The position numbers were made by a program, and so were the translations under genes. Source: an uncultured bacterium (GTDB taxonomy: Bacteria > Bacillota_I > Bacilli_A > Izemoplasmatales > Hujiaoplasmataceae). From it: a stretch of 40,802 nucleotides of DNA. Within the stretch, counting starts at the first letter, position 1. Each line of letters begins with the position of its first letter. The DNA lies in NCBI GenBank assembly GCA_903844055.1, contig CAIMSF010000104.1:1-40802 (forward strand), in the 5' to 3' direction. A model generated the notes under the pieces. The model had not been told where the DNA came from, made no database searches, and saw only the letters and a program-made list of their open reading frames with translations. Shown here one piece after another: positions 1 through 40,802 of the stretch.

Positions 1-168
1 GCCGAGTTCGGCGCATAGCAGCGCGACCTTGCGGATGTTCTCGACGCCGGCCTGGTGGCCGAACGTGCGGGGCATGCCCCGCCGCTTCGCCCAGCGGCCG
101 TTGCCGTCAAGGATGATGGCGACGTGCGCGGGGATGACGGACGGTTGTTTTTTGGCGAACAGGTTCAT
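1..168 (-). CDS. uppS: isoprenyl transferase (undecaprenyl diphosphate synthase), N-terminal part
   Basis: Only the first 56 codons lie in the window; the gene runs off the left edge. The translated start ([13 protein letters not shown]...) continues into the family signature [15 protein letters not shown] followed by TFGHQAG, which holds the catalytic Asp and the diphosphate-binding Asn/Gly/Arg of cis-prenyltransferases. The enzyme condenses isopentenyl diphosphate with farnesyl diphosphate to make the C55 lipid carrier used for cell-wall and polymer synthesis. The usual motif begins MDGNG; here it is LDGNG, a mild change. A GAGGTG ribosome binding site stands five bases before the ATG. It follows frr, as in Bacillus subtilis, but a terminator and its own promoter separate the two. 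Confidence 0.93.
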
Positions 169-194
169 GGTCTCACCTCGCTGTATCGGTATAG

Positions 195-223
195 ATTATA
201 CACCATCGGCGGCTTTTTTTCCA
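195..223 (-). promoter_or_regulatory. promoter for uppS
   Basis: A perfect -10 TATAAT at 195-200 on the minus strand, with a partial -35 TGGAAA at 218-223 and a 17-base spacer. It lies between the frr terminator and the uppS ATG, so uppS can be transcribed separately from frr. Confidence 0.6.
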
Positions 224-240
224 CCCCGACCGCCGCCGCG

Positions 241-269
241 AAAAGAAATAAGACGATTTCTCGTCTTAT
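241..269 (-). terminator. terminator after frr
   Basis: The stem ATAAGACGA / TCGTCTTAT with a GAAA tetraloop occupies 248-269 and is followed on the minus strand by TTCTTTT. The stem begins on the frr stop codon. It is A/U-rich and so moderate in strength. Confidence 0.65.
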
Positions 270-847
270 CAGATGTGCATGATTTCGCGTTCCTTGTCGT
301 CGGTCGCCTGTTCGATCTTCAGATTGAACTTGTCCGTCAGCTTCTGGACTTCTTCCTGCCAGTATTTCGAATCGTCTTCCGGCAGATGCGCTTCCTTCTC
401 GAGTTTCTTGACCTTCTCGATCGCGTCGCGTCGGATGCTGCGGATCCCGTTCTTGATGTCCTCGGCCATCCGGTGGATGCTCTTCACGGCGTCCCTGCGG
501 CGCTCCTCGGTGAGCGGCGGGAAAATCAGGCGGACGCCCATGCCATCGTTGACGGGGGTGATGCCGAAGTTGCCGGCGAGGATCGCCTTTTCGATTTTGC
601 TCACGAGGCTCTTGTCATACGGTTTGACATAGATCTGATTGCCTTCGGGCGAGGTGACGGAGGCGATCTGGTTGATCGGCGTCTCGACGCTGTAGTAGTC
701 GACCGTCACGCGTTCGAACATCTTGGGATTCGCGCGTCCGCTGCGGACGGTCGTGAATTCACGGTGAAGGGCGACGATCGAGAGTTCCATCCGCTCTTCG
801 CATTCCATCAACACTTCTTCCGGTTGCAGTTCCAACAAATCTGGCAT
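269..847 (-). CDS. frr: ribosome recycling factor
   Basis: 192 aa, close to the usual 185. RRF splits post-termination ribosomes together with EF-G (encoded here by fusA). Family features are the N-terminal helix with the REFTTVRSGRANP segment, the domain II segment NQIASVTSPEGNQIYVKPYDKS, FPPLTEERRRDAVK, and a C-terminal three-helix-bundle strand rich in charged residues. The ATG at 847 has a strong AAAGGAGG site seven bases upstream, which settles the start. It follows pyrH after 25 bases, so pyrH-frr are most likely one transcript. It ends in TGA inside a terminator stem. Confidence 0.97.
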   Translation of the reverse strand: MPDLLELQPEEVLMECEERMELSIVALHREFTTVRSGRANPKMFERVTVDYYSVETPINQIASVTSPEGNQIYVKPYDKSLVSKIEKAILAGNFGITPVNDGMGVRLIFPPLTEERRRDAVKSIHRMAEDIKNGIRSIRRDAIEKVKKLEKEAHLPEDDSKYWQEEVQKLTDKFNLKIEQATDDKEREIMHI

Positions 848-872
848 GGCGTATCCTCCTTTGATCGGGCGA

Positions 873-1586
873 TCATTTCTTGATCAGCGTGCCGATTTTC
901 TGGCCGAGGAGGGCGCGGCCGATGTTGCCCTCGACGTTCATGTCGAACACGCAGATGTCGATGTCGTTGTCGTTGCAGAGCGCCGCGGCCGTCGAATCCA
1001 TCACGTGGAGTTCCTTCTGGAGGACGTCGGCGTGGGTGAGGACGTCGTACTTCACGGCGTCCGGATTGGTCCTCGGATCCTTGTCGTAGACGCCGTCGAT
1101 GCCGTTCTTCGCCATGTAGATGATCTCGGCATCGATTTCCGCGGCGCGAAGCGCGGCGGTCGTGTCGGTCGAGAAGTAGGGATTCCCGGTGCCGCCGCCG
1201 AAGATCACGACGCGGTGGTTGTCGAGGTGGCTGATCGCCTTGCGCCGGATATAGGGTTCGGCGACCTCGGGGATGTTGAGGCTGGACATGACGCGGGTGT
1301 CGAGCCCGAGGGCTTCGAGCGAGTTCTGGAGCGCGAGCGCGTTCAGGATCGTGCCGATCATTCCCATGTAGTCGGCGCTGGCGCGGTCGATGCCCATCTC
1401 CGCCGCCAGCTTGCCGCGGAAGATGTTGCCTCCGCCGACGACGACCGCGAGTTCCGCGACGTCGAGGTCATAGGCGGCCTTGAGCTCCCGGGCGATCTTC
1501 TTGACGACCAGGGGATCGATGCCGACGCCGTTCTTGCCGGCGAGCGCTTCGCCGCTGAGCTTGATGAGTACGCGTTTCTTAGCCAT
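873..1586 (-). CDS. pyrH: UMP kinase
   Basis: 237 aa, full length. It phosphorylates UMP to UDP in pyrimidine nucleotide synthesis and belongs to the amino-acid-kinase fold, not the eukaryotic UMP/CMP kinase fold. Visible motifs are the N-terminal [10 protein letters not shown] phosphate loop, [11 protein letters not shown], the UMP-binding [17 protein letters not shown], and the [20 protein letters not shown] stretch that binds nucleotide. A CGGAGG ribosome binding site precedes the ATG. The rpsB-tsf-pyrH-frr order is the common bacterial one; it also ties UTP supply to the upp salvage gene nearby, though in a separate transcript. Confidence 0.97.
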
Positions 1587-1607
1587 GGTTCATCCTCCGT
1601 TTCATCC

Positions 1608-1637
1608 TAGAAAGAAAGGACACGTCGGGGTGTCCTT
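1608..1637 (-). terminator. hairpin between tsf and pyrH (weak terminator or attenuator)
   Basis: AAGGACAC at 1616-1623 pairs with GTGTCCTT at 1630-1637 around a six-base loop, and the minus strand continues TTCTTTCT. The T tract is interrupted, and no convincing promoter lies between it and pyrH, so it probably reduces rather than stops transcription into pyrH-frr. Confidence 0.5.
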
Positions 1638-1654
1638 CGATTTCGTGCTGAAAA

Positions 1655-2545
1655 TCACTTGATTTGCGACATGACTTCTTCCGCGAAGTTCTCGACTTTC
1701 TTCTCGATGCCTTCGCCCATCGCCAAACGCTTAAAAGAGACGATGGAAGCGCCTTTGCTTCGGACGAATTCATCGACCGACTGGTCCGGATTCTTGACGA
1801 ACGGCTGGTTGACGAGGCAGATTTCCTTAAGGCCCTTCTGGAGCCGCCCTTCGACCATCTTGACGATGATCGCCTCGGGTTTCGGTTTCGGATTCGCCGC
1901 GTTCTCGTTCAGCGCTTCGGCCTGGAGGACCTGGCGTTCGTGGGCGATCACTTCGGCGGGGATGTCGGCGGGGGCGAGGTAGCGAGGATTCATCGCGCAG
2001 GCATGCATCGAGACGTCCTTCGCGACTTCGTCGGTGCCGCCGTTCAAAATCGAGAGCGTGACGATCTTGCCGCCCATATGCTTGTAGACGCCGAAATGCT
2101 GGCCGGCCGTCTTCGTGAACACTTCGACGTTGCGGAGCGTGATGTTCTCGCCGATGACGGCGACCGTCTCGAGCAAAAACGCCCGGATCGTCTTGCCGTC
2201 GGCGACGACTTCGAGCGCGGCTTCGGTGGAAGCGGCGCCGGAGGCGACGATCGCGGCTCCGACCTTGGCGGCGAGCGAAGCGAACTTGTCGCCGTGGGCG
2301 ACGAAGTCGGTCTCGCAGTTCAATTCGAAGACGACGGCCCGGTCGCCTTGGACGGCGATGTCGGCGACGCCTTCGGCGGCGATGCGGGATGCTTTCTTTT
2401 CGGCTTTGGCGATGCCCTTTTCACGGAGCCAGTCGATCGCTTTGGCCATATCTCCATCGACGGCGGTGAGGGCCTTCTTGCAGTCCATCATGCCGGCGCC
2501 GGTCTTGTCACGTAACTCCTTGACCATATTCGCTGTGATATCCAT
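1655..2545 (-). CDS. tsf: elongation factor Ts
   Basis: 296 aa, normal for the family. EF-Ts releases GDP from EF-Tu (tuf is also in this window). The N-terminal UBA-like domain MVKELRDKTGAGMMDCKKAL and the core motif ELNCETDFVA, which contacts the EF-Tu P-loop region, are intact, followed by the two-subdomain dimerisation region (VSMHACAMNPRYL, QPFVKNPDQSV). An AGGAGG site stands nine bases before the ATG. It lies after rpsB, as usual, but a strong terminator and an own promoter lie between them. Confidence 0.97.
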   Translation of the reverse strand: MDITANMVKELRDKTGAGMMDCKKALTAVDGDMAKAIDWLREKGIAKAEKKASRIAAEGVADIAVQGDRAVVFELNCETDFVAHGDKFASLAAKVGAAIVASGAASTEAALEVVADGKTIRAFLLETVAVIGENITLRNVEVFTKTAGQHFGVYKHMGGKIVTLSILNGGTDEVAKDVSMHACAMNPRYLAPADIPAEVIAHERQVLQAEALNENAANPKPKPEAIIVKMVEGRLQKGLKEICLVNQPFVKNPDQSVDEFVRSKGASIVSFKRLAMGEGIEKKVENFAEEVMSQIK

Positions 2546-2574
2546 GGTTGATTCCTCCTGAACATACTATAGTA

Positions 2575-2603
2575 ATGATAACACAAACCGGAGGGACAAA
2601 CAA
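2575..2603 (-). promoter_or_regulatory. promoter for tsf
   Basis: -10 TATCAT at 2575-2580, 17-base spacer, -35 TTGTTT at 2598-2603, all on the minus strand. It sits just downstream of the rpsB terminator, about 30 bases before the tsf ATG. Confidence 0.6.
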
Positions 2604-2623
2604 TGTTTGCCCGGGATTTCTTC

Positions 2624-2649
2624 AAAAAAGGGAGCTGTTTCCAGCTCCC
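2624..2649 (-). terminator. terminator after rpsB
   Basis: A perfect eight-pair G/C-rich stem, GGGAGCTG / CAGCTCCC (2630-2649), with a GAAA tetraloop, followed on the minus strand by six T residues. This is a strong rho-independent terminator and separates rpsB from tsf. Confidence 0.88.
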
Positions 2650-2656
2650 GATCAAG

Positions 2657-3604
2657 TTATTTCAAGGCTTCGATGATTTCGGCCTTGCGCATCGCGGAGG
2701 TGATGGTGATGCCGCGGTCTTTGGCCATTTGGAGCAGTTCCTTGACGGTCTTCGAGGAAAGGTCGGAAGACGCGGCCGGCGCGGCGGGAGCGGGGGCCGG
2801 GGCGGCGGGAGCGGGAGTGGGAGCGGGTTTCGCTTCGGGGGCTTTCGCTTCGACGGGCTTGACGTCGGCCGGCTTAGCGTCGGCGACGGGTTCGACGGCG
2901 ACCGGGGCGACTCCGCCGGCGGCTCCGCCGAGGGCTTCGACCATCGCGTCGGCCATCTTCGATACGATCAGTTTGACAGAACGGAGGGCGTCGTCGTTGG
3001 CGGGGATGATATAGTCGACGTCATCGGGGTCGCAGTTGGTGTCGACGATGCCGAAGACGGGGATGCCGAGTTTGCGGGCTTCGAGGATGGCGTTGGCTTC
3101 CTTGCGCGGGTCGATGATGAAGATCGCCTGCGGCAGGTTCTTCATGTCCTTGATGCCGCCGAGGAACTTTTCGAGACGTTCCATTTCCTTGCGGAGGCCG
3201 ATGACTTCCTTCTTGGGAAGAACGGCGAAGGTGCCGTCCTTTTCCATCTTGTAGAGGTCCTGGAGCTTCTTGATCGATTTCTTGATCGTCTTGAAGTTGG
3301 TGAGCGTGCCGCCAAGCCAACGCTTGTCGACATAATACTGGTTGGCGCGCTTCGCTTCGTCGCGAACCGGCTCCTGGGACTGCTTCTTGGTGCCGACGAA
3401 CAATACCTTGCCGTCGTTTTGGACGATCTCGAACATGGCCTTGTAGGCGATGTCGAGGCAGTCGCTCGTCTTCTGCAGGTCGATGATGTGGATACCGTTG
3501 CGCGAGGTGAAGATGTACTTGGCCATCTTCGGGTTCCAACGCCGCGTCTGGTGTCCGAAATGCACGCCTGCTTCGAGCAGGCTCTTCATGGAAATGACGC
3601 CCAT
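2657..3604 (-). CDS. rpsB: ribosomal protein S2 with a Pro/Ala linker and SAP-like C-terminal domain
   Basis: 315 aa against roughly 230-260 for typical bacterial S2. Residues 1-227 are the conserved S2 core ([92 protein letters not shown]). Residues 228-280 are a low-complexity Ala/Pro/Lys/Glu linker. The last 35 residues ([15 protein letters not shown]...[10 protein letters not shown]) resemble the helix-extended-helix of SAP/Rho_N domains, which often bind nucleic acid; this is my reading of the pattern, not a database result. The start is the ATG at 3604, eleven bases after an AGGAGG; an in-frame upstream GTG at 3643 is unlikely because it lies before that site. Own promoter and own terminator. 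Confidence 0.96.
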
Positions 3605-3662
3605 TGCTTTTGAATCCTCCTGTTTTTTGATTTTCGCCTCCACCGAGGTCGTCGCTATCGCC

Positions 3663-3678
3663 GCCGGATTTCTCCGGC
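3663..3678 (-). promoter_or_regulatory. hairpin in the rpsB leader
   Basis: GCCGGA / TCCGGC around a GAAA tetraloop, in an untranslated leader of about 110 bases between the rpsB promoter and its ribosome binding site. Leaders of this length often carry ribosomal-protein autoregulatory structures; that role is only an inference here. Confidence 0.35.
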
Positions 3679-3724
3679 TCGGGGCGAATCGCTCGTCGGT
3701 GTGTGTATTTTTTGCGGCGTGAAT

Positions 3725-3753
3725 ATTCTAACAAAATTCCGCCGATAAAGCAA
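3725..3753 (-). promoter_or_regulatory. promoter for rpsB
   Basis: -10 TAGAAT at 3725-3730, 17-base spacer, -35 TTGCTT at 3748-3753 on the minus strand. It begins about 25 bases beyond the dut stop codon. Confidence 0.6.
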
Positions 3754-3778
3754 GCAATATTTGCGCCTGCGCGAGGGC

Positions 3779-4228
3779 TCAGTAGCCGGTCGAGCCGTGC
3801 CCCCCCTTGCGGACCTGCGTGACGGGCGGTTCGGCATCGACGACGAGGAATTTCTGGAAGACGCCCTGGCAGAACCGCTCGCCCTTCGAAAGCGTCACCG
3901 GAACCTCCGAAAAGTTGTAGACGTGGAGCTGGATGTGGCCCTCGTTGTCGGCGTTGTTGTAATAGTCGCCGTCGATGATCCCTACGGAGTTGGCGAGCAT
4001 GAGGCCTTTCTTCTTGGAAAGCGAGCTGCGGGCGTAGACTTGCAGGACTTCGTCCGGCAGCATGTACGCCTTGATCCCGGTCGGCACGACGGCCGTCCCC
4101 TTCGCGGGGATGACCAGGGTTTCGGCGGCGGCGATGTCGTAGCCGGCCGAATAGGCCGTCGAACGTTCCGGCAGGCGGACATCCTTGTCCGCCCAGGTCG
4201 AAACGACCTGGAAACCGCGGGCGAGCAT
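3779..4228 (-). CDS. dut: deoxyuridine 5'-triphosphate nucleotidohydrolase (dUTPase)
   Basis: 149 aa, typical for the trimeric dUTPase family. It hydrolyses dUTP to dUMP, keeping uracil out of DNA and supplying thymidylate synthesis. The five motifs can be read in order: SAGYDIAAAE, YARSSLSKKKG, GIIDGDYYNNADNEG with the catalytic Asp, the GERFCQGVF segment, and the C-terminal RKGGHGSTGY that closes over the substrate. The ATG at 4228 overlaps the upp stop codon by one base, which suggests translational coupling; a TTG one codon earlier is an alternative start. It is the last gene of rpiB-upp-dut. Confidence 0.95.
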   Translation of the reverse strand: MLARGFQVVSTWADKDVRLPERSTAYSAGYDIAAAETLVIPAKGTAVVPTGIKAYMLPDEVLQVYARSSLSKKKGLMLANSVGIIDGDYYNNADNEGHIQLHVYNFSEVPVTLSKGERFCQGVFQKFLVVDAEPPVTQVRKGGHGSTGY

Positions 4229-4854
4229 CAACGGGTGCCGAACAGGCGGTCGCCGCAGTCGCCCAGTCCGGGAACGATGTAGCCGACCTCGTTCAAACGT
4301 TCGTCCTGCTTGACGAGATAGATGTCGACGTCCGGATGCGCCTTCTGGAGCGCCTTGATGCCTTCGGGACAGCCGACGAGGCCGACGAAGCGGATGTCTT
4401 TCCCGCCGCGCGCCTTGATGTGGTTGATCGCCACCGTCGCGGACCCGCCGGTCGCGAGCATCGGGTCGACGACGAGGACGGTCGCATCGACGATTTCCTT
4501 CGGGAGCTTCACGTAGTATTCGTGGGGAAGCAGGGTCTTCTCGTCGCGGTAGAGGCCGATGTGGCCGATCTTCGCGGTCGGGATCACGAGCTGGATGCCG
4601 TCGACCATGCCGAGGCCGGCGCGCAGGATCGGCACGATCACGACCTCCTTGGCGAGGACCTGGCAGATCGTCTTGCAGATGGGGGTCTCGACCTCGACCG
4701 GACGGGTCGTCAGGTCGCGCGTGATCTCGTAGGTGACGAGGCTGCCGATCTCGTTGACGTTCTCGCGGAACGTCTTCGTGTCAGTCGCCCTGTTGCGGAT
4801 GATGGCGAGCTTGTGTTCGATGAGCGGATGATTGATGATCGTCAGTTTTCCCAT
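4228..4854 (-). CDS. upp: uracil phosphoribosyltransferase
   Basis: 208 aa, full length. It makes UMP from uracil and PRPP in pyrimidine salvage. The PRPP-binding motif [18 protein letters not shown], the early [13 protein letters not shown] segment, the [14 protein letters not shown] loop and the uracil-binding C-terminus ([16 protein letters not shown]) are all present. Between rpiB (one base away) and dut (one-base overlap) it forms a small nucleotide and pentose salvage operon; ribose 5-phosphate from RpiB is the PRPP precursor, so the grouping is metabolically sensible. Confidence 0.97.
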
Positions 4855-4855
4855 G

Positions 4856-5305
4856 TCACTTCGTTCCCCCTTCGTAGTCGGAAATCATGCGGATCCGTTT
4901 CGCGTGGCGTTCCCCCGTCGCGGGCGTCGCGTCGAGCCATGCGTCGACGAACGACAGGACCTCGGCAAGCGAGTTGGTGCGGGATCCCACGCACAGGACG
5001 TTGGCGTCGTTGTGCTCGCGCACCGCGGTCGCGGCGAAGGCGGATTGCACGGCCGCGGCGCGGATGCCATGCACCTTGTTCGCGGCGATCGACATCCCGA
5101 CGCCGGTGCCGCAGATGAGGACGCCGAGATCGGCTTGACGGGTAGCGACCGCGTCGGCGACGCGGAAGGCGTAGAGCGGATAATCGGTGGAAGCGGTCGA
5201 GGTCGTGCCGACGTCGACGACGGCGATCCCCCGTTCCTTCAGTCTGGCGACGATCGGGTCCTTATAGGGGAAACCCGCGTGGTCGGAGCCGATGGCGATT
5301 TTCAT
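4856..5305 (-). CDS. rpiB: ribose-5-phosphate isomerase B
   Basis: 149 aa, standard size. It interconverts ribulose 5-phosphate and ribose 5-phosphate in the pentose phosphate pathway. Motifs are the N-terminal [16 protein letters not shown], the catalytic Cys in [20 protein letters not shown], and [13 protein letters not shown]. Members of the same family include the galactose-6-phosphate isomerase subunits LacA/LacB, but the single gene and the neighbours favour RpiB. It has its own promoter and an AAGGGG ribosome binding site seven bases before the ATG, with a small hairpin (5322-5339) immediately before that site. Confidence 0.93.
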
Positions 5306-5321
5306 GTTCGCACCCCTTTTG

Positions 5322-5339
5322 GGACCGTTTCGACGGTCC
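5322..5339 (-). other. hairpin just before the rpiB ribosome binding site
   Basis: GGACCGT pairs with ACGGTCC around CGAA. It has no following T tract, so it is not a terminator. It would form in the leader directly upstream of the AAGGGG site and may stabilise the transcript's 5' end. Confidence 0.4.
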
Positions 5340-5356
5340 GTACGCTGTTCACAACC

Positions 5357-5384
5357 ATTATAGCAGAACGTTCCGCGAAAGCAA
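5357..5384 (-). promoter_or_regulatory. promoter for rpiB-upp-dut
   Basis: -10 TATAAT at 5357-5362, 16-base spacer, -35 TTGCTT at 5379-5384 on the minus strand, in the gap after tsaC. I see no terminator after tsaC, so read-through from the upstream operon is also possible. Confidence 0.7.
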
Positions 5385-5398
5385 CGGCGTTTTTCGGT

Positions 5399-5959
5399 TC
5401 AGTCGGAAATCGTGATGGCGCCCTGGCGGAGCGTGCGTTTCGCGATCGGGTCGTAGACCGTCGAGGCGACGCCGTGCAGGTCGGGTCCGCAGACGAGGTA
5501 GTCGGCGACGCCGTCGTACTTGGCGGCATCCGCCCACGACAGAATCGCCGGTTCATGCGAGAGATTGAGCGAGGTCACGACCATCGGTCCGAAGCGGGTG
5601 AGGATCGCGCCGGCGACCGGACTCGCCGGAATCCGGATTCCCACCGACGGAAGTCCCGAGGTGACGTAGTCGGGAACCAGGGGCGACTTGGGCAGGACGA
5701 TCGTGAGGGCGCCGGGCCAGTATTTGCGCGCGATCGCTTCGGCCGGCGTGAAATCGAGGACGAGTGGCGCGACCTGGGCGATGTTCGCCGCCAGGATCGC
5801 CATCGGCTTGGCGGCTTCGCGGTTCTTGATCTGATAGATGCGCTGTACGGCATCCCGGTCCGCCAAGAGGCAGCCGAGGCCGTAGACGGTATCGGTTTCG
5901 AAGACCACGGTCTTCCCGCGGAGGTCGGTGTTCAGGAGTTGTTCCAAGGTCAGGATCAT
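5399..5959 (-). CDS. tsaC: L-threonylcarbamoyladenylate synthase (YrdC/Sua5 family)
   Basis: 186 aa, the short YrdC-only form without the C-terminal Sua5 domain. It makes threonylcarbamoyl-AMP from threonine, bicarbonate and ATP, the first step of the universal t6A modification at position 37 of ANN-decoding tRNAs. Visible family signatures are VVFETDTVYGLGC, KNREAAKPMAIL, the ARKYWPGALTIVLPKS loop, SVGIRIPASPVAG and VVTSLNLSHEPA. The ATG overlaps the preceding phosphatase stop codon by four bases (ATGA), so it is the last gene of a tightly coupled operon. The TsaB/D/E partners are not in this window. Confidence 0.94.
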   Translation of the reverse strand: MILTLEQLLNTDLRGKTVVFETDTVYGLGCLLADRDAVQRIYQIKNREAAKPMAILAANIAQVAPLVLDFTPAEAIARKYWPGALTIVLPKSPLVPDYVTSGLPSVGIRIPASPVAGAILTRFGPMVVTSLNLSHEPAILSWADAAKYDGVADYLVCGPDLHGVASTVYDPIAKRTLRQGAITISD

Positions 5960-6627
5960 GCGAAGGCGCTCCTTTCGATGAGGCCGATCAGTTCTTCGGG
6001 GCGGGCGATGAGATGGACCGCTCCGCTCTCGCGCAGCTCACGCTCGTCGCGAAATCCCCACAAGACGCCGACCGAGACGAGCCCGGCGTTTTTGGCGGTC
6101 TCCATGTCGGTCCCGGTATCGCCGACATAGAGGATCTCGTCTTTGGCGAAGCCGAGGGCGGCGATCATCTCGTTCGCCGAACGCGGATCGGGTTTGACCG
6201 GATATCCCGGTTTCTGGCCGACCACATGGACGAACGCGTCCGGCGCGAAGTAGTGTTCGATCACGGCGTTGGTGTCGGGATCGGGCTTGTTGGAGAGGAC
6301 GTTGCACGAAATCCCCGCCGCGTTCAATGCCGATATCGTCGCGACGATGCCCGGATAGGGACAGGTCTTCCGCCGCTGCCATTCCGCATAGGTCCGAAGA
6401 TACATCTTCTTGACCGCGCCCCATGTCTTTTCGGAAGCGGCGCTGCCTTCGAGGACGGCGTCGACGAGACGGTCGACGCCGCGTCCGACGAACCGCTTGT
6501 AGGCGGTGGTGTCATGCGTTTTCAAACCGAACAGAGACAGGGTCCGGTTCATCGAATCGGCGATGTCGTCGATCGTGTCGAGGAGGGTCCCGTCGAGGTC
6601 GAAGATGACGGCTTTGATCGGCTTCAT
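5956..6627 (-). CDS. gph: HAD-superfamily phosphatase, phosphoglycolate phosphatase-like
   Basis: 223 aa. The four HAD motifs are visible: FDLDGTLLDT with the nucleophilic Asp, VLSNKP, KPDP with the conserved Lys, and YVGDTGTDMETAKNAG. A cap domain occupies the region after motif I, as in the Gph/PGMB subgroup. The family removes phosphate from small molecules such as 2-phosphoglycolate, but beta-phosphoglucomutases and pyrophosphatases (PpaX) look similar, so the exact substrate is uncertain. It overlaps both rnhB upstream and tsaC downstream by four bases. Confidence 0.85.
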   Translation of the reverse strand: MKPIKAVIFDLDGTLLDTIDDIADSMNRTLSLFGLKTHDTTAYKRFVGRGVDRLVDAVLEGSAASEKTWGAVKKMYLRTYAEWQRRKTCPYPGIVATISALNAAGISCNVLSNKPDPDTNAVIEHYFAPDAFVHVVGQKPGYPVKPDPRSANEMIAALGFAKDEILYVGDTGTDMETAKNAGLVSVGVLWGFRDERELRESGAVHLIARPEELIGLIERSAFA

Positions 6628-7259
6628 GGCTGGCTCCCTTCGAGGTCGAGCTTCGTCTGGCGCTGATTGACGGCGCGGACCGGTTCGTAGCTCATGCGAT
6701 GGATCGGACAGACGCCGAGGCGCCTGAGCGCATCCAGGTGCTCCGGCGTCGGATATCCTTTGTTCTTGGCGAATCCGTAACCCGGATGGATCCGGTCCAT
6801 GCGGACCATGAAGGCATCGCGTTCGACCTTCGCGACGATCGAGGCGGCCCCGATCGAGGCGGACAGGGCGTCGCCGTGGATGATCGCCGTGTGCGGAATC
6901 TTGTAGCCGGGAAGGGGCATCGCGTCGGTGAGGACGTGCTCCGGCCTGATGCCGAGCTTGTCGATCGCCAGGAGCATCGCTTTCCGGGACGCCTGATAGA
7001 TGTTGATGTCGTCGATCTCCGCTTCCCAGACATAGGCGGTCGCCCAGGCGAGGGCGCGGTCTTGAATCTGGACGGCGAGGCGTTCGCGCGCCTTTGCGGA
7101 CAGTTTCTTCGAATCGTCGATGCCCTCGATCGGATCTTCGGGGTTCAGGATCACCGCGCCGGCGACGACCGGACCGGCCAGCGGTCCGCGTCCGACTTCG
7201 TCGACGCCGCAGATGAAACGGATGCCGGACGAACGCAGGGATGCCTCAAACGCGTCCAT
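6624..7259 (-). CDS. rnhB: ribonuclease HII
   Basis: 211 aa. It cuts the RNA strand of RNA-DNA hybrids and excises single ribonucleotides from DNA. The acidic residues sit in CGVDEVGRGPLAGPVVAGAV; the family pattern continues with SKKLSAKARERL, HGDALSASIGAASIVAKVERD and HPGYGFAKNKGYPTPEHLDAL. The chosen ATG at 7259 has GAAGG nine bases upstream and lies inside the end of rbgA (14-base overlap); an in-frame TTG at 7277 would add six residues and has no better site. The rbgA-rnhB pair is the same neighbourhood seen in B. subtilis. Confidence 0.95.
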   Translation of the reverse strand: MDAFEASLRSSGIRFICGVDEVGRGPLAGPVVAGAVILNPEDPIEGIDDSKKLSAKARERLAVQIQDRALAWATAYVWEAEIDDINIYQASRKAMLLAIDKLGIRPEHVLTDAMPLPGYKIPHTAIIHGDALSASIGAASIVAKVERDAFMVRMDRIHPGYGFAKNKGYPTPEHLDALRRLGVCPIHRMSYEPVRAVNQRQTKLDLEGSQP

Positions 7260-8112
7260 CGACGGGTGCCTTCTCAAACGTGATGCGGCCGAACTTCTGG
7301 TTGCGCAGATCGTAGAGGAACAGCCGGATCACGCGTTCGTAGTCGATCCCGTGTCCGGAGATCAGGCAACCGCGGCGGCGGCCGATCGCGTCGAGCGTGC
7401 CGACGAAATCGTCGGGATTTACGTGCGAAAGGTCATAACGCGCTTCCAGCGCGCCGGGATATTCGCGGTGCAGGAAGCGGATGCCGGCCTGCACGACCTC
7501 TTCGAGCGGCAGGATGTCGTCCTTGATCGAGCCGAGCAGCGCGAGGTTCAATCCCACGTTCGGATCCTCGAACTTCGGCCAGAGGATGCCGGGATTGTCG
7601 AGCAGTTCCAGCTCGTCGGCGATGCGCACGTACTGCTGCTTGGTGGTGATGCCCGGCTTGTCGCCGGTCTGGGTCGCGGCGCGGCCGGCGAGCCGGTTGA
7701 TGAACTGCGACTTCCCGACGTTCGGGATGCCGACGACGAGGGCCCGGATCGACCGCTCCTGCATGCCGCGCTCGATGTCCTTGGCGAGTTGCTCGCGGAG
7801 GACGGCGCGGGACGCCTTGATGATTTCCGGCTTCGGGTCGCCGGTGAGCGAGTTCGTCGCGACCGCGGCGCGGCCGATTCTGCGAAAATGGCCGATCCAG
7901 TCGGCCACGTCGTTTGGATCCGCGAGATCGGCCTTGTTCAGGATGATCAGCCGCGGCTTGTTCTTGATGATTTCGCCGAGCATCGGGTTCGCCGACGAGA
8001 GGGGGATGCGGGCGTCAAGGAGTTCGAAAACGATGTCGACGAGTCCGAGTTTTTCCTCCACCAGGCGTCTGGCTTTCGCCATGTGCCCGGGGAACCATTG
8101 GATCTGTTTCAT
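7246..8112 (-). CDS. rbgA: ribosome biogenesis GTPase RbgA/YlqF
   Basis: 288 aa, close to the 282 aa of B. subtilis RbgA. It is a circularly permuted GTPase needed for late assembly of the 50S subunit. The permuted order is visible: NKADL (G4) comes first, then GIPNVGKSQFINRL (G1, the P-loop), then DNPGILWP (G3). The N-terminal MKQIQWFPGHMAKARRLVEEKL is the family signature. An AAAGGAGGG site lies just before the ATG at 8112, which excludes the much longer in-frame extension upstream. It follows lepB with a 25-base gap. Confidence 0.96.
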   Translation of the reverse strand: MKQIQWFPGHMAKARRLVEEKLGLVDIVFELLDARIPLSSANPMLGEIIKNKPRLIILNKADLADPNDVADWIGHFRRIGRAAVATNSLTGDPKPEIIKASRAVLREQLAKDIERGMQERSIRALVVGIPNVGKSQFINRLAGRAATQTGDKPGITTKQQYVRIADELELLDNPGILWPKFEDPNVGLNLALLGSIKDDILPLEEVVQAGIRFLHREYPGALEARYDLSHVNPDDFVGTLDAIGRRRGCLISGHGIDYERVIRLFLYDLRNQKFGRITFEKAPVDGRV

Positions 8113-8137
8113 GTTTTCCCTCCTTTCCGGTGCGGGG

Positions 8138-8965
8138 TTAGAACCAATCGATCTTGACGACGACCTTGCCGAGCAGGTCGGACTCGGATATGAGCCCGAA
8201 GTACCGCGAATCGTTGGATTGGGTGCGGTTGTCGCCGAGGACGAAGCAGTAGCCTTCGGGGATGTCGAGGTCGAGCGGGACATGGAAGTCGGCGACGTAG
8301 GATTCGATCAGCGTGCCGTTCAGGAAGACGCCCATCGAAGACACGGTGATGTGGTCGCCGGGCAGTCCGATGAGACGCTTGATGAGCAGTTTGTCGGTGC
8401 GGTCGATGATCACGATGTCGCCTTCGGCGTAGGCGAGCCCGGGTCCGTGGAAGACGACCACCGCGTCGCCCTCGAAGAACGTCGGCTCCATCGACGGTCC
8501 GTCGACGACGGCCGGCGAGACGAGGAAGGCGTTGGCGACGACGACCACCGCGAGAAAGGCGGGGATCACGCCGAGCAGGTCGAACAGGTCGTAGCGCTTC
8601 TTGAAGGCCGGAAACGTGCGCACGGTTTCGGCGGGATCGAGTTTGCGGCGACGGCGCAGCACGGCGTGGAAGAAGACCGCATATCCGCCCGTGAACAGCA
8701 AAAACGCATAGGTGAGGTAGCTGAAGAACAGGCTCACCGGCGTAGCGTTCAGGTTCGCCGCGGTGAAATTGAAGATGAAGAGGCGCTGTCCCTGCCGCAG
8801 GATCGCGATCAGGATCACGATCGCCGAGGCGATCGCGAAGGCGAGCATCTTGCGCTCCGCCTTTTTGATCAGCGCCGCGTCCTCCGCGAGCGCCGCCGGA
8901 TCGACCGGCGCGGACTCGGCCGGTGCGGCGGGAGTCTCCGGAAGACGTTCGATTTCATCGGTCAT
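8138..8965 (-). CDS. lepB: signal peptidase I with an extended multi-span N-terminus
   Basis: 275 aa. The catalytic part spans about residues 140-275: Ser158 in GPSMEPTFFEGD, Lys196 in LIKRLIGLPGD, and GDNRTQSNDSRYFG near the end. It removes signal peptides from exported proteins outside the membrane. Gram-positive SipS-type enzymes have one N-terminal span and about 185 residues; this one has an Ala/Pro-rich cytoplasmic start and three hydrophobic segments (about 40-56, 78-101 and 131-149). The first two are extra. The ATG follows the sftA stop codon by four bases. Confidence 0.93.
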   Translation of the reverse strand: MTDEIERLPETPAAPAESAPVDPAALAEDAALIKKAERKMLAFAIASAIVILIAILRQGQRLFIFNFTAANLNATPVSLFFSYLTYAFLLFTGGYAVFFHAVLRRRRKLDPAETVRTFPAFKKRYDLFDLLGVIPAFLAVVVVANAFLVSPAVVDGPSMEPTFFEGDAVVVFHGPGLAYAEGDIVIIDRTDKLLIKRLIGLPGDHITVSSMGVFLNGTLIESYVADFHVPLDLDIPEGYCFVLGDNRTQSNDSRYFGLISESDLLGKVVVKIDWF

Positions 8966-8969
8966 GACG

Positions 8970-11129
8970 TCATCTCCGTCCCAGTTTCGTGAGGATTTCC
9001 TCGAGCTTCTCGGGGGTGATCAGGACTTCGCGCGGCTTCGTCCCGACGTTCGCGGTCACGATGCCGTAGAGTTCGAGCGAGGAGACGATCTGCGTCGCGC
9101 GGTTGAATCCGACGCCGAACTCCTGGGTGATCTTGTTGAGCGAGCATCGGGCCTCGGAGACGACATAGCGCGCGACGTCGGAGAACAGGTCGTCGAGCTC
9201 GGCGGCCGCTTCGGCGTTCTTGCCGTTCTTGATGAGCGACTCGTGCGTGAACAGGTAGGCCGGGTAGGCCTGGTTCTTGATGAACGCGGTGATCTGCTCG
9301 GTCTCTTCGGTGGACAGGAAGGCACCCTGCAGGCGGCGGATCAGGCCGTTTTCCGAGAGCAGCATGTCGCCCTTGCCGAGTAGTTTCTCCGCACCGGTGG
9401 TGTCGAGGACGACCATCGAGTCGGTCGACGAAGGCACCTTGAAGGCGAAGCGGGTCGGGATGTTGGCCTTGATCGATCCCTTCAGGATATCCGCCGACGG
9501 ACGCTGCGTCGCGAGGATCAGGTGGATCCCGACGGCGCGCGACTTCTGCGTCAGTTTGAGGACGTTCTCCTCGACTTCCGGACCGCCGCTGATGAGCAGG
9601 TCGGAGGCCTCCTCGACGATGATGACGAGCCTTGGCATCTTCTCGAATTCGGGATCGTTCGTGCGGCGCTCGTAGTAGTCCTTCACGTTGACGGTCTTGA
9701 AGTGTTTGAGGACGTCGTAGCGGCGTTCCATCTCACCGACCGCCCATTTGAGCGCCTCGACGGCGATCTTCGGGTCGTCGATGATCGGCGTCACGAGGTG
9801 CGGCAGGTCGGCGAATTGCTGGAGGTCGACCTTCTTCGGGTCGATCAGAAGCAGTTTCACCTGGTCGGGCTTGTTCTTGTAGATGAGGCTTGCGATGATC
9901 GCGGCGATGCAGACGGACTTGCCGCTTTGGGTGCTGCCGGCGACGAGCCCGTGGGGCATGCCCTCGATCGAGGTGTAGACCGGGTTCGCGTCGATGTCGA
10001 GACCGATCGCCAGAAGCAGCGGATCCGTCGAATGGATGAACTTCGGATTGTCGACGACGTCGCCGAAACAGACCGATTCGCGGATCTCGTTGGGGACTTC
10101 GATGCCGACGGTGTTCTTGCCGGGAATCGGGGCCTCGATGCGGATCGACAGGGCGCGGAGGCTCATCTGGAAGTTGTCGGCGATGGCGGTGATGCGCTTC
10201 GTCTGGACCCCGGCGTCGAGCGCGATCTCATAGCGCGTGACCGACGGTCCCTTCGTATGGGCGACGACCGATCCGGCGATCCCGAAGGCGATCAGGGTCT
10301 GGTTGATGGTGTCGATGTTCTTGGCGATCCAGACGTCGGTGCCTTCCTTCTTCGGCGGGGATTTGCGGAGCAGCGCGAGCGGCGGAAGGCGGTAATCGTC
10401 GAAATCGGTGAGGACGTTCGCCCGGGCTGCCTCCGCTTTCGCGGCGGCGGCTTCCCTTTCCTCGGCGAACACCGGGATGATCGGGGTGACGCGGACGGGA
10501 TCGGGCGCGGCGGGACGGTCCGGTTCCGGGATCGCGTTCGGGAAGAGCACGTGCTCCTCCTCTTCCTCTTCGATCGGACCGAACCGTTCGCTGCTAAGAT
10601 CGTCCTTCGCGTGTTCCATCGTGAAGTCTTCGGAAACCTCGGGTCCGCCGTAGGGGCGGTCGCGCTCTTCCTGTTTCTTGACGGCGGTGAAGAAGGCGTC
10701 GATCGACACCTGTTCGGCCGGTTGCGCGGCCGGCGCGGGAGTATCCTCGGGGATTGCTTCCTTTTTCCGGCTGGCGAGGTACTCGGGCGTGATTTCCCCC
10801 TTCAAGAGACGGCTCTTGTCGGCGTTGTTGATGGTCTGGAAGTCATAGTAGGAGTCGCCGTAGCGTTTCTTGGCCTCTTCCTTCGTGAGTTTCTTCTTGG
10901 ACCGGAACGCATCGTATTTCTTGTCGATGTCGCCGGTGTTGCCGCGGTCGTTGGGAATCGTGACGTCGTCTTTCGCCTGCCGTCCGAAGATCGGCGAGAC
11001 GAAGCGGCGCTTCATCGTGACCTTGTCTTCGATTTCGGCGATTTTGGGAATGAAGAAGGTCCGCGTGTCGGGCGTCCGCTCGACGCCGGGGACGATTCGT
11101 TCCGGCATGGCTTTTTTCTTGAACAGCAT
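8970..11129 (-). CDS. sftA: FtsK/SpoIIIE-type DNA translocase, soluble SftA-like form
   Basis: 719 aa. Residues 1-250 are charged, low-complexity and acidic (a run of Glu near 187-192) with no membrane spans, unlike FtsK or SpoIIIE and like B. subtilis SftA. The alpha/beta motor follows: residues 270-390, then Walker A AGSTQSGKSV (397-406), LLIDPKKVDL, and a Walker B region LVIIVEEASDL (501-511). A C-terminal gamma winged helix (about 647-705, FGVGFNRATQIV, TKPREVLIT) suggests recognition of polar DNA sequences. The motor moves chromosome termini away from the closing septum. Start: the ATG at 11129 has AAGGAG at good spacing; an ATG two codons earlier is too close. Could equally be named ftsK. 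Confidence 0.92.
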   Translation of the reverse strand: MLFKKKAMPERIVPGVERTPDTRTFFIPKIAEIEDKVTMKRRFVSPIFGRQAKDDVTIPNDRGNTGDIDKKYDAFRSKKKLTKEEAKKRYGDSYYDFQTINNADKSRLLKGEITPEYLASRKKEAIPEDTPAPAAQPAEQVSIDAFFTAVKKQEERDRPYGGPEVSEDFTMEHAKDDLSSERFGPIEEEEEEHVLFPNAIPEPDRPAAPDPVRVTPIIPVFAEEREAAAAKAEAARANVLTDFDDYRLPPLALLRKSPPKKEGTDVWIAKNIDTINQTLIAFGIAGSVVAHTKGPSVTRYEIALDAGVQTKRITAIADNFQMSLRALSIRIEAPIPGKNTVGIEVPNEIRESVCFGDVVDNPKFIHSTDPLLLAIGLDIDANPVYTSIEGMPHGLVAGSTQSGKSVCIAAIIASLIYKNKPDQVKLLLIDPKKVDLQQFADLPHLVTPIIDDPKIAVEALKWAVGEMERRYDVLKHFKTVNVKDYYERRTNDPEFEKMPRLVIIVEEASDLLISGGPEVEENVLKLTQKSRAVGIHLILATQRPSADILKGSIKANIPTRFAFKVPSSTDSMVVLDTTGAEKLLGKGDMLLSENGLIRRLQGAFLSTEETEQITAFIKNQAYPAYLFTHESLIKNGKNAEAAAELDDLFSDVARYVVSEARCSLNKITQEFGVGFNRATQIVSSLELYGIVTANVGTKPREVLITPEKLEEILTKLGRR

Positions 11130-11142
11130 CGTCATCGCTCCT

Positions 11143-11952
11143 TCATTTCGATTTGGGTTCCGGATTCGGTTCGGCGGCCGCCTCGGCCTCGGTGGCGGCG
11201 GCGTCGACTTCGGCTTCAAGCTTCTGCGCGTCGTCGGCCGGGGCGAACATCTTGTGGCTGTAGAGGTTGTCGACCTGTTCGCCGACGATCGCGATGATCC
11301 GCTTGGCGGCTTCCTTGGTGACATAATCGGTGAGCGGCTTGACCGCCGACTTCTTGATCCAGGTGATCGGATTGGCATAGTTCACGATCGCCGACACGGT
11401 GCCGAGGATCTTGGAGATCTGATACTGCTTGTTGATCTTCAGGAGCTTGACGTTGTCGAGGTCGCGCTTCTTGTTGACGATCTCGACGATCGTCGAGATG
11501 CGGTATTTCTTGAAGCGGCGGATGATCTTGCCGTTGATGATCTTCTCGATCTCGGCCACGACGTAGCGGTCGAGGTCGATCAGTTCCTGCGGGGTGAGTT
11601 CATAGATCGGATAGCGCTTGTCCGGAAAATAATGGGCGGCGATCTCGTGCATCAGTTCGATCGAGAGGTCGAAGGCGGCGCGGAACCACGAATTGCCGGC
11701 GGCGCCGGCGATTTCGGGAAGCATGTCCTGCTTCTTCTTGATCAGCGCGCGGATGTCGGCTTCCTGCCGCAAGGCGCCGGAAACGATCCGGTTCCGTTCG
11801 TGCTTCTTCTCGCGGCCGAGGAAGATCGCCGCGATCGTCAGGCTGCACATCGTGAAACCAAAAACGGTGCCCGTCAGAAAGTACAGGACGGCACGGAAAT
11901 CCGGCGGCCACACGGGCGCCAAAACGACCGGCAAAACGGATGCGATCATCAT
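11143..11952 (-). CDS. uncharacterised single-span membrane protein heading the sftA operon
   Basis: 269 aa; I do not recognise a family. It has a short N-terminus, one hydrophobic segment at about residues 20-46, then a basic cytoplasmic-looking helical region (REKKHERNRIV, RRFKKYRISTIVEIVNKKRDLDNVKLLKINKQ), a second weakly hydrophobic stretch around NPITWIKKSAV, and an Ala/Glu/Pro-rich tail. The start is placed at the ATG at 11952 because GGAAGGTG precedes it; the ATG at 11970 falls at the expected transcription start of the promoter just upstream. The stop is 13 bases before sftA, so both are translated from one message. A link to chromosome partitioning or the septum is suggested only by position. 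Confidence 0.75.
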   Translation of the reverse strand: MMIASVLPVVLAPVWPPDFRAVLYFLTGTVFGFTMCSLTIAAIFLGREKKHERNRIVSGALRQEADIRALIKKKQDMLPEIAGAAGNSWFRAAFDLSIELMHEIAAHYFPDKRYPIYELTPQELIDLDRYVVAEIEKIINGKIIRRFKKYRISTIVEIVNKKRDLDNVKLLKINKQYQISKILGTVSAIVNYANPITWIKKSAVKPLTDYVTKEAAKRIIAIVGEQVDNLYSHKMFAPADDAQKLEAEVDAAATEAEAAAEPNPEPKSK

Positions 11953-11977
11953 TTGCGGACACCTTCCCATCGTTAAA

Positions 11978-12006
11978 ATTATACTCTATCCACCCCCGAA
12001 AATCAA
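11978..12006 (-). promoter_or_regulatory. promoter for the 11952-to-5399 operon
   Basis: -10 TATAAT at 11978-11983, 17-base spacer, -35 TTGATT at 12001-12006 on the minus strand. It drives the unknown membrane protein, sftA, lepB, rbgA, rnhB, the HAD phosphatase and tsaC, which have gaps of 25 bases or less or overlap. Confidence 0.75.
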
Positions 12007-12019
12007 ACGCATATAACGT

Positions 12020-12048
12020 TTGCATCCGGCTCCCCTTTGTGAGATAAT
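12020..12048 (+). promoter_or_regulatory. promoter for the Cof-type phosphatase
   Basis: -35 TTGCAT at 12020-12025, 17-base spacer, -10 GATAAT at 12043-12048. It stands back to back with the divergent operon promoter. Confidence 0.6.
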
Positions 12049-12066
12049 TAGAAAAAAGGTGAAACC

Positions 12067-12891
12067 ATGGACAAGTTGTTGATCGCACTGGATTTGGACG
12101 GAACGCTGCTCTATGACTTCGACTCGCTCGACGAGTCCGTTTGCGCGTTCATGAAGGCCCTCCAGAAGGACGGCCACCGGATCGTGATCGCGACCGGACG
12201 GCCCTTCCGGAGCAGTCGGTTCGTCTACGATCGTTTCGGACTCGACACGCCGATCATCAACTACAACGGCGGCCTCATCACCCATCCGAGGGATCCGTCC
12301 TTCCCGGTCGTCAACTACACGCTTCCAAAGGAAGTCATCATCGACATCTTCGACCACAACCTCGAGCACATCCGCAACGCCTTCTCCGAAGTCCGGGATA
12401 CGATCTACCTGTACCGCGAGGAGGCCGCGATCGAACCGTTGCTTCACCGCACTGCCGAATCCCCCGTCCACATCGGTCCGCTCCGCGACATCCTGACGCA
12501 GGACCCCAACGGGTTCATCATCATCGGGAAGCAGGGCAGCGGCCAGGCGATCGCATCCTACGTGAAAGGGCACTACGCCGGAACCGTGCTCGCCCGCGTC
12601 TGGAACCTTTCGGGCGAATACGACTCGATCGTCGAGGTCTACACGCCGGAATCGAACAAGGGCAAGGGTCTCGCCTACGTCGCCGCCTGGCTCGGTTTTC
12701 CGCCGGAGCGCATCCTCGCGATCGGCGACGGCCATAACGACATCGAGATGCTCGACTACGCCGGCGTCGGTGTGGCGATGAAGGGCAGCCACCCCGACCT
12801 GCTCAAGGTCGCGGACCGGATCCTCCCCTACGTCCCGACCGAGAACGGCGTCGTGCGCTTCCTGTCCGAACTGTTCGGGATCCCGTCCTGA
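12067..12891 (+). CDS. Cof-like HAD-IIB phosphatase
   Basis: 274 aa, normal for Cof/YwpJ-type phosphatases. Motif I LDLDGTLL holds the nucleophile, motif II lies in VIATGRPF, and motif IV is IGDGHNDIEMLDYAGVGVAMKG; the alpha/beta cap between them is the HAD-IIB type. These enzymes dephosphorylate sugar phosphates, flavin precursors or pyridoxal phosphate, and substrate cannot be told from sequence. It is one of only two plus-strand protein genes here, with its own promoter, an AAGGTG site six bases before the ATG, and its own terminator. Confidence 0.9.
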   Translation: MDKLLIALDLDGTLLYDFDSLDESVCAFMKALQKDGHRIVIATGRPFRSSRFVYDRFGLDTPIINYNGGLITHPRDPSFPVVNYTLPKEVIIDIFDHNLEHIRNAFSEVRDTIYLYREEAAIEPLLHRTAESPVHIGPLRDILTQDPNGFIIIGKQGSGQAIASYVKGHYAGTVLARVWNLSGEYDSIVEVYTPESNKGKGLAYVAAWLGFPPERILAIGDGHNDIEMLDYAGVGVAMKGSHPDLLKVADRILPYVPTENGVVRFLSELFGIPS

Positions 12892-12906
12892 ACCCCTTCA
12901 GAAATC

Positions 12907-12941
12907 AAAGCGGCTTTCCGTCGGAAGGCCGCTTTTGCTTT
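12907..12941 (+). terminator. terminator after the Cof-like gene (possibly bidirectional)
   Basis: A 13-pair stem with one G-T wobble, AAAGCGGCTTTCC (12907-12919) against GGAAGGCCGCTTT (12923-12935), then TTGCTTT on the plus strand. It also lies at the end of the convergent nitroreductase gene, where the minus-strand tail is weaker. Confidence 0.8.
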
Positions 12942-13686
12942 ATGCGCGGACGAGGAAGACGCCGCGTTCGCCCCACTGCCAGACCCCGTCGGGAAAAGCG
13001 GTGGAGAAATGGTATTTCGCGATGCCGAGGTCAATTCCGGCCGTCGCATCGTGGATGCGGAGGGCGCAACCGATGGCCCCTCGTTCCACTTTGAAACAGA
13101 CGGGCCGGCGATTCATCGCGGAGGGTGCCAGCGCGACGCGCGCGATCGCTTCGAAGAACCAATCCGGTTCGCTGCCGTCGGTCTCATGGAAGCGGCCGGC
13201 GGTGCTTTTGACGAGATGGGTCGAGAACCGGACCAGCCGTTCGCGCGGCGTGAGGCGGTCTTCGACGGGACCGAGCGCGATGACGCCGAACAGCCGGTTC
13301 CCGGGGCTTACGAGCGCACCGATCGACCCCCGGTCGAACGAACCGCCGACCCAGCAGGTGCCGAGGCCGCGCTTGGTCAGTTCGAGGACGATCCGCTCCC
13401 CGTAATAACCGCACTTCTCCGCGGCGTCGGGATCGTCTTCCGGTCCCGCCAGGACGAGGAAGTTCCTCACGCCGGTGAGCAGGCCGTAGGTTTTTCGGAA
13501 ACCGCCGAAGAGGTCCGGACGGTCGGCCACCAGGGCGAGGGCGAGTCCGCCGGCGGAGTTCGCTTCGGCGACCAGGACTTCGATCGAGGCGATTTGGTCG
13601 GAATCGAGCGGAACGGGAAGATAGCTGCGCCGGGAGATGCGGGCGGCGATCGCTTCCCGGTCGCCCATCACGACGGGGTCCGTCAA
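12940..13686 (-). CDS. nitroreductase-family protein
   Basis: 248 aa. The pattern fits the flavin-dependent nitroreductase fold of the TM1586 type: an N-terminal ISRRSYLPVPL, a middle CGYYGERIVLELTKRGLGTCWVGGSF, and a C-terminal half that repeats the fold (ALAPSAMNRRPVCFKVERG). Such proteins reduce quinones, flavins or nitro compounds with NAD(P)H; the substrate here is unknown. A TTG start at 13686 overlaps the ffh stop codon by four bases, with AAAGGCGG nine bases upstream. An ATG six codons later (13668) is the alternative. It is the last gene of the SRP operon. Confidence 0.8.
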   Translation of the reverse strand: MTDPVVMGDREAIAARISRRSYLPVPLDSDQIASIEVLVAEANSAGGLALALVADRPDLFGGFRKTYGLLTGVRNFLVLAGPEDDPDAAEKCGYYGERIVLELTKRGLGTCWVGGSFDRGSIGALVSPGNRLFGVIALGPVEDRLTPRERLVRFSTHLVKSTAGRFHETDGSEPDWFFEAIARVALAPSAMNRRPVCFKVERGAIGCALRIHDATAGIDLGIAKYHFSTAFPDGVWQWGERGVFLVRA

Positions 13687-15092
13687 ATCCGGAATCCGCC
13701 TTTCCCCTTGCCCTTGCCGGGGGTCTGCTTGATCGGTCCGCCAAGGCCCGGAAGCATGCCGGATTGCGCCTTCTCGATCGTTTCGGGATTCATCTGCGAC
13801 ATCCGCTTCATCATCTGGCGCTGCTTGTCGAGCATGCCGATGAGACGGTTCACTTCGGTGGTGCTGCGGCCGGAGCCGGAAGCGACGCGGTTGCGGCGCG
13901 AGCTCGAACGCTCGAGGAGTTCGGGATTCTTGCGTTCGGCTTCGGTCATCGATTGGATGATCGCCTCGATGTAGACGAGCTGCTTGTCGTCGATCTTCGG
14001 CGAGTCGGCGATCGCCCCCATCCCCGGAAGCATCTTCAGGATGCCCGAGAAGGCCCCCATCCGCTTGATCATCTTCATCTGTTTCAAGAGGTCGACGAAG
14101 TTGAACTGCCCCGACATCATCTTCTCCATCATCGACATCGCCTCGTGCTCGTCGAGTTCCTCCGTCGCCTTCTCGATGAGCGACAGGACGTCGCCCATCC
14201 CGAGGATGCGGGAGGCCATCCGCTCGGGATGGAAGACCTCGATGTCGGTGAGTTTCTCGCCGGTGCCGGCGAACTTGATCGCAACCCCGGTGACCTTGCG
14301 GATCGAGAGCGCGGCACCGCCGCGGGTGTCGCCGTCGAGTTTCGTGAGGATGCAGCCGGTGACGCCGAGGGCGCCGTGGAAGGCGGTCGCGACGTTGACT
14401 GCGTCCTGACCCGTCATGGCGTCGACGGTGAGGAGGATTTCCTCCGGTTTCGCGATCTTCTTGATGTCGACGAGCTCGTCCATGAGCGTCTCGTTGATGT
14501 GCAGGCGGCCCGCGGTGTCGATCACGACGAGGTCGTTCCCGTCGGTCTCGGCGCGTTTCAGCGCATGTCTGACGATATCGCGCGGATCGACGTCGGTCCC
14601 CTCGTCGAAGACCGGGATCTCGAGTTTCGCGCCGACCGTGCGGAGCTGTTCGATCGCGGCCGGACGATAGATGTCGGCGGCGACGAGGAGCGGTTTCTTG
14701 GCATGGTTCTTGCGCAGGAACCAGGCGAGTTTGCCGGCGGTGGTCGTCTTGCCGGCGCCCTGGAGGCCGACCATCATCAACACGGTGTACGGCCGGTTGC
14801 TCGTGAAGTTGACGAGGGCGGTTTCGCCGCCCATCAGCTTGACGAGTTCGTCGTTCACGATCTTCACGACCTGCTGTCCGGGATTGAGGCCTTTCAGGAT
14901 TTTCTCGCCGAGGGCGAGTTGCTTCACCTCTTCGGTGAAGTCCTTGACGACCTTGTAGTTGACGTCGGCCTCGAGGAGCGAGAGTCGGACGTCCTTCATC
15001 ATCTCGTCGATGTCGGAAGCGTTCAGTTGGGCCTTACCGGCGATCCGGCGGAAGGTCATTTGCAGTTTCGATGTCAGATTTTCAAAAGCCAT
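13683..15092 (-). CDS. ffh: signal recognition particle protein Ffh (SRP54)
   Basis: 469 aa, normal length. Ffh binds the 4.5S RNA and signal sequences and delivers ribosomes to FtsY. N domain about 1-90; G domain with P-loop GLQGAGKTTTAGKLA, DIYRPAAIEQLR, DTAGRLHINE and TKLDGDTRGGAALS; then the Met-rich M domain (MSMMEKMMSGQF, MKMIKRMG, MLPGMG) with the RNA-binding SSRRNRVASGSG. The C-terminus ends GKGKGKGGFRI. It follows ylxM by four bases. The SRP RNA gene is not in this window. Confidence 0.98.
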   Translation of the reverse strand: MAFENLTSKLQMTFRRIAGKAQLNASDIDEMMKDVRLSLLEADVNYKVVKDFTEEVKQLALGEKILKGLNPGQQVVKIVNDELVKLMGGETALVNFTSNRPYTVLMMVGLQGAGKTTTAGKLAWFLRKNHAKKPLLVAADIYRPAAIEQLRTVGAKLEIPVFDEGTDVDPRDIVRHALKRAETDGNDLVVIDTAGRLHINETLMDELVDIKKIAKPEEILLTVDAMTGQDAVNVATAFHGALGVTGCILTKLDGDTRGGAALSIRKVTGVAIKFAGTGEKLTDIEVFHPERMASRILGMGDVLSLIEKATEELDEHEAMSMMEKMMSGQFNFVDLLKQMKMIKRMGAFSGILKMLPGMGAIADSPKIDDKQLVYIEAIIQSMTEAERKNPELLERSSSRRNRVASGSGRSTTEVNRLIGMLDKQRQMMKRMSQMNPETIEKAQSGMLPGLGGPIKQTPGKGKGKGGFRI

Positions 15093-15096
15093 GGTT

Positions 15097-15426
15097 TCAC
15101 TCCGTTATTTCGAATTCGCCGAACAGCCGGGTCAAGGCGGGATCCTCGACGCCGAGTTTTGCGAGACGCGCCTGGATCGCCGCCGCGGTCCGTCTCATGC
15201 GGACGACGCCGAGCGCTTCCTCATAGGTTTCCATGTGGCCGACCGCGATGCCGAGCTGTTCGTGGACCGCGTTGCGGCTCACTTCGGTAAGTCGCGCGAT
15301 TTCCGAGAGGGAATAGTCGTCGCGATAATAATATTCCACGTAGCGGCGCTGCTTTTCGGTCAGCAGCGCTCCGTAGGCGTCGTAGAGCAGGTTGATTCTG
15401 ATCTTTTCCTCAAGGGGGTTGTCCAT
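15097..15426 (-). CDS. ylxM: YlxM family SRP-associated HTH protein
   Basis: 109 aa, typical of YlxM/p13. The helix-turn-helix of the sigma-70 region 4 type is seen in LTEKQRRYVEYYYRDDYSLSEIARLTEVSRNAVHEQL. In Firmicutes it lies next to ffh and associates with SRP, modulating its GTPase cycle. Here it sits between ftsY (three bases upstream) and ffh (four bases downstream), so the three SRP genes form one coupled unit. Confidence 0.9.
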   Translation of the reverse strand: MDNPLEEKIRINLLYDAYGALLTEKQRRYVEYYYRDDYSLSEIARLTEVSRNAVHEQLGIAVGHMETYEEALGVVRMRRTAAAIQARLAKLGVEDPALTRLFGEFEITE

Positions 15427-15429
15427 GGG

Positions 15430-16407
15430 TCACTCCTGGTCGAAGAAATCGGCGAACAATCCGTAGATGTAGTCCTCGACGTCGAACGCCTCGAGGTCGG
15501 TGATCTTCTCGCCGAGCCCGACGAAACTGATCGGAATGCCGAGTTCGTCGCGGATCGCGAGCACGATGCCGCCCTTGGCGGTGCCGTCGAGCTTGGTCAA
15601 TATGATGCCGGTGACTTTCGCCGCCTCGTTGAAGATCTTCGCCTGGCTGAGGCCGTTCTGGCCGGTCGTGGCGTCGATCACGAGATAGGTCTCGATCGGC
15701 ACGTTGGGCAGTTCGCGGCGGATCGTGCGGTCGATCTTCTCGAGCTCCTTCATCAGGTTGACCTTGTTCTGAAGCCTTCCGGCGGTGTCGACGAGAAGGA
15801 CGTCGTAGCCTTCCGACTTCGCGCGGCGGATCGCGTCGAAGACGACGGCCGAGGGGTCGGCCCCTTCGTTTTTGGCCACGACCGGACAGCCGACGCGTTC
15901 GCCCCAGATCTTCAATTGATCGATCGCGCCGGCGCGGAACGTGTCGGCCGCCGCGAGCAGGACCTTCTTGCCTTCGCTTTGGATGCGATATGCGAGTTTG
16001 CCGATCGAGGTCGTCTTGCCGGTGCCGTTCACGCCGACGACGAGGATGACCGTGAGGCCGCCTTCGACGTATTTGATGTTGGCATCGACGATCTGACCCT
16101 GCAGATAGAGTTCGAAGAGCTTGTCGACGATGACGTTTTCCAGGTCGCGCGGGACGGTGATCGCCCGCTTCTTCACCTCGGCCCTGAGCGCGGCGGTGAA
16201 CTTGACGACGGTGTCGACGCCAAGGTCGGCCATGATGAAGATCTCCTCGAGCCGGTCGAACAGGGCGTCGTCGACGGCCTTCGCGCCGTTGAGCGCGGCT
16301 TTCAGGTTGGCAAGCGAGCCGCCCCGCGTTTTCGCCATTCCGATCTTGTATTTCTGCTGCTTGAGCCGCCGTTCCCTGGTGCCGAACAGTTTCGCGAAAA
16401 TGCCCAT
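15430..16407 (-). CDS. ftsY: signal recognition particle receptor FtsY
   Basis: 325 aa, a short form lacking the long acidic A domain of E. coli FtsY, as usual in Firmicutes. NG-domain motifs: [14 protein letters not shown] (P-loop), [35 protein letters not shown], and the [15 protein letters not shown] close. FtsY docks the SRP-ribosome complex at the membrane. The ATG at 16407 has AGGTGA five bases upstream; an earlier in-frame start at 16464 lies upstream of the promoter and is excluded. Confidence 0.97.
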
Positions 16408-16432
16408 TTCGATCACCTGCCTTTGCAGAAAC

Positions 16433-16441
16433 ATTATATCA
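16433..16441 (-). promoter_or_regulatory. extended -10 promoter for ftsY-ylxM-ffh
   Basis: TGATATAAT on the minus strand, an extended -10 element. I find no good -35 at 16-18 bases upstream, which fits an extended -10 promoter. It overlaps the A/T-rich tail region beyond the topA terminator. Confidence 0.6.
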
Positions 16442-16470
16442 TAATGCTTTCGATTTTCCTCCAAAACGGC

Positions 16471-16501
16471 ATAAAAGAAATCCGCCCGGCAAGGGGCGGA
16501 T
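16471..16501 (-). terminator. terminator after topA
   Basis: ATCCGCCC / GGGCGGAT, eight pairs around a six-base loop (16480-16501), followed by TTCTTTTAT on the minus strand. Confidence 0.82.
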
Positions 16502-16512
16502 CGGATCAGGCG

Positions 16513-18600
16513 TCATTTGTTCTCGATGAATCCGCACTTGTCCTGGTCGATGCAGCGGATCGTCGCATCCTCGTCCATCACGAGCGGCTTGCCGCAGCGC
16601 GGGCACGGACGGTCGACGGCCTTGAACGGCGCGACGAAACGGCACTTCGGGAAATTGCCGCAGGCGAAGAACTTGTTGCCCTTGTTGGGTCCCTTCGAGG
16701 CGGTTCGGATGACGAGGGTGCCCTTGTGGCATTTCGGGCACCTGACATGCGTGTCCTCCGCCTTCTCCTTCGGCGCGCCGGTCTGCGGACGCGGTTTCAC
16801 ATACTTGCAGCGCGGGTAGTCGCCGCATCCTTCGAACTCGCCGTAGCGGCTTCTGCGGAACACCATCGGAGATCCGCACGTCGGGCATTTCTCGCCCGTT
16901 TCGCGGGGTGCGAGCTTGTCCATGTTTATTCGCGCGTTTTCATAGAGCGGTTCGAAGAAGGCGTAGAAATCGCGGATCACGCCGAGTTGGCCGGCCTGTC
17001 CATCGGCGATCTTGTCGAGCACGTTCTCCATGTCGCGGGTATAGGTCGCGCCGATGAACTCGTGGAAGTAGAGGTCGAGCTGGTCGATCGTGATCTTGCC
17101 CTGGTCGGTCGGCACGAACTTCTTGTCGACGAGCGTGACGTACTTGCGATCCTTGAGCGTCGTGATCGTCTGGGCATAGGTCGACGGGCGGCCGATGCCG
17201 AGGTCTTCCATCTCCTTGATCAGGCGCGCTTCGTTGTAGCGCTGCGGCGGTTGCGTGAAGCACTGCTTGGCGGTGACGGAATCCGGCGAAAGCGAGTCGC
17301 CCGGGAGGCATTCGGGCAATTGCCCGGCGTTCTCGTCGGTTTCCGTCTCGAACTTGCCGTATAGTTTGAGGTAGCCGTCGAAGACCTGTTTCGTCGATAC
17401 GGCCTTGAACAGACCGGGACCGGCGTCGAGGAGGAGCGTTTCGACTTCCACGACGGTCGGCTTCATGAGCGAGGCGACGGCGCGGGCATAGATCATCTGG
17501 TAGAGACTGTACTCGTCCTTGGACAGCCACTGCCGGATGCTTTCGGGCGTCCGGAAGGGATCGGTCGGCCGGATCGCCTCGTGGGCATCCTGGACGTTGC
17601 TTTTGGCGGCCGCCTTGCGGAGGTTGCCAAGATAGTTCTTCCCGAAGGTCGCGGCGATGTATTCGCCCGCACGTTCGACGAAATAGTCGGACAGGCGGAT
17701 CGAGTCGGTGCGCATGTAGCTGATCAGACCGACGCTCTCGGCGCCGAGTTCGATGCCCTCGTAGAGCCGCTGGGCGATCTGCATGGTCTTGGCGGACGTG
17801 AAACCGAGCCGGTTCGAAGCGTCCTGCTGGAGGGTCGAGGTGATGAACGGCGGCTTCGAATCGACGTTCTTGCGGCGGACGTCGCGCGACTCGACCGAAA
17901 AGACGCGGGACAACGATGCGATCGCGCGCTCCGCGGCCTCGCCGGATTCGAGCTTCACGTTCTTCCCGTTCAGCTTCGACAGCTGGGCGGTGAAGGTCGG
18001 GAACTTGGCGTAGACTTCGTAGTATTCTTCGGCGACGAACGCGGCGACGAGCTTCTCGCGGTCGACGATCAATTTCAGCGCGGCGCTTTGGACGCGGCCG
18101 GCCGATTTCGACTTGATCTTGCTCTGCAGCAGCTTCGACAGCTTGAAGCCGATGATCCGGTCGACGATGCGGCGCGTCTCCTGCGAGGACACGAGATGCT
18201 CGTCGATGTCGGTCGGATGATCGAACGCTTCGAGGATCGCCGGCTTCGTGATTTCGTTGAAGATCACGCGCTTGACCGGCTTGTTCTTCGTGTCGATGAC
18301 GGAGAGCAGATGCCAGCTGATCGCTTCCCCTTCGCGGTCGGGGTCGGTGGCGAGATAGATTTCCTTGGCCGCACGGCTCGCGTCATAGAGTTCCTTGACG
18401 ACGGCCTTCTTCTCGGGAATCACTTCGTATTCGGGTTTGAAATCGTGTTCGACGTCGACGCCGAGACCGCCGGCGCCCTTGATCGCAAGGTCGCGGACGT
18501 GTCCCTTCGAGGACCGGACGCTGTAGTCGCGTCCCAGATATTGTTCGATCGTTTTCGATTTGCTCGGCGATTCGACGATCACAAGTTTGTCAGCCATCAT
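16513..18600 (-). CDS. topA: DNA topoisomerase I
   Basis: 695 aa, full length. It relaxes negative supercoils through a 5'-phosphotyrosine bond. TOPRIM domain: KLVIVESPSKSKTIEQYLG to YLATDPDREGEAISWHL. The active-site Tyr is in LISYMRTDSIRLSD, preceded by RVQSAALKLIVDRE. Three C-terminal C4 zinc ribbons follow (CPTCGSP...CGDYPRC, CPKCHKG...CGNFPKC, CPRCGKP...CIDQDKCG). Two adjacent ATG codons (18600 and 18597) share a GGGGTA ribosome site; the second has better spacing. Own promoter and terminator, so monocistronic. Confidence 0.97.
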   Translation of the reverse strand: MMADKLVIVESPSKSKTIEQYLGRDYSVRSSKGHVRDLAIKGAGGLGVDVEHDFKPEYEVIPEKKAVVKELYDASRAAKEIYLATDPDREGEAISWHLLSVIDTKNKPVKRVIFNEITKPAILEAFDHPTDIDEHLVSSQETRRIVDRIIGFKLSKLLQSKIKSKSAGRVQSAALKLIVDREKLVAAFVAEEYYEVYAKFPTFTAQLSKLNGKNVKLESGEAAERAIASLSRVFSVESRDVRRKNVDSKPPFITSTLQQDASNRLGFTSAKTMQIAQRLYEGIELGAESVGLISYMRTDSIRLSDYFVERAGEYIAATFGKNYLGNLRKAAAKSNVQDAHEAIRPTDPFRTPESIRQWLSKDEYSLYQMIYARAVASLMKPTVVEVETLLLDAGPGLFKAVSTKQVFDGYLKLYGKFETETDENAGQLPECLPGDSLSPDSVTAKQCFTQPPQRYNEARLIKEMEDLGIGRPSTYAQTITTLKDRKYVTLVDKKFVPTDQGKITIDQLDLYFHEFIGATYTRDMENVLDKIADGQAGQLGVIRDFYAFFEPLYENARINMDKLAPRETGEKCPTCGSPMVFRRSRYGEFEGCGDYPRCKYVKPRPQTGAPKEKAEDTHVRCPKCHKGTLVIRTASKGPNKGNKFFACGNFPKCRFVAPFKAVDRPCPRCGKPLVMDEDATIRCIDQDKCGFIENK

Positions 18601-18623
18601 GGATTACCCCGTTTCAATACATT

Positions 18624-18652
18624 ACTATACCCTCATCGTGTGAGGATGTCAA
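18624..18652 (-). promoter_or_regulatory. promoter for topA with a palindrome in the spacer
   Basis: A perfect -35 TTGACA (18647-18652), 17-base spacer, -10 TATAGT (18624-18629) on the minus strand. The spacer contains the inverted repeat CCTCA-CACGA-TGAGG, which could be an operator or affect spacer geometry. Confidence 0.82.
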
Positions 18653-18665
18653 CCAAAATAAATTG

Positions 18666-18703
18666 AAAAAAAACACGACATTCATCCATTGACGATGAAT
18701 GTC
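18666..18703 (-). terminator. terminator overlapping the end of prmC
   Basis: GACATTCATC / GATGAATGTC, ten pairs with a seven-base loop (18677-18703), then GTG and eight T residues. The stem includes the last codons and stop codon of prmC. Confidence 0.85.
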
Positions 18704-19533
18704 ATGCGATCCCGTCCCTGCAGGTCCGCGAGCGTGTATACGCGTGCGGAAGGAAAATGGAAGAGCGCGATCTTCCTCAGTTCGGCCGCTTTGTCGTATC
18801 CGTGCTCGAAGGCCAGAAACGACTTCGGCTTCAGGATCGCACCGGCGCCGGCGAGGATGATGCGGTAGAACTTGAGGCCGTCGTCGCCGCCGTATAGGGC
18901 GACGTCGGGCTCATGGCCGGCGATCACCGCAGCGAGTTCTTCGCCCGCCGGAATGTATGGCGGATTCGAGACGAGGATGTCGAATTTGCGTCCCTGGAGC
19001 GGCGCCAGCATGTCCCCGGCGAAGAACGATACCTTAGCCCCGATCGCGGCGGCGTTTTCCTTCGCGACCGCGAGGGCGGCCTCGCTGATGTCGGTCGCAC
19101 TGACGTTGAACTGAGGTTCCTCCATCGCAAGCGCGATCGCCAGGCATCCCGAACCGGTGCCGACGTCGACGAGGTCGACAGGCGCCTTTCCGAAGGTTTC
19201 GTCGTATTGGACGAGGACGTTGGCGACGAGTTCCTCGGTTTCGAAACGCGGGATCAGGACGCGGTCGTCGACGAGGAAGCGGTAGCCGTAGAACCAGACG
19301 TGGCCGACCAAGTACTGGACCGGCACGTGCTCTTCGACGTGGCGCCTTACGGCGGTTTCAAACGCGAGGCGGTTTTCCTCCGGCATCGTGCGGTCGAGCG
19401 AGGTATAGAGTTCGGTGGGGGTGAGATCGGCGAAATGGAGCAAGAGCAGCTTCATCGCCGAAGCTTCGACGCGGTTCTGATGCGCTTTCCGCTCGGCGCT
19501 CCTGAGGATTTCCTGGTAGGTCGCCAAGGTCAC
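18682..19533 (-). CDS. prmC: peptide chain release factor N5-glutamine methyltransferase
   Basis: 283 aa. It methylates the Gln of the GGQ motif in release factors using S-adenosylmethionine; its substrate RF1 is encoded just upstream. Visible features: N-terminal helical domain, PVQYLVGHVWFYG, RVLIPRFETEELV, the SAM loop DVGTGSGCLAIALA, and the catalytic NPPYIP. It starts with GTG at 19533, overlapping the prfA stop codon by four bases, so prfA-prmC are translationally coupled, as is usual. Confidence 0.96.
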   Translation of the reverse strand: MTLATYQEILRSAERKAHQNRVEASAMKLLLLHFADLTPTELYTSLDRTMPEENRLAFETAVRRHVEEHVPVQYLVGHVWFYGYRFLVDDRVLIPRFETEELVANVLVQYDETFGKAPVDLVDVGTGSGCLAIALAMEEPQFNVSATDISEAALAVAKENAAAIGAKVSFFAGDMLAPLQGRKFDILVSNPPYIPAGEELAAVIAGHEPDVALYGGDDGLKFYRIILAGAGAILKPKSFLAFEHGYDKAAELRKIALFHFPSARVYTLADLQGRDRMTFIVNG

Positions 19534-20600
19534 TCCTCCGTCTTTTGGAGCTTGCGGCGCTCTTCTTCCGCAAGCAGCGCCTCGATCACGGGATCGAGCT
19601 TGCCTTCCATGACGCGGTCGAGCTGCTGGATCGTGAAGTTGATGCGGTGGTCGGTGACGCGGTTCTGCGGGTAATTGTAGGTGCGGACCTTCTCGGCGCG
19701 GTCGCCCGTGCCGATCTTGCTCTTGCGCTCCTCGCCTTCCTTCGCGAGTTTCTCCTGCAGGGCGATGTCGAAGAGGCGCGACCGCAGGATCCGAAACGCC
19801 GACGCCTTGTTCTCATGCTGGCTCTTGCCGTCCTGGCACTGGACGATCAGTCCGGTCGGCATGTACGTCAGGCGGACCGCCGACTTGGTCGTGTTGACGG
19901 ACTGGCCGCCGGGACCCGAGGAACAGAAGGTGTCGACGCGCACGTCAGCCGGGTCGATGTCGAAATCGAATTCCTCGGCTTCGGGGAGGACGAGCACGGT
20001 CGCGGTCGACGTATGGATCCGGCCGGCCGCCTCCGTGGCGGGGACGCGCTGGACGCGGTGCACGCCCGACTCGAATTTGAGCGACGCGTAGACGGACTCC
20101 CCGCTCACCATGAATTCGATCTGCGAGTAGCCGCCGGCTTCGGAGGGTTCGGCGTTCAGGACTTCGACCTTCCAGCCCTTCGCTTCGGCGAACTTGACGT
20201 ACATCCGGAAGAGGTCGCCGGCGAAGATGTTCGCCTCGTCGCCGCCCGCCGCGCCGCGGATCTCGACGATCACGTTCTTCTCGTCGGCCGGATCCTTGGG
20301 GATCAACAGCGTCTTCAGCTTCTCTTCGTGGACGGCGACCTTCGGCAGGGCTACGGCGAGTTCGGACTCCGCCATCGCGCGGATGTCGGGGTCGTCGTCA
20401 TCCCGCATCCGTTGGAGCCCGTCGATCTCGTCGAGCAGTTCGCGGTAGCTCCGATAGGCGACGACGATCTTCTCGAGGGCGCGCTGTTCCTTCGCGAGCG
20501 TCGTCCGCCGTTTCAGGTCGGCCGCCACCGCGGGATCGTTCAAAAGCTCGCCGATGGCGAGATAGCGTTGTTCGAGTTGTTCGAGACGTTCATGGATCAT
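19530..20600 (-). CDS. prfA: peptide chain release factor 1
   Basis: 356 aa, normal. RF1 ends translation at UAA and UAG. The codon-recognition loop contains RVPATEAAGRIHTS (PAT tripeptide, the RF1 type) and the peptidyl-transferase loop is SGPGGQSVNTTKSAVRL with the GGQ motif. The AAGGGAGATG site lies before the ATG. Because many genes here end in TGA, an RF2 gene must exist elsewhere. No promoter is clear in the 57 bases upstream, so it may partly depend on read-through from dnaB. Confidence 0.97.
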   Translation of the reverse strand: MIHERLEQLEQRYLAIGELLNDPAVAADLKRRTTLAKEQRALEKIVVAYRSYRELLDEIDGLQRMRDDDDPDIRAMAESELAVALPKVAVHEEKLKTLLIPKDPADEKNVIVEIRGAAGGDEANIFAGDLFRMYVKFAEAKGWKVEVLNAEPSEAGGYSQIEFMVSGESVYASLKFESGVHRVQRVPATEAAGRIHTSTATVLVLPEAEEFDFDIDPADVRVDTFCSSGPGGQSVNTTKSAVRLTYMPTGLIVQCQDGKSQHENKASAFRILRSRLFDIALQEKLAKEGEERKSKIGTGDRAEKVRTYNYPQNRVTDHRINFTIQQLDRVMEGKLDPVIEALLAEEERRKLQKTEE

Positions 20601-20638
20601 GCGGATTCATCTCCCTTGCCGAAAGCGGCGCGTTTCAA

Positions 20639-20677
20639 AGAAAAAACAGTCGGGACCTTAGTCCAGTTTCGACTGTT
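20639..20677 (-). terminator. terminator overlapping the end of dnaB
   Basis: An outer stem AACAGTCG / CGACTGTT (20645-20677) encloses an inner GGAC-TAAG-GTCC that contains the dnaB stop codon, followed by TTTTCTTTG. Read-through would feed prfA. Confidence 0.72.
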
Positions 20678-22019
20678 CTCTCGCGTAGGCTTCGGCGGAC
20701 GTTTGGCTCATGTTGCTGAAGGTGGACATGTTGCGGTTGAACAGGAGCTGGAAATCGCCGATCGTACCGGAACGGTTCTTGGCGATCGAGATGTCGACGA
20801 CGTTCTTCTTCGTCGACTCTTCCTTCGTATAGTAATCGTCGCGGTACAGGAACATGACGATGTCGGCGTCCTGTTCGATCGATCCGGATTCGCGGAGGTC
20901 GGCCATGACGGGGTGCTTGTCGGGACGGTTTTCGACGTTGCGCGACAGCTGCGAAAGGGCGACGACCGGAACTTTCAACTCACGGGCGACTTCCTTCAGG
21001 ACGCGGCTGATTTCGGAGACTTCCTGGACGCGGTTGCCCTGGTTGGCGTTGGAACCGGAAAGCAATTGCAGGTAGTCGACGACGACGAGGTCGAGCTTGT
21101 CTTCGGCCGAGAGCTTGCGGCACTTGCTTCGCAAGTCGGTGACCTTGACCGTGCCCGAGTCGTCGAAGAAGAAATTGAGGTCGGCGAGCGAGGAGACGGC
21201 GAACTGGAGTTTCTCCCATTCCTGCGTGGTCAGGTTGCCCTGGCGCAGCTTGAAGTTGTCGACCTGCGCCTGGCATGAAAGCAGACGCATGACGAGCTGG
21301 TCGACGCCCATTTCGAGCGAGAAGAAGGCGACGTGCGGATGGCCTTCCTGTTTCGCCACGTTCAGGGCGAGGTTCAGGGCGAACGCGGTCTTGCCCATCG
21401 ACGGACGGGCCGCGATGATGAGCAGGTCGGATTTCTGGAGGCCGAGCGTGTACCGGTTGAACTCGTGATAGCGGGTGTCGAGTCCGGTGACGGTGGATTT
21501 GATCTGGGACTGCTCGGCGATCTTGCCCATCAGGATGTTGGCGACCTCGCCGACGCTCTTGAAGTCGGTGGTGCGCTTTTCCTTCGTGATGTTGATGACG
21601 GTCTGTTCGACGTCATCGATGAAATCGGGAGCGTTGTCGACCGCATAGGACTGCTCGATGATGCCGCGGCAGGCGTCCTGGATCTTCCGGAGGATCGACT
21701 TGTCCTTCACGATGTTGATATAGTTGATCAGGTTGGAGGACGACGGCACGGCTTCGACGAGACCGACCACATATTCCACGCCGCCCGCCTTGGCGAGCAG
21801 GTTCTTGCTTTCGAGGCGGTCTTTCAGGGTCGTGTAGTCGATCGCCACGTGCTCCTGGAAGAGCTCCTTCATCGTCTGGAAGATGACGCGGTGGACCGGC
21901 GAATAGAAGTCGTCGTCGTTCAGTTTGTCCACGATCGCCTTGAGCGACGACTGTTCGAAGAAGACGGATCCGAGGACTGCCTGTTCGGCTTCGATGTTCT
22001 GGGGAATTTTCTGTTCCAT
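20658..22019 (-). CDS. dnaB: replicative DNA helicase
   Basis: 453 aa, typical (called DnaC in B. subtilis). The hexameric 5'-3' helicase unwinds DNA at the fork. N-terminal domain begins PQNIEAEQAVLGSVF; the RecA-like domain has Walker A ARPSMGKTAFALNLA, FSLEM, LVVVDYLQLLSG (Walker B), and SQLSRNVENRPDKHPVMADL followed by the ESGSIEQDADIVMFLYR segment. No intein. It lies 26 bases downstream of the L9 coding region, giving the gdpP-rplI-dnaB order known from Firmicutes. Confidence 0.97.
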   Translation of the reverse strand: MEQKIPQNIEAEQAVLGSVFFEQSSLKAIVDKLNDDDFYSPVHRVIFQTMKELFQEHVAIDYTTLKDRLESKNLLAKAGGVEYVVGLVEAVPSSSNLINYINIVKDKSILRKIQDACRGIIEQSYAVDNAPDFIDDVEQTVINITKEKRTTDFKSVGEVANILMGKIAEQSQIKSTVTGLDTRYHEFNRYTLGLQKSDLLIIAARPSMGKTAFALNLALNVAKQEGHPHVAFFSLEMGVDQLVMRLLSCQAQVDNFKLRQGNLTTQEWEKLQFAVSSLADLNFFFDDSGTVKVTDLRSKCRKLSAEDKLDLVVVDYLQLLSGSNANQGNRVQEVSEISRVLKEVARELKVPVVALSQLSRNVENRPDKHPVMADLRESGSIEQDADIVMFLYRDDYYTKEESTKKNVVDISIAKNRSGTIGDFQLLFNRNMSTFSNMSQTSAEAYAREQSKLD

Positions 22020-22045
22020 GCTGTCCCTCCTTCCGCGTATGGGAT

Positions 22046-22492
22046 TTACTTCTCTTCGATGATTTGCAGGCTGATTTCGCCGAGGACGTCCTTGTGCAGG
22101 CGGATCGGGACCTTGTACACCCCGAGGGAGTGGATGTTGTCTTCGAGCATGATCTTGCGCTTGTCGATGTCGAGGTTGTACAGGCGCTTGTATTCTTCCG
22201 CGATCTGCTTCGTGTTGACGGCGCCGAAGAGCTTGCCGGACTCGCCGGCCTTGACGTACAGCTTGATCGGCTTGTCTTCGATCTCGGCCTTCAGTTTCTT
22301 TGCGTTTTCGAATTCGGCCTCGGCTTCGCGTTCGGTTTTGACGCGGGCGTCCTCAAGCGACTTGATGTTTGAGGCGGAGGCTTCGATCGCCTGCTTGGAC
22401 GTCAACAGGTAGTTCCCGTATCCGTTGGCGACCTCGATGACGTCGCCCTTCTTGCCTCTGCCCTTGACGTCCTTGATGAGAATGACCTTCAT
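22046..22492 (-). CDS. rplI: ribosomal protein L9, probably also made alone by internal initiation
   Basis: 148 aa from the internal ATG at 22492, the exact length of ordinary L9. N-terminal RNA-binding domain MKVILIKDVKGRGKKGDVIE, NGYGNYLLTSKQAI, a long helix, and a C-terminal domain. A perfect AAGGAGG at 22501-22507 sits eight bases before this ATG, inside the gdpP frame (encoding IKEEQN). Free L9 therefore can be translated from the same message, while read-through ribosomes make the membrane-bound fusion. How much of each is made is not known from sequence. Confidence 0.85.
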   Translation of the reverse strand: MKVILIKDVKGRGKKGDVIEVANGYGNYLLTSKQAIEASASNIKSLEDARVKTEREAEAEFENAKKLKAEIEDKPIKLYVKAGESGKLFGAVNTKQIAEEYKRLYNLDIDKRKIMLEDNIHSLGVYKVPIRLHKDVLGEISLQIIEEK

Positions 22493-24487
22493 GTTCTGTT
22501 CCTCCTTGATTGACGTCATGAGGATCGATTCGATCTTCGCGACGATTTCGGCGATGTTCCCGCCTTGGATCTGGGTTGCGGCGTTGTTGAGGTGGCCGCC
22601 GCCGCCGAATTGTTCCATGACGACCTGCACGTTGAACTTGTCGATCGAACGGGCGGATACGCCGATCAGGTCGCCGCCGAGATTGCCGATGGCGAACGAG
22701 GCGACGATGTTGTCGATCTCGAGCAGTTCGTCGGCCGTCTTCGCGAGCTGGACGCGGTCGGTCTTGGTCTCGTTGGGCAAAGCCGCGATCGCGTATTGGT
22801 TGGCGATGATCTGCGCCGAGTTGACGAGATTCGACTTGGTCTTGATGTCGTCAAGCGACTCGCGCAGGATCAGCCGGGCCTTGAACGGGTCGGCGCCGGA
22901 GCGCTTGAGCATCGCGGCCGCTTCGAAGGTGCGGACGCCCGTGCGGTAGGTGAAGTTGTTGGTGTCGATCATCATCCCGGCGAGCATGACGGTGGCTTCG
23001 AACGGGTCGATGTCGATGTCGTAGTTGTACAGCTCCAGCAGTTCCGTGACGAGCTCGACGGAAGAGGAGGCGTACGGTTCGACGTAGTTCAGGGCGACCT
23101 CGGCGAGCAGGTTGTCGACGCGGCGGTGATGGTCGATGATGACGATGTTCTTCGTCTTGTCGAACAGCTTCGGTTCCAAGGTCTGGGTCGGGCTGTGGTG
23201 GTCGACGACGATCAAAAGGCTGGTCGGCCCGACCTCGTCGAGCGCATCGCGGACGTCGATGATATACTCGAGCAGCCTGACGTACTCGCGGTTCAGCATG
23301 TTGATGACCTTGGCGCAAGTCTGGTCGATCGCATCGAAATCGAGCACGATACGGGCGTATTTACCCTGCGCGATCGCCATGTGGAGCATGCCGATGGAAG
23401 CGCCGAACGCGTCGATGTCGGTCGATCGGTGCGGGATGATGTAGGTTTTTTCGCTCTTTCCGATCAAGTCGGAGACGACGCGGGAGTTGATCTTCGCGGT
23501 GATCTTGGTGCGTTTCTCGATCGTGTTGGATTTGCCGCCGTAGAACTTGAGCGCCTGGTTCTGCAGGTTGACGACGACTTGGTCGCCGCCTCGTCCGAGC
23601 GCGAGTTTCAGGGCCTCTTCGGCGAGCGCGCCGAGTTGGTCGCGCGGAATGTCATAGCAGGCGATACCGACCGACATCGTGACGCGGACCTCGTTCTGGT
23701 TGGAGAGGTCGCCGATGGTGTCGAGGATCGAGAACTCCTCCTTGATCATGCCGTCGAGTTGCTTGCGGTTCATGAAGATGATCGATTTTTCCGGACGCAG
23801 ATTCAAAAAATACGCGTCGTACTTGCGGCACCAGTTGTCGATCGCGCCGAGATACTTGCCCTGCAGGTTGGTCTTGACCTGAAGGTCGAGATGCGCGGTG
23901 GCCTCGTCGAGATTGTCGAGGTTGATGACGCCGACGGCGTCCTGGTTGTCGCGCAGCCGCTGCTTGATCTCCTCGCGCTCGGTGACTTCGAACATGTAGA
24001 GGCAGTTGTTCTTCGGATAATGGATGAATTCGATTTTCTTGCCGTAGACATCGAGCGAGAACTTGCCCTCGCGCTTCTGGACCATGCTGCTCAGTCCCTC
24101 GTGGACGAATGACAGCTTCCGTTCGACGAGGATGTTCGAGAAGAACTCCTTGGCGGCGGTATTGGCCCAGACGATCGTCTGGTTTTCATCATAGATGACC
24201 ATGCCGACGGGCAGATAGGAGAGGGCGATGTCCTCGCTGTTGCGCAGCCGTTTGGAAAGCAGGTTGGCTTCGCGGACCTTGACTTCGAGGTTTCGGATCA
24301 CTCCGATGTGCTTCTTCCCCTTGGCGAGGCCGACGATGATGTTGATCGCCAGGGCGACGACGAACAGGCCGAACAATCCAAGATAGATCAGATTGTCCAG
24401 GGTCCAGAGATAATAAAAACCGGCGGCGATGCCCGCAATCAGCAGGATGAGCGGCACAACGGATGCGAGAATCGGGTGTTTCTTCAT
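22046..24487 (-). CDS. gdpP: in-frame fusion: c-di-AMP phosphodiesterase GdpP plus ribosomal protein L9
   Basis: 813 codons from the ATG at 24487 with no stop between the two genes. Residues 1-665 are a full GdpP: two membrane spans (about 10-55), a PAS domain (about 88-170), a degenerate GGDEF domain (about 180-320; family landmark GRGGDQVVV), then DHH (HRSTDIDAFGAS at 353, VVDHH at 429, IIDHH at 452) and DHHA1 (FGGGGHLNNAATQ). It hydrolyses c-di-AMP to pApA. Residues 666-813 are a complete L9. The start follows AAGGGGG at nine bases; an ATG ten codons upstream lies before that site. In Firmicutes the two genes are adjacent but separate. Confidence 0.92.
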   Translation of the reverse strand: MKKHPILASVVPLILLIAGIAAGFYYLWTLDNLIYLGLFGLFVVALAINIIVGLAKGKKHIGVIRNLEVKVREANLLSKRLRNSEDIALSYLPVGMVIYDENQTIVWANTAAKEFFSNILVERKLSFVHEGLSSMVQKREGKFSLDVYGKKIEFIHYPKNNCLYMFEVTEREEIKQRLRDNQDAVGVINLDNLDEATAHLDLQVKTNLQGKYLGAIDNWCRKYDAYFLNLRPEKSIIFMNRKQLDGMIKEEFSILDTIGDLSNQNEVRVTMSVGIACYDIPRDQLGALAEEALKLALGRGGDQVVVNLQNQALKFYGGKSNTIEKRTKITAKINSRVVSDLIGKSEKTYIIPHRSTDIDAFGASIGMLHMAIAQGKYARIVLDFDAIDQTCAKVINMLNREYVRLLEYIIDVRDALDEVGPTSLLIVVDHHSPTQTLEPKLFDKTKNIVIIDHHRRVDNLLAEVALNYVEPYASSSVELVTELLELYNYDIDIDPFEATVMLAGMMIDTNNFTYRTGVRTFEAAAMLKRSGADPFKARLILRESLDDIKTKSNLVNSAQIIANQYAIAALPNETKTDRVQLAKTADELLEIDNIVASFAIGNLGGDLIGVSARSIDKFNVQVVMEQFGGGGHLNNAATQIQGGNIAEIVAKIESILMTSIKEEQNMKVILIKDVKGRGKKGDVIEVANGYGNYLLTSKQAIEASASNIKSLEDARVKTEREAEAEFENAKKLKAEIEDKPIKLYVKAGESGKLFGAVNTKQIAEEYKRLYNLDIDKRKIMLEDNIHSLGVYKVPIRLHKDVLGEISLQIIEEK

Positions 24488-24520
24488 CGACCCAGACCCC
24501 CTTTCCAGATAAATCAATTA

Positions 24521-24548
24521 ATTATAACATATTCTGGGCAAAAAACAA
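24521..24548 (-). promoter_or_regulatory. promoter for gdpP-rplI-dnaB
   Basis: -10 TATAAT at 24521-24526 with an extended TG (TGTTATAAT), 16-base spacer and -35 TTGTTT at 24543-24548 on the minus strand. Confidence 0.75.
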
Positions 24549-24565
24549 AATAGCGCCCCCGTGCG

Positions 24566-24593
24566 AAAAAAAGACTCTAAAAATAGAGTCTTT
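24566..24593 (-). terminator. terminator after rpsR
   Basis: AAAGACTCTA / TAGAGTCTTT, ten pairs around a four-base loop (24570-24593), followed by four or more T residues on the minus strand. Ends the rpsF-ssb-rpsR operon. Confidence 0.85.
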
Positions 24594-24606
24594 CCGATTC
24601 GCCGGT

Positions 24607-24879
24607 CTATTCTTTCACGTACGGCAGCAAGGCCATGTAGCGGGCGCGTTTGATCGCGGCGGCGAGATGTTTTTGATAGTATGACTTCGTGCCGGTCACG
24701 CGGCGCGGCAGGATCTTTCCCCGCTCGGAGATGAACTTCGTGAGCAGTTGATAATCCTTGAAATCGATATAGCTGACTTTATTGTCCGTGAAGTAGCATC
24801 TTTTCTTGCTCTTCTTGCGGAATCCTCTGTTGCCGGACGAGGAGCCTTGCGGTCTCGTGCTGCTATTGGAATTGTACAT
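24607..24879 (-). CDS. rpsR: ribosomal protein S18
   Basis: 90 aa. Conserved core [39 protein letters not shown] followed by CxxH-free, basic [22 protein letters not shown]. The N-terminal 20 residues are a Ser/Asn/Arg-rich tail. S18 binds S6 (rpsF) on the 30S platform. AGGAGG lies before the ATG; it follows ssb by 18 bases. Confidence 0.97.
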
Positions 24880-24897
24880 TTTTTATCCTCCTAAGGT

Positions 24898-25350
24898 TTA
24901 GAATGGCAGATCGTCTTCGATGTTGGGAAGAGCGATGTCCTTGTCGATCGAGTTGTTGCTATTGACGTTGTTGATATCCCGGGGTTCGTTGTTCCGCGAT
25001 CCCTCGGTCTGGGCTTTGGTCTCCAGGAACACGACGGAGTCGCAGACGATCTCCGTGATGTAGCGTTTGTTGTTCGTGTTGTCCACGTAGTCGCGGGTCT
25101 GGATTCGTCCGTCGACTGCCACCATGTGGCCCTTGCGGACATATTTGCTGACGTTTTCGGCTTGTTTGCGCCAAGCGATGCATGGCAGGAAATCGGCGGT
25201 GTTGTTGTCGTTCCCGCCGGCGTTGTTGCCGCTCGAGAACGGGCGGTTGACCGCCAGGGTGAACGACACGACGGGAATATTGTTGTTGTTGGTGTAACGG
25301 AGTTCGGGGTCTCTGACCAAACGGCCGACAAGGATTACTCTGTTCAACAT
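24898..25350 (-). CDS. ssb: single-stranded DNA-binding protein
   Basis: 150 aa. OB fold at residues 1-105 (MLNRVILVGRLVRDPELRYT, VVSFTLAVNRPF, PCIAWRKQAENVSKYVRKGHMVAVDGRIQTRDY), an Asn-rich flexible linker, and an acidic tail ending EDDLPF, the contact for partner proteins in replication and repair. Its place between the S6 and S18 genes is conserved in bacteria. Confidence 0.97.
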   Translation of the reverse strand: MLNRVILVGRLVRDPELRYTNNNNIPVVSFTLAVNRPFSSGNNAGGNDNNTADFLPCIAWRKQAENVSKYVRKGHMVAVDGRIQTRDYVDNTNNKRYITEIVCDSVVFLETKAQTEGSRNNEPRDINNVNSNNSIDKDIALPNIEDDLPF

Positions 25351-25368
25351 CTCCGCAACCCCCCCGGC

Positions 25369-25659
25369 TTATCTTTCTTCCCGGTTGACAATGATGTGTC
25401 TCAGGATGTTTTCCTTGAGTCCCATGACACGGTCGAGTTCTTTGACGGCATCGGCTTCCATTTCGCAATCGAGCACTACGTAATAGCCTTTTTTCTGGTC
25501 GGCGATTTCGTAGGCAAGGTCGCGTGTTCCCCATTCGTTGACCGTTAGTTTCACGGTGCCGCGCGAGGTCAGGATGGCGTTGAGTTCTTCGATCAGCGCT
25601 TTTCTGGCTTCGGCTTCGACGGACGGGCGGATGATGTACATCACATCGTACTTTCTCAT
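25369..25659 (-). CDS. rpsF: ribosomal protein S6
   Basis: 96 aa. MRKYDVMYIIRPSVEAEARKAL, then NEWGTRDLAYEIADQKKGYYV and MGLKENILRHIIVNRE are the S6 signature. It pairs with S18 on the platform of the 30S subunit. AAGGAGG lies before the ATG. The leader of about 65 bases holds two hairpins that may mediate feedback by S6:S18. Confidence 0.97.
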   Translation of the reverse strand: MRKYDVMYIIRPSVEAEARKALIEELNAILTSRGTVKLTVNEWGTRDLAYEIADQKKGYYVVLDCEMEADAVKELDRVMGLKENILRHIIVNREER

Positions 25660-25681
25660 TTTGGTTCCTCCTTATGGTCTA

Positions 25682-25705
25682 TTGGCTGCGGCTTGCCCGC
25701 AGCAA
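25682..25705 (-). promoter_or_regulatory. candidate S6:S18-binding leader hairpin of rpsF
   Basis: TTG-CTGCGG pairs with CCGCAG-C-CAA, with one bulged C and a GCAAG loop, in the rpsF leader. A leader hairpin with an exposed CCG near a bulge that binds S6:S18 is known for rpsF in many bacteria; the match here is by eye only. Confidence 0.45.
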
Positions 25706-25708
25706 GGG

Positions 25709-25723
25709 GTGAGAAATTCTCAC
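25709..25723 (-). other. perfect 7+1+7 inverted repeat at the rpsF transcription start
   Basis: GTGAGAA-A-TTCTCAC, immediately downstream of the predicted start of transcription (about 25725). It could be a 5'-end hairpin protecting the message, or an operator. Confidence 0.5.
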
Positions 25724-25731
25724 GCGAAAGT

Positions 25732-25760
25732 ATTATATCATAACGACCTTTCAATGTAAA
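25732..25760 (-). promoter_or_regulatory. promoter for rpsF-ssb-rpsR
   Basis: TATAAT at 25732-25737 with an extended TG (TGATATAAT), 17-base spacer, -35 TTTACA at 25755-25760 on the minus strand. Confidence 0.8.
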
Positions 25761-25761
25761 C

Positions 25762-25801
25762 GAAAATAAACGCCGGAAGGCGCTTTCGGCGGCCTTCCGG
25801 C
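25762..25801 (-). terminator. terminator after pncC
   Basis: GCCGGAAGGC / GCCTTCCGGC, ten pairs (25772-25801) around a ten-base loop, then GTTTATTTT on the minus strand. Confidence 0.83.
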
Positions 25802-25812
25802 TGGATTCATGA

Positions 25813-26301
25813 TCATTTTCCGGCGAGCGCTTCGAGTCCCCAAAGGAGCAGTTTCAGGGTTGCGGTCCGTCGGACCGCGTCCCGATCGCCGCTGATCCGC
25901 TCCATGCGCGTCGCCACCGTTCCGTGAAACGATGAGGCGAACCACACGGTACCGATCGGCGCGTCTGCCGTGCCGCCGGTCGGACCGGCGAACCCCGTGA
26001 TCGACAGCGCCAAATCGCATTGTGCCAGTTTTTCCAGATTTTCAGCCATTTCCCCAGCACATTCCCCGCTCACGGACCCATGCCTTGCCAGCGTGTCGCG
26101 ACGGACGTTGAGACGGGCGGCCTTGGCCTCGTCCGCATAGACGACGTACCCTTCGCGAAAGACTTCGGAGACCCCGGGGACGGACGTGATCGCGGCCGCG
26201 ACGAGGCCGCCGGTCATCGACTCCGCCGTCGCGACGGTCCACCCGCGGCTCTTCAAGATGCGGACCAGGCGTTCCGCCTTCAGGCGGATTTCATCGCTCA
26301 C
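25813..26301 (-). CDS. pncC: nicotinamide-nucleotide amidase (CinA C-terminal domain protein)
   Basis: 162 aa, a standalone PncC domain without the CinA N-terminal pyrophosphatase domain. It deamidates NMN to nicotinate mononucleotide in pyridine nucleotide recycling. Motifs: TVATAESMTGGLVAAAIT, GGYVVYADEAK-type EGYVVYADEAKAARL, GSVSGECAGEMAE, and ALSITGFAGPTGGTADAPIGTVW. GTG at 26301 has AGGTGG at five bases and is chosen; a GTG three codons earlier, right after the ychF stop, is the alternative. Forms an operon with ychF. Confidence 0.9.
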   Translation of the reverse strand: MSDEIRLKAERLVRILKSRGWTVATAESMTGGLVAAAITSVPGVSEVFREGYVVYADEAKAARLNVRRDTLARHGSVSGECAGEMAENLEKLAQCDLALSITGFAGPTGGTADAPIGTVWFASSFHGTVATRMERISGDRDAVRRTATLKLLLWGLEALAGK

Positions 26302-26310
26302 GGCGCCCAC

Positions 26311-27414
26311 CTACAGGTTGAAGCGGAAATGCACGACGTCGCCGTCGGCGACGAGGTAGTCCTTGCCCTCGAGGCGGAACTTGCCGAGTTCCTTCGCCTT
26401 GGCTTCGGAACCGGCCGCGATGAGGTCCTGATAGGCGTAGATTTCGGCACGGATGAAGCCTTTTTCGAAGTCGGTGTGGATGATGCCGGCGCACTCGGGC
26501 GCCTTCATGCCCTTCTTGTACGTCCAGGCGCGGACTTCCTTGTCGCCGGCGGTGAAGAAGGTCTTGAGACCGAGCATGTCGTAGCTCTGGCGGATCAGAT
26601 CGATCAGTCCCGATTCCTTGACGCCGAGTTCCTCGAGGAACATCGCCTGTTCGTCGGCCGGCAGCTGGGCGAGCTCGCTCTCGATTTTGGCGCTGATGAC
26701 GCAGGTGCGGGCGCCTTCCTGTTCGGCGAGCCCCTTGACCCGTTTCACATAGACGTTTCCCGCGTGGTCGGCGAGTTCGGTGTCCGCCACGTTGCATACA
26801 TAGAGCATCGGCTTGGCGGTCAGGAAGCTGAAATTGCGGATGATCTTGAGTTCGTCGTCGGACAGCTTGAGGGCGCGGATCGGTTGTTCGGCGGCGAGTC
26901 CGTCCGCGCATTTCCTGAGCGCCGCATATTCCGCGACGGCTTCCTTGTCGGTTTTCAGCTGCGCCCTCTTCTCGATTTTCGGCAGGCGCTTGTCGATCGC
27001 GTCGATGTCGGCGAAGATGAGTTCGATGCGGATCGTCTCGATGTCGCGGAGCGGATCGACCGTGCCGTCCACATGGCTCACGTTGGGATCGTCGAAACAA
27101 CGCACGACCTGGCAGATCGCGTCGCAATTGCGGATGTGCGACAGGAACTGGTTGCCCAGCCCTTCGCCTTTCGAAGCGCCGCGGACGAGTCCGGCGACGT
27201 CCGTGAATTCGAACGTGGTGCGGATCGTCTTTTTCGGGTTGTACATCGCGACGAGCTTGTCGACGCGCTCGTCGGGCACTTCGACGACGCCGACGTTCGG
27301 GTCGATCGTCGCGAACGGATAGTTGGCGACGAAGGCGTTCGCTTTCGTCAGCGCATTGAAGAGGGTCGATTTCCCGACGTTGGGAAGACCGACGATACCG
27401 GCTGTGAGTCCCAT
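26311..27414 (-). CDS. ychF: ribosome-binding ATPase YchF
   Basis: 367 aa, typical. An Obg-family protein that prefers ATP and binds ribosomes, linked to stress responses and leaderless translation. GIVGLPNVGKSTLFNALTKA (P-loop), NYPFATIDPNVGVVEVPD, DVAGLVRGASKGEGLGNQFL (G3 region), and a C-terminal TGS domain (KTFFTAGDKEVRAWTYKKG, GDVVHFRFNL) are clear. The promoter lies just upstream and AAGGAG precedes the ATG. Confidence 0.97.
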   Translation of the reverse strand: MGLTAGIVGLPNVGKSTLFNALTKANAFVANYPFATIDPNVGVVEVPDERVDKLVAMYNPKKTIRTTFEFTDVAGLVRGASKGEGLGNQFLSHIRNCDAICQVVRCFDDPNVSHVDGTVDPLRDIETIRIELIFADIDAIDKRLPKIEKRAQLKTDKEAVAEYAALRKCADGLAAEQPIRALKLSDDELKIIRNFSFLTAKPMLYVCNVADTELADHAGNVYVKRVKGLAEQEGARTCVISAKIESELAQLPADEQAMFLEELGVKESGLIDLIRQSYDMLGLKTFFTAGDKEVRAWTYKKGMKAPECAGIIHTDFEKGFIRAEIYAYQDLIAAGSEAKAKELGKFRLEGKDYLVADGDVVHFRFNL

Positions 27415-27443
27415 GTGTTCAACTCCTTTGTTTCATCCCGTCT

Positions 27444-27472
27444 ATTGTATGACATCCCATCGGTTTTGGCAA
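27444..27472 (-). promoter_or_regulatory. promoter for ychF-pncC
   Basis: -10 TACAAT at 27444-27449, 17-base spacer, -35 TTGCCA at 27467-27472 on the minus strand. Confidence 0.65.
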
Positions 27473-27492
27473 GTACGATCGCATTCGCGATC

Positions 27493-27542
27493 CGAAAAGA
27501 AAGCCCGCGGCCGAAACGCCGTTGGCGCTTGGGGCCGCGGGC
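27493..27542 (-). terminator. terminator after the phn operon
   Basis: GCCCGCGGCC / GGCCGCGGGC, ten pairs (27503-27542), with an inner GCGCC-AAC-GGCG hairpin, followed by TTTCTTTT on the minus strand. Very strong. Confidence 0.87.
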
Positions 27543-27560
27543 ACGTCGCGCGTCGGGCCG

Positions 27561-28379
27561 TCATTCACCCGATACGAGTTTGCTGCGGATTTTGGTCGAG
27601 ATGATTTCGATGACGAGGACGACGACGATGATGCCCCACAGCGCGGCCGCGGCGTCTTTCCATCGATAGGCGCCGAGCGCCGCGATCAAGGTGAAGCCGA
27701 TTCCACCGGCTCCGACCAGGCCGAGAATGGTCGCGTTTCGAACGTTGATCTCAAAACGGTAGATGGCCGTGGAGATGAAGTTGGCGGTCAACTGCGGAAT
27801 GATGCCGTACCGGATTTTTTGGAATCGGGTGGCCCCCGTCGCATCGAGCGCCAGCAGGATGCCCTTGTCGATGTCTTCGATGATTTCGACATAGAGTTTG
27901 GAAATCATGCCGATCGAGGCGATGCCGATGGTCAGGACGCCGGCAAGCGGTCCCGGGCCCGTGACGCGGATGAACATGAGTCCGAGGATGAAAATCGGAA
28001 ACGTACGGATGATGCTGATGATGGTGTTGCCGACATTGCTCATGACGGGACCGACGATGTTGCGCGCGCTCAGGAAGGCAAAGGGCAATGCGAGGATCGC
28101 GCCGAGAATCGTTCCGAGGAAGCCGATCGCGACGGTTTCGAGCATCAACAGGGGAATGCTCGTACCGGTCGCGGTGAAGTTGAAGAGCCAAGCCTCGTTC
28201 GGGCGGATCAGCGCGTCGAGGATGTTCCTGGCGACGACCGCGCCGTTTTCGTTGATTCCGCCGTAGTCCATGGTTTCCCAACTCCATACCAGAATGACGG
28301 CCATCAGTACGAAGAGAATGGTGTTTCGGACCAGCGTCCGCGGACGCTTGTCGTACATCTCGAGAATGGCGGGCTTCAT
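27561..28379 (-). CDS. phnE: phosphonate-type ABC transporter permease (second PhnE)
   Basis: 272 aa with about six hydrophobic segments and the inner-membrane ABC permease coupling loop around YVEIIEDIDKGILLALDATGATRFQKIRYGIIPQL. The pattern GAILALPFAFLSARNIV and AIYRFEINVRNATILGLVGAGGIGF is characteristic of PhnE. Its ATG directly follows the stop codon of the first phnE. Two PhnE subunits plausibly form a heterodimeric channel. The substrate may be phosphonate, phosphite or a phosphate ester. Confidence 0.9.
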   Translation of the reverse strand: MKPAILEMYDKRPRTLVRNTILFVLMAVILVWSWETMDYGGINENGAVVARNILDALIRPNEAWLFNFTATGTSIPLLMLETVAIGFLGTILGAILALPFAFLSARNIVGPVMSNVGNTIISIIRTFPIFILGLMFIRVTGPGPLAGVLTIGIASIGMISKLYVEIIEDIDKGILLALDATGATRFQKIRYGIIPQLTANFISTAIYRFEINVRNATILGLVGAGGIGFTLIAALGAYRWKDAAAALWGIIVVVLVIEIISTKIRSKLVSGE

Positions 28380-29306
28380 CTAGCTCAACTTCTTTCTAAG
28401 ATAACGGGAAATGTTCTCGATGATCAGAACCGAGACAAACAGAACCACGAGGATGACGCCGATGTTGCCATATCGCCGCCAGTTCATGTTCTCGTCGAGC
28501 ATGATGCCGACGCCGCCCGCCCCGACATAGCCGAGGATGGCGGAGGAACGAATGTTGATTTCGATGCTGTATAGCGTGAAGGAGAGGAAACTGCCCATGA
28601 TTTGGGGAATGACGGAGGTGATGAAGGCTTTGCCCTTCGACGCTCCGGTCGCCTCGATGGCGACGAAAGAACTGAGGTCGAGCGTCTCGATCACTTCGAA
28701 CAACATCTTCGTGAGGATGCCGAAGGTGAAGATGGCTGTCGCCAGGACGCCGATCAATGTCCCGTAGCCGAAGATGAACGCAAGAATGGCGGCGTAGACG
28801 AGGGTCGGGAAGGTTCTGACGAAGGAGAGGATGGTTTTCACGACTCCCGAGACGATCTTGCTCTTGACGATGTTGGCAGAAGCGAGGAACGCGACGGGAA
28901 GCGAGAATACCGCGCCGATCGCAGTACCGAGAAGCGCCATCTGGATCGTGTCGACCATCGGATCGACGACGAAGTCGAAGTAACTCCAATCGAACTCGGT
29001 CCACATCTTCTGCAGGATGTTGAGGAAATTGGGAATCCGGCGGACAAAAATCATAAAATCGTACTTGTCGAAATAAGCTCCGACGATCATGTCCCAAAAG
29101 AAGAGGAAGATCACCAGAATGATCAGCGAGTTCGTGAGCGACCAAGAAAACGGGCGGACGATCGTCGCTCCGTTCGACAGCGTTGTCGTCCGATGCGCAA
29201 GATTGCGAGCGGCGAGACGATCGAGGAATGCCTTGACGGGACGAGGCCTCTTCAACCGTTCGGATTCGGAGTCACCGGTCGATCGTTTCTTTTGCTTTTC
29301 GTTCAT
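28380..29306 (-). CDS. phnE: phosphonate-type ABC transporter permease (first PhnE)
   Basis: 308 aa, homologous to the downstream permease (GAVFSLPVAFLASANIV; EVIETLDLSSFVAIEATGASKGKAFITSVIPQI; YSIEINIRSSAILGYVGAGGVG) but with an extra basic N-terminus of about 55 residues rich in Lys/Arg before the first span. It follows phnC by five bases. The two copies arose by an old duplication, as they are clearly diverged. Confidence 0.9.
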   Translation of the reverse strand: MNEKQKKRSTGDSESERLKRPRPVKAFLDRLAARNLAHRTTTLSNGATIVRPFSWSLTNSLIILVIFLFFWDMIVGAYFDKYDFMIFVRRIPNFLNILQKMWTEFDWSYFDFVVDPMVDTIQMALLGTAIGAVFSLPVAFLASANIVKSKIVSGVVKTILSFVRTFPTLVYAAILAFIFGYGTLIGVLATAIFTFGILTKMLFEVIETLDLSSFVAIEATGASKGKAFITSVIPQIMGSFLSFTLYSIEINIRSSAILGYVGAGGVGIMLDENMNWRRYGNIGVILVVLFVSVLIIENISRYLRKKLS

Positions 29307-29311
29307 ATGCG

Positions 29312-30091
29312 CTATTCGCCCAGGGTTTTCTTGAACATGATGTCTTCGTCGGTGATCTCGCGTCCATAAATCTTCTTCAGGAGATCCTCGTTCACCTGAC
29401 TCGATGGTCCGTCGAAGACGATTTCGCCCTTGTTGATGCCGATGACGCGATTGGCATACTTCAGCGCCATGTCCACGTGATGCATGTTGGCGATCACCGT
29501 GATGTTGTGATCGACATTGATGCGCTTGAAATCCTTCATGATCTGATTGGCCGTGATGGGGTCGAGGGAGGCGACGGGTTCATCCGCCAGGATGATCGAC
29601 GGCTTTTGGGCAAGCGTGCGGGCGAGCGCGACGCGCTGCTGCTGTCCGCCCGAAAGCTGGTCGGCGCGTGAGTAGGCCTTTTCGAGGATACCGACATTGT
29701 CGAGCGACTCGAGTGCGAGCAGTTTGTCGTCACGGCTGTAGAGACCGAGAAGCGTGCTGAAAAAATTCATGTCCGCTACCCGGGCGGCGAGCACGTTGTT
29801 GATGACGCTTGTGCGATTGATCAGGTTGAACGACTGGAAGACGATGCCGATCCGGCGGCGGAAGCGGCGAAGTTCCGCACCCTGCAGCCGTCTGACATCG
29901 CTCTTGTTGACGATCAGGCTGCCTTCGGTGACATCCGTCATCTTGTTGATCAATTTGATCAATGTGGATTTCCCGGCGCCGCTCAACCCGATGATCGCGA
30001 CGAATTCACCCTGTTGGATTTCCAGCGTGACGTCTTTTAATGCCACCGTGCCGTTTGGATAGATTTTGCTTACATGACTGAATTGGATCAT
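29312..30091 (-). CDS. phnC: phosphonate-type ABC transporter ATP-binding protein
   Basis: 259 aa. Walker A GLSGAGKSTLIKLIN, Q-loop VFQSFNLI, signature LSGGQQQRVALARTLAQ, Walker B IILADEPVASLDP, and an H-loop in NMHHVDMA. The spacing and the long insert (NFFSTLLGLYSRDDK) fit PhnC. The ATG at 30091 has GAGGG seven bases upstream; the longer in-frame start would run into the intergenic hairpin. Confidence 0.93.
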   Translation of the reverse strand: MIQFSHVSKIYPNGTVALKDVTLEIQQGEFVAIIGLSGAGKSTLIKLINKMTDVTEGSLIVNKSDVRRLQGAELRRFRRRIGIVFQSFNLINRTSVINNVLAARVADMNFFSTLLGLYSRDDKLLALESLDNVGILEKAYSRADQLSGGQQQRVALARTLAQKPSIILADEPVASLDPITANQIMKDFKRINVDHNITVIANMHHVDMALKYANRVIGINKGEIVFDGPSSQVNEDLLKKIYGREITDEDIMFKKTLGE

Positions 30092-30113
30092 CGTGCCACC
30101 CTCTGCTGTTAGT

Positions 30114-30145
30114 AAAACAGACTTGAACGATTTCAAGTCTGTTTT
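30114..30145 (-). repeat. long perfect hairpin between phnD and phnC
   Basis: A perfect 14-pair stem, AAAACAGACTTGAA / TTCAAGTCTGTTTT, with a four-base loop. On the minus strand the T run is only the end of the stem (TTTTACTAAC), so it is probably a weak terminator or 3'-end stabiliser that lowers phnC-phnE-phnE relative to the binding-protein gene. On the plus strand it is followed by TTGG. Confidence 0.7.
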
Positions 30146-30179
30146 TGGTCTTTCTCGATGAAATTTCGTTGGTTGCTTC

Positions 30180-31205
30180 TCAGCCGTTCAGCGAAGCCTG
30201 GGCTTCACGTTCGACGTCGTAGTCGGAGTCATCCGCCTCGACATAGCCTTCATGGCTGTACACGGCGAAGACGGCTTTGCCGGCATCGGTGCTGATCAGG
30301 TTGATGAACGCCTGCTGCAACGCGAGGGCGAGATCCTCATCGACGGAAATCTTGGAGATGGAGATGGTGTCGTTGTAGATCCCGTCGGTGACGAGGACGA
30401 CATCGGTTTCTTCCCAAATCGAGAGCGTGCGGCCATATCCGCCTTCGCCCGAAAGAATCCACTCGTCGGAGTAGTCGCGGCGCGCGTCGGCGTAGATCGT
30501 CGCAAGGTCGCAAGATCCGGAGGCGAGGCTGGCCATCGATGCGCCGTAGCCGGCGGTCTGGATGCGGTTGCCCGCTTCGAGGTCGGAGAGCTTATGGTCG
30601 AACAGACCATCGAGCTTGATGGAGGGATAGATGTAGCCGGCGGACGAGGAGGACGAGCGGACGCACCAAATGGCGCTGCTCAGATCGGCCCATGTGAGCG
30701 CCGTACCGGCGTTGACCTTGTCGGCAAGTTCGCGGCCCTTGACGCTGGGTCCGGCGACGACGAGCGAACGGTAGTAGGCGACCTGGTTGGTCGGATCGCC
30801 GGTGGTCGGCAGACCGTCGTTCCAATCCTTGGCATTGGTGAAGTCTTTGTTCAAGCCGGCACGCGTCGCCGTCAGGATGACGTCGATGTTGCCGTCAGCG
30901 GAATAAATGACATAGGTTCCTCCGGGAAGGAAGCCGACATCGATCGTTCCGGCATCCATGCCTTCGCCGACCGCTTCATAGGAAGTGCCGACTTGGACAT
31001 CGATCGTTTCAATGTCATAGCCGAGTTCGAGCAGTTCCGCCTTCAACATGGCAGCGAGCGGCGCGACATATTCGAGAATCTGGGCGGCGTCGCGGGACGG
31101 GACGAAGAATACGGAGAGGCTTTGACGTTCCACGGGTTTCTTTTCACATGCGGTGAGTCCGAATGCAAACAAAGCGATGAACATGAGTACAAGAATCTTC
31201 TTCAT
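30180..31205 (-). CDS. phnD: phosphonate-type substrate-binding lipoprotein
   Basis: 341 aa. The signal peptide MKKILVLMFIALFAFGLTAC ends in a lipobox (LTAC) with the lipidated Cys at position 20. The mature protein fits PhnD: FFVPSRDAAQILEYVAPLAAML, GTIDVGFLPGGTYVIYSA, and SGSCDLATIYADARRDYSD. It delivers an organophosphorus ligand to PhnC-PhnE. No C-P lyase or phosphonatase genes are adjacent, so the ligand is uncertain. First gene of the operon. Confidence 0.92.
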   Translation of the reverse strand: MKKILVLMFIALFAFGLTACEKKPVERQSLSVFFVPSRDAAQILEYVAPLAAMLKAELLELGYDIETIDVQVGTSYEAVGEGMDAGTIDVGFLPGGTYVIYSADGNIDVILTATRAGLNKDFTNAKDWNDGLPTTGDPTNQVAYYRSLVVAGPSVKGRELADKVNAGTALTWADLSSAIWCVRSSSSSAGYIYPSIKLDGLFDHKLSDLEAGNRIQTAGYGASMASLASGSCDLATIYADARRDYSDEWILSGEGGYGRTLSIWEETDVVLVTDGIYNDTISISKISVDEDLALALQQAFINLISTDAGKAVFAVYSHEGYVEADDSDYDVEREAQASLNG

Positions 31206-31228
31206 TCAACTTTCCCCCTTGGTTTATT

Positions 31229-31244
31229 TGAGATTGGCATCTCA
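31229..31244 (-). other. hairpin in the phnD leader
   Basis: TGAGAT / ATCTCA around GCCA, immediately downstream of the predicted transcription start. It is short; a regulatory role is not shown. Confidence 0.35.
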
Positions 31245-31250
31245 GAGACT

Positions 31251-31279
31251 ATTATATGATAACGGTCGTTGAAAGTAAA
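31251..31279 (-). promoter_or_regulatory. promoter for phnD-phnC-phnE-phnE
   Basis: -10 TATAAT at 31251-31256, 17-base spacer, -35 TTTACT at 31274-31279 on the minus strand. Confidence 0.7.
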
Positions 31280-31293
31280 TCGCATCTCGTCGG

Positions 31294-31313
31294 AAAAGCG
31301 CATCTTGTTGCGC
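31294..31313 (-). terminator. weak terminator after the amino-acid transporter operon
   Basis: GCGCA / TGCGC with a six-base loop followed by TTTT on the minus strand. It is the best candidate in the gap 31280-31431, which otherwise holds nothing I recognise. Confidence 0.4.
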
Positions 31314-31431
31314 GATTGGATCGGTCAACGACGGTTCAAAGGGGCTGGTTGATCGGAAGCGCAGCGAGCGATGAATCGTCGATGGACACCCTTGATTTTT
31401 ACCGTTCAGTCCCCGAGGTTGCGCGCGCTCG

Positions 31432-32178
31432 TCATTCCTTGTCGATGACGCGGTGCAGGAACTCCTTCGTGCGGGGATTCGTCGGATGTCCGAATATCAC
31501 GTCCGGCGATCCCGCTTCGATGATTTTCCCGCCGTCCATGACGATGACGGTATCTGCGAACGCGCGGGCGAACTCCATTTCGTGGGTGACGACGACCATC
31601 GTCATTCCGTCGGCCGCCAGTTTCTTCATCACGGAGAGAACCTCGCCGATCATCTCCGGATCGAGCGCGGAGGTCGGTTCATCGAAGAGCATCATCTCCG
31701 GATCCATGCAGAGGGCGCGGGCGATCGCGATCCGCTGCTTCTGTCCCCCCGAGAGTTGGGCGGGATAACTGTCGGCCTTGCCGGCAAGACCGACCCTCGC
31801 AAGCATCGCCCGCGCGGCCGTCTCCGCCGCTTCCTTCGATTTCTTCAGGACGGTCGTCGGACCGATCGTCAGATTGTCGAGGACGGAGAGGTGCGGGAAC
31901 AGGTTGAAGAGCTGGAACACCATCCCGATGCGGCGGCGCAGCGCATTGGCGTCGACCTCCTTCGCGAGCAGGTCGATCCCGTCGAAGACGACGTGACCTT
32001 GGGTCGGCGGTTCGATCAGGTTGATCATCCGCAGGAGGGTCGACTTGCCTGATCCGGACGGTCCGATGATGACCGTGACCGTGCCACGCTGGATCGACAG
32101 GTCGACCGCGTCGACCGCGACGGTGCCGTCAGAAAACCGTTTTGTGAGTCCGTTCAGGACGAGAAGGTCATCTGGCAT
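31432..32178 (-). CDS. polar amino-acid ABC transporter ATP-binding protein
   Basis: 248 aa, GlnQ/ArtP/HisP type. Walker [22 protein letters not shown]-loop [13 protein letters not shown], signature [15 protein letters not shown], Walker [16 protein letters not shown]-loop VVTHEMEFA. It powers uptake by the permease and binding protein upstream. Its ATG overlaps the permease stop region by 11 bases. The substrate cannot be assigned from the ATPase; the T-box leader should show which amino acid it serves. Confidence 0.94.
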
Positions 32179-32845
32179 CGGCTTTCTTCATCTTCCTTTC
32201 GAGCAACCCCATCAGCTTCGAGGTTGGAAACGTGAGACAGAAATAGAGGATCGCGACGACGATGTAGGACTCCTTGACCGCATAGGTCGAGGTCCGCACG
32301 ATCGTCGCGGCGTACATCAGTTCGGCGATGCCGAGGTACATGAAGATCGAGGTTTCCTTGATGAGGGTGACGAACTCGTTGCCGAGCGCGGGAACGATGT
32401 TTTTGACCGCCTGGGGCAGGATGATCTTCCGCATCGCCAGCCCTTTCCCCATGCCGAGGCTTGCGGCCGCTTCCGACTGGCCGCGGTCGACCGAGGTGAT
32501 CCCGCCGCGGATCACCTCGGCGACATAGGCGCTCGAATTGATGAAGAGCGCGAGCATCCCGGGGAGGAAGCTCGAGAGGTCGACGCCCAGGACGACCGTC
32601 ACCGGCATCCGGAAGAACGAGTAGATGATGAGCACCTGGACCAAGAGCGGCGTCCCGCGGATCACCTCGACATACGCGGTGCCGATGAAGCGGAACAGGC
32701 GGTTTTTCGACAACCGCAGAAAGGCCGGCACCAACGCGAGCGCGGTCCCGGACGCGACTGCGATGATCGCTAGCACCAGCGTCAGGAAGAGTCCTCCGAG
32801 GAGGATTCCGACGTATCGCCCGTTCCAAAGAAACGAGAAATCCAT
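32168..32845 (-). CDS. polar amino-acid ABC transporter permease
   Basis: 225 aa, HisM/GlnP type with about five spans. The coupling-loop pattern is [32 protein letters not shown], followed by [24 protein letters not shown] single gene suggests a homodimeric pore. It starts one base after the binding-protein stop codon and overlaps the ATPase gene. Confidence 0.94.
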
Positions 32846-32846
32846 C

Positions 32847-33674
32847 TTACTCGGCAGTCGATTCGTTGAGGGCGATCGCCGCCGCGACGATCGTGCTGAT
32901 GGTGCCGTCGGCGATCAATTGCGCGATCACCGCGTTCACCGTGGCGAGCAGGTCGGCGTCGCCCTTCTGGACCGCGACGGCGGAGCCGCCTTCGGGATCG
33001 CCGATCAAAAACGGGGCGATGCCGAGTTCCGCATGGTTGGCGACATATCCGTCGGCGACCGCCTTTTCCATGATGACGGCGTCGAGCTGGCCGTCGATCA
33101 GACGGACGACGAGATCGGGGACCTGCTGGATGTACTGACGCTGGGCGAGCGGGAAGGTCGCTTCGGCAAGTTCCTGCTGGATCGCGCCGAGCTGCGCGCC
33201 GACCTTGGCGGAGGCGACGTTGAGGGATGCGGCCGAGGCGTAGGCGGCGACGTCGGCGTCGCGGACCAGGACGACCTGGATCGACTCGTAGTATACCGGC
33301 GAGAAATCGACCCTGAGCGCGCGCTCTTCGGTCGGGGTCATGCCGGCCATCACGAAGTCGACCTTGCCGGCTTCGAGGTCTTCGATGAGGAAATCGAAGC
33401 CCTTGTTGACGACCTTGAGGTTCTTTCCAAGCGCGGCTGCGATGTACTTTGCGATCTCGATGTCGAGTCCGACGATCGTGGTCTTCCCCTCGACTTCGAG
33501 CGGCCATTCATACGGCGGATAATCGGCGGAGGTTCCCATCACGACGTATTCGGTGTACGCTTCGTCGATGACGTAGGTGTAGACGTTGCCGGCGGTCTCG
33601 GCGCAGGCCGAGAGGATCGCGACGGATGAGACGGCGATGATGAAAAGCAGGATGCTGAGCACTTTCTTGAACAT
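32847..33674 (-). CDS. polar amino-acid-binding lipoprotein (periplasmic-binding family 3)
   Basis: 275 aa. Signal peptide with lipobox LSAC (Cys24), then the family 3 start GTSADYPPYEW, GLDIEIAKYIAAALGKNL, DFLIEDLEAGKVDFVMAGMTPTEERA, VDFSPVYYESIQVVL and a C-terminal GTISTIVA. It captures a polar amino acid outside the membrane. The ATG at 33674 with AAGGG upstream is the true start; the long in-frame extension to 34091 runs through the T-box RNA and is not coding. Confidence 0.92.
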   Translation of the reverse strand: MFKKVLSILLFIIAVSSVAILSACAETAGNVYTYVIDEAYTEYVVMGTSADYPPYEWPLEVEGKTTIVGLDIEIAKYIAAALGKNLKVVNKGFDFLIEDLEAGKVDFVMAGMTPTEERALRVDFSPVYYESIQVVLVRDADVAAYASAASLNVASAKVGAQLGAIQQELAEATFPLAQRQYIQQVPDLVVRLIDGQLDAVIMEKAVADGYVANHAELGIAPFLIGDPEGGSAVAVQKGDADLLATVNAVIAQLIADGTISTIVAAAIALNESTAE

Positions 33675-33731
33675 GTTTGTGACTTCCCTTCTATCTCTCA
33701 TTTGTTGGAACCCTATGCGATCGAACGTCCG

Positions 33732-33767
33732 AAAAAAAATCCTTGGCGAACAGACGTTCGCCAAGGA
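33732..33767 (-). terminator. second T-box terminator
   Basis: A perfect 12-pair stem, TCCTTGGCGAAC / GTTCGCCAAGGA (33740-33767), followed by eight T residues on the minus strand. The 5' arm shares CCTTGG with the antiterminator side of module 2. Confidence 0.9.
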
Positions 33768-33877
33768 CGGAGTCAACCGTGGTACCACCTTGATTCCGGA
33801 AACAAGTCCGGCACTCGATGCGGATAACGCCCGCCTGCGTCGGGATCTGTTCGTGGTTCGGAATATGTACGGCGAAT
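33768..33877 (-). promoter_or_regulatory. second T-box module (Stem III and antiterminator, no Stem I)
   Basis: The T-box core AAGGTGGTACCACGG lies at 33777-33791 and continues through TCCGGAATC, identical to module 1 over 21 bases (33781-33801). A Stem III-like GCGGGCGTTATCCGC lies upstream. No AG-bulge, distal loop or specifier loop is visible, so the module lacks its own codon reader. Confidence 0.75.
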
Positions 33878-33907
33878 AAAAAAAGTCCCGGCATGCATGC
33901 CAAGGAC
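33878..33907 (-). terminator. first T-box terminator
   Basis: GTCC..GGCAT / ATGCC..GGAC with a mismatch in the stem (33885-33907), followed by seven T residues (33878-33884) on the minus strand. Less stable than the second terminator. Confidence 0.82.
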
Positions 33908-34097
33908 GATTGCTCGCGGTACCACCTTGATTCCGGAATACTCCGGCTCTCACGCCGTTAACGCCGGCTGACGTCCGAACCGACCGAGTCGATCCAAAAG
34001 CTCCCGAGCTCGTTCGCGCCGTTCCGTTATCGGGCTTCCATCGTCCCCGACTCGCTAGGAATGAAACACGGCCGCTACTACTCCCGTTCAATGCTTT
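33908..34097 (-). promoter_or_regulatory. T-box riboswitch with Stem I, first antiterminator
   Basis: The T-box core AAGGTGGTACCGCG is at 33915-33928. Stem I has the AGTA/GAA loop-E pair (34076-34079 with the strand near 34006-34017), an AG-bulge AGCGAG (34051-34056), and a distal hairpin TCGGG/CCCGA with GATGGAAG. The specifier lies in GAACGAGCTC; it reads CGA (Arg) or GAG (Glu) depending on register, which I cannot fix. The T-box UGGU pairs with a tRNA having discriminator A. It controls the amino-acid transporter. Confidence 0.88.
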
Positions 34098-34103
34098 GAC
34101 ACA

Positions 34104-34131
34104 ATTATATCAGCATTGAGGACGGACGCAA
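34104..34131 (-). promoter_or_regulatory. promoter for the T-box-controlled transporter operon
   Basis: Extended -10 TGATATAAT at 34104-34112, 16-base spacer, -35 TTGCGT at 34126-34131 on the minus strand. Transcription should start near 34097. Confidence 0.7.
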
Positions 34132-34155
34132 GCATTTTTTCTATGAAAACGTTTT

Positions 34156-34932
34156 TTAACGGGGAAGGTCCGCACGGAAGAGCGACGCCGCGTTCTCGTA
34201 CGTACGGCGCTCGACGGTTTCGACGTCGATGCCCTTGATGCGGGCGATTTCGGCGGCCACGAGCGGCACATACTTCGATTCGTTCCGCTGTCCCCGATAC
34301 GGATGGGGGGCGAGATAGGGCGCATCCGTCTCGATCAGAAGGCGGTCGAGCGGAACGACCGCGGCGACTTCCTTGGCGACGCGGGCGTTCTTGAAGGTCA
34401 CCGGTCCGGCGAGCGAGATGTACATCCCGAGGCGAAGGAAATCGGCGGTCGACTCGGCCGACCCGCCGTAACAGTGCATCACGCCTTTCATCCAGGAAGG
34501 CTTGTGCGCGGTCAGTACCGCGATCGTTTCCATCGTCGCCTCGCGCATATGGACGCAGATCGGCTTATGGTATCGGTCCGCCAGTTCGATCTGGCGGATG
34601 AAGGCGGCTGTCTGGACCTCGAGCTTGGTCTTGTCCCAATAGCGGTCGAGGCCGATTTCGCCGACGGCGACGACCTTGGGATGCGAAAGCAGCCGCTCGA
34701 TCGCCTCGAAATCGGCTTCGTCCATCAGGTGGGCGTTTTCGGGATGGAGTCCGACCGCGGCGTAGACGCCTTCATGCGCCTCGGCGATCTCGACCGCCCT
34801 TCGGCTCGATGCGACGTCGTAACCGATGCAGACCATCCGCCGGACGCCGGCCGCTTCGGCGGCGGCGATGACCGTTTCGAGATCGTTGAACAGCAGGTCG
34901 TCGTTCAAATGCACATGGGAATCGAAGTACAT
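34156..34932 (-). CDS. tatD: TatD family metal-dependent deoxyribonuclease
   Basis: 258 aa, standard. A TIM-barrel hydrolase with metal ligands in DSHVHLND, AVGEIGLDRYW, CVHMREATMET, GVMHCYGGSAE and LIETDAPYLAPHPYRGQRNE. TatD enzymes act as 3'-5' exonucleases or D-aminoacyl-tRNA deacylase-like proteins; the cellular role is not settled. GGGAGGTGATG precedes the ATG. Monocistronic, with its own promoter. Confidence 0.95.
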   Translation of the reverse strand: MYFDSHVHLNDDLLFNDLETVIAAAEAAGVRRMVCIGYDVASSRRAVEIAEAHEGVYAAVGLHPENAHLMDEADFEAIERLLSHPKVVAVGEIGLDRYWDKTKLEVQTAAFIRQIELADRYHKPICVHMREATMETIAVLTAHKPSWMKGVMHCYGGSAESTADFLRLGMYISLAGPVTFKNARVAKEVAAVVPLDRLLIETDAPYLAPHPYRGQRNESKYVPLVAAEIARIKGIDVETVERRTYENAASLFRADLPR

Positions 34933-34955
34933 GTCATCACCTCCCGGATAGAAAC

Positions 34956-34985
34956 ATTATACCACGCCGTTCCCCGTAGAAACAA
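34956..34985 (-). promoter_or_regulatory. promoter for tatD
   Basis: Extended -10 TGGTATAAT at 34956-34964, 18-base spacer, -35 TTGTTT at 34980-34985 on the minus strand. The -35 overlaps the tail of the tuf terminator. Confidence 0.7.
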
Positions 34986-35007
34986 AAAAGGATGCTCGCG
35001 CATCCTT
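34984..35007 (-). terminator. terminator after tuf
   Basis: AAGGATGC / GCATCCTT, eight pairs with a four-base loop (34988-35007), followed by TTTTTTG on the minus strand. Confidence 0.85.
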
Positions 35008-35024
35008 GAATGTTTGGGACGATG

Positions 35025-36209
<1,185 letters not shown>

Positions 36210-36265
36210 TTTTGATATTCTCCTTTATGGTTTTTGATGGATTTTTGGGGTTTTCAGTCGATATC

Positions 36266-36294
36266 ATTGTATAACAAGACGATCGATAATGCAA
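36266..36294 (-). promoter_or_regulatory. internal promoter for tuf
   Basis: -10 TACAAT at 36266-36271, 17-base spacer, -35 TTGCAT at 36289-36294 on the minus strand. No terminator separates fusA from tuf, so this adds to str-operon transcription. Confidence 0.6.
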
Positions 36295-36329
36295 GTCTTT
36301 CGTTGGTTCGCCGCAAAAGCGGGACCCGA

Positions 36330-38399
<2,070 letters not shown>

Positions 38400-38417
38400 A
38401 ACGTAATCCTTCCTACC

Positions 38418-38888
38418 TTAGAATCTGTAATGGGCGAAAGCTTTGTTCGCTTCGGCCATCTTGTGCATGTCTTCTTTTTTCTTGACGGAAGCACCTTGGC
38501 CGTTGGCGGCGTCGATGATTTCCTTCGCGAGTCTTTCTTCCATGGTCTTTTCGTTGCGCGAACGCGAGTATTGAACGAGCCATCTGAGGCCGAGAGTGAC
38601 TCTGCGGTCGCTCTTGACTTCGCCCGGAACCTGGTAGTTCTGACCGCCGATGCGGCGGCTTCTGACTTCGAGCAGCGGCATGATGTTGTTGAGCGCGTCG
38701 TTGAACACTTCGACCGGCTCCTTGCTCGTGGTCTCCTTGATGCGGTTGAACGCGTTGTACAGGATGTTCTGGGCCAAGCCCTTCTTGCCTTCGAGCATGA
38801 TGCTGTTGATCAGGCGGGTCACAAGCTTGGAGTTGTAGATCGGGTCCGGCAATACGTCTCTTTTGACGACTTTACCTTTGCGAGGCAT
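38418..38888 (-). CDS. rpsG: ribosomal protein S7
   Basis: 156 aa, standard. [39 protein letters not shown] and the C-terminal [10 protein letters not shown] match S7, the head organiser of the 30S subunit that nucleates 16S rRNA folding. In E. coli it represses its operon; no such element is evident here. Lies 57 bases after rpsL. Confidence 0.98.
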
Positions 38889-38945
38889 ATGAAATTCCTC
38901 CTTTCGATGTATGATGGAATTTTCTCATTTTTGCTTCAGGTTTTG

Positions 38946-39380
38946 TTACTTTTTCTTGGCCGGAGCCGCTTTTTTCGGTCGCTTTGCTCCATATTTGGAA
39001 CGACCCTGGTTTCTGACGGCAGGTGCGGTGGTGTCGAGCGTTCCACGGATGATGTGGTAACGGACGCCGGGGAGGTCTTTGACACGACCGCCGCGGATCA
39101 GGACAACACTGTGTTCCTGCAGCTTGTGGCCGACGCCGGGGATGTAGGCGTTGACTTCGCCGCCGTTGGAAAGACGGACACGGGCGTACTTGCGGAGCGC
39201 CGAGTTCGGTTTCTTCGGGGTCATCGTCGCGACACGGACGCAAACGCCGCGCTTTTGCGGGCTGTGCAGATCGCTATAGTGCTTCGTCAGGGTGTTGAAC
39301 CCGACGTTCAGCTGCGGAGCCTTCGATTTGCGGACTTTGTCATGACGGCCGTTCTTGATCAGTTGGTTGATTGTTGGCAT
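38946..39380 (-). CDS. rpsL: ribosomal protein S12
   Basis: 144 aa. Decoding-centre protein; [33 protein letters not shown] (Lys42-region, streptomycin-sensitive form) and [26 protein letters not shown] are present, where GHNLQEH is the commoner version (Asn to Lys). A basic tail ends KKAAPAKKK. The ATG at 39380 follows AAAGGAGG by ten bases; an in-frame start nine codons earlier lies before that site. First gene of the str operon. Confidence 0.97.
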
Positions 39381-39485
39381 GAAAACATTTCCTCCTTTCA
39401 TACCCACACACCCAGGTGGTGCGCAGGACTCATTTTAATAAGGCTGCTTGCGCAACCTCTTGTTCCATCTTTTTACAGCAACAAC

Positions 39486-39514
39486 ATTATACACCACAGA
39501 CCGAGGCGTGTCAA
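39486..39514 (-). promoter_or_regulatory. consensus promoter of the str operon
   Basis: A perfect -35 TTGACA (39509-39514), 17-base spacer and perfect -10 TATAAT (39486-39491) on the minus strand. The leader to rpsL is about 100 bases with small hairpins (GGTTGC-GCAA-GCAGCC); I recognise no known element in it. Confidence 0.88.
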
Positions 39515-39593
39515 CGATAACTTTCCGCGGTTCGTCCGGTTGATATCGTTTTCATCGATCGGTCGTCCGGCGAGAGGAAGAAAAGGCCTGCAG

Positions 39594-39962
39594 TCAGGTC
39601 GCGGACCGCTCTTCCTGTTCCTTTTCCTGCAGTTCGTAGGCCTTCGCGAGCAGGATCGTCCGGCCGCGCTTGGAGAGGGTGCCGAGGATGCGGAGGATCT
39701 CCGCCGCCTCGAACGCCTCGCCGTAGACCGGCCCGTCCGGTTCCGCGACCAGATCGATCGCGGTGCTGCCGCGCACGAGGTCGTCGACCGACACGCTCAA
39801 GACCCCCGCGATCGCGCGAATCGTCTCAAGCCGCATGTTCTTCGATTTCCGCTGGAACAGGCTGGTCAGCGTGCTGTAGGACAGCCCCGTCGCCGCGCAC
39901 AGGTCCTTGCGGGTCATTCCCTTGCTTTTCATCAACGCATTGATTCGTTCATAGAGATCCAT
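39594..39962 (-). CDS. XRE-family transcriptional regulator
   Basis: 122 aa. N-terminal HTH of the XRE/Cro/C1 type, about residues 4-62: RINALMKSKGMTRKDLCAATGLSYSTLTSLFQRKSKNMRLETIRAIAGVLSVSVDDLV. The C-terminal half (about 75-122) is helical and charged, possibly for dimerisation. It is divergent from the small HTH gene at 40119, and palindromic sites lie between them, as in a repressor/antirepressor switch. A weak hairpin (CCTG/CAGG, then CCTTTTCTT) overlaps its stop codon. It is not an obvious phage neighbourhood. Confidence 0.88.
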   Translation of the reverse strand: MDLYERINALMKSKGMTRKDLCAATGLSYSTLTSLFQRKSKNMRLETIRAIAGVLSVSVDDLVRGSTAIDLVAEPDGPVYGEAFEAAEILRILGTLSKRGRTILLAKAYELQEKEQEERSAT

Positions 39963-39979
39963 TCGAAATCACCCGCTTC

Positions 39980-40009
39980 ATTGTACCATCATCCGGGGAA
40001 GCGGGTAAA
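39980..40009 (-). promoter_or_regulatory. promoter for the XRE regulator
   Basis: Extended -10 TGGTACAAT at 39980-39988, 18-base spacer, -35 TTTACC at 40004-40009 on the minus strand, about 40 bases from the palindromic operator. Confidence 0.6.
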
Positions 40010-40040
40010 CGGGAAAATCGCATTACCGATGTTTATCGCA

Positions 40041-40069
40041 TTGACAATATACGCATTTGCGTATATCAT
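40041..40069 (+). promoter_or_regulatory. promoter for the small HTH gene, with the operator in its spacer
   Basis: -35 TTGACA at 40041-40046, 17-base spacer, -10 TATCAT at 40064-40069 on the plus strand. The palindrome 40047-40066 starts directly after the -35 and runs into the -10. Confidence 0.75.
40047..40066. promoter_or_regulatory. perfect 20-bp palindromic operator
   Basis: ATATACGCA-TT-TGCGTATAT, a perfect 9+2+9 inverted repeat, the size expected for a dimeric XRE repressor. A second imperfect copy, with right arm CGCGTATAT, lies at about 40079-40098. Confidence 0.75.
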
Positions 40070-40118
40070 ATAGTTTAGTTTATGCGTTCGCGTATATTTC
40101 GTTTATCGGAGGTATCCC

Positions 40119-40328
40119 ATGTTCGGCAACCTGATCACGGAAATGGTCGCGCGCGACCTTTCGGAACACGACCTCGCCATCATGCTCGGATGCAGCGTCC
40201 CCGTCGTCCGCAGGAAGCTCTGCGGCGTGGCGCCGTTCACGCTGGGCGACATCGAGATCCTGATGAAGCTGTTCCCGCACCGCCCGTTCGAGTCGCTCTT
40301 TTCGGAGACTGAGGAACCCCGCGGGTAA
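40119..40328 (+). CDS. small HTH protein, Cro-like
   Basis: 69 aa. A single HTH-like domain: EHDLAIMLGCSVPVVRRKLCG followed by VAPFTLGDIEILMKLF and a short tail FESLFSETEE. It resembles the minimal XRE-type repressors seen in phage and mobile elements. CGGAGG lies five bases before the ATG and a strong terminator follows the stop. Together with the divergent XRE gene and shared operator it forms a self-contained regulatory pair. Function is inferred. Confidence 0.75.
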   Translation: MFGNLITEMVARDLSEHDLAIMLGCSVPVVRRKLCGVAPFTLGDIEILMKLFPHRPFESLFSETEEPRG

Positions 40329-40360
40329 GCCATCGCCTCCGCCAGCGAATTCCCATGAGA

Positions 40361-40396
40361 ATCCCCGTCGGGATCGACCCGACGGGGATGTTTTTT
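40361..40396 (+). terminator. terminator after the small HTH gene
   Basis: ATCCCCGTCGGG / CCCGACGGGGAT, 12 pairs with a five-base loop, then G and six T residues on the plus strand. It also lies just beyond the convergent tRNA-Asn 3' end and may stop that transcript. Confidence 0.87.
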
Positions 40397-40400
40397 ATGG

Positions 40401-40477
40401 TGGCGCCCCAACTAGGACTCGAACCTAGGACCCCATGATTAACAGTCATGTGCTCTAACCAACTGAGCTACTGAGGC
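40401..40477 (-). tRNA. tRNA-Asn (anticodon GUU)
   Basis: 77 bases including an encoded CCA. Acceptor GCCTCAG / TTGGGGC, D-arm AGCTCAGTTGGTTAGAGC, anticodon loop CTGTTAA with GTT, T-arm TAGGTTCGAGTCCTA. All arms pair well. It is read from the minus strand, downstream of the rRNA terminator, with its own promoter. Confidence 0.97.
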
Positions 40478-40543
40478 GTTTGAATCGCGATGTCGGGGCT
40501 GGAGCCGCTCGCCGCGGCCGATCAACCGGTGTTTCGCATTTCT

Positions 40544-40571
40544 ATTTTACCGCATTTTTCCATGAATGCAA
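40544..40571 (-). promoter_or_regulatory. promoter for tRNA-Asn
   Basis: -10 TAAAAT at 40544-40549, 16-base spacer, -35 TTGCAT at 40566-40571 on the minus strand. The rest of 40478-40633 holds nothing else I recognise. Confidence 0.55.
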
Positions 40572-40633
40572 CCCCTTTTCGATCGGGTCCGAACGTTTTG
40601 CGAAGATTGCCGCGGCGGGCGCCCGCGAGCACG

Positions 40634-40670
40634 AAAAAACCCCCTTCGGGATCGCTCCCGCGGGGGTTTT
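40634..40670 (-). terminator. terminator of the rRNA operon
   Basis: AAAACCCCC (right arm read on the minus strand) pairs with GGGGGTTTT around an inner CGGGA/TCCCG stem (40636-40670), followed by TTTTTT on the minus strand. Confidence 0.88.
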
Positions 40671-40680
40671 ATGAAGGATT

Positions 40681-40790
40681 GCCTGGCAACGTCCTACTCT
40701 CGCACAAACGTACTACAATCGGCGCTGAAGTGCTTAACTTCCGTGTTCGGTATGGGAACGGGTGTGTCCACTTCGCCATCATCACCAGAC
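40681..40790 (-). rRNA. rrf: 5S ribosomal RNA
   Basis: About 110 bases. 5' GTCTGGTGATGATGGCGAAG and 3' GTTGCCAGGC form the terminal helix; the central CACACCCGTTCCCATACCGA and ACACGGAAGTTAAGC are the conserved loops. It is the last gene of an rRNA operon whose 23S gene must lie just beyond the right edge. The exact ends are approximate by one or two bases. Confidence 0.95.
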
Positions 40791-40802
40791 GATCTTTCAA
40801 AA

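Follow-up and report, generated by a model that had tools for sequence, protein, structure and literature searches.

GdpP fused to ribosomal protein L9 across the Acholeplasma-phytoplasma-Izemoplasma branch: a probable nested L9 gene and an attached L9 domain that is probably kept for itself

The window (the whole stretch of DNA that was analysed, 40,802 nucleotides from an uncultured bacterium of the Hujiaoplasmataceae) carries the gene order ychF, cinA, rpsF, ssb, rpsR, gdpP-rplI, dnaB and prfA, in which gdpP and rplI share one open reading frame. The features of this locus are as follows.

22046..24487 (-): fused gdpP-rplI open reading frame, 813 aa, ATG at 24487 and stop at 22048-22046, by translation
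22508..24487 (-): GdpP part, residues 1-660, with two N-terminal hydrophobic helices, PAS, degenerate GGDEF, DHH and DHHA1
22046..22492 (-): ribosomal protein L9, complete, residues 666-813, with its own ATG at 22492-22490
22507-22501 (-): internal Shine-Dalgarno AAGGAGG, 8 bases 5' of the L9 ATG
24496..24506 (-): gdpP ribosome-binding site GGAAAGGGGGT, 8 bases 5' of the ATG at 24487, by direct reading
24521..24529 (-): probable extended -10 promoter TGTTATAAT of the gdpP-rplI unit, by direct reading
24566..24593 (-): probable intrinsic terminator 3' of rpsR, hairpin AAAGACTCTA / TAGAGTCTTT followed by a T run, by direct reading
20658..22019 (-): replicative DNA helicase gene (dnaB/dnaC), next downstream, with Pfam DnaB and DnaB_C

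Translation of 22046-24487 on the reverse strand gave 813 uninterrupted residues, the single stop being the terminal one. Pfam matches, all six of them exceeding their gathering cut-offs, were obtained to PAS_GdpP (residues 83-168), GGDEF_GdpP (188-311), DHH (347-505), DHHA1 (564-656), L9_N (666-711) and L9_C (727-810), while the L9 model TIGR00158 matched residues 666-812, across both L9 domains, (126.9 bits; cut-off 58.6). An earlier, sequence-only reading of this DNA had claimed that GdpP and a complete L9 lie in one frame, and translation, Pfam and TIGR00158 bear this out. The metal-binding residues of the DHH/DHHA1 site (H353, D357, D359, D429, D452, H453, H454 and D508) were invariant across 17 diverse fusions, and by its domains and these residues the GdpP part is a predicted c-di-AMP phosphodiesterase; a diadenylate cyclase gene is encoded in the same genome. 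A search of the window's genome for a second L9 gene found none, leaving the fused copy as the sole L9. The AlphaFold model of the fusion (mean pLDDT 90) placed an intact, normal L9 fold 3 residues past the last DHHA1 helix of GdpP, with lower confidence at the junction, residues 661-670 (pLDDT about 79), and with a pTM of 0.49, at which the orientation of L9 relative to GdpP is uncertain and unreadable from the model.

The terminator-like hairpin 3' of rpsR and the extended -10 before gdpP suggest that gdpP-rplI forms a separate transcription unit. The promoter scan, which needs a better -35, did not report the extended -10 at 24521..24529, and the terminator at 24566..24593 was likewise absent from scan output; near the L9 start the promoter scan reported no same-strand site. 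Elsewhere in the window, a near-consensus promoter with TG before its -10 (TTTACA-17-TATAAT) lies upstream of rpsF at 25760-25732 (-), a T-box leader (Rfam RF00230) lies at 33899-34100 (-), 5' of a gene resembling an amino-acid ABC transporter binding protein, and the end of the window, 40404-40789 (-), holds a 5S rRNA and one tRNA.

A search of relatives for the GdpP-L9 architecture, proposed as a check in the sequence-only reading, recovered the fusion in every genome with a match, 239 of 239, in seven related families (f1, 32 genomes; f2 and f3 together, 26; f7, 13; f18, 26; f22, 53; f12, 84; f16, 5), with a few of these loci cut by contig ends. Carriers include Acholeplasmataceae, Ca. Phytoplasma mali, pruni and sacchari, and Ca. 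Izimaplasma, and a congeneric genome, 95% identical, has the same open junction as the window. The two genes are separate in Haloplasmataceae, Turicibacter, Ca. Bathyoplasma, Bacillus, Paenibacillus, Lactobacillales and Lachnospiraceae, and a single change of state accounts for the fusions on a GdpP tree of 81 rows. By this distribution and this tree, GdpP-L9 is an ancient, single-origin, clade-wide fusion of the Acholeplasma-phytoplasma-Izemoplasma branch, the fused state being not peculiar to the window genome but common to the whole clade. Clade-wide presence together with a single origin rules out both a sequencing error and a recent origin of the fusion. The sequence-only reading had allowed that close relatives might carry a stop at the same point; the junction was open in every related genome with a match, and recent loss of a stop codon was ruled out by conservation across the whole clade. 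Independent fusions in f9, f5 and Lachnospiraceae were also considered and rejected, the long PRK14538 and tblastn matches there being neighbouring separate genes. As separate observations, neither GdpP-L9 nor any L9 was found in two genomes of genus g84, G139 (97% complete, about 10 contigs) and G378, and G463, of the phytoplasma-type genus g137, has two fused copies (C1:328029 and C1:454124) with equal L9 scores, reflecting either a duplication or an assembly repeat.

Counted from the GGGGH motif, the L9 methionine comes after 34-36 residues in nearly all fusions, and the C-terminus of most unfused GdpPs after 33-34. This match in distance supports the earlier claim that the fusion arose when the stop codon of gdpP was lost. 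In some unfused relatives the two genes meet in an ATGA overlap, or the stop stands directly 5' of the L9 ATG, and the L9 Shine-Dalgarno lies inside gdpP; the unfused sample consisted of 80 gdpP-rplI loci from a search favouring in-frame neighbours, and its gap frame statistics were therefore not used. It can be envisaged that one stop codon was lost in a single ancestor of the clade, joining GdpP to L9 with no linker added, and that the L9 Shine-Dalgarno, already within the 3' end of gdpP as in some unfused relatives, stayed in use in-frame. One such loss would be enough to yield the fusion with its internal site already present.

In the window, the internal AAGGAGG reads within Lys-Glu-Glu of the fused frame and has a duplex energy of -10.9 kcal/mol. 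That the internal ribosome-binding site of L9 is intact, as had been claimed, was confirmed by direct reading of this motif and by its conservation in the clade. Among 145 fused junctions extracted, 140 loci have the fused L9 as their only L9, and all 140 keep ATG, GTG or TTG at the L9 start. Shine-Dalgarno duplex energies at these 140 loci ranged from -4.6 to -12.4, with a mean of -9.6, against a mean of -1.2 for a background of 2,412 other in-frame Met codons of the same genes. The core motif falls in differing codon phases among families, from which it follows that the bases are kept and not one conserved peptide. Among additional phytoplasmas, weaker sites also occur (-0.2 to -3.7), with the start codon kept in all. 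A synonymous-recoding null was often not exceeded within single genomes (exceeded at p < 0.05 in 24.8% of loci); this null is weak because the Gly/Glu linker residues by themselves favour GGAG, and we relied for this reason on the in-frame Met background, the diversity of codon phases and the duplication lineages described below. The nested start thus has a start codon and a Shine-Dalgarno that are conserved and stand above background, more weakly so in some phytoplasmas, and free L9 is most likely supplied from it.

The strongest evidence that the internal start is used comes from a natural experiment, offered by lineages with a second L9 gene. A separate L9 was found just downstream of the fused gene in three genomes of genus g84 and in 2 of the 26 matching genomes of g81, the loci being L134 (G311), L135 (G317) and L157 (G377) and, in the other lineage, L108 (G134) and L164 (G395). 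The fused copies beside a free L9 had lost the internal Shine-Dalgarno in 5/5 cases (-1.2 to +0.5), and the three g84 copies had lost the start codon as well; sister genomes with one L9 keep both. On the L9 tree, in which long branches make the placement of the duplicates uncertain, each free copy grouped with the fused copy of its own lineage, which suggests two independent tandem duplications of L9, and the natural experiment comprises just these two events. The dual-output gene proposed in the sequence-only reading is thus well supported by sequence comparison, both by conservation at 140 loci and by loss of the site where a separate L9 exists.

The same five fused copies had also lost G24, Y25 and the aromatic residue at position 28, which are invariant or nearly so elsewhere and which lie in the conserved rRNA-binding face of the L9 N-terminal domain; the free L9 copies in those lineages retain G24 and Y25. 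The reading frame of the attached L9 domain nevertheless remains intact in the five genomes, and its dN/dS was 0.115 (95% CI 0.06-0.19) between G134 and G395 and 0.32 (0.20-0.51) between G317 and G377. The attached domain is under purifying selection even without the internal site or the rRNA-binding residues, which could reflect avoidance of misfolding.

The explanation that we favour, and consider likely, is an old fusion with a nested gene, giving membrane GdpP-L9 plus free L9, in which the attached domain is kept for itself. One mRNA would yield membrane GdpP with a C-terminal L9 domain and, through internal initiation, free L9, which would be the only L9 available for ribosomes. The attached L9 would now be part of GdpP, with a role that is probably structural or regulatory and not that of anchoring ribosomes. 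Internal initiation in vivo, the existence of both products and what the attached domain does are what we infer from comparison of sequences. As the rRNA-binding residues were lost and the domain was kept, its retention, at least in those lineages, is probably not due to ribosome binding, and this suggests that the attached domain serves GdpP itself and not ribosome docking at the membrane. More tentatively, L9 may lead two lives, as a ribosomal protein from the nested start and as a working domain of GdpP that shed its rRNA-binding loop in two lineages, a possibility that we would not yet back. If true, the domain would serve signalling alone in those two lineages, where it might, for instance, control the assembly or stability of GdpP.

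The L9 tail could alternatively be a neutral by-product, tolerated on GdpP while internally initiated L9 is the product that matters, and indeed one stop-codon loss suffices to create it and no special linker has evolved. This is unlikely, however, as not one of the 239 genomes in the seven families has regained a stop codon at the junction, and selection on the tail is purifying even in copies that have no internal start left. The sequence-only reading had proposed instead that full-length GdpP-L9 is built into 50S subunits, holding ribosomes at the membrane and coupling translation to c-di-AMP breakdown. In keeping with this, single-L9 genomes keep a mean of 96% of conserved N-domain columns, the domain folds like L9 in the AlphaFold model and the genome has its diadenylate cyclase; yet the conserved residues must stay in any case because the same codons make free L9, and where a second gene supplies free L9, G24, Y25 and the aromatic residue at 28 have gone from 5/5 tethered copies, which were still maintained. 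The tethering claim is weakened by this outcome in both duplicate lineages, and we regard it as possible but distinctly improbable. It is very unlikely that only the fusion is made and that a protease cut at the junction frees L9, to which the less confidently modelled junction and the poor internal ribosome-binding sites of some phytoplasmas might point, for proteolysis leaves unexplained the start codon and Shine-Dalgarno at 140/140 loci, the varied codon phases and the loss of the site beside a second L9. An assembly or sequencing artefact, such as a missed stop or an indel at the junction of a genome fragmented into 206 contigs, is refuted by the same open junction in independent genomes, including complete single-contig ones and all relatives, and can be practically dismissed.

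The fused architecture places c-di-AMP breakdown and a ribosomal protein on a single transcript and in the same frame throughout Acholeplasma, phytoplasmas and Izemoplasma, and labelling the locus only as L9 or only as GdpP overlooks one of its two likely products. In the lineages with an extra L9, the requirement for free L9 can be told apart from that for the attached domain, which makes the role of the L9 tail on GdpP directly testable.

The sequence-only reading had left as a question whether such fusions are already recorded. They are, both clade-wide and in NCBIfam, where NF011110 / PRK14538, 'putative bifunctional signaling protein/50S ribosomal protein L9', names the GdpP-L9 architecture; literature searches for a GdpP-L9 fusion found no relevant paper, and the architecture is thus in the database, yet undescribed in print as far as we found. 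The window protein has the same domain order and matches positions 57-837 of the 838 in the profile (E 3.7e-197), but its 657.2 bits fall under the curated cut-off of 707, which places it by score outside the curated equivalog. Despite this sub-cut-off score, the GdpP tree puts it inside the same single-origin fusion clade. Other members of f1-f3, f7 and f18 likewise score below 707, and proteins of Ca. Phytoplasma mali and Acholeplasmataceae score far over it; the NF011110 cut-off thus misses the window's order together with f7 and f18, all with the same architecture. The PRK14538 model is silent on the internal start and its fate.

Compared with GdpP of other Bacillota, a c-di-AMP phosphodiesterase, the window protein shares the PAS, degenerate GGDEF, DHH and DHHA1 domains and the metal-binding residues, and PDB relatives of this part are 9n0l and 5xsi. 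Co-expression of gdpP with the L9 gene that lies downstream of it is reported for Streptococcus pyogenes (PMC3711813). The difference lies at the C-terminus, where unfused GdpP mostly stops and the window protein continues into L9. Compared with bacterial bL9, the L9 part matches TIGR00158 and PDB 1div over its full length; unlike ordinary bL9, however, it has its coding sequence only at the 3' end of another gene, and free L9 would therefore have to come from internal initiation. Fusions of enzymes with ribosomal proteins exist elsewhere, an example being IspH/LytB-S1 in clostridia, which like GdpP-L9 links an enzyme in frame to a ribosomal protein. GdpP-L9 differs from it in that the enzyme is a membrane signalling protein, and in that the ribosomal protein would also be available through a nested start.
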